The translations under genes and the position numbers were made by a program. Positions 1 through 64,000 of a stretch of 64,000 nt of DNA are shown one piece after another. The stretch lies in NCBI RefSeq assembly GCF_020102855.1, contig NZ_JADHZD010000006.1, positions 62,001-126,000 of the forward strand, written 5' to 3'. The first letter of the stretch is position 1; each line of letters begins with the position of its first letter. This DNA comes from Nocardioides lacusdianchii. Lineage in GTDB: Bacteria > Actinomycetota > Actinomycetes > Propionibacteriales > Nocardioidaceae. The notes below the pieces were generated by a model, which saw only the letters and a list, made by a program, of their open reading frames with translations, had not been told where the DNA came from and did not search any database.

Positions 1-1
1 G

Positions 2-3131
<3,130 letters not shown>

Positions 3132-3154
3132 CGCGACACCCGCGCACACCTCGT

Positions 3155-3196
3155 ACGGCGCGCCGGGCAGGACCGACCTCCTGCCCGGCGCGCCGT
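3155..3196 (+). terminator. Terminator hairpin of ilvBNC
   Basis: A perfect 18-bp inverted repeat (arms 3155-3172 and 3179-3196) with a six-base loop starts 24 bases after the ilvC stop. It has no T-run, which is common for actinobacterial intrinsic terminators. It ends just before the -10-like TACGAT of the next gene. Confidence 0.8.
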
Positions 3197-3223
3197 CGTC
3201 GTACCCGGGCCTACGATTCAGCC

Positions 3224-4696
3224 ATGAGCGACACAGCGACCAGCGGCACGGGCCTCGAGCAGACCCGCCGTCTCGGCTTGGAGACCACCGGGATCGAGAT
3301 CATCGAGGAGTCGGCGCGGACCGCACGGCCCCGCGACCTGTTCTGGCCGTGGTTCGCCGCCAACGTGTCGGTCTTCGGCCTGAGCTACGCCTCGTTCGTC
3401 CTCTACTTCGGGATCTCGTTCTGGCAGGGCGTGCTGGTCTCGGTGGTCGGCATCGTGGTGTCCTTCGCCCTGTGCGGGGTGATCGCGATCGCGGGCAAGC
3501 GCGGGTCCGCGCCGACGATGATCCTGAGTCGCGCGGCGTTCGGCGTGCGGGGCCAGAAGGTGCCCGGCGTCATCTCGTGGCTGGTCTCGATCGGCTGGGA
3601 GACCTTCCTCGCCATCCTCGCGGTCCTGGCGACGTCGACGATCTTCACGCGTCTCGGGTGGGGCGGCGGCACCGGCACCAAGATCGTCGCGGCCGTCGTG
3701 GTCGCTTCGCTGATCGTCGCGGCGAGCGTCGCGGGCTACCACGTCATCATGCGGATGCAGTCGGTGCTGACGTGGATCACCGGCGCCGTGACCGTGCTCT
3801 ACATGGTGCTCACCCTCGACGACATCGACTGGTCGGCGGTGCAGGCCATCCCGGCCGGCTCCACGCAGGCGGTGATCGGCGCGCTGGTGATGGTGATGAC
3901 GGGCTTCGGCCTCGGCTGGATCAACATCGCGGCCGACTGGTCGCGCTACCAGAAGCGCACCGCCTCCGGGCCCTCGATCGTCGCGTGGAACACCTTCGGT
4001 GGCGCGCTGGCGCCGGTCGTGCTGGTGCTCTTCGGCCTCGCCCTCGCGGGCTCCTCGACCGAGATCCTCGACGGGGTCGCAGGCGACCCGATCGGCACGC
4101 TCGCCACCCTGCTCCCGACGTGGTTCCTCGTCCCGTTCCTGCTGGCCGCGGTCCTCTCGCTGGTCAGCGGCGCCGTGCTCGGCATCTACTCCTCGGGCCT
4201 CACGCTGCTCTCGCTCGGGGTGAAGCTCACGCGGCCCCAGGCCGCTGCCGTCGACGGCGTGCTGCTGACGCTCGGCACGTTCTACGTCGTGTTCGTCGCC
4301 GAGGACTTCGCCGGCCCGTTCCAGAGCTTCCTCATCACCCTCGGCGTCCCGCTCGCGGCCTGGGCCGGGATCATGATCGCCGACCTCGCCCTGCGTCGCC
4401 GCGACTACGACGACGAGGCGCTCTTCGACGCCTCGGGCCGCTACGGCGCCGTCGACTGGACCTCCATCGCCACGATGGTCGTCGCCTCCGTCGTCGGGTG
4501 GGGGCTGGTCATCAACTCGTTCAGCGACGACGCCTCCTGGAACAACTGGCAGGGCTACCTCCTCGGCCCGCTCGGCCTCGGCGGTCGCGACGGCGCGTGG
4601 GCCTTCGCCAACCTCGGCGTCCTGTTCTCGCTGGTCATCGGCCTGGCCGGGGGCTACCTCCTCCGTCGGCGCACCGTCGCCCGTCAGGAGTCCTGA
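3224..4696 (+). CDS. Cytosine/purine/allantoin permease family (NCS1) transporter
   Basis: Predicted 490-residue integral membrane transporter of the NCS1 family (CodB/purine-cytosine permease type), a sodium- or proton-coupled importer of nucleobases or related compounds. About twelve hydrophobic segments are visible. The N-terminal cytoplasmic stretch ends in ARPRDLFWPWFAANVSVFGL, whose FWPWFAAN region matches the family signature at helix 1, and a later GWINIAADWSRY segment corresponds to substrate-site helix 6. The substrate cannot be assigned from sequence. The start is the ATG at 3224, because TACGAT (3212-3217) lies six bases upstream and no ribosome binding site is present, consistent with a leaderless mRNA. 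A GC-rich hairpin follows the stop. The gene stands alone between ilvC and the DsbA-like gene. Confidence 0.88.
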   Translation: MSDTATSGTGLEQTRRLGLETTGIEIIEESARTARPRDLFWPWFAANVSVFGLSYASFVLYFGISFWQGVLVSVVGIVVSFALCGVIAIAGKRGSAPTMILSRAAFGVRGQKVPGVISWLVSIGWETFLAILAVLATSTIFTRLGWGGGTGTKIVAAVVVASLIVAASVAGYHVIMRMQSVLTWITGAVTVLYMVLTLDDIDWSAVQAIPAGSTQAVIGALVMVMTGFGLGWINIAADWSRYQKRTASGPSIVAWNTFGGALAPVVLVLFGLALAGSSTEILDGVAGDPIGTLATLLPTWFLVPFLLAAVLSLVSGAVLGIYSSGLTLLSLGVKLTRPQAAAVDGVLLTLGTFYVVFVAEDFAGPFQSFLITLGVPLAAWAGIMIADLALRRRDYDDEALFDASGRYGAVDWTSIATMVVASVVGWGLVINSFSDDASWNNWQGYLLGPLGLGGRDGAWAFANLGVLFSLVIGLAGGYLLRRRTVARQES

Positions 4697-4705
4697 CCTC
4701 CGCCT

Positions 4706-4726
4706 CCCGGGCGCGACACGCCCGGG
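4706..4726 (+). terminator. Short terminator hairpin after the permease gene
   Basis: Arms CCCGGGCG (4706-4713) and CGCCCGGG (4719-4726) with a five-base loop, nine bases after the permease stop codon. No T-run follows. Confidence 0.6.
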
Positions 4727-4730
4727 ATAC

Positions 4731-4757
4731 GGGTTGAGTCTCCCAGCGACTCAACCC
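4731..4757. repeat. Inverted repeat with GGTTGAGTC arms
   Basis: Perfect 10-bp arms GGGTTGAGTC (4731-4740) and GACTCAACCC (4748-4757) flank TCCCAGC. A closely related palindrome, TGAGTCTCC-A-GGAGACTCA followed by ACC, occurs at 57625-57643. This is therefore a short dispersed element, not only a local hairpin. It lies 48 bases before the DsbA-like gene. Confidence 0.6.
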
Positions 4758-4804
4758 CGAGGACGCGCGGGAACACCCGGGCCGACGCCGGTGTTGGGGC
4801 ACAC

Positions 4805-5521
4805 GTGTTGATCGAGATCTGGTCCGACGTCGTCTGCCCCTGGTGCTACATCGGCAAGCGCCGCATCGAGAACGCCCTGGCCGCGTTCGACCACGCCGAC
4901 GAGGTGGAGGTGCGCTGGCGCTCCTACCAGCTCGACCCCGGCGCACCCACCGAGCCGACCGAGCGGGCGGTGGAGATGATCGCCCGCAAGTACGGCCAGT
5001 CGGCCGCCGGCGCACAGCAGATGCAGGACCGCGTCGAGGCCGTCGCGGCCGAGGAGGGGCTGGTCTACCGGCTCTCGCAGACCCTCCACCTCAACACCGT
5101 CGACGCGCACCGCCTGATCCACCTCGGCCACGCCGAGGGTGGCAACGAGCTGCAGGGGCAGGTGAAGGAGGCGCTGCTCGCGGCGTACTTCACCGAGGCA
5201 CGCAACGTCGCCGACCACGTGGTGCTGCGCGAGGTCGCGGTCGGCGCGGGACTCGACGCCGCGCGCGTCGACGAGGTGCTGGCCTCGCGTGAGTTCGAGG
5301 CCGACGTGCACGCCGACGTCGAGCAGGCGCAGGCCTACGGCGCCAGCGGGGTGCCGTTCTTCGTCATCGACCAGAAGTACGGCGTCTCCGGGGCGCAGCC
5401 GACCGAGACGTTCACCCAGGTGCTCGAGCGGGCCTGGTCGGAGTCGCACCCCCAGATCGAGGTGCTCGCCGCCGGCGGCGACGGCGCCGCGGAGTGCGGC
5501 CCCGACGGCTGCCCCGTCTGA
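4805..5521 (+). CDS. DsbA family oxidoreductase (FrnE-like)
   Basis: A 238-residue thioredoxin-fold protein of the DsbA/FrnE family, likely a cytoplasmic dithiol-disulfide oxidoreductase because no signal peptide is present. Residues 1-30 give the first beta-strand and the CPWC redox motif (WSDVVCPWCYIGKRR). A helical insertion spans about residues 60-160, and the cis-proline segment is GASGVPFFVI near residue 180. The C-terminus ends in two extra cysteines (AECGPDGCPV), which may form a second thiol pair; their role is unknown. The start is GTG at 4805, directly before the first strand; no clear Shine-Dalgarno sequence is visible. The gene converges on the YdeI-like gene, 16 bases away. Confidence 0.9.
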   Translation: MLIEIWSDVVCPWCYIGKRRIENALAAFDHADEVEVRWRSYQLDPGAPTEPTERAVEMIARKYGQSAAGAQQMQDRVEAVAAEEGLVYRLSQTLHLNTVDAHRLIHLGHAEGGNELQGQVKEALLAAYFTEARNVADHVVLREVAVGAGLDAARVDEVLASREFEADVHADVEQAQAYGASGVPFFVIDQKYGVSGAQPTETFTQVLERAWSESHPQIEVLAAGGDGAAECGPDGCPV

Positions 5522-5537
5522 GGCACGGCCGAGGAGC

Positions 5538-6113
5538 CTAGGGGCGGGACTTCTCTCCCCGGGCCGCCTTCTCGGCCGTGGCGGCCACGCGCGCGGCCCG
5601 GGTCTCGGGACGCTTGGCCAGGACGACCCACGTCAGGATCATCTTCTGCGCGGCCGCCGACCACGAGTCCCAGTGCGCGCGCGAGCCCGGGTGGCGGTCG
5701 AAGGCCGCGGCCAGGTCGTCGGGCACGACGCAGTCCTCGACGGCGTCCATCAGCGTCCACATGCCCGTCTCCTTCGCCACGGTCACGGCAGCAGCACCGG
5801 CCGGCTCCATCAGTCCGGCCTCCTCGAGGCGCGCGACCCGGCCCTTGTTGATCCGCGTCCACATGCTGCCGGAGCGTCGTGGGGCGAACCACTGCATCGA
5901 GCGGTGCTCGTCGACGGGTCGGACGGTCGAGTCGACCCAGCCGAAGCGCAGCGCCTCCACCACGGCCGCCTCGTAGGAGAAGGGGCGGTCGCCGGCGCGG
6001 CGAGGGCTCACCAGCCACACCCCGGACGGCTGGGTGTGGTGGTCGCGCAGCCAGGCGCTCCACTGCTCGACCCCCGCCGGCTCGAGCTGCTCGGCGTCGT
6101 CCATCGCACCCAT
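5538..6113 (-). CDS. YdeI/OmpD-associated family protein
   Basis: A 191-residue soluble protein of the YdeI/OmdA (bacteriocin-protection) family. The N-terminal half has WSAWLRDHHTQPSGVWLVSPR and FSYEAAVVEALRFGWVDST. The C-terminal part has the family signature MWTRINKGRVARLEEAGLM, followed by the DUF1905/OmdA-like helix (WDSWSAAAQKMILTWVVLAK). Biochemical function in the family is poorly defined. The start is the ATG at 6113 because TACGAT on the minus strand (6125-6120) lies six bases upstream, the leaderless arrangement seen elsewhere in the window. An ATG at 6104 is the alternative. It is divergent from serA, with about 180 bases between. Confidence 0.85.
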   Translation of the reverse strand: MGAMDDAEQLEPAGVEQWSAWLRDHHTQPSGVWLVSPRRAGDRPFSYEAAVVEALRFGWVDSTVRPVDEHRSMQWFAPRRSGSMWTRINKGRVARLEEAGLMEPAGAAAVTVAKETGMWTLMDAVEDCVVPDDLAAAFDRHPGSRAHWDSWSAAAQKMILTWVVLAKRPETRAARVAATAEKAARGEKSRP

Positions 6114-6249
6114 CCGGTCATCGTAGGAGCGCCCACCGACAGCGGTGCGGGACCGACATGACGGGCCCCGCGACCTGAGGAGTGGGACGGGTTCGGCCCG
6201 CACCGGACTCGCGGGTAGTGTGGGCCGGGCACAGCGTCGTGCAGTCCCG

Positions 6250-6279
6250 GATCTTCCATGATCGTCCGTGATCTTCCAC
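6250..6279 (+). promoter_or_regulatory. Three tandem decamers upstream of serA
   Basis: GATCTTCCAT, GATCGTCCGT and GATCTTCCAC follow each other without gaps (6250-6259, 6260-6269, 6270-6279), ending 13 bases before the serA start. A 10-bp period places each copy on the same DNA face, as expected for a repeated protein site. The stretch also contains a 12-codon ORF (ATG 6258, stop 6294-6296) that overlaps the serA GTG as GTGA. Confidence 0.45.
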
Positions 6280-6292
6280 TGAGGAACCCGCT

Positions 6293-7888
6293 GTGAACGC
6301 ACCCGCCAAGCCCGTCGTACTCATCGCCGAAGAGCTGAGCCCCGCCACCATCGAGGCGCTCGGTCCCGACTTCGAGATCCGCCACTGCAACGGCGCGGAC
6401 CGCGCCGAGCTGATCCCCGCGATCGCCGACGTCGACGCGATCCTGGTCCGCTCCGCGACCAAGGTCGACGCCGAGGCCCTCGCCGCGGCAGCGAAGCTCA
6501 AGGTCGTCGCCCGCGCCGGCGTCGGCCTCGACAACGTCGACGTCAAGGCCTCCACCCAGGCCGGCGTGATGGTCGTCAACGCGCCGACCTCCAACATCGT
6601 CAGCGCCGCCGAGCTCGCCGTCGCGCTGATGCTCGCCGCGGCCCGCCACATCAGCCCCGCGCACGCGGCGCTGAAGAACGGCGAGTGGAAGCGCTCGAAG
6701 TACACCGGCATCGAGCTCTACGAGAAGACCGTCGGCATCGTCGGCCTCGGCCGCATCGGCGTCCTGGTCGCCCAGCGCCTCAGCGCCTTCGGCATGAAGG
6801 TCATCGCCTACGACCCCTACGTCCAGGCCGGCCGCGCCGCGCAGATGGGCGTACGCCTCGTCGACCTCGACACGCTGCTCGCGGAGTCGGACTTCATGAG
6901 CGTGCACCTGCCCAAGACCCCCGAGACCGTCGGCCTCATCGGCGCCGAGCAGCTCGCCGCCGCCAAGCAGAGCCTCGTGCTGGTCAACGCAGCCCGCGGC
7001 GGCATCGTCGACGAGGCCGCCCTCTACGACGCCCTCAAGACCGGCCAGATCGCCGCCGCCGGCCTCGACGTCTTCGCCAGCGAGCCCTGCACCGACAGCC
7101 CGCTCTTCGAGCTGGAGAACGTCGTCGCCACGCCCCACCTCGGGGCGTCCACCGACGAGGCGCAGGAGAAGGCCGGCATCGCGGTGGCCCGCTCGGTGCG
7201 CCTCGCGCTCAGCGGCGAGCTCGTGCCCGACGCGGTGAACGTCCAGGGTGGCGTCATCGCCGAGGACGTACGCCCCGGCATCCCGCTGACCGAGAAGCTC
7301 GGCCGCGTCTTCACCGCGCTGGCCGGCGAGGTCGCGAGCGCGCTCGACGTGGAGGTGCGCGGCGAGATCACCGAGTACGACGTCAAGGTGCTCGAGCTGG
7401 CCGCACTCAAGGGCGTCTTCGCCGACATCGTCGAGGAGCAGGTCTCCTACGTCAACGCGCCGCTCCTCGCCGCCGAGCGTGGCACCGAGGTGCGCCTGGT
7501 GACGGAGTCGGAGAGCCCCGACCACCGCAACCTGATCACGCTGCGCGGCACGCTCGCCGACGGCACCCAGGTCTCCGTGAGCGGAACCCTCGTGGGTCTC
7601 GCGCAGAAGGAGCGCCTGGTCGAGGTCAACGGCTTCGACGTCGACATCGAGCCCACCACCCACCTGGCCTTCCTCACCTACGAGGACCGTCCGGGCATGG
7701 TCGGCACCGTCGGCGGCATCCTCGGCGCAGCCTCGGTCAACATCGCCGGCATGCAGGTGTCGCGCCAGGACAAGGGCGGCGCCGCCCTCGTCGCGCTCAG
7801 CGTCGACTCGGCCATCCCGGCCGAGACGCTGGCCGAGATCGAGACGGCCATGCAGGCCGCCTCGGTGCGCGCGGTCGACCTGACCTGA
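6293..7888 (+). CDS. serA: D-3-phosphoglycerate dehydrogenase
   Basis: NAD-dependent enzyme that oxidises 3-phosphoglycerate, the first step of serine synthesis. At 531 residues it is the long type with four parts: a split substrate-binding domain, a Rossmann domain (TVGIVGLGRIGVLVAQRL near residues 146-163), the intervening (ASB) domain and a C-terminal ACT domain (HLAFLTYEDRPGMVGTVG). This architecture supports serine feedback control. The catalytic Arg-Glu-His set is in the usual places (RAGVGLDNVD, NAARGGIVDE, ATPHLGAST). The start is GTG at 6293 with a weak GAGG upstream. The stop is separated from the convergent yczR stop by a single base. A tandem decamer array and a short ORF overlapping the start suggest regulation. 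Confidence 0.96.
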   Translation: MNAPAKPVVLIAEELSPATIEALGPDFEIRHCNGADRAELIPAIADVDAILVRSATKVDAEALAAAAKLKVVARAGVGLDNVDVKASTQAGVMVVNAPTSNIVSAAELAVALMLAAARHISPAHAALKNGEWKRSKYTGIELYEKTVGIVGLGRIGVLVAQRLSAFGMKVIAYDPYVQAGRAAQMGVRLVDLDTLLAESDFMSVHLPKTPETVGLIGAEQLAAAKQSLVLVNAARGGIVDEAALYDALKTGQIAAAGLDVFASEPCTDSPLFELENVVATPHLGASTDEAQEKAGIAVARSVRLALSGELVPDAVNVQGGVIAEDVRPGIPLTEKLGRVFTALAGEVASALDVEVRGEITEYDVKVLELAALKGVFADIVEEQVSYVNAPLLAAERGTEVRLVTESESPDHRNLITLRGTLADGTQVSVSGTLVGLAQKERLVEVNGFDVDIEPTTHLAFLTYEDRPGMVGTVGGILGAASVNIAGMQVSRQDKGGAALVALSVDSAIPAETLAEIETAMQAASVRAVDLT

Positions 7889-7889
7889 C

Positions 7890-9350
7890 CTACGCGACCA
7901 TCACCCGGCCGGCACCTTCGCGGCGCGAGCGGCTCGACGCCGGCCGGGTGGTGGTCGACACGTGCTCCCACGCGCCGGCAAGTCGGCGTACGGCCTCGGT
8001 GAGGGTCTCCGGCGACGCGGTCCACGGGATCCGGACGTAGCGGTCGAGGCCGCCCTCGACGGCGAAGACCGGCCCGGGGGCGACCACCACGCCCCGCCGC
8101 TCGGCCTCGGCCGAGGTCGCGGTGCCGAGCGCCTCGGGCAGCTCGCACCACAGGGCGAGACCACCGTCGGGGACGCGGAAGCGCCACTCTGGGAGGTGCT
8201 CGCGCACGGCCGCCACCAGCGCGTCGCGCCCGGCGACCAGGCGCTCGCGGTGCAGGGGGAGCACCTCCTCGGAGTGGTCCATCAGGTCCGCCAGCACGAG
8301 CTGCTCGAAGACCGGCGCGCCGAGGTCGAGGCCGATGCGGGCGTGGATGAGGCGGTCCATGTCGGCGAGCGGCGCGCGCACCCAGCCCAGCCGAAGCCCG
8401 CCCCAGAAGGACTTGCTCGCGCTGCCGATGGTGATCGCGTCGTCGGCGTACGCCGCCAGCGGCCGCGGCATCGCCGCCGCGAGCCCGGGCGTGAGCGCGA
8501 GGGCCTGGTGCGCCTCGTCGGCGACCACCACCGTGCGGGTGCGGGCGAGCGCTGCGGCGAGCTCCTCGCGCTGCGCCTCCGACATGAGGTGGCCGGTGGG
8601 GTTCTGGAAGTCGGGGATCAGGTAGGCCAGCCGCGGCGACGACTGCCGCAGCGTCGCCGCGAGCGCGTCGAGGTCCCACCCGTCGGGGTCCACCGCTGCG
8701 GGGACCAGTCGCGCACCCGCGTGGCGCACGGCCTGGGTGGCGTTGGGGTAGGTCGGCGACTCGACCACGACGCGGTCGCCGGTGGAGGTGTAGGCCTGCG
8801 CGACGATGGACGCAGCGGCGAGCGCGCCGGCGGTGACCATGACCTGCTCGGGCACCGTCGGCAGTCCGCGGGCGTCGTACGCCGCCGCGATCCGCGCCTG
8901 CAGCGCCGGCACGCCGAGCGGGAAGTACCCCGGGCCGCTGAGGTAGGCCGGCAGCTCCTCGGTCGCGCGCTGGTAGGCCTCCACGAGCCCGGGCGGTGCG
9001 GAGTGCGCGGCGCAGTTGAGGTCGATGATGTCCTCGCCGCCGGTCCCGGGCAGGAGCGATCGGTCGTGGGCGCGACGCTGCCCGCCCGGCACGGTGGTGA
9101 AGGTGCCCGACCCGCGCCGCGCCTCGGCGTACCCCGCCTCGCGCAGCACCTCGTAGGCCCGCGTCACCGTCGTGCGCGAGACGTCGAGCGCCCCGGTGAG
9201 CTCGCGCTCGCTCGGAAGCCGTACGCCGATCCCGATCCGTCCGTCGCCGATGAGCACCCGCAGGCTCTCCGCGAGGCCGAGGTAGGCGGGGGAGCGGGGG
9301 AAGTCGCCGGCCAGACTGGCTACGCGCTGGGCACTGATCACCGGACTCAT
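7890..9350 (-). CDS. yczR: MocR-like transcription factor (GntR HTH plus aminotransferase fold), YczR type
   Basis: A 486-residue MocR/GntR-family regulator. The N-terminal winged HTH spans about residues 20-90 (LRLPSERELTGALDVSRTT is the recognition region, read as VRLPSERELTGALDVSRT). A PLP-dependent fold-type I aminotransferase-like domain follows. It keeps the PLP lysine in SASKSFWGGLRLGW and the NPTGH and DEAH segments, so it probably binds PLP as an effector site, not as an enzyme. It is divergent from a YczE-type membrane protein gene, the arrangement that defines the YczR subgroup. A 29-bp palindrome sits between them and is its likely operator, probably also for autoregulation. Start: ATG at 9350, 16 bases from that palindrome. 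Confidence 0.9.
   Translation of the reverse strand: MSPVISAQRVASLAGDFPRSPAYLGLAESLRVLIGDGRIGIGVRLPSERELTGALDVSRTTVTRAYEVLREAGYAEARRGSGTFTTVPGGQRRAHDRSLLPGTGGEDIIDLNCAAHSAPPGLVEAYQRATEELPAYLSGPGYFPLGVPALQARIAAAYDARGLPTVPEQVMVTAGALAAASIVAQAYTSTGDRVVVESPTYPNATQAVRHAGARLVPAAVDPDGWDLDALAATLRQSSPRLAYLIPDFQNPTGHLMSEAQREELAAALARTRTVVVADEAHQALALTPGLAAAMPRPLAAYADDAITIGSASKSFWGGLRLGWVRAPLADMDRLIHARIGLDLGAPVFEQLVLADLMDHSEEVLPLHRERLVAGRDALVAAVREHLPEWRFRVPDGGLALWCELPEALGTATSAEAERRGVVVAPGPVFAVEGGLDRYVRIPWTASPETLTEAVRRLAGAWEHVSTTTRPASSRSRREGAGRVMVA
7903..7949. terminator. Inverted repeat at the serA/yczR convergent end
   Basis: Perfect 11-bp arms ACCCGGCCGGC (7903-7913) and GCCGGCCGGGT (7939-7949) are separated by 25 bases. 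They lie inside the last codons of yczR, just after the serA stop. A terminator role for serA is plausible, but the long loop makes this uncertain. Confidence 0.35.
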
Positions 9351-9366
9351 GCAGGCCACTGTTCCA

Positions 9367-9395
9367 CGATTGGCTATGTCGGACAAGGCCAATCG
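9367..9395. promoter_or_regulatory. 29-bp palindrome between yczR and yczE, likely YczR operator
   Basis: Outer arms CGATTGGC (9367-9374) and GCCAATCG (9388-9395) are perfect, and an inner TGTC-G-GACA palindrome sits on the same centre (9381). Only the two base pairs between outer and inner parts mismatch. It occupies the middle of a 61-bp divergent intergenic region, so one bound dimer would affect both promoters. Confidence 0.7.
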
Positions 9396-9411
9396 CGTCC
9401 ATGATGGAGGC

Positions 9412-10089
9412 ATGAGCACCACGCCCTGCGACGTCCCCACCGGCACCGTGATCGCCCCCCGCGGCGGGCTGGTCGACCTCGGCCCGCTCGCGCAGCTGCG
9501 CGCCGGACGACTGGCGCGACGCCTGCCCCAGCTCTACGTCGGGCTGTTCCTCTACGGCGTCTCGCTCGCGATGATGGTGCGCGGTGCCCTCGGGCTCGCG
9601 CCGTGGGACGTCCTGCACTCCGGCTTCGTGCGCCACGTGCCGATGTCGCTGGGCCTGGCCGTCGTGCTCTTCAGCTTCGTGGTGCTGCTGCTCTGGATCC
9701 CGCTGCGCGAGGTGCCCGGGCTGGGCACCATCAGCAACGCCTTCGTCGTCGGCCTCTCCGCCGACGCGACGCTCGCCGTGCTCGTCGAGCCCGACGCGAT
9801 CGCGGCGCGCATCGCGCTCATGGTCGGCGGCGTGGTGCTCTGCGGGATGGCGAGCGCCCTCTACATCGGCGCCCAGCTCGGCCGCGGACCGCGCGACGGG
9901 CTGATGACCGGCCTGGCCCGTCGCACCGGTTGGTCGCTGCGGCTGGTGCGCACCGGTCTGGAGGTCACCGTCGTGGTGATCGGCCTGCTGCTCGGCGGGG
10001 TGCTGGGGATCGGGACCGTCGCCTACGCCCTCGCGATCGGTCCGCTCACGCAGCTGATGCTGCCGTGGTTCACCGTCGACCTGGACTGA
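9412..10089 (+). CDS. yczE: YczE/YitT-type integral membrane protein
   Basis: A 225-residue membrane protein of the YczE family with about five hydrophobic segments: LPQLYVGLFLYGVSLAMMVR, GLAVVLFSFVVLLLWIPL, a segment near residues 105-125, IALMVGGVVLCGMASALYIG, and a final one near residues 180-215. Family hallmarks include the GLGPWDVLH-like segment (here LGLAPWDVLHSG) and GPRDGLM between helices. The molecular role of YczE proteins is not established; transport or sensing at the membrane is a guess. The start is ATG at 9412. GGAGG lies only one base upstream, too close for a normal ribosome binding site, so the true start could be slightly downstream or the mRNA leaderless. Control by the divergent yczR is likely. 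Confidence 0.85.
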   Translation: MSTTPCDVPTGTVIAPRGGLVDLGPLAQLRAGRLARRLPQLYVGLFLYGVSLAMMVRGALGLAPWDVLHSGFVRHVPMSLGLAVVLFSFVVLLLWIPLREVPGLGTISNAFVVGLSADATLAVLVEPDAIAARIALMVGGVVLCGMASALYIGAQLGRGPRDGLMTGLARRTGWSLRLVRTGLEVTVVVIGLLLGGVLGIGTVAYALAIGPLTQLMLPWFTVDLD

Positions 10090-10092
10090 GGC

Positions 10093-11604
10093 CTAGCGTG
10101 CCGCCCAGTGCGCCGCGACCCGGGTCGCCGGCAGGGTGGAGTGGTAGATCGCGACGTTGTCGAGGTCGCCGTTGAACGCCGGGGTGTTGAGCCACCCGAT
10201 GCTTCCCTGCCCGACCCGCCAGAACCCGGAGTAGCTGAGCAGGGTGGACGTGGTGCCGCTCGCGACCGCGGCGCCGTCGACGTAGATCGTGGTGGCGCGG
10301 CCGGCCGTGCTCGTGACGACGAGGTGGTGCCACGCGCCGTCGTTGTAGGGACGCGGCGTCGTGATCGCCGTGCTGCGTCCGGGCCAGGTGCCGAAGGTGA
10401 GCCTCCCTGACGACTCCATGGTGACCGACCGGTCGGCCTCGGAGCCGAACAGCGAGTAGCTGGCGTCGCGGTCGTCCTCGAAGCCGGCGAGGTAGCTGCG
10501 CGACGTGGAGGTCGTGCGGAACCACAGCTCGATCGAGTACGCCGACGGCGCGGCGACCGCCTGCGTGCCGAGGACCGCCCGCCCGCCGGTGTTGTCGACC
10601 GCGGTGCCGGGGTTGCGAGGGAGCCCACCGGGGGTGCCGAGTTGGAGCGAGCCGTAGAACTGGCCGGTGCGGTTGTTGCCCGAGCGGTCGGCGGCGTAGG
10701 TGGCTCCGCGCGGCTCGTCCATCAGCCAGAAGCCGTACGGCGCGTCGGCGAGGACCGCGCTGACGTAGGGCTGCGCCCAGGGGCCGGCGGTCCACGTGGA
10801 CCCGCTGTTGCGGGTGTGGCCGGTGAAGCCGGCGCTGGCGGTCGAGGCGAGCGTGCCGACGACGACCAAGGAGGCCACGGCCAGGAGCGGGGTGCGCGAG
10901 CGGCGTACGCCGTCCCGTCCGTGCGTCGTGGTCGCGGACCCGCCCGGACCCGACGGCCGGCCGGAGCCGGACGGCCCGTCGGGAGGGGGACGAGGGGAGA
11001 AGCGGTCGCGGACGAGCCGCAGCAGCCGCCACCGCGGTGGCTCGCCCTCCAGCCTCCGGCTGGCGAGCGCGAACGCCGCCGCCGTCAGCAGCAGCCAGGC
11101 GGCCAACGGGAGCCACTGGCCGGTCTGGAACCACGTCACGGGCAGGCCGACGTGCGGGACCAGGAGCACGGCGGTCGCGCGGATGTCGCTGCGGGGGAGC
11201 GGGGTGACGTCGGTGAGATCGTTGGCGTCGCCCGCGGTGGTGTAGTCGCCGTCGTCGCGCAGCTCCACGATGCGGTGGACCATCAGGTGCGGTGTGGTCG
11301 CGGCGGGGGCGTCGTAGACGAAGACCCGCCCGACCCGGACGCGCTGGTCCTCGGTCCAGGGCTTGGCGACGACGACGTCGCCGACCTGGATGGAGGGCTC
11401 CATCGACCCGGACCGCACGACGTAGGACCCCCACCCGAGCACGACGGGAGCGACCGCGATGAGCGCCAGCCCGAGCAGGAACGTCCGGTACATCCGGGCC
11501 AGGAGCACCGCCGCGAGACGGGTCCAGTCGCGGACCTCCGACGCGTGCCGCGGCGTGGCGGCAGGGCGCTGGAGGTCCGCGTCGAGGACGGACGTGGCGG
11601 TCAT
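10093..11604 (-). CDS. SipW/ER-type signal peptidase I fused to a LamG-like domain
   Basis: A 503-residue fusion. Residues 41-63 form TM1. Residues 64-160 form an S26 signal peptidase of the SipW/ER type, with Ser in RSGSMEPSIQVGD (S67), His in MVHRIV (H110) and an Asp in AGDAND (D126 or D129) in place of the bacterial Lys. Residues 163-182 form TM2. A Pro/Arg-rich, probably cytoplasmic linker (about 183-237) leads to a third hydrophobic segment (238-258) ending in ASTASA, then GFTGHTRNSGSTW. From about 281 a concanavalin/LamG-like domain follows (YGFWLMDEP, then WHHLVVTSTAGR and IYVDGAAVASG). The FTGHTRNSG junction copies the one after the signal peptide of the upstream gene, so this segment looks like a SipW-type substrate within the protease itself. 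It lies 31 bases downstream of that gene in one operon. The domain calls are solid; self-processing is inference. Confidence 0.85.
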   Translation of the reverse strand: MTATSVLDADLQRPAATPRHASEVRDWTRLAAVLLARMYRTFLLGLALIAVAPVVLGWGSYVVRSGSMEPSIQVGDVVVAKPWTEDQRVRVGRVFVYDAPAATTPHLMVHRIVELRDDGDYTTAGDANDLTDVTPLPRSDIRATAVLLVPHVGLPVTWFQTGQWLPLAAWLLLTAAAFALASRRLEGEPPRWRLLRLVRDRFSPRPPPDGPSGSGRPSGPGGSATTTHGRDGVRRSRTPLLAVASLVVVGTLASTASAGFTGHTRNSGSTWTAGPWAQPYVSAVLADAPYGFWLMDEPRGATYAADRSGNNRTGQFYGSLQLGTPGGLPRNPGTAVDNTGGRAVLGTQAVAAPSAYSIELWFRTTSTSRSYLAGFEDDRDASYSLFGSEADRSVTMESSGRLTFGTWPGRSTAITTPRPYNDGAWHHLVVTSTAGRATTIYVDGAAVASGTTSTLLSYSGFWRVGQGSIGWLNTPAFNGDLDNVAIYHSTLPATRVAAHWAAR

Positions 11605-11635
11605 GGGAACGTCAGGGCAACGGGCGCGGTGCCGG

Positions 11636-12244
11636 TCAGTTGCTCTGCATCTCCCACTGCATGTCGATGCCGGTCTTGGCTCCCTGCATGGCGTCGACCT
11701 GGGCCTGGGTCATGCCCTCGGTGTCGAAGCGCCACGTCAGGCGGTAGGTCTTCGACGAGACGCCCGTGGGGACCGCCCAGCCGCCGAAGCCGGCCTCGAA
11801 GGTGTTCACCTGCGCGATGCTCGACAGGGGGACGTCGCTCACGTGGGGTGCGCCGACCGCGGCGAAGCCGGTGCAGTCGGCGAACGACCCGCCGTTGCCG
11901 GACTCGATGGTGACCTTGACCCGGTCCTCGAGCTTCGCGGTCGACGTGACGGGGTTGATGGCGTAGCCCTTGACGGTGCTCGGGACCGAGGCGTCGGCGG
12001 TGACGGTGATGCACTTGGTCTGGGTGTCGCCCGGCAGCATGTTGGCCACGCGGAAGCGGGCGGCGCCGTTGTCGTCGTCGGTCAGCTTCACCGAGCCGGT
12101 GGCCCACTCGTTGCCCGAGTTGCGGGTCTGGCCGGTGAAGGCGGCGTACGACGCCTGGTAGACGGACGCGCCGAGCGCGACGAGGGCGAGGGGGGTGGCG
12201 ACGACCGCGAGGACCTGGGTCGTCTTCTTGCCGGGGGACTTCAT
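11636..12244 (-). CDS. SipW-dependent-type exported protein (TasA/CalY-like)
   Basis: A 202-residue protein with a Lys-rich start (MKSPGKKTT), a hydrophobic stretch at residues 11-28 and a predicted cleavage around SYA/AF at 34-35. The post-cleavage sequence AAFTGQTRNSGNEWATGSV is the form typical of TasA/camelysin-like proteins that need a SipW-type signal peptidase. The mature part reads like a beta-rich domain (KLTDDDNGAARFRVANMLPG) with a pair of cysteines, in KCITVTAD and FADCTGF. Family members build surface fibres or biofilm matrix; that role here is inferred. The signal peptidase fusion is the next gene, 31 bases downstream, so enzyme and substrate are co-expressed. Start: ATG 12244 with GAAGGA upstream. 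The frame extends further upstream without family similarity. Confidence 0.85.
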   Translation of the reverse strand: MKSPGKKTTQVLAVVATPLALVALGASVYQASYAAFTGQTRNSGNEWATGSVKLTDDDNGAARFRVANMLPGDTQTKCITVTADASVPSTVKGYAINPVTSTAKLEDRVKVTIESGNGGSFADCTGFAAVGAPHVSDVPLSSIAQVNTFEAGFGGWAVPTGVSSKTYRLTWRFDTEGMTQAQVDAMQGAKTGIDMQWEMQSN

Positions 12245-12407
12245 GGTGGCGGATTCCTTCGTGACGCGGATGGCGGCAGCCGGTGCTGCCCGCCGGGGCA
12301 GCCACACCCTAGGAACGGGACGGCAAATAAATCCGCCGAATGAGTAATAAACGTCACATCGGACTTGACAACGACCCACCCGGTCCGGCGAGCCCGGGTC
12401 GCGGGTG
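12245..12407 (-). promoter_or_regulatory. Leader and promoter region of the SipW-type operon
   Basis: This 163-base gap is locally AT-richer than its surroundings (CAAATAAATCC and AGTAATAAACG near 12324-12353). It contains a hairpin with arms GCTGCCC (12285-12291) and GGGCAGC (12296-12302) that would lie in the 5' leader. On the minus strand TAGGGT near 12312 is a possible -10. I find no recognisable riboswitch. The other end abuts the ggt stop codon. Confidence 0.4.
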
Positions 12408-13883
12408 CTAGCGGCGGATGAGCCGGGACACGCCCTCGCGCCGCGGGTCCGCAACCGCTTCGAGGTGCCCGTCGGCGCCCGTGAGCGCCGCGCCCACCCC
12501 GCCGTAGTACATCGACGGCTCGTCCTCGACGCGCACCTCCTCGTCGGGCAGGCCGGCCCGGTGGACGTGCACGCGCGGGTGCGCGACGGCGGCCGCGAGG
12601 TCGAGGCCTCCGTTGACGAAGCCCGCGAGCGCCGACACCACGGCCGTCGTGATCCGGTCCGCACCCGGCGAGCCGATCGCCAGGGTGGCGCCGTCGTCGT
12701 GCCGGCCGACGGTGGGCGCCATGTTCGACAGCAGCCGGGACCCGGGTGCCACCGGGCGTCCGGGCGGGTTGAGCTCCTGCTCGCCGAGGCAGTTGTTGAG
12801 CCAGATGCCGGTGCCGGCGGCGATCATCCCGGCGCCGTAGCCGGACGACACGGTGATCGAGCAGGCGGCCCCCTCGGCGTCGGTGACCGACACGTGCGCG
12901 GTCGAGCCCGACTCCAGCACCGCCCGGTGGTCGGCGTCGACGCGGTCCAGCCACGCCCGCGACGCCGCGTCCAGGTCGGACGCCGTCTCGAGCACCTCGC
13001 GTCGGTGGCCCAGCACCGCGCGCTGCACCCGCACGAGGTGCGCCACGTCGGCGTCGTCCCACCCGGCGAGCGGGTGGCCGTCGAGCAACCGCAGCATCGA
13101 GGCCACGACGACGCCGCCCACCGACGGGGGAGGGGTGGTGGCCAGGCGCCAGCCGCCGACGCGGGTCGTCAGTGGCGCGCGCACGACGGGCGCGTACGCC
13201 GCCAGGTCGGCCGCGCCGAGCAGCCCACCGCGTGCCTGCAGGTCCGCGGCGAGGAGAGCGGCGAGGTCGCCCTCGTGCATCGCGCGGGCCCCGGCGTCGG
13301 CGACGTGCTCGAGCGTGCCGGCGAGGTCCGCGACCACGACCCGGTCTGCGGTCACGCGTCCGTCGGCGTCGTGCAGCGCGTCGTGGCTGGCCGGGTCCCA
13401 GCCGAAGACGGTCTCGTGGACGTGGTCAAGGTAGTAGCGCGACGCCGAGCCCAACCGGAAGCCGCCGCGGGCCACGTCGACGGCGGGCGCGACGAGCTCG
13501 CGCCACGGCAGCCGTCCGTCCCGCGCGTGCGCCTCGCCGAAGGCAGCGAGGGAGCCGTGCGTGGCGACCGACCCCGGTCCGATCGTGATCGTCACCCCGC
13601 CGCCGTACGCCGTCGTCACGTCCCAGGTGCGCGCCTTCTCCGCGTCGGGCGCCCGCCCGATCCCGGGGCGGTCGACCCAGCCGTCCACGGTGTACGCCGA
13701 CCCTCCCGCCGGCTGGACGGCGACGAAGCCGCCCGAGCTGAGCGAGACGAGGCCGACCTCGTTGACCATCGCGACCAGTGCGGCGGCGATCGCGGCGTCG
13801 ACCGCGGAGCCCCCGGCCCGCGCGACCTGCTCGGCGGCGTCGGCCGCGGCGGGGTTGGGGGCAGCGATGGCCAGCCCGGTCAT
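12408..13883 (-). CDS. ggt: Gamma-glutamyltransferase family protein
   Basis: A 491-residue Ntn-hydrolase of the gamma-glutamyltranspeptidase family, which autocleaves into two subunits and hydrolyses or transfers gamma-glutamyl groups, classically from glutathione. The N-terminal half carries the family stretch GGSAVDAAIAAALVAMVNEVG. The processing and catalytic nucleophile Thr is in ESGSTAHVSVTDAEGAACSI (near residue 325), and SSGYGAGM and PLLSNM-like (RLLSNMAPT) segments follow. No N-terminal signal peptide is visible, and the protein is shorter than the ~550-residue periplasmic enzymes, so a cytoplasmic form is likely. Natural substrates in actinobacteria without glutathione are unclear. 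It is co-oriented with the methyltransferase gene 18 bases upstream, probably in one operon. Start ATG 13883. Confidence 0.88.
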   Translation of the reverse strand: MTGLAIAAPNPAAADAAEQVARAGGSAVDAAIAAALVAMVNEVGLVSLSSGGFVAVQPAGGSAYTVDGWVDRPGIGRAPDAEKARTWDVTTAYGGGVTITIGPGSVATHGSLAAFGEAHARDGRLPWRELVAPAVDVARGGFRLGSASRYYLDHVHETVFGWDPASHDALHDADGRVTADRVVVADLAGTLEHVADAGARAMHEGDLAALLAADLQARGGLLGAADLAAYAPVVRAPLTTRVGGWRLATTPPPSVGGVVVASMLRLLDGHPLAGWDDADVAHLVRVQRAVLGHRREVLETASDLDAASRAWLDRVDADHRAVLESGSTAHVSVTDAEGAACSITVSSGYGAGMIAAGTGIWLNNCLGEQELNPPGRPVAPGSRLLSNMAPTVGRHDDGATLAIGSPGADRITTAVVSALAGFVNGGLDLAAAVAHPRVHVHRAGLPDEEVRVEDEPSMYYGGVGAALTGADGHLEAVADPRREGVSRLIRR

Positions 13884-13901
13884 GGTCCGGTCACGGTGCG
13901 G

Positions 13902-14492
13902 TCAGCGACGCGTCGCGATCACGGCCGAGGCGTCGGGGGCGACCATCACCTCGACCGCGGTGAAGCGGTCGTCGGTGAGCCACTGCTCGCGCAGGGTGTC
14001 GACGCGGCCGTAGGTGATCGGCGGCCACGACTCGCAGGGCGCGAAGTCGTCGAGCACCACGATGCCGCCGGGCTCGACGAGGTCGATCACCGACTCCACG
14101 CCCACCTCGGACGGGGAGCCGGAGTCGAGGAAGAGCAGGGAGAAGGGGCCGCGGTCGCGCAGCACGTTCCAGTTGGCCGCGAGCACCTCGACCTTGGCGT
14201 CGTCGTCGAAGATCTTGGCCGCGGCGCCGGCGAGCGACTCGTCGAGCTCGGCGGTCAGGATCCGCGCCCCGTTGCGTACGCCGCTGCGCAGCCACGCGGT
14301 GCCGACGCCGCAGCCGGTGCCGAACTCGGCCATCGTGCCGCCGCGCGTCGCGGCGAGCGTGGCCAGCAGTCGACCGGTCTCGTTGCGGCAGAAGGCGACG
14401 TAGCCGGCCTGGCGGCACACGTCGAAGGCGCGCTGGACGACGTCGGGGAGATCCGGGGGAGCAGACATGAGGTCGCCGAGTCTGTCACCCAT
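13902..14492 (-). CDS. Class I SAM-dependent O-methyltransferase-like protein
   Basis: A protein of about 196 residues with a Rossmann methyltransferase fold. Motif I is MAEFGTGCGVGTAWL; an acidic strand-2 residue is in ILTAELDES. LLFLDSGSP and GGIVVLDDFAP form the strand 4-5 region, as in small-molecule O-methyltransferases. The substrate is unknown. The start is uncertain: ATG 14492 (MGDRLGDLMSAPPDL) or ATG 14468 (MSAPPDLPDVV); neither has a good ribosome binding site. It precedes ggt on the minus strand with an 18-base gap and is divergent from the leuB leader region. Small Cys clusters (VCRQAGYVAFCR) are present but form no recognised motif. Confidence 0.8.
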   Translation of the reverse strand: MGDRLGDLMSAPPDLPDVVQRAFDVCRQAGYVAFCRNETGRLLATLAATRGGTMAEFGTGCGVGTAWLRSGVRNGARILTAELDESLAGAAAKIFDDDAKVEVLAANWNVLRDRGPFSLLFLDSGSPSEVGVESVIDLVEPGGIVVLDDFAPCESWPPITYGRVDTLREQWLTDDRFTAVEVMVAPDASAVIATRR

Positions 14493-14515
14493 CAGCGCCC
14501 ATCTCGGTGACCGGG

Positions 14516-14528
14516 CGTGAGTCTCACG
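14516..14528. promoter_or_regulatory. 13-bp palindrome upstream of the leuB leader
   Basis: CGTGAG-T-CTCACG is a perfect palindrome in the divergent region between the methyltransferase gene and the leuB leader ORF, 63 bases before the leader start. It could be an operator for either direction. It does not clearly match the dyad upstream of leuC. Confidence 0.35.
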
Positions 14529-14591
14529 ATCTGACACATTCCCGGAAAACGGATGCGCGCGTCCGCTGGGCGGTCGTACAGTCGTCCCACC

Positions 14592-14636
14592 ATGCGGAGC
14601 GTCTTCGTACTTATCGTTCGCCGCGGCGGGGCCTGA
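14592..14636 (+). CDS. Branched-chain leader peptide upstream of leuB (14 residues)
   Basis: The ORF reads MRSVFVLIVRRGGA and stops. Codons 4-9 are GTC TTC GTA CTT ATC GTT, that is V F V L I V. They include GTA, CTT and GTT, which are scarce in this GC-rich genome. Dense valine, leucine and isoleucine codons in a tiny ORF ahead of leuB are the hallmark of ribosome-mediated attenuation, known for ilv and leu genes in actinobacteria. A -10-like TACAGT (14577-14582) lies nine bases upstream and there is no ribosome binding site, so a near-leaderless start is likely. Downstream sequence can form mutually exclusive stems. Low charged Val/Leu/Ile tRNA would stall the ribosome here. Confidence 0.7.
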   Translation: MRSVFVLIVRRGGA

Positions 14637-14733
14637 CAGAAGGCCACCTCGTCGCGGTGTTCGGCGTTGACGAGGTTCCGCCGCCCGGCCTTCTTCGACT
14701 CAGTCGAGCTCGAAGCCGCCGCCTCTGCGGCGG
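14630..14733 (+). promoter_or_regulatory. Candidate attenuator between the leader ORF and leuB
   Basis: A short stem GGCCT/AGGCC (14630-14634 with 14641-14645) covers the leader stop codon. It competes with a longer structure in which GAAGGCC (14639-14645) pairs with GGCCTTC (14687-14693), enclosing ACCTCGTC/GACGAGGT (14646-14653 with 14669-14676). A 7-bp hairpin with CTCT loop follows (14716-14722 with 14727-14733) but has no T-run. Mutual exclusion of the first two stems is visible; which state terminates is not clear. Confidence 0.5.
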
Positions 14734-14865
14734 GTCCGCCAGTCACGCGTGATCCGCCCTCCTGCCGGCCGGCAGCCGGGTGTCCGGGCGATCCCCGCAC
14801 TCCCGCTCCCTCACCCGCCGCGGTGTCGGTGGCTTCGGGCTCACGACCTTCCAGGAGTGAGACCC

Positions 14866-15006
14866 ATGTACGACCTGTATCCCGACGCTTGGGGCCCGGC
14901 GGCCCACGACCCCGAGAACCCGCGCAGCCTCGAGAACACCGCGGCCGCGCTGCAGACCGCGCTTGACCTGCGAGACAACGGCGGCATGCGCCCGGACGAC
15001 AACTAA
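14866..15006 (+). CDS. Small conserved-looking protein (46 residues) ahead of leuB
   Basis: This ORF begins [20 protein letters not shown] and is acidic and hydrophilic, with no membrane segment or cysteine. AGGAG (14853-14857) lies eight bases before the ATG, a better ribosome binding site than most genes here have, and leuB begins ten bases after its stop. Both points support real translation in the leuB transcript. It is not rich in branched-chain residues, so it is not itself an attenuator leader. Its function is unknown; a small protein or a translational coupler for leuB are both possible. Confidence 0.6.
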
Positions 15007-15016
15007 CGTTCGCCGC

Positions 15017-16108
15017 ATGCCAGACACCCCGCAGACCGTGTCCGACACCGACAGCCCCCGGAGCCAGACCCTCGCCGTCATCCCCGGCGACGGGATCGGC
15101 CCGGAGGTGACCGCCGAGGCCCTCAAGGTCCTCGAGGCGGCCTCCCCGGTGACGTTCGAGTCCACGCGCTACGACCTCGGCGCGGAGCGCTACCTCGCCA
15201 CCGGCGAGGTGCTGCCCGACTCGGTGCTCGCGGAGATCCGCGAGCACGACGCGATCCTGCTGGGAGCCGTCGGCGGCAAGCCCAACGACCCGAACCTGCC
15301 TCCCGGCATCCTCGAGCGCGGGCTGCTGCTCAAGCTGCGCTTCGAGCTCGACCACTACGTCAACCTCCGCCCGTCGCGGCTCTACCCCGGCTCGGCCTCA
15401 CCCCTGGCCGACTCCGTCCTTGAGCGCGGCGAGATCGACTTCGTCGTCGTGCGCGAGGGCACCGAGGGCCCCTACACGGGCAACGGCGGTGCCCTGCGCG
15501 TCGGCACCCCGGCCGAGATCGCCACCGAGGTCTCGGTCAACACGGCGTACGGCGTCGAGCGGGTCGTCCGCGACGCCTTCGCCCGCGCCGAGAAGCGGCC
15601 GCGCAAGAAGGTTACCCTGGTCCACAAGACCAACGTGCTCACCAACGCCGGCTCGCTGTGGTGGCGCCTGTTCCAGTCGGTCGCCGCGGAGCACCCCGAC
15701 GTGACGACCGACTACATCCACATCGACGCGGCCATGATCTTCATGGTCACCGACCCCGCCCGCTTCGACGTGATCGTCACCGACAACCTCTTCGGCGACA
15801 TCGTCACCGACCTCGCCGCCGCCATCACCGGTGGCATCGGGCTGGCCGCCTCCGGCAACGTCAACCCCGACCGGACCGCGCCGTCGATGTTCGAGCCCGT
15901 CCACGGATCCGCCCCCGACATCGCCGGGCAGCAGAAGGCCGATCCCACCGCCGCGATCCTCTCCGGCGCGCTGCTGCTCGACCACCTCGGCCACCCCGAG
16001 GCCGCGGCGCGGATCGAGACCGCCGTGCTTGCCGACCTCTCCGAGCGCACGCCCGGCACCACCCGGCGTACGAGCGAGGTCGGGGACGCCATCGCCGCCC
16101 GAATCTAG
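15017..16108 (+). CDS. leuB: 3-isopropylmalate dehydrogenase
   Basis: NAD-dependent oxidative decarboxylase that makes 2-oxoisocaproate from 3-isopropylmalate, the third dedicated leucine step. The protein is 363 residues. It starts with a short polar tail, then [19 protein letters not shown]. Substrate-binding arginines and the catalytic Tyr/Lys are in the expected segments (LLKLRFELD and [26 protein letters not shown]). The metal-binding and signature region is [20 protein letters not shown], and the cofactor region is [13 protein letters not shown]. Start: ATG 15017. It follows a leader ORF, a possible attenuator and a 46-residue ORF, and is followed by a dispersed repeat and ilvE in the same direction. 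Confidence 0.96.
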
Positions 16109-16116
16109 GCATCGTC

Positions 16117-16154
16117 GGTCGAGTGGCCCGAGGAACGAGGGCCGTATCGAGACC
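16117..16154. repeat. Copy of the dispersed TCTCGATACG/CTACTCGACC element
   Basis: Reads GGTCGAGTGG, then AGGAACGAGG, then GTATCGAGACC. On the minus strand this is the same GGTCTCGATAC...CTCGACC pattern as at 26248-26284. It sits between leuB and ilvE just before the ilvE leaderless promoter. Partial dyad symmetry lets it form a hairpin, so it may act as a terminator for leuB. Confidence 0.6.
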
Positions 16155-16180
16155 AACACCCTTGGAATAGGTTGATCCCC

Positions 16181-17254
16181 ATGCAGATCAGCACCACCGC
16201 GACCACCACGCCCGTCGACGACGCCCGCCTGGCCGAGATCCTGGCCAGCCCGGGCTTCGGCCAGCACTTCACCGATCACATGCTCACTTATGTGTGGACG
16301 CCGGAGCAGGGATGGCACGACGCGCGCATCACGCCCTACGGCCCCCTGACGCTGGACCCCGCGACCGCGGTGCTGCACTACGCGCAGGAGACCTTCGAGG
16401 GCATGAAGGCCTACCGCCACGACGACGGCTCGGTCTGGACCTTCCGTCCCGAGCAGAACGCCGCGCGGATGGTGCGGTCCTCGCAGCGCCTGGCCTTCCC
16501 CGAGCTGCCGGTAGACGACTTCGTGGAGTGCGTCGACGCGCTCGTGGCGGCCGACCAGCGGTGGGTGCCGGGCAGCGAGGGCGAGAAGTCGCTCTACCTG
16601 CGGCCCTTCATGTTCGCCTCCGAGACCTTCCTCGGGGTGCGCCCCGCGCAGCACGTGACCTTCATGGTCATCGCCTCGCCCGCTGGCGCCTACTTCAAGG
16701 GCGGCGTCAAGCCGGTCAACCTCTGGCTCTCGGAGACCTACACGCGTGCGGGTCGCGGCGGCATGGGCGCGGCCAAGACCGGTGGCAACTACGCCGCGTC
16801 GCTGGCCGCGCAGCGCGAGGCCATCGAGCAGGGCTGCGACCAGGTGGTGTTCCTCGACGACCAGGAGTTCCGCTACATCGAGGAGCTCGGCGGGATGAAC
16901 CTCTTCTTCGTCCACGCCGACGGTCACATCGTCACCCCGGAGACCGGCACGATCCTCGAGGGCATCACCCGCGCCTCGATCATCGAGCTCGCAGGCAAGC
17001 TCGGCCACGCGGTGGAGGAGCGGAAGTTCTCCCTCGACGAGTGGCGCGACGGGGTCGCCTCGGGCGAGATCACCGAGGTCTTCGCGTGCGGCACCGCCGC
17101 CGTCGTGACCCCGGTCGGTGAGCTCCGCTCGCCGCAGGGCGTGACCCCCGCGCCGGCCAGCACCGAGCTGACGATGCGGATCCGCGAGGCGCTGGTGGGG
17201 ATGCAGTTCGGCCGCGCCGAGGACACCTTCGGCTGGATGCACCGGGTGGTCTGA
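16181..17254 (+). CDS. ilvE: Branched-chain-amino-acid aminotransferase
   Basis: PLP-dependent fold-type IV aminotransferase that makes valine, leucine and isoleucine from their 2-oxo acids, with glutamate as donor. The protein is 357 residues, the normal length for the class II bacterial form. Family motifs are visible: ETFEGMKAYRHDDGSVWTFR, GAAKTGGNYAASLAAQREA (Lys is the PLP anchor), FLDDQEFRYIEELGGMNLFF and TILEGITRASIIELA. The start is ATG 16181: TAGGTT (16168-16173) is seven bases upstream and there is no ribosome binding site, matching the leaderless pattern. Transcription thus appears separate from leuB. Confidence 0.96.
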   Translation: MQISTTATTTPVDDARLAEILASPGFGQHFTDHMLTYVWTPEQGWHDARITPYGPLTLDPATAVLHYAQETFEGMKAYRHDDGSVWTFRPEQNAARMVRSSQRLAFPELPVDDFVECVDALVAADQRWVPGSEGEKSLYLRPFMFASETFLGVRPAQHVTFMVIASPAGAYFKGGVKPVNLWLSETYTRAGRGGMGAAKTGGNYAASLAAQREAIEQGCDQVVFLDDQEFRYIEELGGMNLFFVHADGHIVTPETGTILEGITRASIIELAGKLGHAVEERKFSLDEWRDGVASGEITEVFACGTAAVVTPVGELRSPQGVTPAPASTELTMRIREALVGMQFGRAEDTFGWMHRVV

Positions 17255-17385
17255 CCCCCGGGCCTGCCCCTCGGCGGTCGAGGTGCGAGCGGAGCGAGCC
17301 TTGAAACCACCTCGTCCGATCGGCCGATCCTCCTCCGGCCTCGAGGCCGATGCGCCGTACGCCGGTCGCGACGAGGCTCGTCGGT

Positions 17386-18045
17386 ATGACGACCACGACC
17401 GCCCGCCCCACCACCCCTACCCGCGCCCGGCGCGACTGGTGGATCCCGGCGAGCCTGCTGCTGCTCGCCGCGGTGCCGTCGGCGTCCGGCGTCGCCCGCC
17501 TGGTCGACCTGTCGGGCGGGCGGACCGAGGAGAACGCGCGCTTCTTCGACCTGCCGCTGCCGATCCTCGTGCACATCCTCGGCGCGACGACCTACCTCGT
17601 GCTGGGCGCCTTCCAGCTGATGCCGTCGCTGCGGCGCAGGAGGCCGCGCTGGCACCGGTGGAGCGGCCGGGTCCTCGTCCCGGCAGGCGTGGCCGGCGGG
17701 CTGAGCGGCATGTGGATGGCGGCGTGGTCGGACCTCCCGGCCTACGACAACGAGGCACTGATGTGGCTGCGGCTGCTCTTCGGCGCGGTCATGGTCGGCG
17801 GACTGGTGCTCGGTCTCCTGGCGATCCGTCGCCGTGACGTGCGCACGCACCAGCGCTGGATGGCACGGGCGTACGCCGTCGCGCAGGGTGCCGGGACCCA
17901 GGCGCTCGTCCTCGGCCCGGTCGTCGTGGTCGCCGGCCAGCCGAGCGGCAACCTGAAGGCCGTGGGCATGGGTGCCGCATGGGTGATCAACCTCGCCGTC
18001 GCCGAGTGGCTGGTGCGGAGGTCGGAGGCGAGCCGCCGGGGCTGA
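17386..18045 (+). CDS. DUF2306 family membrane protein
   Basis: A 219-residue protein with about six hydrophobic segments and the DUF2306 pattern: ILVHILGATTYLVLGAFQ, then HRWSGRVLVPAG, MWLRLLFGAVMVGGLVLG and RDVRTHQRWMARAYAVA. Conserved histidines (PILVHI, PRWHRWSGR, RTHQRW) are typical of the family and might bind metal or haem, but no function is established. I start at ATG 17386 (MTTTTARPTT), since the 12 preceding codons look like non-coding sequence; no clear ribosome binding site is seen. The gene lies between ilvE and a convergent helicase gene. The 131 bases upstream hold a degenerate dispersed repeat near 17277-17313. Confidence 0.75.
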   Translation: MTTTTARPTTPTRARRDWWIPASLLLLAAVPSASGVARLVDLSGGRTEENARFFDLPLPILVHILGATTYLVLGAFQLMPSLRRRRPRWHRWSGRVLVPAGVAGGLSGMWMAAWSDLPAYDNEALMWLRLLFGAVMVGGLVLGLLAIRRRDVRTHQRWMARAYAVAQGAGTQALVLGPVVVVAGQPSGNLKAVGMGAAWVINLAVAEWLVRRSEASRRG

Positions 18046-18054
18046 CGGGCCGGG

Positions 18055-19782
18055 TCAGGCGCCGTCGTCGGTCAGGGTCGTGGCCGGGAGCCAGTCGGCG
18101 CCGAGGAGCCGGGCGACGTCGGCGAGGCCGGTGGTGTCGCCGCCCACGGTGTCGGAGGCCGCGGCGATCCGCTCCACCATCACCTTGCCGACCTGCTCCT
18201 CGACGGTGCCCTCGGCATAGGCGATGTGCCACGGCGAGACCTGGTGGTCGCGGTGGGTGCGGCCGGTCACCTGCCGGCCGGCGATGCCCGAGAAGCGGGC
18301 CTGGTGGAAGACACCGACCCGCGGCTCCCCGGTTGCCCGGCGACCGTCGGCGAGGGTCTCGCCGGCGTGCAGGCTCATCGACGCGACCGCGGTGAAGACG
18401 CACACCTTCGCCTCCCCGGTCTGGAACCGGAGCCGCTCGGCCTCCGGGTCGAACCGGTCACGGCCGTAGATCGTGGCGACCTCGATGCCGGAGTCACGCA
18501 GCCGGTCGGCGATCGGGTCGGCAGCGGTCCCCACGAACTCGACCGAGCACGCTACCTGGCGCTCAGCCTCGACCTGCTGGGCGATCCACGCGACCGTCGA
18601 GTCGACGCGCAGCAGCCCGGCCTTCTGCCGGAAGCGCAGCAGCGCGGCCCGTCCCTTCGCGACGTTGCGCCCCCGTCGGGCGATGTCCATCTCGCGGCAG
18701 AACTCGCCCCACTCCGCCTCGTACGCCGTGCGCTCCGACGGCGTGAGCGTCACCGGCATCCCGGAGATCGGCACCGGACCCCACGGTGCCGCCCGGTGCA
18801 ACATCGCCGCGGGCCGCTCGTCGGCCAGCCACCCGCGCACGAGCGTGAGGTCCGCGGCACGGCGCTCGGGGTCGGTCGTCCACGCGGCGCCGTAGCGTCC
18901 GCGCTCCACCCCGACGCCGTGCCGTTCGAGCGCGTCGGCGAACGCCTCACCCGGCCTGGTCGCGGAAGTCCACTCCTTCACCGGCTCGCCCAGCACCTGG
19001 GCGTACGCCGGGGCGAGGTAGGGCAGCTCGAGCGGCGTGTGGCCGGGCGTCGCGGTGGTCGCGATGACGAACGGCGCCCGGTCGTGCGGCTTCCCGTGCC
19101 CGGAGATCCGTGCCCACAGCTTCCACCGCTTCGTCGTCGTACGCCGCAGGGCGTGGGCCTCGTCGGCGATGATCACGTCCCAGGCGTGGTCCACGACCTT
19201 GTCCAGCCGGTCCCACGTGATCACCACCCACTCCAGTCCGCCGCTGCCGAGCGCGGTGATCGTGCGGCACCAGTGGCCGATGGTGATCGCCGCTGGCCGG
19301 TCGGCCACGACGAGCACCCGCCGCGCGCCGCGGAGGTCGCCGACCGCCGTCGCCCCGAGCACCGCAGAGATCGTCTTGCCCACGCCCGGCTCGTCGGCGA
19401 GCAGGAAGGCCCGTCCGCCCGCGGCGGCACGCTCCGCGATCGCGTCGGCCGCCTCGAACTGGATCCTCCGCGGCTCGAGCGCGTCGGTCGGCTCCGGCTC
19501 GGGTGTCGGACTGTCGGGGTTCAGGGCGTTCTCGACGAAGCGGCCGAGCGTCCAGGGGCCCGGGGCGTAGGGCTGGAGGTGCGAGGGCAGCGCCCGCCCG
19601 ACGTGGAGGTGGGTCCGGACTGCGGGGTGCCAGGTGGCGCCGTCGACCTGCGTCCCGTAGGGGACGTCGAGCACCCACAGCCGCTCGCCCGGCCCGGCGA
19701 CCGGCAACGGCCGATCCTGCCGTCGGCTGCCGCCTCGTCGAGCCGTGGTTCGCCGGGAGCTGGTTCGCCGGGAGCTGGGCAC
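18055..19782 (-). CDS. DEAD/DEAH-type SF2 helicase, phage-like
   Basis: A 575-residue superfamily 2 helicase. Walker A is LADEPGVGKT (near residue 130), motif II is IIADEAHALRR, motif III ATTATP, and motif VI lies in GRQVTGRTHRDHQ. These are order and spacing seen in SNF2/DEAD-like helicases of actinophages. An N-terminal segment before the motor (LWVLDVPYGTQVDGATWHP) is not a domain I can name. The gene is isolated, with no phage genes nearby, so it may be a domesticated or genomic-island remnant. The start is uncertain: GTG 19782 gives an Arg/Ser-rich tail encoded by a perfect 15-bp tandem duplication (19748-19762 and 19763-19777, the SSRRT repeat), and a later start is possible. Confidence 0.78.
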   Translation of the reverse strand: MPSSRRTSSRRTTARRGGSRRQDRPLPVAGPGERLWVLDVPYGTQVDGATWHPAVRTHLHVGRALPSHLQPYAPGPWTLGRFVENALNPDSPTPEPEPTDALEPRRIQFEAADAIAERAAAGGRAFLLADEPGVGKTISAVLGATAVGDLRGARRVLVVADRPAAITIGHWCRTITALGSGGLEWVVITWDRLDKVVDHAWDVIIADEAHALRRTTTKRWKLWARISGHGKPHDRAPFVIATTATPGHTPLELPYLAPAYAQVLGEPVKEWTSATRPGEAFADALERHGVGVERGRYGAAWTTDPERRAADLTLVRGWLADERPAAMLHRAAPWGPVPISGMPVTLTPSERTAYEAEWGEFCREMDIARRGRNVAKGRAALLRFRQKAGLLRVDSTVAWIAQQVEAERQVACSVEFVGTAADPIADRLRDSGIEVATIYGRDRFDPEAERLRFQTGEAKVCVFTAVASMSLHAGETLADGRRATGEPRVGVFHQARFSGIAGRQVTGRTHRDHQVSPWHIAYAEGTVEEQVGKVMVERIAAASDTVGGDTTGLADVARLLGADWLPATTLTDDGA

Positions 19783-19823
19783 CCGCGGACGCTACCGGGC
19801 CCGGCTGCGGGGCGAGGGGCGGC

Positions 19824-20165
19824 TCACCCGGCCGCCGCGCAGCGGATGCAGAGCCGCGCAGCCGGGAGCGCGTCGAGCCGGGCGGCGCCGATCGGTGCGC
19901 CGCAGCGCTCGCACGTGCCACAGGTCCCCGCGTCGACCCGCTCGAGCGCCGCGTCGACCTCCGCGAGGTGGTGGCGCACCTGTCGGGCGAGGGAACCGAT
20001 CTGCGACCGCTCGAAGGCGATGGTGGCGCCCTCGGGGTCGTGCTCGTCGTCGGCGTTGGTGTCCAGCGACGCCGCGACCACGGCGTCGTGGTCGGCGGTC
20101 AGGCTCGCCAGCCGCGCGAGGGTCGTGCTGCGCTCCTCGGCCAGGCGTCGGCGTACGTCGTCCAC
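19824..20165 (-). CDS. TraR/DksA-type zinc finger protein
   Basis: A small protein (113 residues from this start) with an N-terminal coiled-coil-like helix pair (RRRLAEERSTTLARLASL; ERSQIGSLARQVRHHLAEVD) and a C-terminal four-cysteine finger: CGTCERCG, then 15-20 residues, then CIRC. This is the DksA/TraR architecture; DksA-like proteins act at the RNA polymerase secondary channel. The acidic coiled-coil tip typical of DksA is not clear, so the activity is uncertain. The start is ambiguous: GTG 20165 has AGGATGGGG just upstream and is preferred. GTG 20201 adds 12 residues but lacks a ribosome binding site. It is divergent from the Ser/Thr kinase gene. Confidence 0.8.
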   Translation of the reverse strand: MDDVRRRLAEERSTTLARLASLTADHDAVVAASLDTNADDEHDPEGATIAFERSQIGSLARQVRHHLAEVDAALERVDAGTCGTCERCGAPIGAARLDALPAARLCIRCAAAG

Positions 20166-20257
20166 GACCCCATCCTCGCGCGCCCCTCCGACAGTGGTCA
20201 CGGCGACAGCGCGCCGGATGAGGGGCTCCGGGGCCCTCCGGCCGTATCCTCGTGGGC

Positions 20258-21973
20258 GTGACGACGTCCCCGAAGGCGCCGCCGCCGGGTCTGACCGTGG
20301 GCGGCTACGCGCTGCGTGCCCGCCTCGGCGAGGGCGGCATGGGCGTGGTGCACCTCGGGCAGAAGCCGGGGGAGCGGCCTGTCGCGATCAAGGTGCTCCG
20401 CCCGCACGTCGTCGGTGACGACGAGGCCCGCCGCCGGCTGGCCCGCGAGGTCAGCTCGCTGACCCGGGTCCGCAGCCGCCGCATCGCCGAGATCGTCGAC
20501 GCCGACCCGTGGGGCGAGATCCCGTTCGTCGCGACGCGCTACGTCCCCGGCCTCTCGCTGCACGACCACGTGCAGGAGGAGGGCGCGCTCGCCGGCGACG
20601 ACCTGCTGTGGTTCGCCGACTGCCTCGCCGAGGCCATCGAGGCCGTCCACGCCGTCGGCGTCCTGCACCGCGACATCAAGCCCTCCAACGTGATCATGGA
20701 AGGGCGCACCCCGATCCTCATCGACTTCGGGCTCGCCCGCGTCGCCGAGGACTCCCGCATCACCATGAACGGCTGGCTGCTCGGCACCCCGGGCTACCTC
20801 GCCCCCGAGATCCTCTACGGCGACGACGCCTCGGCCGCCTCCGACGTGCACGCCTGGGCCGCGACGGTGGCCTACGCCGGCACCGGCCGCGCACCGTTCG
20901 GCCGCGGGCCGTCCGTGGCGATCATGGACCGCGTGCGCCGCGGCGAGCACGACCTCTCGGGCCTCGACCCGCAGGTGCGGCCGCTGGTCGAGGAGGCGCT
21001 CGCCCCCGCCGCCGAGGACCGCCCGTCGCTGGAGGAGGTCCGCGACTGGCTCGAGGACCTCGCCGACCCCGAGGCCCTGGTCGAGGACGACCGGCCGCGC
21101 GAGCGCTTCGCCGCCAGCCCCGTCACGCTGCCGTACGCCGCCGTGGCGCACGAGGACGCCGCCGCCCCGACCCGCATCGGCACGGGCATCGTGCCCCGCG
21201 AGGCAGGACCTCTCCCGTCCGAGCCGGTGCACTGGTCGGACGAGTGGGACGAGCAGGACGACGACACCCACCACGACCTCCCGGCCCACGGCTGGGGTGA
21301 CGACGGGACGGTCCCGCACCGCCAGACCCGCGTGCTGCCCGACGGCACCACCGAGTACGTCACCGACTACGGCCCGCCGCCGCGCGAGCGTGCCCCGGCA
21401 GGCGAGCGGCTGCGCCGTTCCGGCACCCTGCTCGCCCTCGGCGGGGTCGTCGCGGGCGGCATCACCGTCGCCCCCTACGTCGCGCTCGCCGTCCTCTTCA
21501 TCGGCGTCTGGCTGCTGCGCAGCGGGTCGATGGCGGCCAGCTCGGTCGGCAACCGCCGCAGCCGCCGCGGGATCAAGTGGTACGACGGCATCCAGCTGCT
21601 GCTCGCCGCGCCGTGGCACGTGGTGGCCGGCCTCGGCGGGACCGTGCTGCTCTTCCTGTGGAGCCTGGGCATCGCCGCCGCGATCGCCCTGCTCTGCTTC
21701 GCCGCGTCCCTCTCCATGCTCACCTCGCTCGGCGCCATCGGGGTCTCCTTCGCCGTCGGCCTGTGGTGGGGCCCGGGCTCGGAGCGGCTGCGCTCGCCGG
21801 TCCACCGGGTCGTCGACCCGCTCGCCCGCCAGGGCGTCCCGTGGCTGCTCGTCACCCTCCTCGTCGCCGCCGGTGCCTCCGGGCTCGGAGCCGCCGCCTC
21901 GGCGCAGGGGACCTCGTGGGCACCGGACGACGCGGCGCCGCTCAGCGACGTACGACTGCCCGGCTGGCTCTGA
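20258..21973 (+). CDS. Membrane-anchored serine/threonine protein kinase
   Basis: A 571-residue Hanks-type kinase. The kinase domain covers about residues 15-275: Gly loop [11 protein letters not shown], Lys in VAIKVLRP, catalytic loop [14 protein letters not shown] in IDFGLARV, and [11 protein letters not shown]. An acidic, probably disordered linker (about 275-390) leads to several hydrophobic segments: [40 protein letters not shown], a long double segment, and [18 protein letters not shown]. No PASTA or other extracellular sensor domain follows, unlike PknB, so the membrane part itself may sense or anchor. The start is GTG 20258: TATCCT (20245-20250) lies seven bases upstream, a leaderless arrangement. 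Confidence 0.9.
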
Positions 21974-21977
21974 GCCG

Positions 21978-22319
21978 GTGGCGGCGCGCAACAGCCGACA
22001 GGTGCGATCGGCCCGGCGCCGCAAGCGGCGCATGGACAGCGTGGTCCACGACCTGGGCGTCGATCAGTGGGAAGCCCTCCAGGCGGCGTGGGTCGGCTGC
22101 GCCTACTGCGGCAGCACCGACGGTCCGCTCCAGCGTGACTGCGTGCTGCCGATCTCGCGCGGCGGGCGCTACACGCTCACCAACGTCGTGCCGGCGTGCC
22201 GGTCCTGCAACGCCAGCAAGTGCAACGACGAGGTCACCGGCTGGCTGCGTCGCAAGAAGCTCGACGAGCGGGCCTTCCTCGTGCGTCACGCCGAGATCCA
22301 GGCCGGTCTGCGTGCCTGA
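21978..22319 (+). CDS. Small HNH-fold protein
   Basis: A 113-residue basic protein. Residues 1-15 are Arg/Lys-rich. An HNH/treble-clef core follows: [29 protein letters not shown] and [17 protein letters not shown]. The two CxxC knuckles are intact, as is the Asn of the HNH signature. The position normally holding the first catalytic His (xDHxxP) is Cys (RDCVLP), so nuclease activity is doubtful. I cannot say whether the change is family-wide or local. The start is GTG 21978, five bases after the kinase stop, suggesting co-transcription. A truncated protease frame begins one base after its stop. Confidence 0.75.
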
Positions 22320-22320
22320 G

Positions 22321-22833
22321 GTGGCGATGAAGAAGGCGCTCTACGGCGACAGCACGTCGGAGACGCTCAACATCTACTCCGCATCCCTCGGGCAGTCGCT
22401 CCTCGGCTGGGCCTACTTCCCGTCCGACTTCGACTCCGAGTACACCAAGGGCAACCCGCTGCCGCAGTACCGCGACGGTGTCGTGGTCGACTTCCGCAGC
22501 CTGCCGACGGTGCCCGGCGACAGCGGTGACAGCTCGGCCTACGCCATCTACGGCGAGGGCGACACCGCCACGCACGAGGTCGGCCACTGGCTCGAGCTGT
22601 TCCACACGTTCCAGGGTGGGTGCGAGGGCGGCGGTGACTTCGTCGACGACACCGCGCCGGAGGCGTCCCCGGCGTTCGGGTGCCCGGAGGACCGCGACAC
22701 CTGCGAGGGCGGCGGGCTCGACCCGATCACCAACTTCATGGACTACACCCAGGACTCCTGCATGACCGAGTTCACCCCGGGCCAGGCGGCGCGCATGCAG
22801 ATGGCCTGGACGGAGTTCCGCGCCCTCGGCTGA
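22321..22833 (+). pseudogene. C-terminal remnant of an M43 (pappalysin/cytophagalysin-like) zinc metalloprotease
   Basis: About 170 residues that match the C-terminal half of secreted actinobacterial M43 proteases: [39 protein letters not shown] (zinc site HExxHxxxxxH), CPEDRDTC and [16 protein letters not shown] with the Met-turn. The usual signal peptide and roughly 150 N-terminal residues are absent, because the sequence immediately upstream belongs to the HNH gene. The normal Gly in HExxHxxGxxH is Glu here ([11 protein letters not shown]). The frame is open and has GTG 22321 or ATG 22327 available, but a cytoplasmic half-protease is unlikely to work. I interpret it as a 5'-deleted gene whose deletion joined it to the HNH gene. 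Confidence 0.7.
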
Positions 22834-22839
22834 GGCCTC

Positions 22840-22879
22840 CGCGATGCGGTCCCGACGCAGCCGTCGGGACCGCATCGCG
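22840..22879 (+). terminator. Strong hairpin after the protease remnant
   Basis: A perfect 18-bp inverted repeat (arms 22840-22857 and 22862-22879) with loop CAGC begins seven bases after the stop codon. It shields the cimA leader from upstream transcription. It touches a 14-bp palindrome GAGACGCGCGTCTC at 22879-22892 that may be an operator. Confidence 0.8.
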
Positions 22880-22923
22880 AGACGCGCGTCTCAGCGCGGA
22901 CGCTCGAGTGGCACGATTCCCTC

Positions 22924-22953
22924 GTGAGCACCAGCACGACCATCATTTCCTAG
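22924..22953 (+). CDS. Threonine/isoleucine leader peptide of cimA (9 residues)
   Basis: The ORF is GTG AGC ACC AGC ACG ACC ATC ATT TCC TAG, reading MSTSTTIIS. Three Thr and two Ile codons in nine match the regulation expected for citramalate synthase, which feeds isoleucine synthesis. The stop codon touches the 5' arm of a GC-rich hairpin. A second hairpin followed by TTTTT lies 24 bases further, then cimA. This is the arrangement of ribosome-mediated transcription attenuation. No ribosome binding site precedes the GTG; a CACGAT six bases upstream could serve as a -10 for a near-leaderless start. Confidence 0.75.
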   Translation: MSTSTTIIS

Positions 22954-23005
22954 CGCGACGGGACACCCCGTCGCGCCGACCTCCTGCACCCCAGGAGGTC
23001 TTTTT
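22953..23005 (+). terminator. Attenuator of cimA: two hairpins, the second with a T-run
   Basis: Hairpin 1 is GCGCGACGGG (22953-22962) with CCCGTCGCGC (22967-22976), a perfect 10-bp stem with loop ACAC; it overlaps the leader stop codon. Hairpin 2 is GACCTCCTG (22978-22986) with CAGGAGGTC (22992-23000) followed by TTTTT (23001-23005), a classic intrinsic terminator and the only clear hairpin-plus-T-run in the window. A ribosome stalled on the Ile codons would block hairpin 1. The anti-terminator pairing is not obvious. Confidence 0.75.
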
Positions 23006-23044
23006 GTTTCCCGAGCACGCAGCAGCCCGACCGAGAGAAGACCG

Positions 23045-24637
23045 ATGGACCTCCACGGCGCGTTCCACGTCTACGACACCACCCTGCGCGACGGCGCCCA
23101 GCAGGAGGGACTCAACCTCTCGGTCGCCGACAAGCTGGGCATCGCCCGGCAGCTCGACGACCTCGGCGTGGGCTACATCGAGGGCGGCTGGCCGGGCGCC
23201 AACCCCAAGGACACCGAGTTCTTCCGCCGCGCCGCAGCCGAGCTCGACCTGCGGCACGCGCGGCTCGCCGCCTTCGGCGCGACCCGTCGCGCGGGCGTAC
23301 GCGCCGCCGACGACCCGCTCGTCGCCGCGCTGCGCGACAGCGGCGCCGGGGTGGTCACGCTGGTCGCGAAGTCGCACGACCGCCACGTCGAGCTCGCGCT
23401 GCGCACCACGCTCGAGGAGAACCTCGCGATGGTGCGCGACACCGTGACCCACCTGCGCGAGGAGGGGCAGACGGTGTTCCTCGACGCCGAGCACTTCTTC
23501 GACGGCTACCGCGGCAACCGGGCGTACGCCCTCGAGGTGCTGCGCACCGCCGCCGAGGCCGGCGCGGAGGTGGTGGCGCTCTGCGACACCAACGGCGGCA
23601 TGCTGCCCGACTGGGTCTCCGACGTGGTGCTCGACGTGATCGAGACGACCGGTGCGCGCGTGGGCATCCACGCCCACAACGACAGCGGCTGCGCGGTCGC
23701 CAACTCACTGGCCGCGGTCGCCGCCGGTGCGACGCACGTGCAGGGCTGCATCAACGGCTACGGCGAGCGCACCGGCAACGCCGACCTCGTCACCGTCGTG
23801 GCCAACCTCGAGCTCAAGCTGGACCGCCGCGTCCTGCCCCAGGGCCTGCTGCGCGAGGCGACCCGCATCGCCCACGCCGTCGCGGAGGTCACCAACGTCC
23901 CGCCGGCCTCGCGCCAGCCGTACGTCGGCACGTCGGCCTTCGCGCACAAGGCCGGGCTGCACGCCAGCGCGATCAAGGTCGACCCCAACCTCTACCAGCA
24001 CATGGACCCGGTCGGTGTGGGCAACGACATGCGCCTGCTCGTCTCCGACATGGCCGGTCGTGCGTCCATCGAGCTCAAGGGCAGGGAGCTCGGCTACGAC
24101 CTCTCCGACGGCTCGCCCCGCATGAAGGAGCTCGTCACCCGCGTGACGGCCCGCGTCAAGGAGATGGAGCAGAACGGGCACACCTTCGAGGCCGCCGACG
24201 CGTCCTTCGAGCTGCTGCTCGCCGAGGAGGTCGAGGGCGCGCGGCCGTCGTACTTCGACGTCGAGTCGTGGCGCGTCATCACCGAGACCCGCACCGACGG
24301 CGAGGCCATCTCCGAGGCGACGGTGAAGCTGCGTGCCGAGGACGTGAGGTACGTCGTCACGGGCGAGGGCAACGGTCCGGTCAACGCGCTCGACGCGGCC
24401 CTGCGCGAGGCCATCGGGCAGGCGTTCCCCGAGGTCGCCAAGTTCGAGCTGATCGACTACAAGGTGCGCATCCTCGACCAGGGCCACGGCACGGACGCGA
24501 TCACGCGCGTGCTCATCGAGACCACCGACGGCGAGTCCTCGTGGGTGACCGTCGGCGTGGGAGCCAACGTCATCGAGGCGTCCTGGGGCGCGCTCGTCGA
24601 CGGACTGACCTTCGGGCTGCGTCGCCACCACCGCTGA
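23045..24637 (+). CDS. cimA: Citramalate synthase
   Basis: DRE-TIM family condensing enzyme that joins pyruvate and acetyl-CoA to (R)-citramalate, opening the threonine-independent route to 2-oxobutyrate and isoleucine. The protein is 530 residues, the normal CimA length. The N-terminal TIM barrel shows TTLRDGAQQEG, FLDAEHFFDGYRGN, ALCDTNGGMLP and VGIHAHNDSGCAVANSL (His-x-His metal site). The C-terminal LeuA-like allosteric domain follows (VEGARPSYFDVESWRVIT and onward), fitting isoleucine feedback. It groups with the long CimA type and not with LeuA. Start: ATG 23045 with GAGAGAAG upstream. Expression appears to be controlled by the preceding leader peptide and terminator. Confidence 0.95.
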   Translation: MDLHGAFHVYDTTLRDGAQQEGLNLSVADKLGIARQLDDLGVGYIEGGWPGANPKDTEFFRRAAAELDLRHARLAAFGATRRAGVRAADDPLVAALRDSGAGVVTLVAKSHDRHVELALRTTLEENLAMVRDTVTHLREEGQTVFLDAEHFFDGYRGNRAYALEVLRTAAEAGAEVVALCDTNGGMLPDWVSDVVLDVIETTGARVGIHAHNDSGCAVANSLAAVAAGATHVQGCINGYGERTGNADLVTVVANLELKLDRRVLPQGLLREATRIAHAVAEVTNVPPASRQPYVGTSAFAHKAGLHASAIKVDPNLYQHMDPVGVGNDMRLLVSDMAGRASIELKGRELGYDLSDGSPRMKELVTRVTARVKEMEQNGHTFEAADASFELLLAEEVEGARPSYFDVESWRVITETRTDGEAISEATVKLRAEDVRYVVTGEGNGPVNALDAALREAIGQAFPEVAKFELIDYKVRILDQGHGTDAITRVLIETTDGESSWVTVGVGANVIEASWGALVDGLTFGLRRHHR

Positions 24638-24656
24638 ATGACCTAGGGTCGCGGAC

Positions 24657-25016
24657 GTGACCGAACAGACGACGTACGCCGACGAGGCACCCGCGGTCGC
24701 GCCCGTCGACCGCGTCGTCACCGTCCTGCTCCTCGTCGGTCTCGCGGTGCTCGTGCCGATCTCGGGCTTCATGGGCCTGCTCACCTCGATGGCCTCCGAC
24801 GGCTGCATGGCGAACGCCTGCAACGCCGACCTGATGTCGGTGGGGATCTTCACCTCGGCGCTCTCGCCTGCGGTGGTCTTCCTCGTGGCGCTCGCGTGGG
24901 TGGTCAAGCGGTGGCGCCGCGGTCGCTCGACGTGGTGGATCCCGCTCGTCGCAGTGGTGGCAGGCGTCGTCGTCTGGTTCGGTGGCGCGCTGATCACCTT
25001 CAGCGCCGTCGGCTGA
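24657..25016 (+). CDS. Small membrane protein, unknown function
   Basis: A 119-residue protein with three predicted membrane segments: VVTVLLLVGLAVLVPISGF, a segment in FTSALSPAVVFLVALAWVV, and IPLVAVVAGVVVWFGGALIT. Two cysteines sit in the first loop (DGCMANACNAD) and could form a disulfide outside the cell. I do not recognise a named family. Start GTG 24657: TAGGGT (24644-24649) is seven bases upstream, the clear leaderless pattern. It is 19 bases after cimA, but this promoter suggests independent transcription. Convergent with the TetR gene. Confidence 0.75.
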   Translation: MTEQTTYADEAPAVAPVDRVVTVLLLVGLAVLVPISGFMGLLTSMASDGCMANACNADLMSVGIFTSALSPAVVFLVALAWVVKRWRRGRSTWWIPLVAVVAGVVVWFGGALITFSAVG

Positions 25017-25025
25017 GGCGGGGCC

Positions 25026-25613
25026 TCAGCCCACCACGCGCCGGACCAGGTCGTCCCAGCCGGCCTCGATGCGCTCGAGCGAGATGTCGTCGGCCTGCTG
25101 TTGCTCGACGACCACGACGTCGAGCGGGGCCAGGAGTGCGATCGAGAGCAGGAGCAGGTCGCCGCTGACCCCGAGCTCGCCGAGCAGGTGGCGCACGTGC
25201 ATCACCGCGAAGGACGCCGCCGCCCGCGAGCGCGCCGAGCTCGACCCGGTCGCGGCCTTGATGAGCGCGGCGTGGGTGACGTTGGTGCGCAACCGGGAGT
25301 GACCGAAGGCCAGCAGCCGTTCCAGCGGCGGAGCGCCCGGTCCGAGCGGCGGAGGACCGGAGATCACGCTCGCCTGCCACGCGGTCTCGGACTCGTTGAG
25401 CAGGGCCGCCATCAGGCCCTCGCGGGTCTCGAAGCGCCGGAAGACGGTGCCCTTGCCGACGCCCGCCTCGGAGGCGACCGTCTCCATCGTCACGCAGTCG
25501 ACCCCCCGTGCCTGCACCAGGCGCAGCGCCGCTGCGAGGATGGCCTCGCGGTTGCGCGCGGCGTCGGCCCGCTCGGGAGCGGGCTCGCCGGCCATGGGGA
25601 GCAGTCGGGTCAC
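25026..25613 (-). CDS. TetR family transcriptional regulator
   Basis: A 195-residue TetR/AcrR-type repressor. The N-terminal HTH has REAILAAALRLVQARGVDC and EAGVGKGTVFRRFETREGL. The C-terminal ligand domain is helical and Leu/Ala-rich without a recognisable signature. It is divergent from a flavin reductase gene, with a perfect 14-bp palindrome in between, so it very likely represses that gene and perhaps itself. Start GTG 25613: on the minus strand TAGGCT (25626-25621) lies seven bases upstream, again leaderless. ATG 25595 is an alternative. Confidence 0.88.
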   Translation of the reverse strand: MTRLLPMAGEPAPERADAARNREAILAAALRLVQARGVDCVTMETVASEAGVGKGTVFRRFETREGLMAALLNESETAWQASVISGPPPLGPGAPPLERLLAFGHSRLRTNVTHAALIKAATGSSSARSRAAASFAVMHVRHLLGELGVSGDLLLLSIALLAPLDVVVVEQQQADDISLERIEAGWDDLVRRVVG

Positions 25614-25659
25614 ACGCGCCAGCCTAGGTGGAGCAATCCCGCAGCCGGCGGAATAGAAG

Positions 25660-25673
25660 CGGACCGCGGTCCG
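25660..25673. promoter_or_regulatory. TetR operator palindrome
   Basis: CGGACCGCGGTCCG is a perfect 14-bp palindrome, centred 18 bases before the ATG of the FMN reductase. It overlaps that gene's promoter region, and lies 47 bases upstream of the TetR start. The GC-centred half-site CGGAC/GTCCG is common for TetR-family operators. Confidence 0.65.
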
Positions 25674-25684
25674 TTTAGGCGGTC

Positions 25685-26239
25685 ATGACCACTGACAAGC
25701 AGACCCGCGTCGCCGTCCTCCTGGGCTCCACCCGCGCCGGGAGCCTCAACCGCCGCATCGCCGAGCACCTGCGCGACCACGCGCCCGCCGGCGTGACCGT
25801 CGACGTCGTCGAGGGCCTCGACGCCGTCCCGTTCTACAACGAGGAGATCGACGGCGAGACCGCTCCGGCCAGCGCCACCGCGCTGCGCGAGTCGGTCGCA
25901 TCCGCCGACCGCGTCCTCGCCGTCACCCCGGAGTACAACGGCACCATGCCCGCGGTGCTCAACAACGCCATCGACTGGCTCTCGCGCCCCTACGGCCAGG
26001 GTGCCATCGTCGGCAAGCCCTTCGCGGCCATCGGCGCCACCCCCACGCCGTACGGCGGCAAGTGGTCGCACGAGCACGCCCGCCACTCCGCCACCATCGC
26101 CGGCGCGGTCGTCGTCGAGGGCATCGTCGTCGACGAGTCGGCCGTCGCGGGCGACCCGCTGGAGGACGAGGCCGCCGTGCAGCGCTTCCGCGGTGCGCTC
26201 GACGCGCTCGTCGCGCACGAGGTCGAGGTCGCAGCCTGA
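25685..26239 (+). CDS. NADPH-dependent FMN reductase family protein
   Basis: A 184-residue flavodoxin-fold oxidoreductase (NADPH:FMN or quinone reductase type). The phosphate-binding loop is VLLGSTRAGSLNRRIAEHL near residues 11-29, and TPEYNGTMPAVLNNAIDWLS is the classic family signature that contacts FMN. Likely roles are quinone, azo or electrophile reduction. The substrate is not predictable. The start is ATG 25685, with only weak upstream signals. Divergent TetR gene and an operator palindrome overlapping its promoter point to inducible expression. Confidence 0.9.
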   Translation: MTTDKQTRVAVLLGSTRAGSLNRRIAEHLRDHAPAGVTVDVVEGLDAVPFYNEEIDGETAPASATALRESVASADRVLAVTPEYNGTMPAVLNNAIDWLSRPYGQGAIVGKPFAAIGATPTPYGGKWSHEHARHSATIAGAVVVEGIVVDESAVAGDPLEDEAAVQRFRGALDALVAHEVEVAA

Positions 26240-26247
26240 CGTCCCCG

Positions 26248-26284
26248 GGTCTCGATACGCTCGTCCCTCGCTACTCGACCACCG
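26248..26284. repeat. Dispersed intergenic repeat, best copy
   Basis: Reads GGTCTCGATACGC, TCGTCCCTCG, CTACTCGACCACCG. Related copies are at 48010-48052, 16117-16154 (reversed) and 52124-52183 (reversed, longer), with weaker ones near 2036, 17277 and 33122. All are intergenic. Its arms GGTC-TCGA and CTCGACC allow a short hairpin. It lies between the FMN reductase and amidase genes. Confidence 0.65.
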
Positions 26285-26300
26285 AAAGCGAGGGGCGCAC

Positions 26301-27707
26301 GTGCTCCACGACCTGACTGCGCTCGAGCAGGGCGACGCCGTGCGCAACGGTGACGTGTCGCCACTCGAGCTGGTCGAGCACTACGCCCGGCGTGCCTCTG
26401 ATCCCGTTCGTGGGGCCGTGGGTGCGTTCACCACGACCACCCACGACCAGGCACGCGAGCACGCCCGCCGACTGATGACGGCGGGACGCCCCACGGACGC
26501 AGGTCCGCTCTGGGGCGTCCCGACCGGCATCAAGGACCTCCACCCCACCGCGGGGGTGCGCACCACCTTCGGCTCGGCGGCGTACGACGACTTCGTGCCC
26601 GACGCGTCCGACGACCTCGTCCTCACCGTCGAGGCCGCCGGGATGCCGAGCCTGGGCAAGACGAGCACGCCGGAGTTCGGGTCGCCCTGCTACACCGAGC
26701 CCGACGTCGCCCCGCCGTCCGTGACGCCGTGGGACACCTCCCGCACCGCCGGTGGCTCGTCGGGCGGGGCCGCCGCCGCGGTCGCCGCCGGCCTGCTGCC
26801 GGTCGCGCCCGGCTCCGACGGCGGCGGGTCGATCCGGATCCCGGCCTCGTGCTGCGGGCTGGTCGGGCTCAAGCCCTCACGCGGGCGGATCAGCGGCGCA
26901 CCCCGCTACGGCGACCCGGTCGGGCTCGCCACGCCCGGCACGCTCGCCCGCACCGTCCGCGACGCCGCCGCGCTGCTCGACGTGCTGGCCGGCCGGCGGG
27001 TGGGCGACCCCTTCTGGGCGCCACCGCCCAGCGGCACGTTCCTCGAGGCCTGCGACCGGGAGCCGGGCCGCCTGCGCGTCGCCCGCTTCGTCGCCCCCGT
27101 CATCGCGGACGTCGAGGTGCATCCCGCGTCGGTGACCGCGTGGGACGACGCCTCCCGGCTGCTCGAGCGCCTCGGCCACGACGTCGAGGACGTCCCCGTG
27201 CCGATCCCGCACGACGCGGTCGCCGACTTCGAGACCTGCTGGGCGGTGCTCACCGCCCTGTCCGCCGCACCTCCCGGACGCGAGGACCGGCTGCGTCCGC
27301 TGACCCGCTGGCTCTCCGCGCGGGGCCACGCCGTCAGCGGCCCGGAGTTCGGCCTGGCCATCGGCCGGCTGCGCCAGCATGCCGCTGCGGCGCTCGCTGC
27401 GCTGGCGGCGTACGACGTCGTCCTCACGCCCACCCTCGCGAGCCCGCCCGTGCTCGTGGGGGCGCTGCGCGACGACGCCGACCCCGAGCGCGACTTCGAG
27501 GCGCAGAAGGCCTTCACCCCGTGGACCAGCGCGTGGAACGTCACCGGCATGCCGGCGGTCTCACTGCCGCTGCACTGGACCGCCGACGGCCTCCCGGTCG
27601 GCGTGATGCTGGCGGCCCGTCCGGCCGAGGAGGAACTGCTGGTCTCGGTCGCCGCGCAGGTCGAGGCCACGGCGCCGTGGGTGGACAGGCGTCCGCCGGG
27701 CTGGTGA
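26301..27707 (+). CDS. Amidase signature family enzyme
   Basis: A 468-residue amidase with the Ser-cisSer-Lys triad: Lys in [16 protein letters not shown] (near residue 77), cis-Ser region in [16 protein letters not shown], and the nucleophile in [20 protein letters not shown]. It hydrolyses amides to acids and ammonia; substrates of this group range from short aliphatic amides to aryl amides and cannot be named here. It is not GatA, because it stands alone and lacks gatB/gatC neighbours. Start GTG 26301 ([10 protein letters not shown]) with GAGGGG upstream. The open frame continues far upstream through the previous gene without similarity. Confidence 0.9.
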
Positions 27708-27725
27708 GGTGCCGTCCCGGTGCAT

Positions 27726-27809
27726 TTCCACGCGTACGAGTGGAAGTTCCGGCCAGGATCCCGGCGTCCACGCTCGACCCAAGATGAAGATCCACGCGCA
27801 CGAGTGGAA
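27726..27809. repeat. Two near-palindromic copies between convergent genes
   Basis: TTCCACGCGTACGAGTGGAA (27726-27745) and a copy with ATCCACGCGCACGAGTGGAA (27790-27809) share 18 of 20 bases and start 64 bases apart. Each is nearly its own reverse complement. They occupy the 129-base gap between the amidase and bioN stops, so bidirectional termination is one explanation. Repeat-element origin is another. Confidence 0.5.
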
Positions 27810-27836
27810 GTCCATCGCGACCTGCGGGCAGGACCC

Positions 27837-28448
27837 TCAGTCGTCGCCGATCCCGCGCGCGTGCAGCGCGTCGCCCGACTCGTGGGCGCGGGCGACGACC
27901 CGGATGACGAAGGGGGAGAGGTACGCCCGGGGGTTGCGGTCGAGGCCGCGTGCCCGCGCCGCGTCGCGGGTCTCCCGCGCGATCGCGATCGTGCCCGGCA
28001 GGGCCCCGATCGTCAGCGCGACGGTCAGCGCCACGCGGTCGGGGTCGACCCCGAGGACCCGCAGCGGTCGCGCCCACCGGGCGAGGGCGTCGACCATCTC
28101 GTTGACCTCGGTGGTGGCGGTCAGCGCCAGCGCGGCCAGGCCCAGGCTGAGCAGGTCGAGGAAGGTCTCCGCGGCCTTGGCGCCGCCGTACCACCACCAC
28201 TGCAGGAGGCCCGCGACCACCGCGATCACCAGCACGCCCCGCGCCGCGCGCCACACCGACCGCAGCGGCACCCGGGCGAGCGCCGCGAGCAGCAGCGTGA
28301 CGACCAGGAATAGCGGGGCGGCACGGACGTCGCGCACCACGACGATGGCCAGGCTCAGTGCCGCCAGCCCGAGGACCTTGGCGCCCACGGGGAGGCGGTG
28401 CAGGACGGTGTCGCCCGGCTGGTGCAGCCCGGCCATGAGGTCCGTCAT
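27837..28448 (-). CDS. bioN: Biotin ECF transporter transmembrane subunit (EcfT/BioN)
   Basis: A 203-residue EcfT-family membrane protein that couples the ATPase to the biotin-binding subunit BioY. About five hydrophobic segments are visible, such as KVLGLAALSLAIVVVRDV and AAPLFLVVTLLLAALARV. Both Ala-Arg-Gly coupling motifs are present near the C-terminus: ARARGLDRNP and LHARGIGDD. It is shorter than the ~260-residue group II EcfT but normal for BioN. Start ATG 28448, seven bases after the bioM stop; ATG 28436 is a possible alternative. It is the last gene of bioYMN. Confidence 0.9.
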   Translation of the reverse strand: MTDLMAGLHQPGDTVLHRLPVGAKVLGLAALSLAIVVVRDVRAAPLFLVVTLLLAALARVPLRSVWRAARGVLVIAVVAGLLQWWWYGGAKAAETFLDLLSLGLAALALTATTEVNEMVDALARWARPLRVLGVDPDRVALTVALTIGALPGTIAIARETRDAARARGLDRNPRAYLSPFVIRVVARAHESGDALHARGIGDD

Positions 28449-28455
28449 GAGGTGC

Positions 28456-29154
28456 TCATCGGTCGACCAGGCCGGTGTAGTGCGCGATGGAGTCGGACGG
28501 TGGGCCGTCGGCGACCACGCGCGCCGCGTCGACCACGAGCACCCGGTCGCAGCGCGCCGCGAGGTCGAGGTCGTGGGTGACGAGCACGAGCTGCTGGTCG
28601 AGGCCGAAGAGGGTGTCGCCGACCCGGCGGGTGTTGGCGCGGTCGAGCAGCGTGGTCGGCTCGTCGGCGACGACGACCGTCGGCTCGAGGGCGAGCACGC
28701 CGGCGAGGGCCAGGAGCTGGCGCTGGCCGCCGGAGAGCGAGTGCACCGAGTCGTGCGCATGGTCGGCCAGGCCGTTGGCGGTGAGCACCTCCATTGCTCG
28801 CGCGCGCCGCGTCGACCCGTCGGCGACGCGGCGGCGCAGCGAGAGCTCGATGTCCTCCACGCACGTCGGCATCACCAGCTGGGCGGCCGGGTCGGTGAAG
28901 CAGAAGCCCACCAGACGTCGTACGGCCGCGCCCTCGCGCACCACGTCACGGCCCCCGACGCTCACCCGGCCCGAGGTGGGCCGGACCAGTCCGTTGAGCA
29001 GTCGCGCGAGCGTCGACTTGCCCGAGCCGTTGGCGCCGATCACCCCGATCCGACGCTCGGTGAGCGTCAACGTCGTGGGCGCGAGCACCTCGCGCTCGCC
29101 GCGACCCGGCAGAGGGACCCGGACGCTGGCCTCGTCGAGCTCGATCGTGGGCAA
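28456..29154 (-). CDS. bioM: Biotin ECF transporter ATP-binding subunit (BioM)
   Basis: A 232-residue ABC ATPase powering biotin uptake with BioN and BioY. Walker A is GVIGANGSGKSTLARLL, the signature is HSLSGGQRQLLALAG, Walker B is PTVVVADEPTTLLD, and the switch His is in LVTHDLDLA. The start is TTG 29154, six bases after the bioY stop. The tight spacing supports coupled translation. No ribosome binding site better than the local sequence inside the end of bioY is visible. Confidence 0.9.
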   Translation of the reverse strand: MPTIELDEASVRVPLPGRGEREVLAPTTLTLTERRIGVIGANGSGKSTLARLLNGLVRPTSGRVSVGGRDVVREGAAVRRLVGFCFTDPAAQLVMPTCVEDIELSLRRRVADGSTRRARAMEVLTANGLADHAHDSVHSLSGGQRQLLALAGVLALEPTVVVADEPTTLLDRANTRRVGDTLFGLDQQLVLVTHDLDLAARCDRVLVVDAARVVADGPPSDSIAHYTGLVDR

Positions 29155-29160
29155 GGACGT

Positions 29161-29769
29161 TCAGCCGCGCTGCAGCAGCTGCGGGAAGGCGCGGTGCACC
29201 TCGGCGGCGATCATCGCCACGAGCGACGTCTTCACCACGTCGCCCAGCCAGAACGGCATGTCCCACGCAGCGGCCTCGAGGAACGAGACGTCGAAGTGCA
29301 GCATCATCCCGAGGATCCCGAGCGGGTGGATCACCAGGATGCTCGCGGCGATGGAGCACGCGAAGACGACCAGCGCGCGCGTACGCCGCTCGCGGGCGAC
29401 GTGGGCCACCAGGAACCCGCCGAGCGCCGCGGCGATCGGGAACGACAGCAGGTAGCCGCCGCTCGGGCCGGTGAAGACGCCGATGCCCGAGGAGTGCTCG
29501 GCGAAGACCGGCAGGCCGACCGCGCCGAGCGCGAGGTAGAGGGTGACGGCCGAGAAGCCGCGGACCGGGCCCAGGATGCAGCCGGCCAGCATGACCGTCA
29601 GGGTCTGCAGGGTGATCGGCACGCCGGCGCTGCCGACCGGGATCGCTCCGACGTAGGCGCTGGCGCTGATGAGCGCGGCGAACGCGGCGACCAGGGCGAT
29701 GTCGCGCGTCGGCGACGAGGACCCGCCGGTGGTGTCGGGGCGGGTCTCGGGCTGGGTGGTGGCAGTCAT
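29161..29769 (-). CDS. bioY: Biotin transporter substrate-binding subunit BioY
   Basis: A 202-residue S-component of an ECF transporter that binds biotin in the membrane. Family features are the PITLQTLTVMLAGCILGPVR segment (GVPITLQTLTVMLAG) and GIGVFTGPSGGYLLSFPIAA, with six hydrophobic stretches. A hydrophilic 35-residue N-terminal extension is present. Start ATG 29769, AGGA seven bases upstream. It heads the bioYMN operon and is divergent from bioQ; a perfect BioQ-type palindrome lies 29 bases before its start. Confidence 0.93.
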   Translation of the reverse strand: MTATTQPETRPDTTGGSSSPTRDIALVAAFAALISASAYVGAIPVGSAGVPITLQTLTVMLAGCILGPVRGFSAVTLYLALGAVGLPVFAEHSSGIGVFTGPSGGYLLSFPIAAALGGFLVAHVARERRTRALVVFACSIAASILVIHPLGILGMMLHFDVSFLEAAAWDMPFWLGDVVKTSLVAMIAAEVHRAFPQLLQRG

Positions 29770-29797
29770 CGGGGGGTCCTTGCTGAGCGCTGCGGGC

Positions 29798-29818
29798 AAC
29801 CTGAACGGTGTTCAGGTT
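29798..29818. promoter_or_regulatory. BioQ operator
   Basis: Perfect 9-bp arms AACCTGAAC and GTTCAGGTT flank GGT. The core TGAAC-N3-GTTCA agrees with the known BioQ operator form of actinobacteria. It lies between divergent bioY and bioQ and overlaps or abuts the bioQ -10-like TAGAGT (29818-29823). It likely controls both genes. Confidence 0.85.
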
Positions 29819-29868
29819 AGAGTGGCGGCGAAGCCAGCGTCAACGTCGTCCGAGGACCGGGAGGGTGC

Positions 29869-30420
29869 GTGGCCCACCACCGCAGCGACGTGCTCGCCCA
29901 CGCCGTCACGCTGCTCGACACCCACGGCCTCTCGGCGCTGACGATGCGCCGCCTCGGCGCCGAGCTCGGCGTCCAGCCGAGCGCGATCTACCACCACTTC
30001 GCCAGCAAGCAGGCCCTGCTCGCCGCGGTCGCCGACGAGATCCTCGCGCGCGGGGCACGACCGCGGCAGGCGGTGGCGTGGCCCGACCGCCTGCGCGAGG
30101 TGTGCGCCGAGTTGCGCCACGCGATGCTCGCCGTGACCGACGGCGCCGACGTCGTGGCCACCGTGTGGGCCTTCGGGCTCGGCGCCGCCGCACCGGTGAC
30201 GGAGATGGAGGAGGTCCTCGCCGACGCCGAGGTGCCCGACGAGCTGGTCGCCGTCGCGTCGCGCACGCTCGTCCACTACGTCTTCGGCCACGCCTTCGAG
30301 GAGCAGACCGCGCGGCAGGCGGTGAGCCTCGGCGCGGTCGAGCGCTCGCTGGAGTCGCTGCCCGACTTCGACCTCGGGCTCGACCTCGTCATCGACGGCC
30401 TGCGGGCGCGCCTGTCCTGA
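29869..30420 (+). CDS. bioQ: TetR family biotin regulator BioQ
   Basis: A 183-residue TetR-family repressor. Its HTH is LSALTMRRLGAELGVQPSAI with YHHFASKQALLAAVADEIL after it. The C-terminal TetR_C-like helical domain contains ARTLVHYVFGHAFEEQT (from ASRTLVHYVFGHAFEEQTAR). Identity as BioQ rests on its divergent position to bioYMN and the BioQ-type palindrome between them. BioQ in this phylum controls biotin uptake and synthesis. Start GTG 29869 with GGAGG upstream; the mRNA would carry a short leader. Convergent with the pentapeptide gene, eight bases away. Confidence 0.85.
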   Translation: MAHHRSDVLAHAVTLLDTHGLSALTMRRLGAELGVQPSAIYHHFASKQALLAAVADEILARGARPRQAVAWPDRLREVCAELRHAMLAVTDGADVVATVWAFGLGAAAPVTEMEEVLADAEVPDELVAVASRTLVHYVFGHAFEEQTARQAVSLGAVERSLESLPDFDLGLDLVIDGLRARLS

Positions 30421-30427
30421 GCCGGGC

Positions 30428-31036
30428 TCAGGTGGAGGTGTCCACGTCCGCCCCGTGCAGCTCGGCCAGCAGCACCGCGCCCGCGAGGTCGAGGTGGGTC
30501 CGCTTCAGCACCGCGGACGCGAGGTCCACGCCGTCGAGGCTCGCGCCCCGCAGGTCGGTGCGGTCCAGCACGGACTGCCGCAGCAGCGCGCGGTCGAGCC
30601 GCGCCCGGGCCAGCGAGGTGAGGGTGAGGTCCGACATCGAGAGGTCGGCCTCGCGGAGGTCGACCCCGGCGAGGTCGAGCCGGGAGAGGTTGGTGCCGCG
30701 GATCGTCACCCCGAGCCACGAGCCGCCGATGACCGTGAGCGGTCGCATCGTGCACTCGGAGAAGGTGCTGCCGACCAGCTTGCAGCCGTCGAGCGTGGTG
30801 TCGAAGAACGACGTACGCCGGAAGTCGCAGCCCACGAACGCGGTGGCGGTGTGGGTGGAGGCGTTGAAGCGACCGCCGTGGAAGGTGCACCGCTCGAAGA
30901 CCGCCCCGGAGGTGGTGGCCTCGGACAGGTCGACGTCGGTGAAGGTGCACTCGACGAACCGCGCGGCGCCGAGGTCGTCGCCCCACCAGTCCTCGCCGCG
31001 GAAGTGGGTGCCTGTCGATGTCTGGGCCTCGGTCAC
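30428..31036 (-). CDS. Pentapeptide repeat protein
   Basis: A 202-residue protein made mostly of A(D/N)LxX pentapeptide repeats, expected to form a right-handed quadrilateral beta-helix. Examples are FVECTFTDVDLSEATTSGAV, LDLAGVDLREADLSMSDL and DRTDLRGASLDGVDLASAV. Some family members (MfpA, Qnr) mimic DNA and bind gyrase; nothing here shows that activity. Start GTG 31036: TACGGT on the minus strand (31049-31044) lies seven bases upstream. The same open frame continues far upstream, but it crosses unrelated genes. It is divergent from a sulfotransferase gene with 42 bases between. Confidence 0.88.
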   Translation of the reverse strand: MTEAQTSTGTHFRGEDWWGDDLGAARFVECTFTDVDLSEATTSGAVFERCTFHGGRFNASTHTATAFVGCDFRRTSFFDTTLDGCKLVGSTFSECTMRPLTVIGGSWLGVTIRGTNLSRLDLAGVDLREADLSMSDLTLTSLARARLDRALLRQSVLDRTDLRGASLDGVDLASAVLKRTHLDLAGAVLLAELHGADVDTST

Positions 31037-31043
31037 GGCAGCC

Positions 31044-31071
31044 ACCGTATCCGCGGCCGGACGGATAGGGT
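31044..31071. promoter_or_regulatory. Back-to-back leaderless promoters (pentapeptide gene / sulfotransferase)
   Basis: Minus-strand TACGGT (31049-31044) sits seven bases before GTG 31036, and plus-strand TAGGGT (31066-31071) sits seven bases before GTG 31079. The whole intergenic region is 42 bases. The -35 region of each promoter therefore overlaps the core of the other, and simultaneous polymerase binding looks impossible. Confidence 0.55.
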
Positions 31072-31078
31072 TCTGCCC

Positions 31079-31720
31079 GTGATCGCGTCCCACCAGCACC
31101 GCTTCATCTTCCTCAAGACCCGCAAGACCGCGGGCACGAGCGTGGAGATCGCGTTGTCGAAGGTGTGCGGGCCCGACGACATCATCACCGAGATCAGCCC
31201 CGAGGACGAGGCGCTGCGCGCCGCCGCCGGGGGCCGTGCGCCGCAGAACTTCGCGTCGCCGCCGCTGCCGCGCAAGGCGTACAACCACATGGGCGCCAAG
31301 GCCACCCGCGACCTGGTCGGGGCGCAGGCCTTCGACGACTACTACACCTTCGCGATCGAGCGGAACCCGTGGGACGCGGTGGTCTCGCTCTACTTCTGGA
31401 AGTACAAGGACCGCCCCGAGCTGCCGGACTTCGAGGCCTACGTCCAGGAGATCTGGATCGAGCAGCTCGCCAACAACCGCCGCCTCTACCGCATCCGCGG
31501 CCAGATGGTGCTCGACCGGGTCCTGCGCTACGAGAACCTCGACGCCGAGCTCGGCGAGGTCTGGGACCAGCTCGGCCTGCCGGGGGAGCCTGACCTGCCG
31601 CGCGCGAAGGGCAACGCCCGCCCCGCCGGGCACTACCGCGAGCTCTACTCCGACGCCTCGCGCCAGCGGGTCGCCGACGTCTTCGCCGACACGATCGAGG
31701 CCTTCGGCTACGAGTTCTGA
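31079..31720 (+). CDS. Sulfotransferase family protein
   Basis: A 213-residue protein of the sulfotransferase fold, which uses PAPS as sulfate donor. The 5'-phosphosulfate loop is FLKTRKTAGTSVEIALSK near residues 10-27. The 3'-phosphate site is FAIERNPWDAVVSLYFW, where the RNPWD form is typical of the Sulfotransfer_2/Sulphotransf families. The C-terminal half ends like family members (GHYRELYSDASRQRVADVF). The acceptor is unknown: glycan, lipid or small molecule. Start GTG 31079, leaderless with TAGGGT seven bases upstream. The neighbours give no pathway clue. Confidence 0.85.
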   Translation: MIASHQHRFIFLKTRKTAGTSVEIALSKVCGPDDIITEISPEDEALRAAAGGRAPQNFASPPLPRKAYNHMGAKATRDLVGAQAFDDYYTFAIERNPWDAVVSLYFWKYKDRPELPDFEAYVQEIWIEQLANNRRLYRIRGQMVLDRVLRYENLDAELGEVWDQLGLPGEPDLPRAKGNARPAGHYRELYSDASRQRVADVFADTIEAFGYEF

Positions 31721-31789
31721 CCCGCTCCTGGGTCGAGGCCGCCCCACCGCCGGGGCCGGGGGACGTCGCGGGCACCTAGAGTCCGCACC

Positions 31790-32200
31790 ATGACTCCGTC
31801 CGCCAGGCCGCAGGGGCTCACGACGTGGGCCGTCCTCGCAGCGATCGCCCTGCTCTTCGCCGCGGCCACCCCGCTCGTGCTGGCACTCGACTCCCGCATC
31901 GACCGGACCCGGCCCATGCACCACGACCGGGTCGAGATGCTGTGGCTGCAGCACCTGGCCGTGCAGACGACCGGAGGTTCCGTGCCGGTCGAGCTGTCCG
32001 ACGACGAGTCGGTGGAGCTCGCGGGCGAGACGTTCACGCCCTCGGAGGGGGTGAGCGTCGAGGTGCGTGCGGACGAGCCGACGCGTCCCTGCGTCCGCAC
32101 CAGCAACGAGCACGGCGACGTCACCGAGTGGGCCTGCCTCGACCCGGCCGCCCCGCCGGCCGACCCGGACCCCGAGGACCCGGACCTGGGCGTCGGTTAG
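31790..32200 (+). CDS. Secreted or membrane-anchored small protein, unknown function
   Basis: A 136-residue protein with one N-terminal membrane segment (TTWAVLAAIALLFAAATPLVL, about residues 11-31) and an acidic, beta-like extracytoplasmic part with two cysteines (TRPCVRTS, EWACLD) likely to pair. It ends in an acidic Pro-rich tail. I do not recognise a family. Start ATG 31790: TAGAGT (31777-31782) is seven bases upstream, leaderless. Its end overlaps the end of the convergent gene by four bases. Confidence 0.7.
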   Translation: MTPSARPQGLTTWAVLAAIALLFAAATPLVLALDSRIDRTRPMHHDRVEMLWLQHLAVQTTGGSVPVELSDDESVELAGETFTPSEGVSVEVRADEPTRPCVRTSNEHGDVTEWACLDPAAPPADPDPEDPDLGVG

Positions 32201-33063
32201 CCGCCCGCGCGGTCCGCCGCGGCGAGCAGGCGCTCGCACTCGGCGACCAGTCGCGCCCGCAGCGGCGCGCCGCGCTCGGCGAGCCCGCGCTGCGCCTCGA
32301 CGTACGCCGCCTTGCCCTCGGCCGTCTCGATCCGCACGGGCTCGAAGCCGAGGTCGGCTAGGTCGTACGGCGCCGCGCGCATGTCGAGCACCCGGATGTC
32401 GCGGGCCAGCTCGAAGCAGTCGGCGACCAGGTCGCTGCCGATCATCGGCGAGAGCCGGAAGGCGTGCTTGTAGAGGTCCATCCCGGCGTGGAGGCAGCCC
32501 GGCTGCTCGAAGGCCGGCCGGTCGTCGCGGCCGGGCTGGAGGGTGTTGAGGCCGCGCGCCGACGGGGTGAAGAAGCGGAAGGCGTCGAAGTGCGAGCAGC
32601 CGATCCGGTGTGACTCCACGACGGCGTCGGTGCCCTCCTGGCCGAGCCGCAGCGGCCAGTCGTGGCGGGTGCCGTACTCCGCGGCGCGGTGCACCATCGC
32701 CCACTCGTGCAGGCCGAAGCAGCCGAGCTGCGGCGCCCGGGCGGCAGTGGCCGACAGCAGGGTGTGCAGCTGGGTGAGCAGCGAGCGCTGCGAGACGACG
32801 TACGCGTCGAGGACCGCGACCGGGTCGGCTCCGTAGCCCTTGAGGCCTGCGTGGTCCGGGGCGTCCTCGAGCGCGACGCCGAAGCCCGGGTGCCAGCGGC
32901 GCAGCTGGGCGGGGCGGTGGGAGTAGTAGGTGAAGAGGAAGTCGTGGACGGGGTGCTTGACCTGCTCCGAGCGCCGGGCGAGGTGCGGCTCGACGAACGC
33001 GTCGACGCGCGCCGCGTGGGCGTCGGCCAGGGGACGCCACTCGGTCGCGGGAAGCACCTTCAC
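32197..33063 (-). CDS. Conserved actinobacterial protein, often labelled 3-methyladenine DNA glycosylase
   Basis: A 288-residue protein with the conserved stretch HPVHDFLFTYYSHRPAQLRR near its N-terminus and later CFGLHEWAMVHR, SHFDAFRFFTP and PGCLHAGMDLYKHAFRLSPM. Such proteins are widespread in actinobacteria and are commonly named 3-methyladenine DNA glycosylase. I see neither the AlkA HhH-GPD nor the Tag zinc motif, so treat that name as unproven. The many conserved His, Asp and aromatic residues suggest an enzyme. Start GTG 33063: minus-strand TACCCT (33076-33071) lies seven bases upstream, leaderless. Divergent from the FAH-family gene. Confidence 0.7.
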   Translation of the reverse strand: MKVLPATEWRPLADAHAARVDAFVEPHLARRSEQVKHPVHDFLFTYYSHRPAQLRRWHPGFGVALEDAPDHAGLKGYGADPVAVLDAYVVSQRSLLTQLHTLLSATAARAPQLGCFGLHEWAMVHRAAEYGTRHDWPLRLGQEGTDAVVESHRIGCSHFDAFRFFTPSARGLNTLQPGRDDRPAFEQPGCLHAGMDLYKHAFRLSPMIGSDLVADCFELARDIRVLDMRAAPYDLADLGFEPVRIETAEGKAAYVEAQRGLAERGAPLRARLVAECERLLAAADRAGG

Positions 33064-33164
33064 CGGCCCGAGGGTAGTGGCGCCACCGCCACGGCCCACC
33101 CTCGACGACGTCGATCGTCCGTCTCGATGCGCTGCGGCGCGCGGCCGCTCGATAGGCTCGGTGC

Positions 33165-33977
33165 ATGCGCATCTGTCGGTTCAGCACGGGCGAGGAGCCG
33201 CGGTTCGGCGTCGTCACGGGGGAGGTCGACGAGTTCGGCCAGCCTGCCGAGGACTCCGTCGTCGTCGCCCTCGCCGGCGACCCCCTCTACGTCGGGATCA
33301 AGGTGCTCGAGGAGCAGTACGCGCTCAGCGACGTACGCCTCCTCGCGCCGATCATCCCGCGCAGCAAGGTGGTCGGGATCGGCAAGAACTACGCCGCCCA
33401 CGCAGCCGAGATGGGCGGGGAGGTGCCGGCCGAGCCGCTGATGTTCCTCAAGCCCAACACCACCGTCGTCGGGCCCGGCGACCCGATCCAGTACCCGTCG
33501 CAGACCAGCGACCTCCACTACGAGGGCGAGCTCGCCGTCGTCATCGGGCGCATCTGCCGCGACGTCCCGGTCGAGCAGGCCACCGACGTGATCTTCGGCT
33601 ACACGATCGCCAACGACGTGACCGCACGCGACCTGCAGAAGTCGGACGGGCAGTTCACCCGCGCCAAGGGCTTCGACTCCTTCTGCCCGCTGGGGCCGTG
33701 GATCGAGACCGACCTCGACCCGCAGGACTTCGTCGACGGTCGTGCCGTGCAGACCTTCCTCAACGGCGACGTGGTCCAGGACGGCACCACCGCCGACATG
33801 ATCTTCGACGTGCCCGCGCTGGTCGCCCACGTCTCGTCGGTGATGACGCTGCTGCCCGGCGACGTCATCCTCACCGGCACCCCCGAGGGTGTCGGCCCCA
33901 TGCAGGTCGGTGACGAGGTCGAGATCTCGATCGCCGGCATCGGCGCCCTGACCAACACCGTCTCCAAGAGGAACTGA
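33165..33977 (+). CDS. Fumarylacetoacetate hydrolase family protein
   Basis: A 270-residue FAH-fold enzyme. The metal-binding acidic set is visible: YEGELAVVIGR (Glu-x-Glu), and Asp in IANDVTARDLQKSDGQFTRA with GFDSFCPLGPW after it. The C-terminal GTPEGVGPMQVGD is the usual end of the fold. Relatives include 2-hydroxyhepta-2,4-diene-1,7-dioate isomerase, acylpyruvase and oxaloacetate decarboxylase; the last two are common for genes next to housekeeping genes. Start ATG 33165 with TAGGCT (33153-33158) six bases upstream, leaderless. Six bases separate it from gltX, so the two are likely co-transcribed. Confidence 0.9.
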   Translation: MRICRFSTGEEPRFGVVTGEVDEFGQPAEDSVVVALAGDPLYVGIKVLEEQYALSDVRLLAPIIPRSKVVGIGKNYAAHAAEMGGEVPAEPLMFLKPNTTVVGPGDPIQYPSQTSDLHYEGELAVVIGRICRDVPVEQATDVIFGYTIANDVTARDLQKSDGQFTRAKGFDSFCPLGPWIETDLDPQDFVDGRAVQTFLNGDVVQDGTTADMIFDVPALVAHVSSVMTLLPGDVILTGTPEGVGPMQVGDEVEISIAGIGALTNTVSKRN

Positions 33978-33983
33978 CACCCC

Positions 33984-35450
33984 ATGACGAGCCCCGTCCG
34001 CGTCCGCTTCTGTCCCTCGCCCACCGGGTCGCCGCACGTCGGCCTCGTGCGCACCGCCCTGTTCAACTGGGCCTTCGCGCGCCACCACGGCGGGTCGATC
34101 GTCTTCCGGATGGAGGACACCGACAAGGAGCGCAGCACCCAGGAGTCGTACGACGCCATCGTCGAGCTGTGGCGCTGGCTCGGCCTCGACTGGGACGAGG
34201 GCATCGAGGTCGGCGGTCCGCACGGCCCCTACAAGCAGAGCGAGCGCGGCGACATCTACCGCGACGTGCTCGCGCAGCTGCGCGACTCGTCCTACTCCTA
34301 CGACTGCTTCTGCACGAACGACGAGGTCACCGCCCGCCGGCAGGCGTCGGGCTCGAAGATGCAGGGCTACGACGGCTTCTGCCGCGACCTGTCCGCCGAG
34401 CAGTGCGCCGCCTTCGAGGCCGAGGGTCGTGCGCCGATCGTGCGGTTCCGGATGCCCGACGGCTCGATCACCTGGACCGACGCGGTCCGCGGCGACATCA
34501 CCTTCGAGACCGAGAACGTCCCCGACTTCGCGCTCTCGCGCGCCAACGGGGACCCGCTCTACACGCTGGTCAACCCGATCGACGACGCGCTGATGGAGAT
34601 CACCCACGTCCTGCGCGGCGAGGACCTGCTCTCCAGCACCCCGCGCCAGCTGGCGCTCTTCGAGGCGCTGGTCGCCCTCGGCGTCGCCAAGGAGGTGCCC
34701 GTCTACGGCCACCTGCCCTACGTCATGGGCCAGGGCAACAAGAAGCTCTCCAAGCGCGACCCCGAGGCGCACGCGCTGGCCTACCGCGAGCAGGGGTTCC
34801 TGCCCGAAGGCCTGCTCAACTACCTCGCACTGCTCGGCTGGGCGATCTCCGGCGACCGTGACGTCTTCTCGATGGCGGAGATGGTGGAGGCGTTCGACAT
34901 CAAGGACGTCAACCCCAATCCCGCCCGCTTCGACCTCAAGAAGGCCGAGGCGATCAACACCGCCCAGATGCGGCTGCTTCCGCTCGACGACATCACCCAC
35001 CGGGTGCTGCCGTTCCTCAAGGACGCCGGCGTCGTCGGGGACCCGGTCAACGACGCCGACACGCAGCTGCTGGAGCTGGCGATGCCGCTCGTGGGCGAGC
35101 GCATCAACAAGCTCACCGAGGCCGCTCCGATGCTGGGCTTCCTCTTCGTCGACGAGGCCGACTTCGGGCGCGACCCCGACGACGTCGCCAAGCTGCTCGA
35201 CGAGACCGGCCGCGGCGTCGTCCGGGCGGCGTACGACGCCCTCTCGGGGCTGCACGAGTGGTCGACCGCCGCCATCGAGGAGGCGCTGCGCGTGGCGCTG
35301 ATCGAGGGCATGGAGCTCAAGCCTCGGGTGGCCTTCGGGCCGGTGCGGGTGGCGGTGTCCGGCAAGCGCATCAGCCCGCCGCTGTTCGAGTCGATGGAGC
35401 TGCTCGGCCGCGAGCGCAGCCTGTCGCGGCTGCAGTCCGCGCTGGCGTGA
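33984..35450 (+). CDS. gltX: Glutamyl-tRNA synthetase
   Basis: Class I aminoacyl-tRNA synthetase that charges tRNA-Glu; in bacteria without GlnRS it also mischarges tRNA-Gln for GatCAB. The protein is 488 residues. The HIGH-type motif is FCPSPTGSPHVGLVRTALFN (HVGL), and the KMSKS-type loop is GNKKLSKRD. Cysteines near DCFCTND fall in the acceptor-binding insertion. The C-terminal anticodon-binding domain is complete. Start ATG 33984, six bases after the FAH gene. It is followed by a CPBP protease gene and then genes for tRNA-Gln and tRNA-Glu. Confidence 0.96.
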   Translation: MTSPVRVRFCPSPTGSPHVGLVRTALFNWAFARHHGGSIVFRMEDTDKERSTQESYDAIVELWRWLGLDWDEGIEVGGPHGPYKQSERGDIYRDVLAQLRDSSYSYDCFCTNDEVTARRQASGSKMQGYDGFCRDLSAEQCAAFEAEGRAPIVRFRMPDGSITWTDAVRGDITFETENVPDFALSRANGDPLYTLVNPIDDALMEITHVLRGEDLLSSTPRQLALFEALVALGVAKEVPVYGHLPYVMGQGNKKLSKRDPEAHALAYREQGFLPEGLLNYLALLGWAISGDRDVFSMAEMVEAFDIKDVNPNPARFDLKKAEAINTAQMRLLPLDDITHRVLPFLKDAGVVGDPVNDADTQLLELAMPLVGERINKLTEAAPMLGFLFVDEADFGRDPDDVAKLLDETGRGVVRAAYDALSGLHEWSTAAIEEALRVALIEGMELKPRVAFGPVRVAVSGKRISPPLFESMELLGRERSLSRLQSALA

Positions 35451-35457
35451 CGACGTC

Positions 35458-36459
35458 ATGACCACTGAGCTCGCGCCCGACTTCCGGCCGCGCTACCACG
35501 AGCTCCACCGCGTCGGGCGCGGCGGCTGGTGGCGCTCCCTGGTCGGGTCCGCGGTGCTCCTGGTGATGGTCTTCGGGATCGTGCCGGCCGTGCTCGGCCT
35601 GGTCGCGCTGGTGGCCCTGATCGCTGGTGGCACCAGCGTCGAGGACGCCGGGTCCCTGCTCGACGTCACCCAGGGGGTCACGCCGATGGGCCTGGCGGTG
35701 CTCAACCTCCTGCTCGGCTCGGCCATCGCGTCCAGCTGGCTCGTGCTGTGGCTCTTCCACCGGCTCAAGCCGCGCTGGCTCTCGTCGGTGGCGCCGCGCC
35801 TGCGCTGGCGCTTCCTGCTGGCCTGCCTGCCGCTCTCGGTGGTCGCCCTGGTGGCCAGCCTGGGTGTGGCGCTGTTCCTGCCGGTGGCGGACGGCGCCGA
35901 GCCCGTGGGGGCGGTCAACGACTTCACGACCACCACCCGCGACTTCCTGCTGGTGATCGCCCTGCTCACGCCCCTGCAGGCAGCGGGGGAGGAGTACGTC
36001 TTCCGCGGCTACCTCACCCAGGCGTTCGGCTCGCTGCTGCGGTGGCGGCGAGTGTCGCTCGTGCTGGCGGTGGTCGTCCCGTCGCTGCTCTTCGCCCTCG
36101 CACACGGCGTCGGGCAGAGCGCCCCGGTCTTCTTCGACCGGTTCGCCTTCGGCGTGGTGGCGGGCATCCTCGTCATCCGCACCGGTGGCCTCGAGGCGGC
36201 CATCGCGATGCACGTGCTCAACAACTTCCTCGCCTACGGCATGGCGCTGGCGTTCGGCGACATGACCGAGGCGCTCAACGCGACGGGGCCGGCGAGCCCC
36301 TGGATGATCGTGTCCACGCTGGTCCAGTCGCTGGTCTACCTCGGGCTCGCCTCGTGGGTCGCGAAGGCGATGGGCCTGGTCGACGTCGGGCCGCCGGTCG
36401 GGGGAGTGCCCGCCCGTGCGGAGGACCCCGTTTTGGAGGGCTCGCCCCCGCGCGTGTAA
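35458..36459 (+). CDS. CPBP family intramembrane glutamic endopeptidase
   Basis: A 333-residue membrane protein with about seven to eight hydrophobic segments and the CPBP (Abi/Rce1-like) catalytic motifs in order: GEEYVFRGYLTQAF (EExxxR), FALAHGVGQ (FxxxH), and AMHVLNNFLAYG (HxxxN). These residues form the Rce1-type glutamate protease site. Its substrate is unknown. It begins seven bases after gltX, probably in the same transcript. A possible tRNA promoter overlaps its last codons. Confidence 0.9.
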   Translation: MTTELAPDFRPRYHELHRVGRGGWWRSLVGSAVLLVMVFGIVPAVLGLVALVALIAGGTSVEDAGSLLDVTQGVTPMGLAVLNLLLGSAIASSWLVLWLFHRLKPRWLSSVAPRLRWRFLLACLPLSVVALVASLGVALFLPVADGAEPVGAVNDFTTTTRDFLLVIALLTPLQAAGEEYVFRGYLTQAFGSLLRWRRVSLVLAVVVPSLLFALAHGVGQSAPVFFDRFAFGVVAGILVIRTGGLEAAIAMHVLNNFLAYGMALAFGDMTEALNATGPASPWMIVSTLVQSLVYLGLASWVAKAMGLVDVGPPVGGVPARAEDPVLEGSPPRV

Positions 36460-36462
36460 CGT
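36433..36462 (+). promoter_or_regulatory. Candidate promoter for tRNA-Gln
   Basis: TTGGAG (36433-36438) and TAACGT (36457-36462) are separated by 18 bases, a sigma-A-like arrangement. It lies about 70 bases before the tRNA-Gln and overlaps the end of the CPBP gene. Confidence 0.4.
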
Positions 36463-36531
36463 TCGGGATCGGTTCCGCAAGGAACTGCGTGGTGGTCGGG
36501 ATGATCGCAAGCGATCGACTCGATACCCCCA

Positions 36532-36603
36532 TGGGGTATGGTGTAATTGGCAACACGGCTGGTTCTGGTCCAGTTGTTCTAGGTTCGAGTCCTAGTACCC
36601 CAG
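36532..36603 (+). tRNA. tRNA-Gln (CTG anticodon)
   Basis: Folds fully: 7-bp acceptor TGGGGTA/TACCCCA, D stem GTGT/ACAC, anticodon stem GCTGG/CCAGT with loop TTCTGGT (anticodon CTG), T stem CTAGG/CCTAG with loop TTCGAGT, and discriminator G. CCA is not encoded. Length 72 bases. No GlnRS gene is visible here; charging through GltX plus GatCAB is the usual actinobacterial route. Confidence 0.95.
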
Positions 36604-36689
36604 CGAATTCGGACCGCAAGGCCCGGATTTGGAGCGGGACATCATCTTCGATAATGTTCTCTCCGCCGCTCAGTGAGCGGCATCTGCAA

Positions 36690-36765
36690 GCCCCCGTCGT
36701 CTAGCGGCCTAGGACGTCGCCCTCTCACGGCGGTAACGCCGGTTCAAATCCGGTCGGGGGTACCA
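36690..36765 (+). tRNA. tRNA-Glu (CTC anticodon)
   Basis: Acceptor GCCCCCG/CGGGGGT, D arm GTCT...AGGAC, anticodon stem TCGCC/GGCGG with loop CTCTCAC (anticodon CTC), and T stem GCCGG/CCGGT with loop TTCAAAT. CCA is encoded at 36763-36765, unlike the tRNA-Gln gene. Length 76 bases with CCA. It is followed at once by a strong terminator hairpin. Confidence 0.95.
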
Positions 36766-36772
36766 ACGCAGA

Positions 36773-36806
36773 ACGAAGGGCCCGGTCTTCGGACCGGGCC
36801 CTTCGT
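36773..36806 (+). terminator. Terminator of the tRNA-Gln/tRNA-Glu unit
   Basis: A perfect 15-bp stem (arms 36773-36787 and 36792-36806) with a TTCG tetraloop, eight bases after the tRNA-Glu CCA. A degenerate copy with the same CGAAGGGCCCGGTC arm is at 37321-37351. Confidence 0.85.
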
Positions 36807-36878
36807 CGTTGGTCGACCTTCCTCCGCGCTGCCGCCCTGGTCCCGCGCTTCGCCCGAAGCACCGCCTACGTTGGCCCC

Positions 36879-37292
36879 GTGACCCAAGAGACGAACCCCA
36901 CCGCGCCAGCCCGACTGCGACTGGGCATCGCCGTCGCCGTCGTCGCGTCGATCGCGCTGCTCGCCCTGGCGGTGACCGTCGCCCTCGTCGGTGGCCGCGA
37001 CCCGGAGGTCGCGGGATCGTTCGTCCTGACCTTCCTGGCGTTGCTGCTGCTCTCCGGGGCGGCGATCGGGGTGGCACGGCTGAGCCACGGCGACGACCCC
37101 GAGACGGTCGACGTGGCCGCGGGGAGGGCCACGACGAGGCGGCTGTTCGGTGCGATCGCACTCCTCGGTGGCGTGCTCACAGCGTTGCTCGCGATCCTGA
37201 CGCCCTTCCCGCACGTGCTCGCCGCGGCCATCCCGCTCGTCATGGTGGTCGTGCTGGCCCGCGGGGCGCTCGCGCGCACGGAGCCCGGCTGA
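36879..37292 (+). CDS. Small membrane protein, unknown function
   Basis: A 137-residue protein with four predicted membrane segments: LGIAVAVVASIALLALAVTV, SFVLTFLALLLLSGAAIGVA, RLFGAIALLGGVLTALLAIL and VLAAAIPLVMVVVLARGAL. The middle loop is hydrophilic (RLSHGDDPETVDVAAG). No family is recognised. Start GTG 36879: TACGTT (36867-36872) lies six bases upstream, leaderless. It is convergent with the universal stress protein gene, with a hairpin between them. Confidence 0.7.
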   Translation: MTQETNPTAPARLRLGIAVAVVASIALLALAVTVALVGGRDPEVAGSFVLTFLALLLLSGAAIGVARLSHGDDPETVDVAAGRATTRRLFGAIALLGGVLTALLAILTPFPHVLAAAIPLVMVVVLARGALARTEPG

Positions 37293-37320
37293 GGTCGTCG
37301 GCACACCGAGGACGCACGAA

Positions 37321-37351
37321 CGAAGGGCCCGGTCACCAGACCGCCCCTTCG
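37321..37351. terminator. Imperfect bidirectional terminator
   Basis: CGAAGGGCCCGGTC (37321-37334) can pair imperfectly with GACCGCCCCTTCG (37339-37351). It lies in the 79-base gap between convergent genes. The left arm is identical to that of the tRNA terminator at 36774-36787, suggesting duplication or reuse. Confidence 0.5.
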
Positions 37352-37371
37352 ACGTCGCGCAGCAGGAGCGA

Positions 37372-37779
37372 TCAGTGCGGAGGCTTGACCGCCAGCACCG
37401 CGCACTCGGCACCGAGCAGGATGCGTTGCGCCACGCTGCCCATGAGCAGCTTGCCCACCGGCGAGCGACGGCGCAGGCCGATGACGATCAGGTCGGCGGA
37501 CACGTCGCCGGCGACGGCGAGCACCTGGTCGCCGACGTCGGCGCCCATCGAGCGGCGTACGTCGACCTCGACGCCGCTCGCGGCCAGCTCGGTCGCCAGT
37601 CGGGCGAGCTGGTCCTCGTCGGCGTAGCGGTCGTCGACGAGCGCGTCTCCGCGGGTGGCGTTGACGACCACGACCCTGCCCTGGCGCAGCCTCGCCTCCT
37701 CGACGGCCCGCGCCAGCGCGGCCTCCCCGAACTCGTCGGGGGACCAGCCCACCACGATCACGGTCGCACGGTCGTTCAT
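37372..37779 (-). CDS. Universal stress protein (UspA fold) in the tct operon
   Basis: A 135-residue single-domain Usp. The start is [20 protein letters not shown], and the C-terminal nucleotide-binding signature is [20 protein letters not shown] with [15 protein letters not shown] at the end. The G-x2-G-x9-G pattern is only partly kept, so ATP binding is plausible but not assured. Its ATG (37779-37777) overlaps the TGA of tctA by four bases (ATGA), so it is translated with the tricarboxylate transporter genes. A role in controlling or responding to transporter activity is inference. Start ATG 37779. Confidence 0.88.
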
Positions 37780-39320
37780 CGCACCTTCTCCTCTTCGTCG
37801 ACGGACAGGTCCAGGTCCTGCGCCACGGCGGCGGGTGCCGGCCGGACGGAGCGGACCACGATCGGCGCGATCACGAGGAGCGCCACGATCACGTAGATCA
37901 CCACGGCCAGCGGCTCGCTCCACAGTGCCGAGACGTCACCGCCGGAGATCGCCATCGCCTCGCGCAGCCGGAACTCCATGAGTGGGCCGAGGATGACACC
38001 GAGGATCAGGGGCAGCACCGGGAGGCCGAAGCGCCGCATCAGCAGCCCGAGCAGGCCCAGCACGAGCAGCAGGAACAGGTCGAACGCCTCGAGGTTGCTG
38101 GCGTAGGCGCCGAGCGTGGCGAAGAACAGGATGCCTGCGTAGAGCTGGGGCCGCGGGATGCGCAGCAGCTTGGCCCACACGGGGGCGAGCGGCAGGTTGA
38201 GCACCAGCAGCAGCAGGTTGCCCACCAGGAGGCTGGCCAGCAGGGCCCACACGAGCTCGGGCTGGTCGGTCATCAGGCTCGGGCCGGGCTCGATCCCGTA
38301 GCCCTGGAAGGCGGCCAGCATGACGGCGGAGGTCGCCGTCACCGGCAGGCCGAGGGCGAGCAGCGGCACGAACGTGCCGGCGGCCGAGGCGTTGTTGGCC
38401 GCCTCGGGTCCCGCGACGCCCTCGATCGCCCCTCGGCCGAACTCGTCCTGGCCGCGACGGCCGGCGAGCCTCTTCTCGGTGATGTAGGACAGGAAGGTCG
38501 GGATCTCCGCTCCACCCGCGGGGATCGCGCCGAAGGGGAAGCCGAACGCAGTCCCGCGGAGCCAGGGCCCCCACGAGCGCTTGAGGTCGGTGCCGCTGAG
38601 CCACGGCTGTCCGACCGGGATGATCCGCACCGGGCTGCGGCGCAGGTGGGCAGCGACCCAGAAGGCCTCGCCGAGTGCGAAGATCGCCACGGCCACGACG
38701 ACGACGTCGATGCGTCCCGCGAGCAGCGGCTGGTCGAAGCTGAGCCGCGTCTGACCGGTGTTGAGGTCGAGCCCGACGAGGCCGATGGTGAGGCCGAGGA
38801 ACAGGGCGATGAAGCCGCGCAGCGGCGAGCCACCGAGCACGCTGGTCACCGAGACCATCGCCAGCACCATGAGGGCGAAGTAGGACGGGGCGCCGATCTC
38901 GACCGCCACCGACGCGAGCGCCGGAGCGAAGAAGGCGACCAGCATGGTGCCGATCGTGCCGGCGATGAAGGATCCGATGGCGGCGGTGGCCAGGGCTTGC
39001 GAGGCACGCCCCGCCTTGGCCATGAGGTTGCCCTCGAGTGCCGTCATCACGGAGGCCGACTCACCCGGGGTGTTGAGCAGGATCGCGGTGGTCGAGCCGC
39101 CGTACATGCCGCCGTAGTAGATGCCGGCGAACATGATGAACGCCGGGATCGGGTCCAGGCCGTAGGTGACGGGCAGCAGCAGCGCGACCGCCATGGCCGG
39201 GCCGATGCCCGGCAGGACGCCGACGAAGGTGCCGAGCAGCACGCCGATCGCGGCGAAGAGCAGGTTCTGCGGGGTGAGGATCGAGCCGAAGCCGTCCATC
39301 AACAGGTTGAGGCTGTCCAT
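37776..39320 (-). CDS. tctA: Tripartite tricarboxylate transporter large membrane subunit TctA
   Basis: A 514-residue membrane protein with about twelve hydrophobic segments. Conserved TctA features are [20 protein letters not shown] near residues 30-49, [20 protein letters not shown], and the mirrored [13 protein letters not shown] later. It forms the transport channel with TctB, fed by TctC. The substrate is probably a citrate-like di- or tricarboxylate, suggested by the CitAB-type regulators next door. Start ATG 39320 overlaps the tctB stop by one base. The 3' end overlaps the universal stress protein gene. Confidence 0.93.
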
Positions 39321-39853
39321 CAGAGCACCCCGTCCAGGATCCCGGCGGGTAGGATGACACCCAGCACCTCGTGGAAGAAGTACCAGCTGCTCACCGACAG
39401 GACGAGCCCGACGATGACGTCACGCACCAGCGTGCGGCTGCCGAGGGACCAGGCGGAGCCGACGAAGAGCACGGCCCCGCTGAGGGCCCAGCCCACGAAC
39501 GAGATGGTCAGCACCGTGAAGAGCAGGACGCCGACCAGCTTGAGGACGGTGACCCAGTCAGCGGGCTGGCGCAGGTCGATGTCCTCGCCGCCCTCGGCCT
39601 GGGGGACGTCGCCGCGGAAGGTGGCGACGACGAGCAGCAGCCCGAGCAGCACCGTGACCGCGCCGATGACGTAGGGGAACAGGCGCGGGCCGACCGGGTC
39701 ACCGAAGCCGATCCGGAGGGTCGTGGCCTCGTAGAAGGTGTAGGCGCCGACCACGACGAGCATCGCGGCGAGGCCGAGCTGCGCCATGTCGCGGTCCGGG
39801 GGCGTGTGCTCCGCGGACGTGCGAGCGTCAGGGGTTTCCAGTGATGTGCTCAC
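39320..39853 (-). CDS. tctB: Tripartite tricarboxylate transporter small membrane subunit TctB
   Basis: A 177-residue small membrane subunit with four hydrophobic segments: [57 protein letters not shown] and a last one near [19 protein letters not shown]. The [11 protein letters not shown] loop between helices 1 and 2 is the family signature. Start GTG 39853 overlaps the tctC stop as GTGA; a longer upstream frame has no similarity. Sits between tctC and tctA. Confidence 0.88.
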
Positions 39854-40845
39854 AGCAGGTCCAGCTCCTCGAGGGTGGTGGCGACGCGCTCGTCCTGCTC
39901 CTGCAGGAACGTCGTGAAGTCGTCGCCGGTCTTGAACTCGTCGATCCAGCCGTTGTCCTCGAGGGCCTGTTGCCACTCGGGGGTCTCGTGCATCTCCTCG
40001 AGCATCGCGATCAGCTCTTCTCGACGCTCGTCGCTGATGCCGGGGGGCGCGAAGACGCCACGCCAGTTGGTGAAGACCAGGTCGATGCCCGACTCGGTGA
40101 GGGTCGGGGCGTCGCTGATGCCCGCGCCCTTCAGCCGCTCCTCGCCGGACACGGCGAGCAGCCGCAGCTCCCCGGAGGACAGCTGTCCGGTGAACTCGCC
40201 GACGCCGGAGAAGCCGACATCGATCTTGCTGCCGAGCAGCGCGCTGGTGAGCGGGCCGCCGCCGTCGTACACGACGTAGCGCACGTCGCGGGCGTCGATG
40301 CCGACCGCCGTGGCGAGCTGCATCGGGAAGAGGTGGTCGGGACCACCGGGCGAGGATCCGCCGCCGACGACGATGGACGACGGGTCGTCCTGCCAGGCCT
40401 TCACCAGGTCCTCGATGGACTGGTAGGGCGAGTCGGCCGGGACCAGCACGCCCTCCTGGTCCTCGATGAGCTGCGCGAGCGGCGTGGCGTCGTCGAGCTT
40501 GTAGGGGGCGCCGAAGGAGTAGAGCGAGCCGACGACGCCGAGCCCGGCGGTCATCATGGTGCGCTCGTCGCCCTCGGCGTTCATCAGCCGGGTCATCGCG
40601 ACGGAACCGCCGGCGCCGATGACGTTGGTGACCTCGAAGGAGCCGCCGGTGATGTCGTCGTTCTCCATCACCGCGATCGCGGCCCGGCCGGTCTGGTCGT
40701 AGCCGCCGCCGGGGCTGTTGGGGATCAGCATCGTCATGTCGTTGCTCGCCGCACCGCGGGTGACCCCGCAGCCGGTGGCGAGCAGCAGCGCGCTGCTGAG
40801 GGCCACGACGGTGGCGACCACCCGCCTCGTCCTTCGGCGCATCAT
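39850..40845 (-). CDS. tctC: Tripartite tricarboxylate transporter binding lipoprotein TctC
   Basis: A 331-residue extracytoplasmic binding protein of the Bug/TctC family. The N-terminus is a lipoprotein signal (MMRRRTRRVVATVVALSSA, then LLLATGC, with Cys as the lipidation site). The mature part has the family stretches MLIPNSPGGGYDQTGRAAI, NVIGAGGSVAMTRLM, and SSIVVGGGSSPGGPDHL in the ligand cleft. Anchored to the membrane, it delivers substrate to TctAB. Start ATG 40845: GGAG lies five bases upstream. GTG 40851 or ATG 40842 are alternatives. First gene of tctCBA-usp, divergent from the two-component genes. Confidence 0.92.
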   Translation of the reverse strand: MMRRRTRRVVATVVALSSALLLATGCGVTRGAASNDMTMLIPNSPGGGYDQTGRAAIAVMENDDITGGSFEVTNVIGAGGSVAMTRLMNAEGDERTMMTAGLGVVGSLYSFGAPYKLDDATPLAQLIEDQEGVLVPADSPYQSIEDLVKAWQDDPSSIVVGGGSSPGGPDHLFPMQLATAVGIDARDVRYVVYDGGGPLTSALLGSKIDVGFSGVGEFTGQLSSGELRLLAVSGEERLKGAGISDAPTLTESGIDLVFTNWRGVFAPPGISDERREELIAMLEEMHETPEWQQALEDNGWIDEFKTGDDFTTFLQEQDERVATTLEELDLL

Positions 40846-40915
40846 GTGCACTCCGATCTCTCAGGTCTCTCGGGCCGGTCCCGGCAGGGGCCGACCCGTC
40901 GATGGTGGAGACTGC

Positions 40916-42583
40916 GTGTGGTGCTCGTCACGCTTGGGAAAGCAATGGAGGTTGTGGAACTTGTGGTCACGCTCGCGGCTGTGGCCGGCGACCCTCGCCG
41001 GCCAGTTCCTCGTGCTGCAGCTGACGGTGTTGCTCGTGGTCGTCGCCGTCGCGAGCGTCGTGTCGGTGCAGCAGAGCGACGCCGACTTCCGTGACACCCG
41101 CGGGGCGGCGCTGCGGGAGGACGCCGAGAACCTCGCCAACACCAAGATCGTGCGCCTCTCCTTCCGCACGGGCACGGTCGAGACCAACCGCTCCTCGCTC
41201 ACGTCGTCGACCCAGCGCTTCCAGGCCAGCGGCGTCTACCTCACCGATCCCGATGGCGTGGTGCTGGTCAGCAGCGACTTCGACGGCCGCGGCCGCCGCA
41301 TCGACCTGTCCGGCAGCACCGTGCAGCGGTTGCGTGCGTGGACCGGCGACGTCGACGACTTCGGTACGCCGTCGATCGCCGCGCAGGTGCCGATCATCAA
41401 CCGCAAGCTCGAGCTGGTCGGCATCGCGATGGTGGCCGAGGAGTACCCGACGTGGGGCGAGCGCGCCCGCAGCATCCTGCCCGACCTGCTGACCTTCGCG
41501 GGCCTCGGGCTCGGCCTCGGGATGGCCGGCTCCTTCCTGCTCTCGCGCCTCATCCGGCGGCGTACGCGCGGCCTGGAGCCTGCCGACATCGCGGCGCTCG
41601 CCGACCAGCGCGAGGCACTCCTGCACTCCATCCGCGAGGGCGTGGTCGCCGTCGCGGACGACGGCACCATCACGGTGCTGAGCGACAGCGCGCGCGAGCT
41701 GATCGGACTCGAGGGCGACGTCGAGGGACTCCGGGTCGACGACCTGGCCCTCGACCCGGCGATCCGCGCGCTGCTCGCCGACGACGCCGAGATCCGCGAC
41801 CACGTCGTGGTGATCGGTGACCGGGTCCTGGTGGTCAACCGCAACCCCGTGGTCGAGCGTGGCCGTCGCGTCGCGTCGGTGACCACGCTCCGCGACCGCA
41901 CCGAGCTGCTCGCGCTGCAGAGCGAGCTCAGCGCGCGCCAGTCCATCACCAACACCCTGCGCGCGCAGACCCACGAGTTCCACAACCAGCTCCACACCAT
42001 CTCCGGCCTGGTGCAGCTGGGGGAGTACGACGAGGTCTTGCGGCTCGTCGGCACCCTGAGCCGCCGTCGTGCCGAGATCTCCGACGCGGTGCTCGCCCAC
42101 GTCGAGGATCCCGCCGTGGCTGCGCTGCTGATCGCCAAGACCAGCCTCGCCGCCGAGCGCGGGGTGGACCTCCGCGTCCGCAAGGACAGCGACCTGCCGC
42201 GTCTGGACCCGGAGTCCTCCACCGACGTCGGGACGGTCCTGGGGAACCTCGTCGACAACGCGGTGGACGCCTCGGTCTCGGTGGGCGGCGCGAGCGTCGA
42301 GGTCGCCCTGCTGCTCGGCGACGACGCGGTGCAGATCACGGTGGCCGACACCGGCCCCGGCGTCCCGGCGGACCAGGTCGGCGCGATCTTCGAGCGGGGC
42401 TGGAGCTCCAAGGCATCCACTGACGAGGGACGGGGTGTCGGGCTGGCGCTCGTGCAGGTCGTCTGCGAGCGTCGAGGAGGCGCGGTCACCGTCCGCGCCG
42501 GTGCCGACGGCACGGGCGCGGTCTTCGAGGCGGAACTGCCCGGGGCGCAGGCAGGGATCCGGACAGGCGTGGAGGCGACGTGA
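40916..42583 (+). CDS. CitA/DcuS-type sensor histidine kinase
   Basis: A 555-residue membrane kinase. Two hydrophobic segments (LAGQFLVLQLTVLLVVVAVA and FAGLGLGLGMAGSFLLSRL) bracket an extracytoplasmic PAS-like (PDC/sCache) domain that would bind carboxylate. A cytoplasmic PAS domain follows. The Spo0B-like phosphoacceptor motif is RAQTHEFHNQLHTISGLVQL, then HATPase boxes NLVDNAVDAS, ADTGPGVP and GRGVGLALV. This is the CitA/DpiB/DcuS class, which senses citrate or C4-dicarboxylates. Divergent tctCBA is its likely target. Start uncertain: GTG 40916 has GGTGGAG upstream; TTG 40961 (GGAGG nine bases upstream) would give MWSRSRLWPATL. Confidence 0.88.
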   Translation: MWCSSRLGKQWRLWNLWSRSRLWPATLAGQFLVLQLTVLLVVVAVASVVSVQQSDADFRDTRGAALREDAENLANTKIVRLSFRTGTVETNRSSLTSSTQRFQASGVYLTDPDGVVLVSSDFDGRGRRIDLSGSTVQRLRAWTGDVDDFGTPSIAAQVPIINRKLELVGIAMVAEEYPTWGERARSILPDLLTFAGLGLGLGMAGSFLLSRLIRRRTRGLEPADIAALADQREALLHSIREGVVAVADDGTITVLSDSARELIGLEGDVEGLRVDDLALDPAIRALLADDAEIRDHVVVIGDRVLVVNRNPVVERGRRVASVTTLRDRTELLALQSELSARQSITNTLRAQTHEFHNQLHTISGLVQLGEYDEVLRLVGTLSRRRAEISDAVLAHVEDPAVAALLIAKTSLAAERGVDLRVRKDSDLPRLDPESSTDVGTVLGNLVDNAVDASVSVGGASVEVALLLGDDAVQITVADTGPGVPADQVGAIFERGWSSKASTDEGRGVGLALVQVVCERRGGAVTVRAGADGTGAVFEAELPGAQAGIRTGVEAT

Positions 42584-43254
42584 ACGAGGTCGGCGTGCTG
42601 GTCGTCGACGACGACTTCATGGTCGCGCGCATCCACACCCAGTTCGTCGAGCGCACCTCCGGCTTCCGGGTCGTCGGGGTCGCCAGCAGCGGCCAGGCCG
42701 CGCTCGCCGACATCGCCCGGCTGCGGCCCGACCTCGTCCTGCTCGACGTGCACCTGCCCGACATGACCGGCATCGAGGTGCTGCGCCGCCTCCGCGCCGA
42801 CGGCGACGACGTCGGCGTGCTCGTGGTCACTGCGGCCCGCGAGGCCGACACCGTGCGCGCGGCGGCGTCCGGGGGAGCGGTCCACTACCTCGTCAAGCCC
42901 TTCGACTACGACGACCTGCGGGTGCGCCTGGAGTCCTTCCGGTCCGCTTACCTGGCCCTGTCGGGGTCGGCCGCACCGGGGCAGCAGGACATCGACGCCG
43001 TCTTCGGGGTGGCCGCGCCCGCACCCGCGGCGACGCTGCCGAAGGGACTGAGCCCGCAGACGGCCGACCTGGTCGCGTCGGCGCTGGAGGAGGCCGGTGA
43101 GCTCTCCGCGGCCGAGTGCGCCGACGTCGTCGGCATCTCCCGGGTCTCGGCCCGGCGCTACCTCGAGCACTTCGTGGCCCGCGGGTCGGCGTCGGTGCGC
43201 CTGCAGTACGGCGGCGCCGGGCGTCCTGAGCGCCGCTACCGCCCCGGCGCCTGA
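42580..43254 (+). CDS. CitB/DcuR-type response regulator
   Basis: A 224-residue response regulator. The receiver domain has the acidic pair in VLVVDDDFMVAR, phosphoacceptor Asp in DLVLLDVHLPDMTG, and Lys in YLVKPFDYDDLRVRLESF. The C-terminal domain (LSAAECADVVGISRVSARRY) is a winged HTH as in CitB/DpiA/DctR. Its GTG start overlaps the kinase stop as GTGA, so both are translated together. Predicted activator of the divergent tctCBA-usp operon in response to external carboxylates. A strong hairpin follows 34 bases after the stop. Confidence 0.92.
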   Translation: MNEVGVLVVDDDFMVARIHTQFVERTSGFRVVGVASSGQAALADIARLRPDLVLLDVHLPDMTGIEVLRRLRADGDDVGVLVVTAAREADTVRAAASGGAVHYLVKPFDYDDLRVRLESFRSAYLALSGSAAPGQQDIDAVFGVAAPAPAATLPKGLSPQTADLVASALEEAGELSAAECADVVGISRVSARRYLEHFVARGSASVRLQYGGAGRPERRYRPGA

Positions 43255-43288
43255 GCGCAGACGGCCGTGTCCGATTTCCGCTGGTCTC

Positions 43289-43320
43289 TCATGCCCCGAG
43301 TCGTCAGACTCGGGGCATGA
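43289..43320 (+). terminator. Hairpin that ends the two-component operon and contains the next start codon
   Basis: Perfect 14-bp arms TCATGCCCCGAGTC (43289-43302) and GACTCGGGGCATGA (43307-43320) with loop GTCA. The ATG of the ada/alkA gene (43317-43319) lies inside the 3' arm. In read-through RNA the start codon would be paired. CAGACT (43305-43310), six bases before the ATG, could act as the -10 of a leaderless transcript that escapes this. Confidence 0.7.
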
Positions 43321-44843
43321 CGCCGTCCGGACACCTCGACACCGACGCGTGCTACCGCGCGGTGCAGAGCCGGGACCGGCGCTTCGACGGCGTGTTCTAC
43401 ACGGCCGTCCGCACCACCGGGATCTACTGCCGGCCCTCCTGCCCGGCGCGCACACCGGCGGTCGCCAACGTGACCTTCCACGCCACGGCCGCGAGCGCCC
43501 ACGCCGCCGGCTACCGCGCCTGCAAGCGCTGCCTGCCCGACGCCACACCGGGCAGCCCCGAGTGGGACGTCGCCGCCGACGTCGCCGGGCGCGCGATGCG
43601 GCTGATCGCCGACGGGCTCGTCGACCGCGAGGGGGTGGACGGCCTGGCCCGTCGGGTCGGCTACACCCCGCGGCACCTCGGCCGGCTGCTCAGCCAGGAG
43701 CTGGGTGCCACGCCGCTCGCCCTGGCCCGCGCCCGTCGTGCCCAGACTGCGCGGATCCTGCTCGAGACCACCGACCTGGCCATCACGGACGTGGCCTTCG
43801 CGGCCGGATTCGCCAGCGTGCGGCAGTTCAACGAGACGGTCCGCGAGGTCTACGACGCCTCACCGACCCTGCTGCGGGGGAACCGGCGCACACCGCGTGA
43901 CGGCCGGGCGTCGGGCTCCCTGGCCATGCGGCTGGCCGTGCGCACGCCCTTCGCCGGGGGACGGCTCCTGGACTTCCTCGCCTACCACCTCGTCCCGGGT
44001 GTCGAGGTGGCCGCACCCGGCTGCTACGCCCGCACCCTGGACCTGCCGCACGGGCCCGGCACGGTCCGTCTCCACCTCGAGGACCTGCCGGGCGAGGGCG
44101 GCACCGGCTTCGTGGAGGCCGAGTTCTGGCTCGCCGACCTGCGCGACACCGCCGCGGCCAGCGAGCGCGTACGCCGCCTGCTCGACGCCGACTGCGACCC
44201 CGGGGCCGTCGACGCGCACCTCGGCGCCGACCCCGTGCTCGGCGACCTCGTCCGCGCCACACCGGGGTTGCGCGTCCCGGGCCAGGTCGACGGCGACGAG
44301 ACCGCCGTGCGCACGGTCATCGGCCAGCAGGTCAGCGTCACCGGCGCGCGCACCGTGGCCGGGCGCATCGTGGCCGCCCACGGCCGCCCGGTCGACTCGC
44401 CCGTCCCGGGCCTCACCCACCTGTTCCCCGATGCCGTCACGCTGGCCGGCGTCGACCCGAAGACCCTGCCGATGCCACGGGCGCGCGGTCGCGCGCTCGT
44501 CGGGTTGGCGAGCGCCCTGGCGGGCGGCGAGGTCGTGCTCGACCGCGGCCCCGACCGCGACGACGTACGCCGCGGGCTGCTCGCGCTGCCCGGGATCGGG
44601 CCGTGGACCGCGGACTACGTCGCCATGCGGGCGCTCGGCCACCCCGACGTCTTCCTGCCCACCGACCTCGCCGTGCGGCGGGTGCTGGCGGACCTGGCTG
44701 CCGGCGGCACCGCGCCGGACCCGCACGCCTGGCGACCGTGGCGGACCTACGCCCTGATGCACCTGTGGAACCCGCTCATGCCGCCGACCCCTGCACCCGA
44801 CCACCATCCGACCGCGGCGCCCCGCCCGGCGAAGGAGACCTGA
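43317..44843 (+). CDS. Ada-type sensor/AraC HTH fused to AlkA DNA glycosylase
   Basis: A 508-residue fusion for alkylation repair. Residues 1-80 form the Ada zinc domain with GIYCRPSCPART and CKRCLPD (four Cys, methylphosphotriester acceptor). Residues 85-190 hold an AraC-type HTH pair (VGYTPRHLGRLLSQELG; LAITDVAFAAGFASVRQFNE). Residues 200-500 are AlkA: a beta-rich N-domain, then the HhH (LPGIGPWTADYVAMRAL) and the catalytic Asp in FLPTDLAVRRVL. It would excise alkylated purines and pyrimidines and, once methylated, may activate alkylation-response genes including itself. It is followed one base later by ogt. Start ATG 43317 lies within a hairpin arm. Confidence 0.93.
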   Translation: MTPSGHLDTDACYRAVQSRDRRFDGVFYTAVRTTGIYCRPSCPARTPAVANVTFHATAASAHAAGYRACKRCLPDATPGSPEWDVAADVAGRAMRLIADGLVDREGVDGLARRVGYTPRHLGRLLSQELGATPLALARARRAQTARILLETTDLAITDVAFAAGFASVRQFNETVREVYDASPTLLRGNRRTPRDGRASGSLAMRLAVRTPFAGGRLLDFLAYHLVPGVEVAAPGCYARTLDLPHGPGTVRLHLEDLPGEGGTGFVEAEFWLADLRDTAAASERVRRLLDADCDPGAVDAHLGADPVLGDLVRATPGLRVPGQVDGDETAVRTVIGQQVSVTGARTVAGRIVAAHGRPVDSPVPGLTHLFPDAVTLAGVDPKTLPMPRARGRALVGLASALAGGEVVLDRGPDRDDVRRGLLALPGIGPWTADYVAMRALGHPDVFLPTDLAVRRVLADLAAGGTAPDPHAWRPWRTYALMHLWNPLMPPTPAPDHHPTAAPRPAKET

Positions 44844-44844
44844 C

Positions 44845-45327
44845 ATGTGGACCGTGCTGCCCTCGCCCATCGGCGACCTGCGCGTGGTCGAGCGCGACGG
44901 CTCGATCGTGGCGATCGAGTTCTCGCCCTTCCGCCCGCCCGCCGACGGGCGCCCGCTGGGAGCCCGGTCGGACGACGAGCCCGTGCTGGCCGAGGCGACG
45001 CGCCAGCTGACGGCGTACTTCGCCGGTGAGCTCACCGACTTCGACCTGCCGCTCGCGCCCGTCGGCACCGACTTCCAGCAGCGGGTGTGGGACCAGCTGG
45101 GCCGCATCGGCTACGGCGAGACCGCGTCCTACGGCGAGATCGCCGGACGTCTCGGCATGACGAACGCTGCCTCGCGCGCCGTCGGCCTGGCCAACGGGCG
45201 CAACCCGATCCCGATCGTGGTGCCCTGCCACCGGGTGATCGGTGCCAACGGCACGCTCACCGGCTACGCCGGCGGGCTCGAGCGCAAGCAGCAGCTCCTG
45301 GAGCTGGAGCAGGATGCTCTCTTCTGA
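44845..45327 (+). CDS. ogt: Methylated-DNA--[protein]-cysteine S-methyltransferase
   Basis: A 160-residue suicide repair protein that removes methyl groups from O6-methylguanine. The active site is IPIVVPCHRVIGANG, with Cys as acceptor. The HTH arginine-finger region is GETASYGEIAGRLGMTNAAS, and the Asn hinge is present (GLANGRNP). N-terminal Ada-like ribonuclease-H fold domain precedes it. Start ATG 44845, one base after the Ada/AlkA stop, so the two repair genes form one transcript. Convergent with a small membrane protein gene. Confidence 0.95.
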   Translation: MWTVLPSPIGDLRVVERDGSIVAIEFSPFRPPADGRPLGARSDDEPVLAEATRQLTAYFAGELTDFDLPLAPVGTDFQQRVWDQLGRIGYGETASYGEIAGRLGMTNAASRAVGLANGRNPIPIVVPCHRVIGANGTLTGYAGGLERKQQLLELEQDALF

Positions 45328-45339
45328 GCTGCGAGCTCC

Positions 45340-45741
45340 TCACTCCGAATTGCGCGACCTGTCGCCGAGCGCTGCGCCCAGAGCAGCAGGTAGGAGGACG
45401 AGGCCCGCGGTGAAGACCACCAGGAAGGCGTCGAGCCTGAGCCGCTCGGACAGGGACACGCTGTCGTCCGCCTCGAGGGTGGCGAGCCCGACGAGCCACA
45501 GCACTCCGAACGCGACCGCGACGATCGCCCAGGTTGCGACCGTGGACGACGATCCGCGGCGTCGGGCGTCGGCGAAGGCCCAGCCGAGGCTCACCACGAC
45601 GATTCCGGCGAACGCGAGCAGGCCGGCCCCGATGTTGGCGTCGTTGGAGCCCGGGAAGAGAGCGGGCAGGGCCGCGTAGTAGGCGGCCAGGCCGGCTCCC
45701 ATGACGACCAGTCGGACAATGGCAGCCAGGAGGAGTCTCAT
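45340..45741 (-). CDS. Small membrane protein, unknown function
   Basis: A 133-residue protein with four hydrophobic segments: LLLAAIVRLVVMGAGLAAYY, GAGLLAFAGIVVVSLGWAFA, VATWAIVAVAFGVLWLVGLA and DAFLVVFTAGLVLLPAALGA. A loop rich in Arg and Ser (DARRRGSSST) lies between helices 2 and 3. No family is recognised. Start ATG 45741 with GATGAG upstream as a weak ribosome binding site. Lies between convergent ogt and co-oriented ndgR, 57 bases downstream of ndgR. Confidence 0.7.
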   Translation of the reverse strand: MRLLLAAIVRLVVMGAGLAAYYAALPALFPGSNDANIGAGLLAFAGIVVVSLGWAFADARRRGSSSTVATWAIVAVAFGVLWLVGLATLEADDSVSLSERLRLDAFLVVFTAGLVLLPAALGAALGDRSRNSE

Positions 45742-45798
45742 GGACTCATCCTCACGCGGACGATCGGGCGCGGCACAGAGCAGCGGTGCTCAGCCGCC

Positions 45799-46521
45799 TC
45801 ACTCAGCCGCAGCGCGGCGCAACGACTCCGAGAGCCGGTCGGCGGCGGCGAGCACGGCGGGGGCGTGCATGCGGCCCGGCTGGCGCGAGAGGCGCTCGAG
45901 CGGACCGGAGACCGAGACGGCGGCGATGACCTTGCCGCCGGGGGAGCGGACCGGGGCCGAGACCGACGCGACGCCCTGCTCCCGCTCGCCGACGGACTGC
46001 GACCAGCCGCGACGGCGGATGCCGGAGAGCGCGGTGGCGGAGAAGGCGGCGTTCTGGAGGCCGCGGTGCATGCGCTCGGGGTCCTCCCATGCCAGCAGTA
46101 TCTGCGCGGCCGACCCAGCGTTCATCGTCAGCTGCGAGCCGACCGGGATGGTGTCGCGCAGGCCCGAGGGGCGCTCGGCGGCGGCCACGCAGACGCGGTG
46201 CTCGCCCTGGCGGCGCCAGAGCTGGGCGGACTCGCCGGTGATGTCGCGCAGCCGTGCCAGCACGGGCCCGGCGGCGGCCAGCAGGCGGTCCTCGCCGGCG
46301 GCCGCGGAGAGCTCGGAGAGGCGGGGGCCGAGCACGAAGCGGCCCTGCATGTCGCGGGCGACGAGGCGGTGGTGCTCGAGCGCGACCGCGAGGCGGTGGG
46401 CGGTCGGGCGGGCCAGCCCGGTGCCGGCGACGAGCCCGGCGAGGGTGGCCGGTCCGGCCTCGAGGGCCGCGAGCACGAGGGCGGCCTTGTCCAGCACGCC
46501 GACACCAGATCCGTTGTCCAT
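45799..46521 (-). CDS. ndgR: IclR family regulator NdgR/LtbR
   Basis: A 240-residue IclR-type regulator. The N-terminal winged HTH is [20 protein letters not shown] (residues 27-46), and the C-terminal effector domain has [20 protein letters not shown]. Sequence and context match actinobacterial NdgR/LtbR/AreB, known to control leuCD, leuB and ilv genes in response to amino acids. The start [17 protein letters not shown] is almost the family consensus. It is divergent from leuC with an 80-base gap holding an imperfect dyad. Start ATG 46521. Candidate master regulator of the branched-chain loci in this window. Confidence 0.92.
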
Positions 46522-46534
46522 ATGCCGATATTCT

Positions 46535-46553
46535 CATCTCAGAGAGTGGGATG
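46535..46553. promoter_or_regulatory. Candidate NdgR/LtbR operator between ndgR and leuC
   Basis: CATCTCAGAGAGTGGGATG is an imperfect 19-bp dyad (outer CATC/GATG perfect, inner CA/TG perfect, three pairs mismatched). It is centred at 46544, 22 bases from the ndgR start and 57 from the leuC start. A -10-like TAGCGT for leuC follows at 46561-46566. Confidence 0.5.
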
Positions 46554-46601
46554 CAAGATGTAGCGTCGTCCTACCGCAATGGAGCAGAAGGAGTTTGTGT
46601 C

Positions 46602-48011
46602 ATGGGCAAGACCCTGTCCGAGAAGGTCTGGGACGAGCACGTCGTCCGGAGCGCCCCGGGAGAGCCCGACCTGCTCTACATCGACCTCCACCTCCTCCAC
46701 GAGGTGACCTCGCCGCAGGCCTTCGACGGCCTGCGCCTCGCCGGTCGCACGGTCCGCCGCCCCGACCTGACGCTGGCCACCGAGGACCACAACGTCCCCA
46801 CGGTCGACTGGGACAAGCCGATCGCCGACCCGGTGAGCCGTACGCAGGTCGAGACGCTGCGCAAGAACTGCGCCGACTTCGGCGTACGCCTCCACCCGCT
46901 CGGCGACGTCGAGCAGGGCATCGTGCACGTCGTCGGTCCGCAGCTCGGCCTGACGCAGCCCGGCATGACGATCGTGTGCGGCGACTCGCACACCTCCACG
47001 CACGGCGCCTTCGGTGCGATCGCCTTCGGCATCGGGACCTCCGAGGTCGAGCACGTCCTCGCCACCCAGACCCTGACCCAGGCCCGTCCGAAGACAATGG
47101 CCGTCACGATCAACGGCAGCCTGCCCGAGGGCGTCACCGCCAAGGACATGGTGCTCACCCTCATCACCCACACCGGCACCGGTGGCGGCCAGGGCTACAT
47201 CGTGGAGTACCGCGGCCAGGCCATCGAGGAGCTCTCCATGGAGGGCCGGATGACCGTGTGCAACATGTCGATCGAGTGGGGCGCCAAGGCGGGCCTCATC
47301 GCGCCCGACCAGACGACCTTCGACTACATCGAGGGCAAGCCCGAGGCGCCGAAGGGCGCCGACTGGGACGCTGCCGTCGCTCACTGGAAGACCCTGCGCA
47401 CCGACGACGACGCAGTCTTCGATCGTGAGATCGAGCTCGACGCGTCCACGATGACGCCGTTCGTCACGTGGGGCACCAACCCCGGCCAGGGTGCGCCGCT
47501 GGGCGCCACCATCCCGAGCCCCGACGACTTCGACGAGCCCAACGACAAGGTCGCGACCGAGAAGGCCCTGCACTACATGGGTCTCGAGGCCGGCACGCCG
47601 CTGCGCGAGGTCAAGGTCGACACCGTTTTCGTCGGCTCCTGCACCAACGGCCGCATCGAGGACCTGCGCCTGGCGGCGTCGATCCTCGAGGGTCGCCACG
47701 TCGCCGACGACACCCGCCTGCTGGTGGTGCCCGGCTCGGTGCGCGTACGCCTCCAGGCCGAGGCCGAGGGCCTCGACAAGGTCTTCCTCGCCGCAGGCGC
47801 GGAGTGGCGCGGGGCCGGCTGCTCGATGTGCCTGGGCATGAACCCCGACCAGCTCGCCCCGGGTGAGCGGAGCGCCTCGACGTCGAACCGCAACTTCGAG
47901 GGACGGCAGGGCAAGGGCGGTCGTACGCACCTGGTGTCCGTGCCCGTCGCCGCCGCCACCGCCGTGCGCGGCACCCTCTCGTCGCCCGCCGACCTGGCTG
48001 CGCTGGCCTGA
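46602..48011 (+). CDS. leuC: 3-isopropylmalate dehydratase large subunit
   Basis: Aconitase-family Fe-S subunit that, with LeuD, isomerises 2- to 3-isopropylmalate in leucine synthesis. The protein is 469 residues, the bacterial norm. Cluster ligands: Cys in [18 protein letters not shown] and the Cys pair in [35 protein letters not shown] and [17 protein letters not shown]-like ([20 protein letters not shown]) are aconitase signatures. Start ATG 46602 with GAAGGAG (46587-46593). Upstream in-frame sequence lacks similarity. Likely controlled by divergent NdgR; leuD follows after 54 bases. Confidence 0.97.
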
Positions 48012-48052
48012 TCTCGATACGCCGCCTCGTTCCTCGGCGGCTACTCGATCTC
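48010..48052. repeat. Dispersed intergenic repeat between leuC and leuD
   Basis: Reads GATCTCGATACGCCGCC, TCGTTCCTC, GGCGGCTACTCGATC. The GCCGCC/GGCGGC arms form a hairpin with the CTCGTTCCTC loop. It begins within the leuC stop codon and fills most of the 54-base gap before leuD. Its position inside an operon argues against it being an efficient terminator. Confidence 0.6.
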
Positions 48053-48065
48053 CGAAAGGTTTCCC

Positions 48066-48665
48066 ATGGACAAGTTCACCACCCACACCGGCGTCGGCGT
48101 CCCGCTGAAGCGCAGCAACGTCGACACCGACCAGATCATCCCCGCGGTCTACCTCAAGCGCGTGACCCGCACCGGCTTCGAGGACGGGCTGTTCGCCGCC
48201 TGGCGCAACGACCCGGACTTCGTGCTGAACGACCCCACCTACGCCAGCGGCTCCGTGCTGGTCGCGGGTCCTGACTTCGGCACCGGCAGCTCGCGAGAGC
48301 ACGCCGTGTGGGCCTTGCAGAACTACGGCTTCCGGGCCGTGATCTCCTCGCGCTTCGCCGACATCTTCCGCGGCAACTCCGGCAAGGCCGGGCTCGTCGC
48401 GGCGCAGGTCGACGAGAAGGTCGTGCAGCGCCTGTGGGACTGGCTCGAGGACAACCCGGGCGGCGAGGTCACCGTCGACCTGGAGAGCCGTACGGTCCGC
48501 GCCGGTGCCGGCGAGGACGCCGTCGAGGACTCCTTCGACATCGACGACTACACCCGCTGGCGCCTGCTGGAGGGCCTCGACGACATCGGGATCACCCTCG
48601 GCCACGACGCCGACATCACCGACTTCGAGGCGTCGCGGCCGAGCTGGAAGCCCGTCACGGCCTGA
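48066..48665 (+). CDS. leuD: 3-isopropylmalate dehydratase small subunit
   Basis: Swivelling-domain partner of LeuC in the 2- to 3-isopropylmalate isomerisation. The protein is 199 residues, normal for LeuD. Motifs are [20 protein letters not shown] near residue 17 and [20 protein letters not shown], whose GSSREHA is the substrate-binding loop, then [20 protein letters not shown]. Start ATG 48066 with GAAAGG eight bases upstream. Co-transcribed with leuC. hupB follows under its own promoter. Confidence 0.96.
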
Positions 48666-48694
48666 AAAAGCCCCACAAACAAGGGCGATGGTGA

Positions 48695-48723
48695 TTGTCC
48701 TCACCCTCCCATGTGCCTAGCGT
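48695..48723 (+). promoter_or_regulatory. Promoter of hupB
   Basis: TTGTCC (48695-48700) and TAGCGT (48718-48723) are exactly 17 bases apart, a good housekeeping-type promoter. It predicts a leader of about 50 bases before the GTG at 48779, which has GGGAAGGGAAG upstream. Confidence 0.55.
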
Positions 48724-48778
48724 GCCTTGCAGAAGGTCGAGCACGAGCTCGGCTCAGGTTCATTGGGAAGGGAAGCTA

Positions 48779-49492
48779 GTGAACAAGTCAGAGCTCATCG
48801 ACGCGCTCGCCGCGCGTTACGAGGGGAACCGCAAGCAGGCGGCCCACGCACTGGAGTCGGTGCTCGACACCATCACCCGTGAGGTGGCCAAGGGCGAGAA
48901 GGTCGCCATCACCGGCTTCGGCTCGTTCGAGAAGGCCGTCCGCAACGCGCGCTGGGTCCGCAACCCGCAGACGGGTGAGCGGATGAAGTCCAAGAAGAAG
49001 GCCGTGCCGAAGTTCTCCGCGGGCAAGGAGCTCAAGGACGTCGTCGCCGGCGCCAAGAAGCTGCCGAAGCTGACGGCCGCCACGATGCCGAAGCCGCCGG
49101 CCAGCGTGCGCGCGGCTGCTGCCGCCGTCACCGGTGCCGCGACCAAGAAGGCGACGCCGGCGAAGAAGGCTGCACCGGCCACGAAGACGGCCGCCAAGAA
49201 GGCGCCCGCCAAGAAGGCGACGCCGGCGAAGAAGGCAGCGCCCGCCAAGAAGACCGCCGCCAAGAAGGCCCCTGCCACCAAGTCGACGGCGTCGAAGACC
49301 ACCACGGCGAAGAAGGCGACGCCCGCGAAGAAGACGACGGCTGCTTCCACGTCGCCTGCGAAGAAGGCAACCCCGGCCAAGAAGACGGCCGCCAAGTCGA
49401 CTGCGAGCAAGTCGACCGCCACGAAGGCTCCCGCCAAGAAGGCGACGCCGGCCAACAAGACTGCGGCCAAGAAGACTGCCAAGAAGTCCTGA
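48779..49492 (+). CDS. hupB: HU-family nucleoid protein with long basic tail (HupB/Hlp type)
   Basis: A 237-residue DNA-binding protein. Residues 1-90 are the HU fold (MNKSELIDALAARYEGNRKQ; ITGFGSFEKAVRNARWVRNP; RNPQTGERMKSKKKAVPKF as the DNA-binding arm). From about residue 120 a Lys/Ala/Pro/Thr tail follows, built of KKATPAKKAAPA- and KKTAAKKAPA-like units, as in mycobacterial HupB and streptomycete HupS. The tail compacts DNA and is a target of acetylation and methylation in relatives. Start GTG 48779. Its own promoter is upstream and a hairpin lies at 49520-49548. The tail-coding DNA is repetitive but coding. Confidence 0.95.
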   Translation: MNKSELIDALAARYEGNRKQAAHALESVLDTITREVAKGEKVAITGFGSFEKAVRNARWVRNPQTGERMKSKKKAVPKFSAGKELKDVVAGAKKLPKLTAATMPKPPASVRAAAAAVTGAATKKATPAKKAAPATKTAAKKAPAKKATPAKKAAPAKKTAAKKAPATKSTASKTTTAKKATPAKKTTAASTSPAKKATPAKKTAAKSTASKSTATKAPAKKATPANKTAAKKTAKKS

Positions 49493-49519
49493 CGCTCCAG
49501 CACTCCTGGACCGCGACGA

Positions 49520-49548
49520 GGCGGGTCACCCCAGCGGGGTGGCCCGCC
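49520..49548. terminator. Bidirectional terminator between hupB and cofC
   Basis: Thirteen-base arms GGCGGGTCACCCC (49520-49532) and GGGGTGGCCCGCC (49536-49548) with loop AGC; one T-G wobble, otherwise perfect. It overlaps the last codons of cofC and lies 27 bases after the hupB stop. Confidence 0.65.
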
Positions 49549-50200
49549 TCCCGCTTGCCCGGGTGGTGTGCGGTCCCACGCCGCCGACGAGGACGGCGCC
49601 GAGGTCGACCATGTCGTCGACGTCGGCACGCAGGCTCCGCGCGGAGGCGCCGACCTCGACCGCCCCCGACGCCGCGTGGCGCTCCGCCGAAGCCATTCCG
49701 AACTGCGGCGCGAAGTGTGCGGCAGGAGCGGCGTACGTCGTCGTGCCCGTGCCGGCGCGATCCCTCACGAAGGCGGCGTCACCGGCATCCACGCGTGCCA
49801 CCACGTCCACCAGGACCGCGGCGAGCTCGGCGGAGCGCAGGCCGGGCAGGTCGGCGCACAGCGCGACGGGCACCGCGCCCGGCCAGCGGCGTACGACCTC
49901 CGCGACGGCCTGCACGAGGGTCTCGTTGAGGTCCTCGCTGGCCCCGTCCGGCATCACCTCGGCGCCGAGGGCGCGCATCGGTGCGACCAGGCGGAAGTCG
50001 TCGGTGACCACGAGGACGCGTGCGACGCCGGGCGTCGCGACGGCGGCCTGCACGGTGTCGAGCGCGAACGCCTCGGCCAGCTCGCGACGCTGCTCGTCGT
50101 CGAGCCCGACGAGGCGGGACTTGCCGTGCGCCGGCGGCTTGACGGGTACGACGACCACGCAGCGCGGCGCGTCGGCATCGGTCGGCAGGGAGCTGGACAT
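49526..50200 (-). CDS. cofC: 2-phospho-L-lactate guanylyltransferase (F420 synthesis)
   Basis: A 224-residue nucleotidyltransferase (CofC/FbiD) that activates phospholactate or phosphoenolpyruvate with GTP in coenzyme F420 synthesis. Motifs: VVVPVKPPAHGKSRLVGLDD at the N-terminus (nucleotide-binding, Lys/Arg), VLVVTDDFRL, and VALCADLPGLRSAEL with its metal-binding Asp. The C-terminus has the FVRDRAGTGTTTYAA loop. It is divergent from the PlsC-type gene. Start ATG 50200, preceded by a weak GGATCC-like spacer; GTG alternatives lie a few bases upstream. Confidence 0.9.
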   Translation of the reverse strand: MSSSLPTDADAPRCVVVVPVKPPAHGKSRLVGLDDEQRRELAEAFALDTVQAAVATPGVARVLVVTDDFRLVAPMRALGAEVMPDGASEDLNETLVQAVAEVVRRWPGAVPVALCADLPGLRSAELAAVLVDVVARVDAGDAAFVRDRAGTGTTTYAAPAAHFAPQFGMASAERHAASGAVEVGASARSLRADVDDMVDLGAVLVGGVGPHTTRASGRRATPLG

Positions 50201-50321
50201 CACCACGGATCCTGCCACCCGGGACCAGCGTGCCGCTGGGGTCCCGGGGGGCGGGTGACCGAGTAGCCTGCTCGCGACGCAGGGAGCGTCCGGGCGTGGC
50301 CCGTGGGAGCGGGAGGTGACG

Positions 50322-51098
50322 GTGCGCGTCAGGAAGCTGGAGCAGCCGCGCGGCTGGGCGATCACCTTCGCGGCCTCGATCCTCAAGCCGACCCTGCTGA
50401 CGGCCACGTCGCGCACCTGGATCGACGGCGAGAAGATCCCCGCCACCGGCGGCTGCATCATCGCCCTCAACCACATCTCCCACGTCGACCCGCTGCTGTC
50501 CGCGCACTTCGTCTACGACCACGGACGGGTGCCGCGCTACCTCGCCAAGTCGGGGCTGTTCAGGAACAAGTTCCTCGGGGGTCTCCTCTCCGCTGCCGGG
50601 CAGATCCCCGTCGAGCGGCTCACCCGCAACGCGGTCGGTGCCTACGACGCCGCGGTGAGGGCGATCGGTGAGGGCGAGTGCATCGTGATCTACCCCGAGG
50701 GCACGCTGACCCGCGACCCGCACCTGTGGCCGATGAAGGGCAAGACCGGCGCCGCGCGCATCGCGCTGGCCACCGGCTGCCCGGTGATTCCGGTCGGCCA
50801 GTGGGGCGCGCACGAGGTCCTGCCGCCCTACACCAAGCGCCCGCACCTCGTGCCGCGCAAGAACATCCAGATGTTGGCGGGTGACCCGGTGGCCCTCGAC
50901 GACCTGGTCGCCGGCCCGCACTCGCCGGAGACGACGGCGCAGGCCACCGAGCGGATCATGACGGCCATCACCGCCCTCGTGGCCGACCTCCGCGGCGAGA
51001 CGCCCCCGACCGACCGGTTCGACCCGCGCCGCAGCGGCGTACGCGAGACCGGCAACCCGTACGACCCCCACCGGACGAAGAGGAAGCACACCCGATGA
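50322..51098 (+). CDS. 1-acyl-sn-glycerol-3-phosphate acyltransferase family (PlsC)
   Basis: A 258-residue acyltransferase for phosphatidic acid synthesis at the membrane. Motif I is [18 protein letters not shown] (HxxxxD catalytic pair), motif II is [20 protein letters not shown], motif III is [13 protein letters not shown], and motif [10 protein letters not shown]. An N-terminal hydrophobic stretch ([15 protein letters not shown]) suggests peripheral or monotopic attachment. Start GTG 50322, since GGGAGG (50311-50316) lies five bases upstream; GTG 50316 is less likely. Its stop overlaps gpsA as ATGA. Glycerol-3-phosphate from GpsA would feed the same lipid pathway. Confidence 0.9.
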
Positions 51099-52096
51099 CG
51101 AAGATCGCAGTGTTCAGTGCCGGATCGTGGGGCACCGCCTTCTCGCTGGTCCTGGCCGATGCCGGCAACGACGTGTCCCTGTGGGCGCGCCGCGACGAGG
51201 TGGTCGAAGCGGTCAACGAGCGCCGCGAGAACACCGACTACCTGCCCGGCATCGAGCTGCCGCCCTCGATCCGCGCGTCGACCGACCCCGAGGAGGTCGC
51301 CGCCGATGCCGACGTCGTCGTGCTCACCGTCCCGTCGCAGTCGCTGCGCGAGAACCTCACCGCCTGGGCGCCGATCCTGCCCGAGAAGGCGACCCTGGTG
51401 TCGTTGATGAAGGGCGTCGAGCTCGGGACTCTGATGCGGATGAGCGAGGTCATCCAGGAGGTCACCGACGCGTCCGCCAACCGCATCGCGGTCATCAGCG
51501 GACCCAACCTCGCCCGCGAGATCGCGCGCCGCGAGCCGGCCGCGTCCGTCGTCGCGTGCGTCGACGAGGAGCGCGCCAAGCACCTGCAGGCGATCACGCA
51601 CGGCCCGTCGTGGCGGCCCTACACCTCCGTCGACGTGCTCGGGTGCGAGATCGGCGGCGCCTACAAGAACGTCGTCGGCCTCGCGGTCGGCATGGCCGTC
51701 GGGCTCGGCTTCGGCGACAACACCACCGCTTCCGTCATCACCCGCGGACTCGCGGAGACCGCGCGCCTCGCCACGGCGCAGGGCGCCAATCCCCTGACGC
51801 TGATGGGCCTCGCGGGTCTCGGCGACCTCGTCGCCACCTGCTCCTCGCCGCTCTCGCGCAACCGCACCTTCGGCGAGCGCCTCGGCCAGGGCATGACGAC
51901 CGAGGAGATCTACGCCTCCACGCGGCAGGTCGCCGAGGGCGCCAAGTCCTGCAAGTCGCTGCTCGCGCTGGCCGACAGCGTCGGCGTCGACGCCCCGATC
52001 GCGCAGGCCGTCGACGCCGTCGTCGACGGCCGGATGACCGCGCTCGACATGATGAACTCCTTCATCGCGCGCGACACCAAGCCCGAGCTGCACTGA
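51095..52096 (+). CDS. gpsA: Glycerol-3-phosphate dehydrogenase [NAD(P)+]
   Basis: Cytosolic enzyme that reduces dihydroxyacetone phosphate to glycerol-3-phosphate for phospholipids. The protein is 333 residues. The N-terminal Rossmann motif is [19 protein letters not shown]. Catalytic Lys is in [20 protein letters not shown], and other conserved stretches are [12 protein letters not shown] and [19 protein letters not shown]. Start ATG 51095 overlaps the stop of the acyltransferase by four bases, so translation is coupled. About 230 non-coding bases with repeats follow. Confidence 0.96.
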
Positions 52097-52230
52097 GCGA
52101 CGAAGGAGCTCAGGGCAGCTCATCGGTGGTCGAGTGGCTCCCGGTGCTGAGGAACGAAGCCCCGACGGAGCTGTATCGAGACCTGCCCGATGCGACGCAG
52201 GAGCTCAGGGCACCTCATTCGGTGGTCTAG
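52097..52230. repeat. Directly repeated block downstream of gpsA
   Basis: Two related copies of about 38 bases, 52097-52134 and 52192-52230, begin GCGACG(A/C)AGGAGCTCAGGGCA and end CGGTGGTC(G/T)AG. They are 95 bases apart with 4-5 differences. Between them is a long copy of the dispersed element (GGTGGTCGAGTGG, then GAGGAACGAAG, then TGTATCGAGACC). Non-coding. It may be a repeat-mediated duplication or a compound repeat element. Confidence 0.55.
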
Positions 52231-52264
52231 CCGCGTCGAGCCCGCTCGCTCGGTGGGTTTTGCA

Positions 52265-52312
52265 CAACGTCATGAGAACTGGTGGTTCCAACCGCCAGCT
52301 CTCATGACGTTG
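52265..52312. repeat. 48-base inverted repeat between gpsA and the anti-sigma-like gene
   Basis: Arms of 23 bases (52265-52287 and 52290-52312) are complementary at 21 of 23 positions, with a two-base centre. The outer 13 pairs, CAACGTCATGAGA, are perfect. It is preceded by GGGTTTTG. It may be a bidirectional terminator for the converging genes or the remnant of a mobile palindrome. It stands out because its arms are less GC-rich than the window. Confidence 0.6.
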
Positions 52313-52323
52313 CCAGATCGCTC

Positions 52324-52920
52324 TCAGCCCGCGCCTGGCACAGGCTGACACTGACGGACCGGACCGCTCGCGACCTCGGCGGACACCGAGGAGCTCGTGC
52401 CCTCCACCACCCGCTGGTCGTCACGCTCGGCCACCTCGGCGAGCTCGTCCTGCGTCATCGCCTCCACCGACAGCACCATCACGAAGGTCTCGCCGTCACG
52501 GACCGCGCCGGGCGGCAGGGTCACGCGCACGAGGTCCTCGCCGATCGACAGTGACAGGCCGACCTCTCGGTCGACCTCGGTGAAGCGGCCGGAGGCGCAC
52601 TCTTGCAGGTCCGGCAGGTAGGTGATGTCCGCCGCGACTCCGCGTTCACCGAGCGCCTGCTCCAGCCCTGCGGCGTCCTCGGGACGGTTCACCTCGACCA
52701 CGATCTCCCCGGCATTGCCCTCCTGCACCGAGTACGCCGGCGTGGTGCCGAGGCCCGGCACGAGCACGACGCCGACCAGTGCCGAGGCGGCGACCGCCGC
52801 AGCGACGGCGATCGGGCGACGCGTACGTCGACGCGCGGGCGCTGCAGTGACCGCCTGGCGCAGCTCTGCGAGCAGCCGGTCCTCGAAGGGATCGAGACGG
52901 GGTTCGGACAGGGGGCTCAT
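52324..52920 (-). CDS. Single-pass membrane protein partnered with a sigma factor
   Basis: A 198-residue protein with a cytoplasmic N-terminus (FEDRLLAELRQAVTAAPARR), one membrane segment (IAVAAAVAASALVGVVLVPG, about residues 37-56) and an extracytoplasmic domain with two cysteines (LQECASGRF, VRQCQPV). Its ATG overlaps the stop of the upstream sigma factor gene by four bases, the classic place for an anti-sigma factor. I see no zinc-binding HxxxCxxC anti-sigma motif, so the role is inferred from position and topology only. Start ATG 52920. Confidence 0.72.
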   Translation of the reverse strand: MSPLSEPRLDPFEDRLLAELRQAVTAAPARRRTRRPIAVAAAVAASALVGVVLVPGLGTTPAYSVQEGNAGEIVVEVNRPEDAAGLEQALGERGVAADITYLPDLQECASGRFTEVDREVGLSLSIGEDLVRVTLPPGAVRDGETFVMVLSVEAMTQDELAEVAERDDQRVVEGTSSSVSAEVASGPVRQCQPVPGAG

Positions 52921-53492
52921 GCGATCACCTCGAAGGGGCTGGGAAGGACTTCCTGGAGCCGGGCGCGCGCCCGGTGGTAGCGCACGCGCGCGTTGCCGGC
53001 CGAGATGCCGAGCGCCAGCGCGGCCTCGGTGAGGCTGAGCCCGTCGACAGCGACGAGCTCGACGACCGCGCGCTGATTGTCCGGAAGTGCCTCGAGCGAG
53101 CGGTAGAGCTCGCGTGCCAGGCGCTCACCGTCGATGCGGTCCGAGATGAGCTCGGCGGAGTGTTCATCGAGCAGGGCCCGGCCGCTGATGCGGGCGTGCG
53201 CGCGGCCCTCGCGGGCACGGCGACGATGGTGGCCGGCGACGACGTTGCGCGAGATCCCCGCTAGCCATGCCGTAGGGCTGCCGTGGTCGGGCCGGTAGCC
53301 GGCCGCGCCGTCGATGACGGCGAGGAAGATGTCGGCCGTCAGGTCCGCGGCGGTGTGCGGGTCGTCGACGCGACGCGCCACGAATCGACGTACCCACGGC
53401 AGGTGCTGACGGTAGAACGCGTCGAGGGCGTCGGGATCCCGGCCGATGGCGGGGATGTGGGGTGGTGGCTCCATGCCCATTCTTCGCCCCAT
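52917..53492 (-). CDS. ECF-type RNA polymerase sigma factor
   Basis: A 191-residue sigma-70 family factor. Region 2 has WVRRFVARRVDDPHTAADLT and ADIFLAVIDGAAGYRPDHGS with the WLAGISRNVVAGHHRRRARE segment. Region 4 has LPDNQRAVVELVAVDGLSLT and EAALALGISAGNARVRYHRA. Length and regions match ECF factors. It is co-translated with a single-pass membrane protein, a probable anti-sigma. Target promoters are unknown. Start: ATG 53492, 53480 or 53474 are in frame; I give the longest because no ribosome binding site decides. Confidence 0.9.
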   Translation of the reverse strand: MGRRMGMEPPPHIPAIGRDPDALDAFYRQHLPWVRRFVARRVDDPHTAADLTADIFLAVIDGAAGYRPDHGSPTAWLAGISRNVVAGHHRRRAREGRAHARISGRALLDEHSAELISDRIDGERLARELYRSLEALPDNQRAVVELVAVDGLSLTEAALALGISAGNARVRYHRARARLQEVLPSPFEVIA

Positions 53493-53526
53493 GGCGCCGA
53501 AGCGTTACACGGAGGTCACGGCCGCC

Positions 53527-54600
53527 TCAGCCGACGCACCCGTCGAGCGCGTCGCGCAGGTCGTCCCACAGGTCCTCGACGTCCTCGACGCCGACCGAGA
53601 GGCGCACCAGTCCCTCGGGGATGGTCGCGGCCTCGGCCTTCCAGCGGCGGCGGCGCTCGAGCGTCGACTCGACACCGCCCAGCGACGTGGCGTGCACCCA
53701 CAGGCGGGTCTTGCGGCAGAGCAGGTCGGCCGCCATCTCGCCCTGCGCGAGCACGATGCTGACGATGCCGCCGAAGCCCGGGTAGCGGACCTCCGACAGT
53801 GAGGGGTGCTCCCCGAGTCGGCGTACGAGCTCCTCGGCGTTGGACTGGGCGCGCTCGACCCGCAGGTGCAGCGTGCGCAGGCCGCGCAGTGTCAGCCATG
53901 CCTCGAAGGGCCCCGGGACCGCACCGACGAGGTCGCGCCGGCCCTTGAGCACCGTCCAGAGGTCGTCGTCGCCGGTGACGATCGCGCCCATCTGCACGTC
54001 GGAGTGGCCGGCGAGGTACTTGGTCGCGGAGTGCACGACGAGGTCGACGCCGTGCTCGAGCGGGCGCTGGAGCAGGGGAGTGGCGAAGGTGTTGTCCACC
54101 ACGACGTAGGCGCCGGCCTTGTGGGCGGCGGCGGTGATGGTCGCGATGTCCGCGACCTCGAGCGCCGGGTTGGTGGGCGACTCCAGCCACACGAGGGCGG
54201 CATCGGCGCAGGCGGCGACCACGGCCTCGGTGTCGGTGATGTCGACGAGCTCGGCGCGCAGCCGGCCGCGCGACTCGAGGTCGCCGAGCTGCATGATCGT
54301 GCCGGTGTAGGCGTGCCGCGGCACCACGACCTTGCCGTCCGCGCCCACGAGGTCGAGCACGGTCGCCACGGCCGCGAGGCCGGAGGCGAAGGTGAGGCAG
54401 CGGCCACCCTCGAGCGCGCCGAGCGCGTCCTCCAGCGCCGTCCAGGTCGGGTTGCCGTAGCGGCCGTACTCGACCTCGCCGCCCGCGACGTAGGTCGCGG
54501 CCATGGTGATCGGGGTGTTGAGCGGTGCGTCGGGCGCCTTGTCGGGGCGCCCGGCCGTCACAGCGATGGTGCCGGGCCTGTGCTGCGGGTCGTGAGCCAT
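53527..54600 (-). CDS. Cys/Met metabolism PLP-dependent enzyme (cystathionine gamma-synthase/lyase type)
   Basis: A 357-residue fold-type I PLP enzyme of the trans-sulfuration family. Family motifs: YGRYGNPTWTALEDALGAL, FASGLAAVATVLDLV, WLESPTNPALEVADI, and the PLP lysine in VVHSATKYLAGHSDVQMGAI. The C-terminus contains SLGGVESTLERR. It could act as cystathionine gamma-lyase, gamma-synthase or a related elimination enzyme; context does not decide. Start ATG 54600: minus-strand TACGCT (54613-54608) is seven bases upstream, leaderless. It is divergent from ddl with 32 bases between. Confidence 0.88.
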   Translation of the reverse strand: MAHDPQHRPGTIAVTAGRPDKAPDAPLNTPITMAATYVAGGEVEYGRYGNPTWTALEDALGALEGGRCLTFASGLAAVATVLDLVGADGKVVVPRHAYTGTIMQLGDLESRGRLRAELVDITDTEAVVAACADAALVWLESPTNPALEVADIATITAAAHKAGAYVVVDNTFATPLLQRPLEHGVDLVVHSATKYLAGHSDVQMGAIVTGDDDLWTVLKGRRDLVGAVPGPFEAWLTLRGLRTLHLRVERAQSNAEELVRRLGEHPSLSEVRYPGFGGIVSIVLAQGEMAADLLCRKTRLWVHATSLGGVESTLERRRRWKAEAATIPEGLVRLSVGVEDVEDLWDDLRDALDGCVG

Positions 54601-54607
54601 GTCGGCA

Positions 54608-54625
54608 AGCGTAGGTGGATAGGGT
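54608..54625. promoter_or_regulatory. Two leaderless -10 elements back to back (PLP enzyme / ddl)
   Basis: Minus-strand TACGCT (54613-54608) is seven bases before ATG 54600, and plus-strand TAGGGT (54620-54625) is seven bases before ATG 54633. Only six bases separate the two -10 hexamers. Each promoter must use the other gene's start region as its -35 zone, so firing should be mutually exclusive. Confidence 0.6.
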
Positions 54626-54632
54626 CGTGCCG

Positions 54633-55766
54633 ATGAACGACACCTCCTCGCACAAGACCGGTCGCAAGCCCCGGGTCGCCGTCGTCTTCGGCGGGCGCTC
54701 CTCCGAGCACGGCATCTCGTGCGTCACCGCGGGGAGCGTGCTCGCCGCGATCGACCGCGAGGCGTACGACGTGGTGCCGGTCGGCATCGCCGCCGACGGA
54801 CGATGGGTGCTCGAGGTCGACGAGCCGGGCCGCCTCGCGATCCACGGCAGCGACCTGCCTGCCGTCGACGGCGCACGTTCGCCGGTCGCGCTGATGGGCG
54901 CCACCACCGGCACGGACCTCGTGGTCACCGAGCCGGCCAGCGTCCCGTCGGTCATCGGTGAGGTCGACGTCGTCTTCCCGCTGCTGCACGGCCCGTGGGG
55001 CGAGGACGGCACCCTGCAGGGCATGCTCGAGATGGCGGGCGTGCGCTACGTCGGCTCCGGCGTGCTGGCCTCCGCGGTCGGCATGGACAAGGCCTACATG
55101 AAGGTCGTCCTCCAGGCCGCCGGCCTCCCCGTCACCCCCGGCATCGTCGTGACGCGCTCGGAGTGGGAGCAGGACCCGGTCGGCGCTCGTTCGCGGATCG
55201 AGGACCTCGGCTTCCCGTCCTTCGCCAAGCCGGCCCGCGCCGGGTCGAGCATGGGCATCAGCAAGCTCCACGACGCAGGCGAGGTCGAGGCGGCCCTCGA
55301 GGAGGCCTTCCGCCACGACCCGAAGGTCCTCGTCGAGCAGTCGATGGAGGGCGGGCGCGAGGTGGAGTGCGGTGTGCTCGGCACGTTGGAGGGACCGCCG
55401 GAGACGTCGCGGCCCGGCGAGGTCCGCACGGGCGGCGACCACGAGTTCTACGACTTCGAGGCCAAGTACCTCGCCGACCAGCACACCGAGATCGACATCC
55501 CCGCGGTGCTCCCCGCCGAGACCGAGCAGGAGCTGCGGGCGATGGCCGTCCGCGCCTACGAGGCGCTCTCCTGTGAGGGCCTGGCCCGCGTCGACTTCTT
55601 CGTGATGCCCGACGGCTCGCTGGTGATCAACGAGCTCAACACCATGCCCGGCTTCACGCCGACGTCGATGTACCCCCAGCTCTGGGCGGCCACCGGGATG
55701 ACCTACCCCGAGCTCGTCGACCGGCTGCTCCAGCTCGCGCTGCGCCGCGACACCGGCCTGCGCTGA
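54633..55766 (+). CDS. ddl: D-alanine--D-alanine ligase
   Basis: ATP-grasp enzyme that makes D-Ala-D-Ala for peptidoglycan. The protein is 377 residues. The N-terminal motif is VVFGGRSSEHGISCVTAGSV (residues 17-36). The ATP-grasp region follows, and the substrate and metal site is GLARVDFFVMPDGSLVINEL with NTMPGFTPTSMYPQLW, the DDL signature. The His-Gly-Pro stretch (PLLHGPWGEDGTLQGML) is also typical. Start ATG 54633 (MNDTSSHKTG), leaderless with TAGGGT seven bases upstream; the ATG at 54615 would lie upstream of that promoter. Confidence 0.95.
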   Translation: MNDTSSHKTGRKPRVAVVFGGRSSEHGISCVTAGSVLAAIDREAYDVVPVGIAADGRWVLEVDEPGRLAIHGSDLPAVDGARSPVALMGATTGTDLVVTEPASVPSVIGEVDVVFPLLHGPWGEDGTLQGMLEMAGVRYVGSGVLASAVGMDKAYMKVVLQAAGLPVTPGIVVTRSEWEQDPVGARSRIEDLGFPSFAKPARAGSSMGISKLHDAGEVEAALEEAFRHDPKVLVEQSMEGGREVECGVLGTLEGPPETSRPGEVRTGGDHEFYDFEAKYLADQHTEIDIPAVLPAETEQELRAMAVRAYEALSCEGLARVDFFVMPDGSLVINELNTMPGFTPTSMYPQLWAATGMTYPELVDRLLQLALRRDTGLR

Positions 55767-55779
55767 GGCGCGCTAGGTC

Positions 55780-56286
55780 CTAGAGGCAGGGCACGCCCTC
55801 GTCCAGGTGCTCCTCCAGGAGCGGCGCGAGCTCGGCGAGAGCGCGGTCGATGCCCTCGGTGCGGTAGTCGGCCGGCACCCGCACCTCGACGTAGGGCGTA
55901 CGGGTCAGCGCGATCGGCGTCGCGTCCTCGGACTGGTCGGTGAGCTGGTCGTCGGTGACGTACCACCCCACGCCGTTGATGACGCTGCACTCGGCCGTCG
56001 GCTCGTAGTCCTCGGGCTCCGGGACGCCGCACGTGAGGACGTACGCCGGATCGCCCCACGCCGCACCGGGCCCGCCGCCGGGCTCGACCTCGGCCCGCGT
56101 CTCGCCGGCAAGGGTGTCGGGCAGGTCCGCGACCAGTGCCTCGCACGCGGCACGGTCGGCACCGGAGAGGTCGTGCTCCTCGATGCTGGTGGTCCCGGGA
56201 CTGCAGGCCGTGAGGGCGAGGCAGGCGGCTGCGGACGCGACGACGCCCCGGCCCGTGGAGGGGCCGAGGCGTCGGCGGGGGTGCAC
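55780..56286 (-). CDS. DUF3515 lipoprotein
   Basis: A 168-residue probable lipoprotein. The N-terminus has an Arg-rich start, a hydrophobic stretch (VVASAAACLALTAC) and a lipobox ending in LTACS (Cys about residue 28). The DUF3515 core includes AWGDPAYVLTCGVPEPEDY and CSVINGVGWYVTDD. DUF3515 proteins are common in actinobacteria; function is unknown, with cell-envelope location likely. A stretch of paired cysteines suggests disulfides. Start GTG 56286. It lies 13 bases from the convergent ddl stop and 20 bases downstream of the RAM-domain gene. Confidence 0.82.
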   Translation of the reverse strand: MHPRRRLGPSTGRGVVASAAACLALTACSPGTTSIEEHDLSGADRAACEALVADLPDTLAGETRAEVEPGGGPGAAWGDPAYVLTCGVPEPEDYEPTAECSVINGVGWYVTDDQLTDQSEDATPIALTRTPYVEVRVPADYRTEGIDRALAELAPLLEEHLDEGVPCL

Positions 56287-56306
56287 GTGATTCGTTGTGG
56301 GACGGG

Positions 56307-56543
56307 TCAGATGTGGACGACCGGGCAGGTCAGCGTGCGGGTGATGCCGTCGAGGTTCTGGACCTTCGACACCACGAGCTTGCCCAGCTCGTCGACGTTC
56401 TTCGCCTCGGCGCGGACGATAACGTCATAGGGACCGGTGACGTCCTCAGCAAGCGTGACGCCGCTGACCTGCGCGATGGCCTTGGCCACCTCGGCGGCCT
56501 TGCCGACGTCGGTCTGGATCAGGATGTAGGCCTGGACGACCAT
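56307..56543 (-). CDS. Stand-alone Lrp/AsnC-type RAM domain protein
   Basis: A 78-residue protein that is only the ligand-binding RAM (ACT-like) domain of Lrp/AsnC regulators, with no HTH. Sequence: MVVQAYILIQTDVGKAAEVA, then GPYDVIVRAEAKNVDELGKL and the C-terminal VQNLDGITRTLTCPVV. Such small proteins may modulate full-length Lrp proteins or act as amino acid sensors. Start ATG 56543 with GAGGAG upstream; a longer frame to 56585 lacks support. Co-oriented with the DUF3515 gene, 20 bases upstream of it. Confidence 0.88.
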   Translation of the reverse strand: MVVQAYILIQTDVGKAAEVAKAIAQVSGVTLAEDVTGPYDVIVRAEAKNVDELGKLVVSKVQNLDGITRTLTCPVVHI

Positions 56544-56659
56544 CGTGGACTCCTCGGTCTCGTTCAGCGGGTGTGTCCGGGCCAACCTACCGCGCGGCGC
56601 GGGCGGGCCGACAGGGGATGGGTCACTGTGATCACCGTGCTGTCTGGTGGGATGGAGCC

Positions 56660-57610
56660 ATGGCCCTCACTCCGGACGCGACCCTCGGCGAGGCAGGTGA
56701 GTTCGGCCTGATCTCCGAGCTCGTGAAGATCTTCGAGGGCGACGAGCACGTGCTCGTCGGACCGGGCGACGACGCCGCCGTCCTGCGCATCAAGCACGGC
56801 CACGTGGTGGTGTCGACGGACATGGTCGTCGAGGGCCGCCACTTCCGCCGCGACTGGGCCAGCGCCTCCGACATCGGCCACCGAGCCGCGGCGCAGAACC
56901 TCTCCGACATCAACGCCATGGGCGGCACCGCACGCCACCTCACGATCGGCCTGGCGGCACCGGCGGACCTCCCCGTGGCATGGGCGCTCGACTTCGCGCG
57001 CGGGTTCGCCGAGGAGTGTGCGAGCGTCGGCGCCACTGTCGTCGGCGGCGACCTCACCCGCGCCGACCAACTCGTGATCGCGGTGACCGTGCTCGGCCAG
57101 TGCACCCAGGCGCCGGTGCTGCGCTCGGGAGCGCAGCCCGGCGACGTCCTCGCGCTGGTCGGCCGGCAGGGCTGGGCCGCAGGCGGCCTGGCCGTCCTCG
57201 GGCGCGGGTTCCGCTCGCCGCGGGTGCTCGTCGAGGCCTACCGCCGCCCGGAGCCGCCGTACGCCGCCGGCAAGCAGGCTGCCGAGGCCGGCGCGACGTC
57301 CCTCATCGACATCTCCGACGGCCTCCTCGCCGAGGCCGGCCACCTCGCCGAGTCCAGCGGAGTGGCCATCGACGTGCGCACCGACGCCTTCGCGATCCCC
57401 GAGCCGCTGCAGGCCGTCGGCGCGGCACTGGGGGCGGACCCGATGAAGTTCATCCTCGGTGGGGGAGACGACCACGCGCTGCTCGCGACCTTCCCCGACG
57501 CGGCCGCGGTGCCCGCCGGCTGGCAGGTCGTCGGCGAGGTGCGAGAGGGCGAGGGCGTGACGGTCGACGGTGCGGCGTACGACGGCCCCACCGGCTGGAC
57601 CCACTTCTGA
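56660..57610 (+). CDS. thiL: Thiamine-monophosphate kinase
   Basis: ATP-dependent kinase that converts thiamine phosphate to thiamine diphosphate, the cofactor used by IlvB in this window. The protein is 316 residues. Motifs: EFGLISELVKIFEGDEHVLV, GPGDDAAVLRIKHGHVVVST, VSTDMVVEGRHFRRDWASAS, NLSDINAMGGTARHLTIGLA, and ISDGLLAEAGHLAESSGVAI, which form the AIR-synthase/ThiL metal and nucleotide sites. Start ATG 56660 with a weak GGATGGAG. Divergent from the RAM-domain gene; convergent with rpmB. Confidence 0.94.
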   Translation: MALTPDATLGEAGEFGLISELVKIFEGDEHVLVGPGDDAAVLRIKHGHVVVSTDMVVEGRHFRRDWASASDIGHRAAAQNLSDINAMGGTARHLTIGLAAPADLPVAWALDFARGFAEECASVGATVVGGDLTRADQLVIAVTVLGQCTQAPVLRSGAQPGDVLALVGRQGWAAGGLAVLGRGFRSPRVLVEAYRRPEPPYAAGKQAAEAGATSLIDISDGLLAEAGHLAESSGVAIDVRTDAFAIPEPLQAVGAALGADPMKFILGGGDDHALLATFPDAAAVPAGWQVVGEVREGEGVTVDGAAYDGPTGWTHF

Positions 57611-57624
57611 GCCGCGCTCGGGGC

Positions 57625-57769
57625 TGAGTCTCCAGGAGACTCAACCGCCAGGGCGGGTCCCACCAGCAACTCGAGCCACGGGGGTGGGGGAAGTCCGGCG
57701 CGGTCGGGCCGTTGCAACGGCCGGTCCGCGCGGGAGTCACCGCTCAAGCGGTGACTCATGCAACGGCCC
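57625..57769. repeat. Cluster of nested palindromes between thiL and rpmB
   Basis: TGAGTCTCC-A-GGAGACTCA (57625-57643) is followed by the self-palindrome GGCCGTTGCAACGGCC (57707-57722). Next is an 11-bp hairpin GAGTCACCGCT/AGCGGTGACTC (57734-57744 with 57747-57757). TGCAACGGCCC (57759-57769) can alternatively pair with GGGCCGTTGCA (57706-57716), enclosing that hairpin. The 217-base gap has no gene. Terminator use and repeat-element origin are both possible. Confidence 0.55.
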
Positions 57770-57781
57770 CCACAAGCACAA

Positions 57782-57809
57782 GACCCCCGCCGCAGAGCGA
57801 CGGGGGCCT
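57782..57809 (-). terminator. Terminator hairpin of rpmB
   Basis: On the minus strand, GGCCCCCGTCGC pairs imperfectly with GCGGCGGGGGTC around CTCT, and TTG follows. It lies about 20 bases after the rpmB stop. Confidence 0.55.
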
Positions 57810-57827
57810 TGCAGAAGTCTGGTCAGG

Positions 57828-58013
57828 TCAGCGGGAGACCTTGCCGGCCTTGAGGCAGCCGGTGCAGACGTTGAGGCGCTTGGGCGTGCCGTTCACGGTC
57901 GCCCGGACGCGCTGGATGTTGGGGTTGAAGCGACGCTTCGTGATCTTGCGCGACCAGGGACGGTTGTTTCCGAAGCCCGGCTTCTTGGCGCAGATGTCGC
58001 AGACGGCAGCCAC
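57828..58013 (-). CDS. rpmB: 50S ribosomal protein L28 (zinc-binding form)
   Basis: A 61-residue ribosomal protein. It begins MAAVCDICAKKPGFGNNRPW and contains NVCTGCLKAGKV, so it has two CxxC pairs and is the zinc-binding C+ paralogue type. Actinobacteria often encode a second, cysteine-free copy elsewhere that replaces it under zinc limitation. Start GTG 58013 with GGAG seven bases upstream. Divergent from the DAK2 gene; the 241 bases between hold no further gene that I can see. Confidence 0.95.
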   Translation of the reverse strand: MAAVCDICAKKPGFGNNRPWSRKITKRRFNPNIQRVRATVNGTPKRLNVCTGCLKAGKVSR

Positions 58014-58254
58014 CGTGCACTCCGATCCGTTCGAGGTTGATAGAGAGATCCACAGCCTGCACACCGCCAGGTGGCAGCAACAGGCAACCGCAGAAGAGTA
58101 GCCGAGGACCGTCCGGGGGAGGAAATCGCAGGCACGGTCGGACCGGGGCACTACCCTGTGGCGCGCGACACATGGTCGCACCAGCCAGGCCCAGCACACC
58201 AGACACGACCGACCCGCACGGCGGCCGGAGCACACCCGGGAGCACACCGACTCG

Positions 58255-59913
58255 ATGGAGCCAGTCACCCACGGCATCACCCTCGAAGCGGTCGCCCGGT
58301 TCGTCGACATCGCCACCGATGCGCTGTCCTCGGCGCGCGAGGAGATCGACGCGCTCAACGTCTATCCAGTGCCCGACGGCGACACCGGCACCAACATGTT
58401 CCTCACCGTCTCCGCGGCCCGCGACGAGCTGCGCGCGGCCCGTGCCGCCGACCCCGACCTGGGTCTCGAGGCCGGCATGGCGCTCCTGGCGCGCGCCGCG
58501 CTGATGGGGGCGCGTGGCAACTCCGGCGTGATCCTCAGCCAGATGCTCCGCGGCTACGTCACCCACCTCGCGGCCGCAGGGCTGGAGGACCGTCGCGCGC
58601 AGACCATCGCCGCGGCGATGGCCTCGGCCACGGACGCCAGCTACGCCGCGGTCGGCGTCCCGGTCGAGGGGACGATCCTCACCGTCGCGCGTGCCGCCTC
58701 CGACGCCGCGCTGGCGGTGGCCGAGCGCCCGGGTGCCCGCGCCCGCGACGTCTTCACCGCGGCAGCGGCAGCGGCCCGCACCGCCCTCGCCCGTACGCCG
58801 GAGCAGCTGGCCGTGCTGGCCCAGGCGGGCGTCGTCGACGCGGGCGGTCGCGGTCTCACGGTCGTGCTGGACGCGGTCGAGACCACCGCCACCGGTCGCC
58901 GGCCGATGCCGTGGACCACCCCCATCGGCACGCACCTCATCCCAGTCGCGGCCGCTGCCGTGCCCGGTGACGACCTCACCGAGGACGGCCCGGGCTACGA
59001 GGTGATGTACCTCCTCGACGTCGGCGCCGAGGTCGAGGACGAGCGCATCGGCGAGCTGCGCCGGACCCTCGCCGGCTTGGGCGACAGCCTCGTCGTGGTC
59101 GGCGGCGACGGGTTGTGGAACGTCCACGTGCACGTCGACGACGTCGGGGCCGCGATCGAGGCCGGGATCACGGCCGGCCGGCCGCACCGGATCCGCGTCA
59201 CGCACTTCGCCGAGCAGGTGGCCGCCGCGCGCCAGCGCACCTCGGACCGCACCGGGCGCCGGGTCGTCGCCGTGGCGGCCGGCCCCGGCCTGGCCGAGCT
59301 CTTCGAGTCCGCGGGCGCCGTCGTCGTGGAGGGCGGGCCGGGCCAGCGTCCCTCGACCGGACAGCTGCTCGAGGCCATCACCGGGTGCGGTGCCGCGGAG
59401 GTCGTCGTCCTGCCCAACGACAGCGACACCGTCCGCGCCGCGGAGATCGCCGCGCGCACCGCCGAGGCCGAGCACGACATCTCCGTGGAGGTGATCTCCA
59501 CCCAGGCGCAGGTGCAGGGGCTCGCCGCGATCTCGGTGCACGAGCCCGGCCGCGCCTTCGACGCCGACGTCCGGGAGATGACCGCCACCGCCCGCCATGC
59601 CCGCCACGGCGCGGTCACCGTCGCCGCCCGTCAGGCCATCACGATGGCCGGCCCGTGCGAGCCCGGTGACGCGCTCGGCGTGGTGGCCGGCGACTTCGCC
59701 GTCGTCGGCTCCGACCTCGAGGTGGTGGCCGACGAGGTCCTCGAGCGCCTGCTCGCCGGTGGCGGCGAGCTGGTCACGATCGTCTCCGGCGAGGGCGGGG
59801 TCGAGCTCGCTGCGGCCGTCGCCGCCCACGTGGAGGAGCGCCACCCCCACGTCGACGTCGCCGTCCACCACGGAGGCCAGCCCCGCTACCCGCTGCTCGT
59901 CAGCGTCGAGTGA
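58255..59913 (+). CDS. DAK2 domain protein (fatty acid kinase FakA-like)
   Basis: A 552-residue protein with an N-terminal DAK2 (DhaL-like) kinase domain: ALNVYPVPDGDTGTNMFLTV (metal-chelating Asp cluster), LMGARGNSGVILSQMLRGY and AGVVDAGGRGLTVVLDAV. The C-terminal part has the middle and FakA-like domains (WNVHVHVDDVGAAIEAGI; VVVLPNDSDTVRAAE). FakA proteins phosphorylate fatty acids bound to DegV/FakB proteins; that role is inferred by family and no fakB is nearby. Start ATG 58255. Ten bases separate it from recG, a neighbour pair conserved in many Gram-positives. Confidence 0.88.
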   Translation: MEPVTHGITLEAVARFVDIATDALSSAREEIDALNVYPVPDGDTGTNMFLTVSAARDELRAARAADPDLGLEAGMALLARAALMGARGNSGVILSQMLRGYVTHLAAAGLEDRRAQTIAAAMASATDASYAAVGVPVEGTILTVARAASDAALAVAERPGARARDVFTAAAAAARTALARTPEQLAVLAQAGVVDAGGRGLTVVLDAVETTATGRRPMPWTTPIGTHLIPVAAAAVPGDDLTEDGPGYEVMYLLDVGAEVEDERIGELRRTLAGLGDSLVVVGGDGLWNVHVHVDDVGAAIEAGITAGRPHRIRVTHFAEQVAAARQRTSDRTGRRVVAVAAGPGLAELFESAGAVVVEGGPGQRPSTGQLLEAITGCGAAEVVVLPNDSDTVRAAEIAARTAEAEHDISVEVISTQAQVQGLAAISVHEPGRAFDADVREMTATARHARHGAVTVAARQAITMAGPCEPGDALGVVAGDFAVVGSDLEVVADEVLERLLAGGGELVTIVSGEGGVELAAAVAAHVEERHPHVDVAVHHGGQPRYPLLVSVE

Positions 59914-59922
59914 GCGCCGTCC

Positions 59923-62130
59923 ATGGTCGCCATCACGCCGGACAGCCCGATCGGGGCGGTCTTCGGGAGCTCGCACAAGAAGCGCAAGCTCGCCGAGGAG
60001 GGCCTCGGCCTGCGCTCGGTCGGTGACCTCCTGCGCCACTTCCCGCGCCGCTACGTCGCCGCGACCGAGCTCTCCGAGGTCGCCACCCCGGTCGTCGGCG
60101 AGCAGCTGACCATCGTGGGGGAGGTGCGCTCGTGCTCCAGTGCCCCGTTCAGCGCCGGCAACCGTCGCCAGTGGCGTACGACGATCCGCCTGCGCACCGA
60201 CGGCCCCGACTTCTCCGTGACGCTGTTCAGCCCCTACAAGAACCTCGCCGACCGGCACGAGGCCGAGTTCGGGTGGGGGAGCAGGGCGCTCTTCACCGGC
60301 AAGGCCAAGCAGTTCCGCGGCAGCTGGCAGCTCGAGCAGGCCCACGGCTTCGCGCTCGACGGCGACGAGGGGGCGATGCTCAGCAAGCTGATCCCGGTCT
60401 ACCCGCTCACCGCCAAGCTCTACACGTGGGACCTCCAGAAGGTCATCGCCGCGACCCTCGACCTCGTCACCGGCGTGCCCGACGTCTTCACCCCCGAGCT
60501 CCGCGAGCGCTTCGAGCTGCTCACCGTCATGCAGGCGCTCCGGTGGATCCACGGCCCCGACGACTGGAGCCAGCTCGGTGCGGCGCAGAAGCGCTTCCGC
60601 TTCGAGGAGGCGCTCGTGCTCCAGCTCGTGCTCGCGCGGCGCCGCGCCGCGCACCGCGAGCAGGGCGCCCGATCACGTGCCGGTCGGCCCGACGGGATCC
60701 TGGCGGCCTTCGACGCCCGGCTGCCGTTCGAGCTCACCGGGGGACAGCGTGAGATCGGCGAGGTCGTCGCCGGAGAGCTGGCCCGCGACCACCCGATGAA
60801 CCGCCTCCTCCAGGGCGAGGTCGGCTCCGGCAAGACCCTGGTCGCCCTGCGCGCGATGCTCCAGGTCGTCGACTCCGGCGGGCAGGCAGCGCTGCTCGCC
60901 CCGACGGAGGTCCTGGCCCAGCAGCACCACCGCTCCATCTCCGCGATGCTCGGCGACCTCGCGCAGGGCGGGATGCTCGGCGGGGCCGCCGAGGCCACCG
61001 GCGTCGTGCTGCTCACCGGCTCCATGGGTCGCGCGGCCCGCCAGGAGGCCATGCTGCGCATCGTGACCGGCGAGGCCGGCATCGTCATCGGCACCCACGC
61101 CCTGCTGCAGGACAACGTCGAGTTCGCCGACCTCGGCCTGGTGGTCGTCGACGAGCAGCACCGCTTCGGCGTGGAGCAGCGCGCCGCGCTGACCGACAAG
61201 GCCGGCACCCCGCCCCACGTGCTGGTGATGACGGCGACGCCGATCCCGCGCACCGTCGCGATGACCGTCTTCGGTGACCTCGAGACCTCCGTGCTGGCAG
61301 AGCTGCCCGCGGGTCGCGCCCCCATCCAGACCAACGTCGTCCCGCTGGCCGACCAGCCCACCTGGATCGAGCGGGTGTGGCAGCGGGTGCGCGAGGAGGT
61401 CGAGAAGGGCCACCAGGTCTACGTCGTGTGCCCGCGCATCTCCGGCGACGCGGGCGAGGAGGGCGAGCGCGACCAGCTCGACCTCGACGAGGACGGCGCC
61501 GAGATCGCCCCGAAGCGCTCGCTGGCCGCGGTCGAGGAGGTGCACGCGGAGCTCTCCGCGGGGCCGCTCGCGGGACTGCGCACCGCCGTGCTCCACGGCC
61601 GCCTGGCCCCCGACGACAAGGACCGCACGATGCGCGCCTTCGCCGCGGGCGAGGTCGACGTGCTCGTCTCCACGACCGTCATCGAGGTCGGCGTCGACGT
61701 GCACAACGCCACCACGATGGTGCTCCTCGACGCCGACCGCTTCGGCGTCTCCCAGCTGCACCAGCTGCGCGGTCGCGTCGGTCGCGGCGGCCTGCCGGGG
61801 CTGTGCCTGCTGGTCTCCCACGCCGAGCTCGGCTCGCCCGCGCGCGACCGGCTCGACGCCGTCGCGTCCACCACCGACGGCTTCGAGCTGAGCCGCGTCG
61901 ACCTCGAGCAGCGGCGCGAGGGCGACGTGCTCGGCGCCAGCCAGTCCGGCTTCCGCTCGGGGCTGGTCTCCCTGCGCGTGCTGCGGGACGAGAAGACGAT
62001 CGTGCGTGCCCGCGAGGCCGCGGAGGCGCTACTCTCCGAGGATCCTGCGCTGGCGCAGGCGCCCGACCTGGCCGACGCCGTCGCCGAGGTCGAGCGCTCG
62101 GCGGCGTCGGAGTTCATGGAGAAGGGCTGA
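59923..62130 (+). CDS. recG: ATP-dependent DNA helicase RecG
   Basis: Superfamily 2 branch-migration helicase that remodels stalled forks and recombination intermediates. The protein is 735 residues. The N-terminal wedge (OB) domain covers about residues 50-150 (TIVGEVRSCSSAPFSAGNRR). Walker A is LLQGEVGSGKTLVALRAML, motif II is VVVDEQHRFGVEQR, motif III is MTATPIPRTVAMTVFGDLE, and the helicase C region has VLVSTTVIEVGVDVHNAT and QLRGRVGRGG. The C-terminal TRG segment is present (DVLGASQSGFRSGL). Start ATG 59923. Part of a DAK2-recG-rsmD-coaD series. Confidence 0.96.
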   Translation: MVAITPDSPIGAVFGSSHKKRKLAEEGLGLRSVGDLLRHFPRRYVAATELSEVATPVVGEQLTIVGEVRSCSSAPFSAGNRRQWRTTIRLRTDGPDFSVTLFSPYKNLADRHEAEFGWGSRALFTGKAKQFRGSWQLEQAHGFALDGDEGAMLSKLIPVYPLTAKLYTWDLQKVIAATLDLVTGVPDVFTPELRERFELLTVMQALRWIHGPDDWSQLGAAQKRFRFEEALVLQLVLARRRAAHREQGARSRAGRPDGILAAFDARLPFELTGGQREIGEVVAGELARDHPMNRLLQGEVGSGKTLVALRAMLQVVDSGGQAALLAPTEVLAQQHHRSISAMLGDLAQGGMLGGAAEATGVVLLTGSMGRAARQEAMLRIVTGEAGIVIGTHALLQDNVEFADLGLVVVDEQHRFGVEQRAALTDKAGTPPHVLVMTATPIPRTVAMTVFGDLETSVLAELPAGRAPIQTNVVPLADQPTWIERVWQRVREEVEKGHQVYVVCPRISGDAGEEGERDQLDLDEDGAEIAPKRSLAAVEEVHAELSAGPLAGLRTAVLHGRLAPDDKDRTMRAFAAGEVDVLVSTTVIEVGVDVHNATTMVLLDADRFGVSQLHQLRGRVGRGGLPGLCLLVSHAELGSPARDRLDAVASTTDGFELSRVDLEQRREGDVLGASQSGFRSGLVSLRVLRDEKTIVRAREAAEALLSEDPALAQAPDLADAVAEVERSAASEFMEKG

Positions 62131-62140
62131 GCACGGGCAG

Positions 62141-62710
62141 ATGACTCGCATCATCGGGGGATCGGCCGGGGGTCGGCGTCTGGAGACGCCCCGCGGCCAG
62201 ACGACGCGACCCACGAGCGACCGGGTGCGTGAGGCGCTCTTCTCGGCCGTCGAGTCGCGCACCGGCTCCCTCGACGGGCTGCGCTTCCTCGACCTCTACG
62301 CCGGCTCCGGAGCCGTCGGCCTCGAGGCGTGGTCGCGCGGCGCGGGCGTGGTGACGATGGTCGAGCAGGACCGGCGTACGGCCGCCCTCATCACCCGCAA
62401 CGCCGCCACGCTCGGCTTCTCCCGGGCCCGGGTGATCGCCGGCACGGTCGCCACCGTGCTCGCCTCCCCGCCTGCGGCCCCCTACGACGTGGTCTTCTCC
62501 GACCCGCCCTACCCCATGCCCGACACCGACGTGACCGCCGACCTCACCGCGCTCGTCGACCACGGGTGGCTCGTGCCCGGCGCCCTCGTGATCGTCGAGC
62601 GGGCCGCCAAGCGCAGCCAGGTCACGTGGCCCGACGGCATCGAGGAGGACCGCACGAAGCGCTACGGCGAGACCGCGCTTTGGTACGGTCACGCCACCCC
62701 GGCGCCCTGA
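62141..62710 (+). CDS. rsmD: 16S rRNA (guanine(966)-N2)-methyltransferase
   Basis: A 189-residue SAM-dependent methyltransferase acting on 16S rRNA. It starts MTRIIGGSAGGRRLETPRGQ (the family GGxxxGRxL pattern) and TRPTSDRVREALFSAV. The SAM motif is FLDLYAGSGAVGLEAWSRGA, and the catalytic motif is VVFSDPPYPMP (DPPY). Start ATG 62141, ten bases after recG; no strong ribosome binding site. Followed by coaD, a conserved pair in bacteria. Confidence 0.94.
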   Translation: MTRIIGGSAGGRRLETPRGQTTRPTSDRVREALFSAVESRTGSLDGLRFLDLYAGSGAVGLEAWSRGAGVVTMVEQDRRTAALITRNAATLGFSRARVIAGTVATVLASPPAAPYDVVFSDPPYPMPDTDVTADLTALVDHGWLVPGALVIVERAAKRSQVTWPDGIEEDRTKRYGETALWYGHATPAP

Positions 62711-62741
62711 CCGGGACCGCTCCACGACGGGAAGGACGCCT

Positions 62742-63227
62742 GTGCGTCGCGCTGTCTGCCCCGGGTCGTTCGACCCGGTGACCAACGGCCACCTCGACAT
62801 CATCGGGCGGGCCGCCCGGCTCTTCGACGAGGTCGTGGTCGCGATCGGCGTCAACATGAGCAAGAACCGGCTCTTCACCCCCGAGGAGCGCATCGCGATG
62901 CTCGAGGAGGCCACCTCCTCGATCGCCAACGTCCGGGTGGCCGGCTTCGACGGCCTGATCGTCGACTTCTGCCGCGAGAGCGACGCCGTCGCGATCGTCA
63001 AGGGCCTGCGCGGTGCCGTCGACTACGAGTACGAGCTCCCGATGGCCCAGATGAACTCCCACCTCACCGACGTGGAGACCGTCTTCCTCCCCGGTGCGGT
63101 CGGCAACGCGTTCGTGTCCTCCAGCCTGATCAAGGAGGTCGCGGCGCTGGGTGGCGACGTACGCGGTCTGGTGCCCGAGCCGGTCCGCGAGCAGCTGGTG
63201 CGCCGGCTGGCCGAGCGCCGGGGATGA
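62742..63227 (+). CDS. coaD: Phosphopantetheine adenylyltransferase
   Basis: Enzyme of the fourth coenzyme A step, adding AMP to 4'-phosphopantetheine. The protein is 161 residues. Nucleotidyltransferase motif: VCPGSFDPVTNGHLDIIGRA, with HxGH as TNGH. The other conserved regions are LRGAVDYEYELPMAQMN and VSSSLIKEVAALGGDV. Start GTG 62742 with GGGAAGGA seven bases upstream. It follows rsmD and precedes the DUF177/rpmF unit, which has its own promoter. Confidence 0.96.
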   Translation: MRRAVCPGSFDPVTNGHLDIIGRAARLFDEVVVAIGVNMSKNRLFTPEERIAMLEEATSSIANVRVAGFDGLIVDFCRESDAVAIVKGLRGAVDYEYELPMAQMNSHLTDVETVFLPGAVGNAFVSSSLIKEVAALGGDVRGLVPEPVREQLVRRLAERRG

Positions 63228-63248
63228 ACGCCCCGTCCCGCACCCGTT

Positions 63249-63277
63249 TTGCCCCGCCACACCGTGACGGATACGAT
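63249..63277 (+). promoter_or_regulatory. Promoter of the DUF177-rpmF unit
   Basis: TTGCCC (63249-63254) and TACGAT (63272-63277) are 17 bases apart. The predicted transcript begins around 63285 and would have a leader of about 30 bases before the TTG start, which has GGGAG upstream. Confidence 0.5.
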
Positions 63278-63315
63278 TCTCCGGTTGTGTCTGTGTCCAG
63301 TAGTGGGAGTTCGTC

Positions 63316-63903
63316 TTGACCAGCCTGGACCCGAAGGCGCCGCTCGTGCTCGACACCCGCGAGCTCGGCCGCCGTCCGGGGTCCCAGCGTGAAGTCGAGC
63401 TGACAGTTCCGGCACCGGCAGAACTTGGCATCGAAGTCCTCTCTGTCCCCGAAGGATCGCCGGTCGACCTCGACCTGCGCCTGGAGGCGGTCATGGAGGG
63501 CGTGCTGCTCACGGGCACGGCCACGGCCACGCTCGCGGGGGAGTGCGTACGGTGCCTGGAGCCGATCGAGGACGAGATCCACGCGCGGCTGCAGGAGCTC
63601 TACGTCTACCCCGACCAGCACGACAAGGCCGCGGAGCACGACGACCGTGACCTCGACGACGAGACCAGCCGGCTCGAGGACGACCTGGTCGACCTCGAGC
63701 CCCTGCTGCGGGACGCGGTGGTGCTCGCACTGCCGTTCCAGCCGCTGTGCTCCGAGGACTGCCCCGGACTGTGCACCGAGTGTGGTGCGCGGCTCGCGGA
63801 CGACCCGGACCACTCGCACGACGCACCGATCGACCCGCGCTGGGCGGGACTGCAGGACCTCCAGCAGGACACCGAGCAGGACACCCAGCACGACCAGGAC
63901 TGA
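63316..63903 (+). CDS. DUF177 (YceD) family protein
   Basis: A 195-residue acidic protein of the YceD/DUF177 family, linked to 23S rRNA accumulation and nearly always encoded just before rpmF. It shows the four-cysteine pattern ATLAGECVRCLEPI and LCSEDCPGLCTECGARL, likely zinc-binding. An unusual Gln/Asp-rich tail ends the protein (LQQDTEQDTQHDQD). Start TTG 63316 (MTSLDPKAPLVLD), supported by GGGAG seven bases upstream and by the family N-terminus. rpmF begins 65 bases later. Confidence 0.88.
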   Translation: MTSLDPKAPLVLDTRELGRRPGSQREVELTVPAPAELGIEVLSVPEGSPVDLDLRLEAVMEGVLLTGTATATLAGECVRCLEPIEDEIHARLQELYVYPDQHDKAAEHDDRDLDDETSRLEDDLVDLEPLLRDAVVLALPFQPLCSEDCPGLCTECGARLADDPDHSHDAPIDPRWAGLQDLQQDTEQDTQHDQD

Positions 63904-63968
63904 CTCCACCGGGAATCCCCGGCCGGAGACGCAAGGCCAAGCAAGCCGACGTAAGTAGGAGACACACC

Positions 63969-64000
63969 ATGGCTGTTCCGAAGCGGAAGATGTCGCGCAG
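63969..64000 (+). CDS. rpmF: 50S ribosomal protein L32, cut by window end
   Basis: The first ten codons read MAVPKRKMSR, the invariant L32 start, and AGGAG lies nine bases before the ATG. The gene runs off the window. It follows the DUF177 gene, as in most bacteria. Confidence 0.9.
   Translation, partial: MAVPKRKMSR

Follow-up and report, generated by a model that had tools for sequence, protein, structure and literature searches.

In Bacillus subtilis, a phenylalanine at position P2′ of the TasA cleavage site blocks the housekeeping signal peptidase LepB, and the site is cut by SipW (PMC10269814). In the TasA fibre, mature residues 28–38 form the donor strand, whose hydrophobic anchors include F29 and F39, and a second SipW substrate, TapA, has an N terminus like that of TasA and acts as the fibre starter (PMC9674648, PMC10151520). 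Here we describe a recurrent and, apparently, so far undescribed variant of the SipW–TasA system, in which a SipW-type S26 signal peptidase is joined in one polypeptide to a predicted substrate of its own. A search of the open-access literature found no earlier description of S26–substrate fusions.

The window analysed here is a stretch of 64,000 nucleotides from Nocardioides lacusdianchii (contig NZ_JADHZD010000006.1, positions 62,001 to 126,000). Two open reading frames lie in it where the original prediction had placed them (Table 1): a gene for a TasA-like protein and, after a spacer of 31 nt, a downstream gene that joins an S26 enzyme to a LamG domain; roughly 30 genomes of this family preserve it as a single open reading frame. 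The fusion is the sole SipW-type S26 enzyme of this genome, which has one LepB (C47:174720). A scan for promoters and terminators found none, a result of little weight at 73% GC. The fusion is flanked by genes for YczR (a MocR-like regulator, minus strand) and YczE (a membrane protein, plus strand) at window positions 7890–10089, the end of YczE lying 3 bp from the stop of the fusion gene; the YczR/YczE pair accompanies the fusion in close relatives of the window only.

Table 1. Features of the two-gene locus in window coordinates
Feature	Position	Strand	Basis or remark
TasA-like gene, 202 aa	11636-12244	(-)	SipW-class signal peptide
P3-P16′ of TasA-like protein, aa 32-50, SYA/AFTGQTRNSGNEWATG	12095..12151	(-)	disordered in monomer model
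S26-LamG fusion gene, 503 aa	10093-11604	(-)	SipW/SEC11-type signal peptidase and predicted exported LamG passenger
S26 catalytic domain, aa 46-160	11125..11469	(-)	TIGR02228; S67, H110, D126, D132
Second transmembrane segment (TM2), aa 165-181	11062..11112	(-)	hydropathy; AF2-model helix 164-181
Basic, poorly conserved, predicted cytoplasmic linker, aa 185-236	10897..11052	(-)	mean majority fraction 0.27
Third hydrophobic segment, about aa 238-255	10840..10893	(-)	predicted internal signal-peptide h-region
Junction P3-P16′, aa 256-274, ASA/GFTGHTRNSGSTWTAG	10783..10839	(-)	A258, F260 invariant in alignment A3
LamG / concanavalin A-like domain core, aa 340-497	10114..10587	(-)	PF13385 E 8e-21

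The upstream protein had been predicted to be TasA/CalY-like, and fold comparison by Foldseek and VIA bore this out. The body of its AF2 model has a pLDDT of about 90, and its best fold in the PDB is TasA (5OF2; Foldseek E = 8e-5; VIA Z = 10.2, rmsd 3.1, 141 aligned residues), with the TasA fibre (8AUR) matching as well (Z = 6.9). As modelled, the neighbour has the TasA jelly-roll fold. The sequence profile of the TasA-like protein retrieved one chance hit and no TasA from the PDB, although the fold search did find it, and the camelysin family PF12389 matched weakly (E = 0.015; 15.6 bits, below the gathering score of 22.5). Residues 7–49 of the monomer model have a pLDDT under 50 and are predicted to be disordered, which is compatible with polymerization by an N-terminal donor strand.

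The enzyme half of the fusion matches TIGR02228 over residues 46–155 (E = 8e-18; 64.8 bits against a cut-off of 51.85), and SEC11A and SEC11C in the PDB match the catalytic domain (E = 1e-12). Among the 55 fusions gathered in this work, S67, H110 and D132 are identical in all and D126 in 54, and the fusions have the catalytic serine and histidine (not lysine) and the conserved aspartate by which S26B enzymes are recognized. The catalytic set first proposed thus stands for S67, H110 and D126 and falls for D129, which is not conserved, whereas D132 is invariant. Against the Bacillus SipW equivalog NF046067 the window enzyme scores 46 bits (cut-off 190); judged by these profiles, it is SipW-like and not a SipW ortholog. 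The AF2 model of the whole fusion is weak (pLDDT 66), with residues 209–277, including the junction, disordered. One window-type fusion (L059:5992-7266, minus strand) retains the serine, the histidine, the third segment and the LamG domain but no longer has the GDAN motif or TM2; its predicted topology would be wrong, and the gene could be decayed or a product of misassembly.

At its other end, the fusion matches PF13385 (Laminin_G_3) with 75.2 bits, above the gathering score of 27.6, and the best Foldseek match of this passenger is domain 4 of the arabinanase AbnA (5HON, E = 3e-10); the passenger is a LamG domain and does not have the V-set Ig fold of TapA. A weak ‘TafC’ match (E = 0.014) leads only to papers under that name that are unrelated. 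Most window-type passengers are LamG domains. Other long cargo is found in loci L049, L050, L052, L053 and L058, of which L050 and L053 have Ig-like domains (Big_7/Big_13), and further cargos are RCC1 repeats (L167), a VanY-like end (L173) and a glycine-rich domain (L188). These exchangeable cargos suggest a modular display system, and the retention of the same junction across them speaks for the reading preferred below. One genome has two neighbouring fusions (L173:3672-6143 and 5516-7855, both on the minus strand), the second ending in the VanY-like D,D-carboxypeptidase; next to them is an unfused S26 that has a TasA-like gene of its own (10438-11653). Five loci (L166, L176, L181, L182 and L185) carry another type of S26 fusion, in which the motif PTRxxTxxxxxYTxxGTFxYxAPxxxGPVY, which to the eye resembles DUF5305, comes between a third and a fourth transmembrane segment; having no AxA/xF junction, these were excluded from the fusion set.

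A search for S26–LamG fusions with adjacent TasA-like genes, which the original prediction had called for, showed that the architecture recurs, with other cargos too: the 55 S26–passenger fusions lie in 54 loci of Actinomycetota (gene calls outside the window were made in this analysis). Within the family, a window-type TasA-like gene (E under 1e-30) is present in 33 of 246 genomes and is adjoined by a fused S26 in 31 of these; one of the other two is cut by a contig end. In the last (G202, L070:4138-5471), the TasA-like gene is accompanied by a stand-alone 165-aa S26, divergent, with no LamG within the fetched locus, and the passenger has probably been lost. A survey of the phylum (296 genomes, after which loci with long frames were read) yielded fusions from about ten more families. 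Carriers include Nocardioides currus, N. allogilvus, Pimelobacter simplex, a Marmoricola sp., Janibacter limosus and several Frigoribacterium, and, close relatives of the window excepted, the genes that surround the pair are unrelated. This linkage supports a predicted two-gene unit of the SipW-type S26 and the TasA-like gene.

The S26 tree contains nine fusion-state changes, six of them forced by supported branches. A single origin was considered and rejected (single clade, p-AU = 5e-5); because the fused enzymes do not form one clade, joining occurred several times, and the tree suggests that fusion was probably also lost several times. In unfused relatives, the TasA-like protein, the S26 enzyme and a LamG protein with its own SipW-type signal are encoded by separate neighbouring genes. 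The LamG signal is in the same dialect as that of the TasA-like gene in L061 and L060, and a LamG protein with its own signal also stands beside an S26 gene in L064, L069 and the Curtobacterium locus L141. Modules found joined in some genomes and side by side in others are classically taken to work together. Long LamG-repeat proteins with SipW-like signals (GTTALWRGTV, GTTALWTGSV and SAAIFTATIL) lie beside separate S26 genes in L086 and L116 (both Naasia) and L190.

In the fusion, the third hydrophobic segment is followed by ASA (residues 256–258) and then GFTGHTRNSGSTW, with a predicted cut between A258 and G259 (between positions 10831 and 10830) that places F260 at P2′ and W271 at P13′. In the fusion of N. 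currus (L071/L033), R stands in place of this glycine behind AxA. The signal of the TasA-like neighbour ends in SYA (residues 32–34), followed by AFTGQTRNSGNEW. Both window proteins share the P2′ phenylalanine and the P13′ tryptophan, and both sites, ASA/GF and SYA/AF, have the AxA and the aromatic P2′ residue of a functional SipW-type signal. The original prediction had seen here a copied FTGxTRNSG junction. The string is shared among the close relatives of the window, but elsewhere only a looser pattern holds, and as a conserved signature it was dropped beyond that group; nor is the junction a recent DNA copy, since the serine of NSG is encoded differently in the two genes (AGC versus TCG).

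By its own terms the prediction would have been refuted by homologues devoid of both the third segment and the junction; the homologues do not look like this, and the site-pattern statistics rest on the 53 fusions that have the two. P1 is alanine in 52 of the 53 and P2′ is aromatic in 50, counts that are partly by construction because the site score rewards P3, P1, P2′ and P3′. The independent tests are the P13′ count and the P5′–P16′ profile. P13′, which played no part in the choice of site, is hydrophobic (W/F/L/I/Y) in 94% of the 53. A position-specific scoring matrix (PSSM) was built from the N termini of the TasA-like neighbours only, with the same locus left out, and ranked all sites of each fusion protein: the fused junction came out on top in 52 of 53, so the block shared by both predicted sites is indeed above chance. 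Positions P5′–P16′ of this matrix alone put the junction first in 42 of 53 proteins, and first of 495 sites in the window protein. TIGR04088, the profile for SipW-type signals, matched neither window protein and only 3 of 42 fused segments (E up to 1), and was set aside as too insensitive a detector of the fusion class.

Passenger and neighbour N termini also go together by locus. Own pairs were closer than shuffled ones whatever the level of redundancy (p = 5e-5 for all 51; p = 0.001 for seven very distant S26s). With S26 distance controlled, a partial Mantel test gave r = 0.21 (p = 0.001), and p = 0.06 after near relatives were thinned to an S26 similarity under 0.5; relatedness inflates the counts, and the thinned tests are the more trustworthy. 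An independent fusion on another S26 branch (L069) has the junction ALWSDQATVGTSTISSG beside the neighbour sequence AFWSDSATVTGTTITTG, the classical SipW form; this protein (L069:6857-7861) combines TIGR02228 with a sub-threshold TIGR04088 match at residues 210–244, and its neighbours score above the TIGR04088/TIGR04089 cut-off.

We consider it probable, taking the reading as a whole, that the fusion is a SipW-class peptidase that carries its own substrate, is self-processed and supplies a TapA-like passenger to a TasA-like fibre. From the architecture, its conservation, the site pattern, the linkage, the repeated origin and the TasA fold, we infer cleavage (in cis or in trans), donor-strand use and a role in the fibre. 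TM1 and TM2 would keep the S26 domain outside and the basic linker would lead back inside, where the third segment would act as an internal SipW-class signal peptide that exports the LamG domain. The enzyme, in cis or by way of a neighbouring copy, would then cut A258/G259 and free the LamG domain, and would also cut A34/A35 of the adjacent TasA-like protein, the phenylalanine at P2′ diverting both sites from LepB. The freed ends would carry a common strand (F at P2′, W or F at P13′), the counterpart of the TasA donor strand. Because the post-cut block of TasA is its donor strand, the likeliest role of the passenger is that of a TapA-like minor subunit that initiates or caps a fibre built from the TasA-like neighbour, and its cargo domain may give binding to a surface or a sugar. 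The correspondence with the TasA anchors has mismatches: I32 is without a counterpart, and F39 is at P12′ in TasA, as against P13′ here.

How far the block reaches bears on its role. It could be a recognition or export signal only, cut by the fused enzyme, with the LamG domain released or held in the matrix and donating no strand; AxA and a P2′ phenylalanine suffice for SipW specificity (PMC10269814), and cargos as different as RCC1 and VanY need no common fibre role. We regard this as unlikely, given that conservation extends to P13′–P16′, past the usual signal-peptidase contacts, that the P5′–P16′ profile by itself locates most junctions (42/53) and that the second anchor agrees with the TasA donor strand. 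The original proposal that the protease recognizes the block is therefore kept for P3–P2′, which is likely to be the protease part; conservation as far as P13′–P16′ agrees better with the TasA donor strand (PMC9674648), and by this analogy the block probably has a second function in assembling the fibre.

The third segment might instead stay uncut, making the LamG domain a permanent outer tether that recruits substrates or binds a surface, and AxA-F a relic of fusion. Ligand binding is frequent among LamG domains, and the linker and segment are long enough for a plain anchor. Conservation (mean majority fraction) argues otherwise: the junction forms an island (0.54), whereas the segment (0.38) and the linker are variable, the pattern of a cleavable signal peptide and not of a structural membrane helix. 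A variable segment before a nearly fixed AxA/xF (P1 alanine in 52 of 53) is the opposite of what a structural anchor would show, and the junction persists through cargo swaps and repeated fusions, which makes a tether distinctly improbable. The 15 residues preceding the segment have a net positive charge in 46 of 53 fusions, in keeping with the N-in/out/in/out topology first suggested. The comparison supports the reading of the third segment as a signal peptide of the SipW class, its site predicted to be cleavable, and of the fused part as a substrate-like passenger.

That LepB, and not the fused S26, cuts the junction seems very improbable: the genome encodes LepB and AxA suits it, but P2′ is aromatic in 50 of 53 fusions, and 143 verified LepB sites are without P2′ aromatics, which slow processing (PMC10269814). 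Chance or generic signal-peptide resemblance can be practically dismissed: hydrophobic stretches with AxA are common, and the site score is attained at the end of TM2 in 14 of 53 fusions, but it is attained at the third segment in 48 of 53, as against 24% of composition-shuffled windows, and the leave-locus-out PSSM and the P13′ anchor contradict it.

If self-processing with a TapA-like passenger is correct, the locus would represent an unusual covalent link between an export enzyme and its product, with the passenger in fixed proportion to the protease, a natural route to one initiator or cap per enzyme. The wider idea that Actinomycetota repeatedly evolved a self-processing SipW-type class, with one donor-strand passenger per enzyme and exchangeable cargo, the passenger starting or capping TasA-like fibres at the site of processing, we put forward tentatively, as somewhat short of an even chance. 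The findings point to TasA-like donor-strand fibres across Actinomycetota, most of which the TIGR04088 signal model misses.

Among described systems, eukaryotic SEC11A and SEC11C resemble the fusion in the catalytic domain alone, having neither a fused passenger nor a dedicated substrate neighbour. The TIGR04088/TIGR04089 SipW-dependent-type signals are approached by the L069 fusion below threshold, and the models miss the FTGxTRNSGNxW form of Nocardioides. The sipW–bsaA operon of Clostridium perfringens and the sipW–tasA/calY operon of Bacillus cereus likewise pair SipW with a TasA/BsaA-type matrix protein (PMC7395162, PMC13082335), but with separate genes for enzyme and substrate. Common to the tapA–sipW–tasA operon of B. 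subtilis and our locus are an S26 enzyme of ER/archaeal type, dedicated to a neighbour that has the TasA fold and a P2′ phenylalanine, and a second, minor substrate (predicted in our case) with a common N-terminal strand (PMC9674648, PMC10151520). It has three genes where the present locus has two; here the predicted second substrate is part of the same polypeptide as the enzyme, and a LamG or other domain takes the place of the Ig fold of TapA, only the proposed role being similar.

Follow-up and report, generated by a model that had tools for sequence, protein, structure and literature searches.

A putative ribosome-operated leader with Val, Leu and Ile codons upstream of leuB in Nocardioides lacusdianchii

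What does a 14-codon open reading frame rich in branched-chain codons do upstream of leuB? The question is raised by a 64,000-nt stretch of Nocardioides lacusdianchii DNA (contig NZ_JADHZD010000006.1, positions 62,001 to 126,000; hereafter the window), for which a first-pass annotation had proposed a branched-chain leader peptide and mutually exclusive stems around its stop codon, read as an attenuator. We examined the codons, the predicted RNA fold and the relatives of this leader.

The upstream ORF and its setting

The genes and signals that frame the leader are the following.

14521..14537, + strand: upstream box GTCTCACGATCTGACAC, a candidate operator about 50-70 nt 5′ of the transcription start, marked by conservation
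14577..14582, + strand: -10 hexamer TACAGT, 9 nt 5′ of the uORF start, with a predicted transcription start near 14589
14592..14636, + strand: upstream ORF (uORF) MRSVFVLIVRRGGA, 14 codons, with the putative sensor codons GTA CTT ATC as codons 6-8
15017..16108, + strand: leuB, 3-isopropylmalate dehydrogenase (ORF and protein family search)
16181..17254, + strand: an ORF 3′ of leuB that, by sequence likeness, is probably ilvE, the branched-chain aminotransferase

The uORF reads ATG CGG AGC GTC TTC GTA CTT ATC GTT CGC CGC GGC GGG GCC TGA. Codons 4-9 all specify Val, Leu, Ile or Phe, a property unique among the window's 108 ATG-initiated ORFs of 10-20 codons (47 on the plus strand, 61 on the minus strand). 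The run had been said to include rare codons, and it does: GTA accounts for 1.8% of Val codons and CTT for 1.1% of Leu codons in seven host genes, whereas the leuB uORFs use GTA for 62 of 112 Val codons and CTT for 35 of 82 Leu codons, although these counts come from related sequences and are therefore not independent events. Val, Leu and Ile all occur within codons 3-10 in 59 of 61 leuB uORFs and in none of 41 leuA or leuC uORFs, all 41 of which have Leu codons. The proposed multivalent sensing thus stands for these three residues, which form the conserved triplet; Phe, which had been counted among them, is not conserved. The order of the codons differs by lineage, being VLI in most of the genus, LLVI at two loci (L024 and L031), V-R-I-L in f94 and VLVLI in f92, as expected of codon sensing. 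By this comparison, the conserved part of the uORF is its predicted sensor codons. A short putative leader ORF with regulatory codons, such as classical attenuators have, is present here, as judged from the codon evidence.

Because TACAGT ends 9 nt 5′ of the uORF, transcription probably starts at about 14589, and the uORF would therefore be nearly leaderless. A TANNNT hexamer is found 7-10 nt 5′ of the start in 61 of 61 leuB uORFs and in no case in a control window, which makes the start originally placed near 14589 likely. Farther upstream, the box GTCTCACGATCTGACAC is near-invariant among close relatives in the alignment and occurs once in the window.

The comparison of leuB upstream regions that had been suggested as a check reveals a conserved ORF in relatives, to an extent that chance would not produce. 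The 203 bases around the uORF match 87 of 149 family genomes, and the uORF is present at all 60 loci first examined (53 distinct). Half of these loci (30) were retrieved with the LeuB protein and the other 30 through DNA similarity, so that the uORF played no part in choosing the former. Model R1, a covariance model built on leuB leaders only, matches 19 of 20 genus genomes picked from the less similar part of the LeuB ranking, with a readable uORF in 18. It also matches 62 of 80 LeuB loci in a named collection: 62 of the 65 labelled Nocardioidaceae or unresolved, and none of the 15 others, including seven from Kribbella. The closest named LeuB relatives belong to Nocardioides species. Among 30 chosen genomes of the order, R1 matches 10, comprising six of six from other genera of the same family, two of five from family f3 and two of seven from f4; none of 12 f2 genomes has a match. 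Searching outward from the small ORF described below yielded 54 leuB-region loci, in which R1 matches 20 of 31 distinct leaders outside f6 (18 with a readable uORF) and none of 20 distinct f6, or Streptomyces-type, leaders. Judged by these matches, the uORF 5′ of leuB is a feature conserved across Nocardioidaceae and shared by some members of several other actinomycete families. Two matched leaders (L218 and L220) have S1/S2-like pairing and a degenerate uORF that lacks the Val-Leu-Ile run; they are perhaps decayed or rewired.

Conservation is not confined to the segment first annotated, which ended at 14733. The conserved RNA extends to about 14842 and is followed by a conserved small ORF (sORF). 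In the literature searched, mostly outside subscription papers, we found no leader described before leuB in Actinobacteria. Leader peptides in this phylum are reported for leuA, leuS and ilvB in the available text of PMC1262725 and PMC8079986, and for leuA also in the accessible parts of PMC4046766 and PMC5784534.

A pseudoknot where the uORF ends

Downstream of the sensor codons, the predicted pairing elements are:

14619..14631, + strand: helix S1, 5′ arm, at the end of the uORF (covariation)
14647..14659, + strand: helix S1, 3′ arm (covariation)
14638..14645, + strand: helix S2, 5′ arm, inside the loop of S1 (cognate versus non-cognate pairing)
14687..14694, + strand: helix S2, 3′ arm (cognate versus non-cognate pairing)
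14630..14645, + strand: small hairpin around the stop codon, 14630-14634 with 14641-14645 (pairs checked)

The original description had the stop codon in a small stem, one half of which is also needed for a longer downstream stem. This exclusion is borne out, as the 3′ half of the small hairpin (14641-14645) is shared with S2. The hairpin does not compete with the outer S1, however, and the main predicted fold is of another kind. Because S2 uses the loop of S1, the two helices need not exclude each other; on the pairing evidence, S1 and S2 form an H-type pseudoknot whose loop 1 contains the uORF stop codon.

Several comparisons support this fold. The leader folds more stably than shuffled sequences (z -2.84 and -3.71). 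The letters of S2 vary often while pairing is kept, such that a leader's own loop and downstream strands pair better than swapped ones. For leuB this preference reaches z 12.9 with 61 loops and z 11.7 with the 46 distinct ones, exceeding the maximum of 5000 permutations, and for leuA and leuC it reaches z 4.8 with 34 elements; the test omits L177 and eight of 42 leuA/leuC elements in which S1 was mis-called or short, and the permutation nulls ignore kinship among sequences. In S1, double-sided changes fill 22 cells in leuB leaders compared to 6.8 in shuffles, and 52 compared to 13.6 in leuA/leuC leaders, with the caveat that alignment A2, used for S1 covariation, contains five antisense or spurious rows among its 67. 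Alignment A1 of the nearest relatives, taken alone, has no double-sided change in S1.

Do these elements make a classical transcription attenuator, in which a stall favours an antiterminator and finished translation gives a terminator before leuB, as in ilvB leaders? The branched-chain uORF and the mutually exclusive small stem and S2 would fit such a device, and a similar uORF with a U-tract terminator has been proposed to work in this way at ilvB1 of M. tuberculosis, according to the available text of PMC13236596. However, the only terminator-like match that our search for intrinsic terminators returned, at 14593-14609, lies inside the uORF, with none after the pseudoknot or after the second domain described below, and conserved structure in the leader extends far beyond S2, to about 14842. 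We therefore consider this explanation unlikely, and the terminator/antiterminator pair implied by the earlier attenuator reading is unsupported.

Domain 2, the small ORF and the proposed output

The remainder of the leader contains a second predicted RNA domain and the sORF.

14706..14721, + strand: domain 2 closing helix P1, 5′ arm (z 7.6, 41 leaders)
14827..14842, + strand: domain 2 closing helix P1, 3′ arm (pairing test, alignment fold)
14747..14757, + strand: domain 2 hairpin P2, GCG[TGATC]CGC
14785..14797, + strand: domain 2 hairpin P3, CGGG[CGATC]CCCG
14853..14857, + strand: Shine-Dalgarno AGGAG of the sORF (sequence)
14866..15006, + strand: sORF, 46 aa, ending in RPDDN and stopping 10 nt before leuB (conservation)

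P1 pairing gives z 7.6, higher than in any of 3000 permutations, on 41 leaders longer than 150 nt drawn from the 48 with an sORF found by pattern among 62 leuB elements. The same long leaders carry 68 hairpins with a YGAYC loop, at least one in 39 of 41; the background is 0.135 in a shuffled leader and 0.146 on an antisense strand. Both the P1 test and this count are free of preselection for the hairpin or P1. RNAalifold recovers P1, P2 and P3 unaided, and P1 and P3 together have double-sided changes in 38 cells compared to 10.5 in shuffles, both from a selected alignment of 26 out of 31 sequences that had been preselected for the hairpin and at least eight P1 pairs, so that the percentage paired is inflated. 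We dropped kissing between YGAUC loops by reasoning, as YGACC variants would break the pairing. Four of the 20 Streptomyces-type leuB leaders (L230, L232, L235 and L249) carry a YGAYC hairpin whose stem has four or more pairs, although the uORF and pseudoknot are missing from them.

The sORF is conserved in 51 of 53 relatives, and its profile matches 86 of 296 class genomes from several actinomycete families. Its core motif is RDNGG, and the Nocardioides versions end in RPDDN; searches of Pfam and NCBIfam with the sORF gave no match. Domain 2, undescribed so far, and the sORF are further conserved parts of the leader.

Could domain 2 itself be the main sensor, as a ligand- or protein-binding RNA that the pseudoknot only modulates? 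Its excess of YGAYC hairpins and the covariation of P1 and P3 are in its favour, as is the finding that a domain 2 model has matches in 18 of 39 relatives, two in G017 and a single one in each of the others, placed by coordinates in the leuB leader region. On the other hand, domain 2 is missing from short leaders (for example L142, L178 and L182) that retain the uORF and pseudoknot, and no known RNA family matches: an Rfam search returned nothing of relevance with either the gathering cut-off or looser ones, the only matches above the gathering score in the window being two tRNAs, and no family exceeded the gathering score in leaders L120, L131 and L132. The two tRNA genes lie at 36532-36603 and 36690-36762. 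We regard domain 2 as the main sensor as improbable.

Still less probable, in our view, is that the uORF and pseudoknot form a constitutive landing pad or RNA-stability element, with regulation coming from an NdgR-type promoter and domain 2. NdgR binds 5′ of leuB itself in S. coelicolor, according to the accessible text of PMC4340878, the box at 14521-14537 is conserved, and domain 2 is predicted to form whatever the state of the ribosome. Yet this account leaves the conserved Val, Leu and Ile codons, their changing order and the rare codons unexplained. As for the contrast first drawn with a leuCD that has an NdgR-type site, the NdgR motif is not enriched in the window (24 matches with at most two mismatches compared to 17.3 expected), and a crude search with four peptide motifs found no leuC or leuD there. 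One chance-level match to the NdgR motif overlaps the uORF start. Finally, the stretch also shows strong conservation at the DNA level, as it would if the ORF had arisen by chance on top of a conserved promoter or DNA element. That reading is extremely improbable, however, given that S1 and S2 show compensatory changes, that conservation is seen at the level of codons and that the homologous copy before leuA has different codons.

We instead favour, with reasonable confidence, the view that the leuB-ilvE leader, a homologue of the one before leuA, uses the translating ribosome to sense charged Val-, Leu- and Ile-tRNA. The near-leaderless uORF would be translated while the RNA emerges, with its rare Val-Leu-Ile codons just 5′ of the S1 5′ arm and its stop codon in loop 1. 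When all three tRNAs are charged, the ribosome would reach the stop codon, cover S1 and S2 and leave, after which the S1/S2 pseudoknot or the small hairpin could form. A shortage of any of the three would stall the ribosome on codons 6-8, blocking S1 and leaving the S2 strand free, and the changed fold would raise expression of sORF-leuB-ilvE. For the output we prefer, over an intrinsic terminator, control at two points: translation of sORF-leuB and the access of Rho to the leader, which is C-rich. Since ilvE serves all three branched-chain amino acids, sensing of Val, Leu and Ile fits an operon with ilvE as its second gene.

Folding with ribosome occlusion, a check named at the outset, agrees with this model in part. 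Computed without pseudoknots, S2 is likely only with the A site at codon 8 (0.37) or codon 9 (0.65) and is absent with the ribosome at the stop codon; stalls at codons 6-7 do not produce it. The sORF Shine-Dalgarno hardly changes, remaining 0.22-0.31 unpaired in all states, and P1 forms at 0.67-0.96 in every state. Judged from the fold of the window itself and from leaders L178 and L185, the S2 3′ arm might pair with the sORF Shine-Dalgarno, but such pairing is unsupported over 43 leaders (z 1.2, 646 of 5000). Because the Shine-Dalgarno hardly changes and no terminator was found, the output step is the weakest-supported part of the proposed mechanism. The sensing half is well supported by sequence comparison, and we infer the output, as we do stalling and its direction. 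Two further observations are counted against the sensing model: the element is missing from f6 leuB leaders, f2 and Kribbella, and replacing codons in the S. coelicolor ilvB leader, which has a similar uORF, was without effect (as cited in the available text of PMC1262725).

Relation to the LEU element and other leaders

The E. coli ilvGMEDA leader, a classical terminator/antiterminator system, likewise has a single peptide that reads Val, Leu and Ile. It differs from the leuB leader in RNA fold, and the sequences are unrelated. Closer at hand are the actinobacterial ilvB leader peptides, such as MRTRILVLGKRVG (PMC8079986, from its accessible part) and that of M. tuberculosis ilvB1, in which GUA is a regulatory codon (PMC13236596, in its available text). 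As far as these texts go, the ilvB uORFs are also leaderless or near-leaderless with several branched-chain codons. Compared by their described features, they have a U-tract terminator, whereas the leuB leader has a predicted pseudoknot and no terminator.

The nearest relatives precede leuA. Although built on leuB leaders only, R1 finds two places in this genome, the leuB leader and C48:165954-166038, 5′ of leuA, with uORF MMRTLLLGCRSEA. In a draw from the phylum, R1 matches 45 of 396 genomes; 29 loci were read, 24 before leuA, one before leuB, two before a leuC-like start and two before neither, and the leuA-preceding loci have Leu-run uORFs where readable. At L098 and L105 (position 1501, family f11), read by eye, a leader with a Leu-run uORF lies 5′ of a leuC-like gene. 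One group of R1 leuA leaders, of the Streptomyces type, has the uORF MRFGLLLLSCRGEGL, which is the sequence of LeuL1, a peptide that precedes leuA in S. lividans (PMC8079986, from its accessible part). In the 2005 description by Seliverstov (PMC1262725, in its available text), the LEU element 5′ of leuA comprises a Leu-codon uORF, a pseudoknot, and Leu codons paired with the Shine-Dalgarno box. Because the leuB-built model finds leuA leaders, including that with the LeuL1 uORF, the leuB leader is, by model matches, a homologue of the leuA LEU element.

A LEU-type leader thus appears to have been retuned from Leu to Val, Leu and Ile before leuB. This suggests that a pseudoknot leader may be copied to another operon and respecified by a few codon changes, and it extends to leuB a leader family that, as far as the literature searched shows, is in print only for leuA. 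Sensor codons pair preferentially with their own Shine-Dalgarno in leuA leaders (z 3.0, 2 of 3000) but show no such preference in leuB leaders (z -2.2, 2971 of 3000). Since the two copies share a fold and differ in this pairing, comparing them could separate sensing from output. More tentatively, it is possible that the leuB leader has two modules. The first would be a codon-reading pseudoknot that exchanged its sensor codons between Leu-only and Val+Leu+Ile after a leuA-leuB duplication and does without the codon/Shine-Dalgarno pairing on which leuA relies. The second would be the undescribed domain with tandem YGAYC hairpins, which would bind a ligand or protein of its own and drive the conserved small protein coupled to leuB-ilvE.

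Set beside the LEU element, the leuB leader has a near-leaderless uORF with a similar C-terminal R-G/S/D-E/G motif (compared to the accessible parts of PMC1262725 and PMC8079986) and a predicted H-type pseudoknot at the uORF end, where one covariance model detects both leaders and the 2005 fold was compared by text. It differs in preceding sORF-leuB-ilvE rather than leuA; in its single Leu codon, flanked by Val and Ile, where the LEU element has a Leu run; in sensor codons that lack Shine-Dalgarno pairing; in having no base stem; and in carrying domain 2 and the sORF in addition. Because it departs from the LEU element in place, Leu run and base stem, we describe the leuB leader as a homologous variant of the LEU element rather than as a member.
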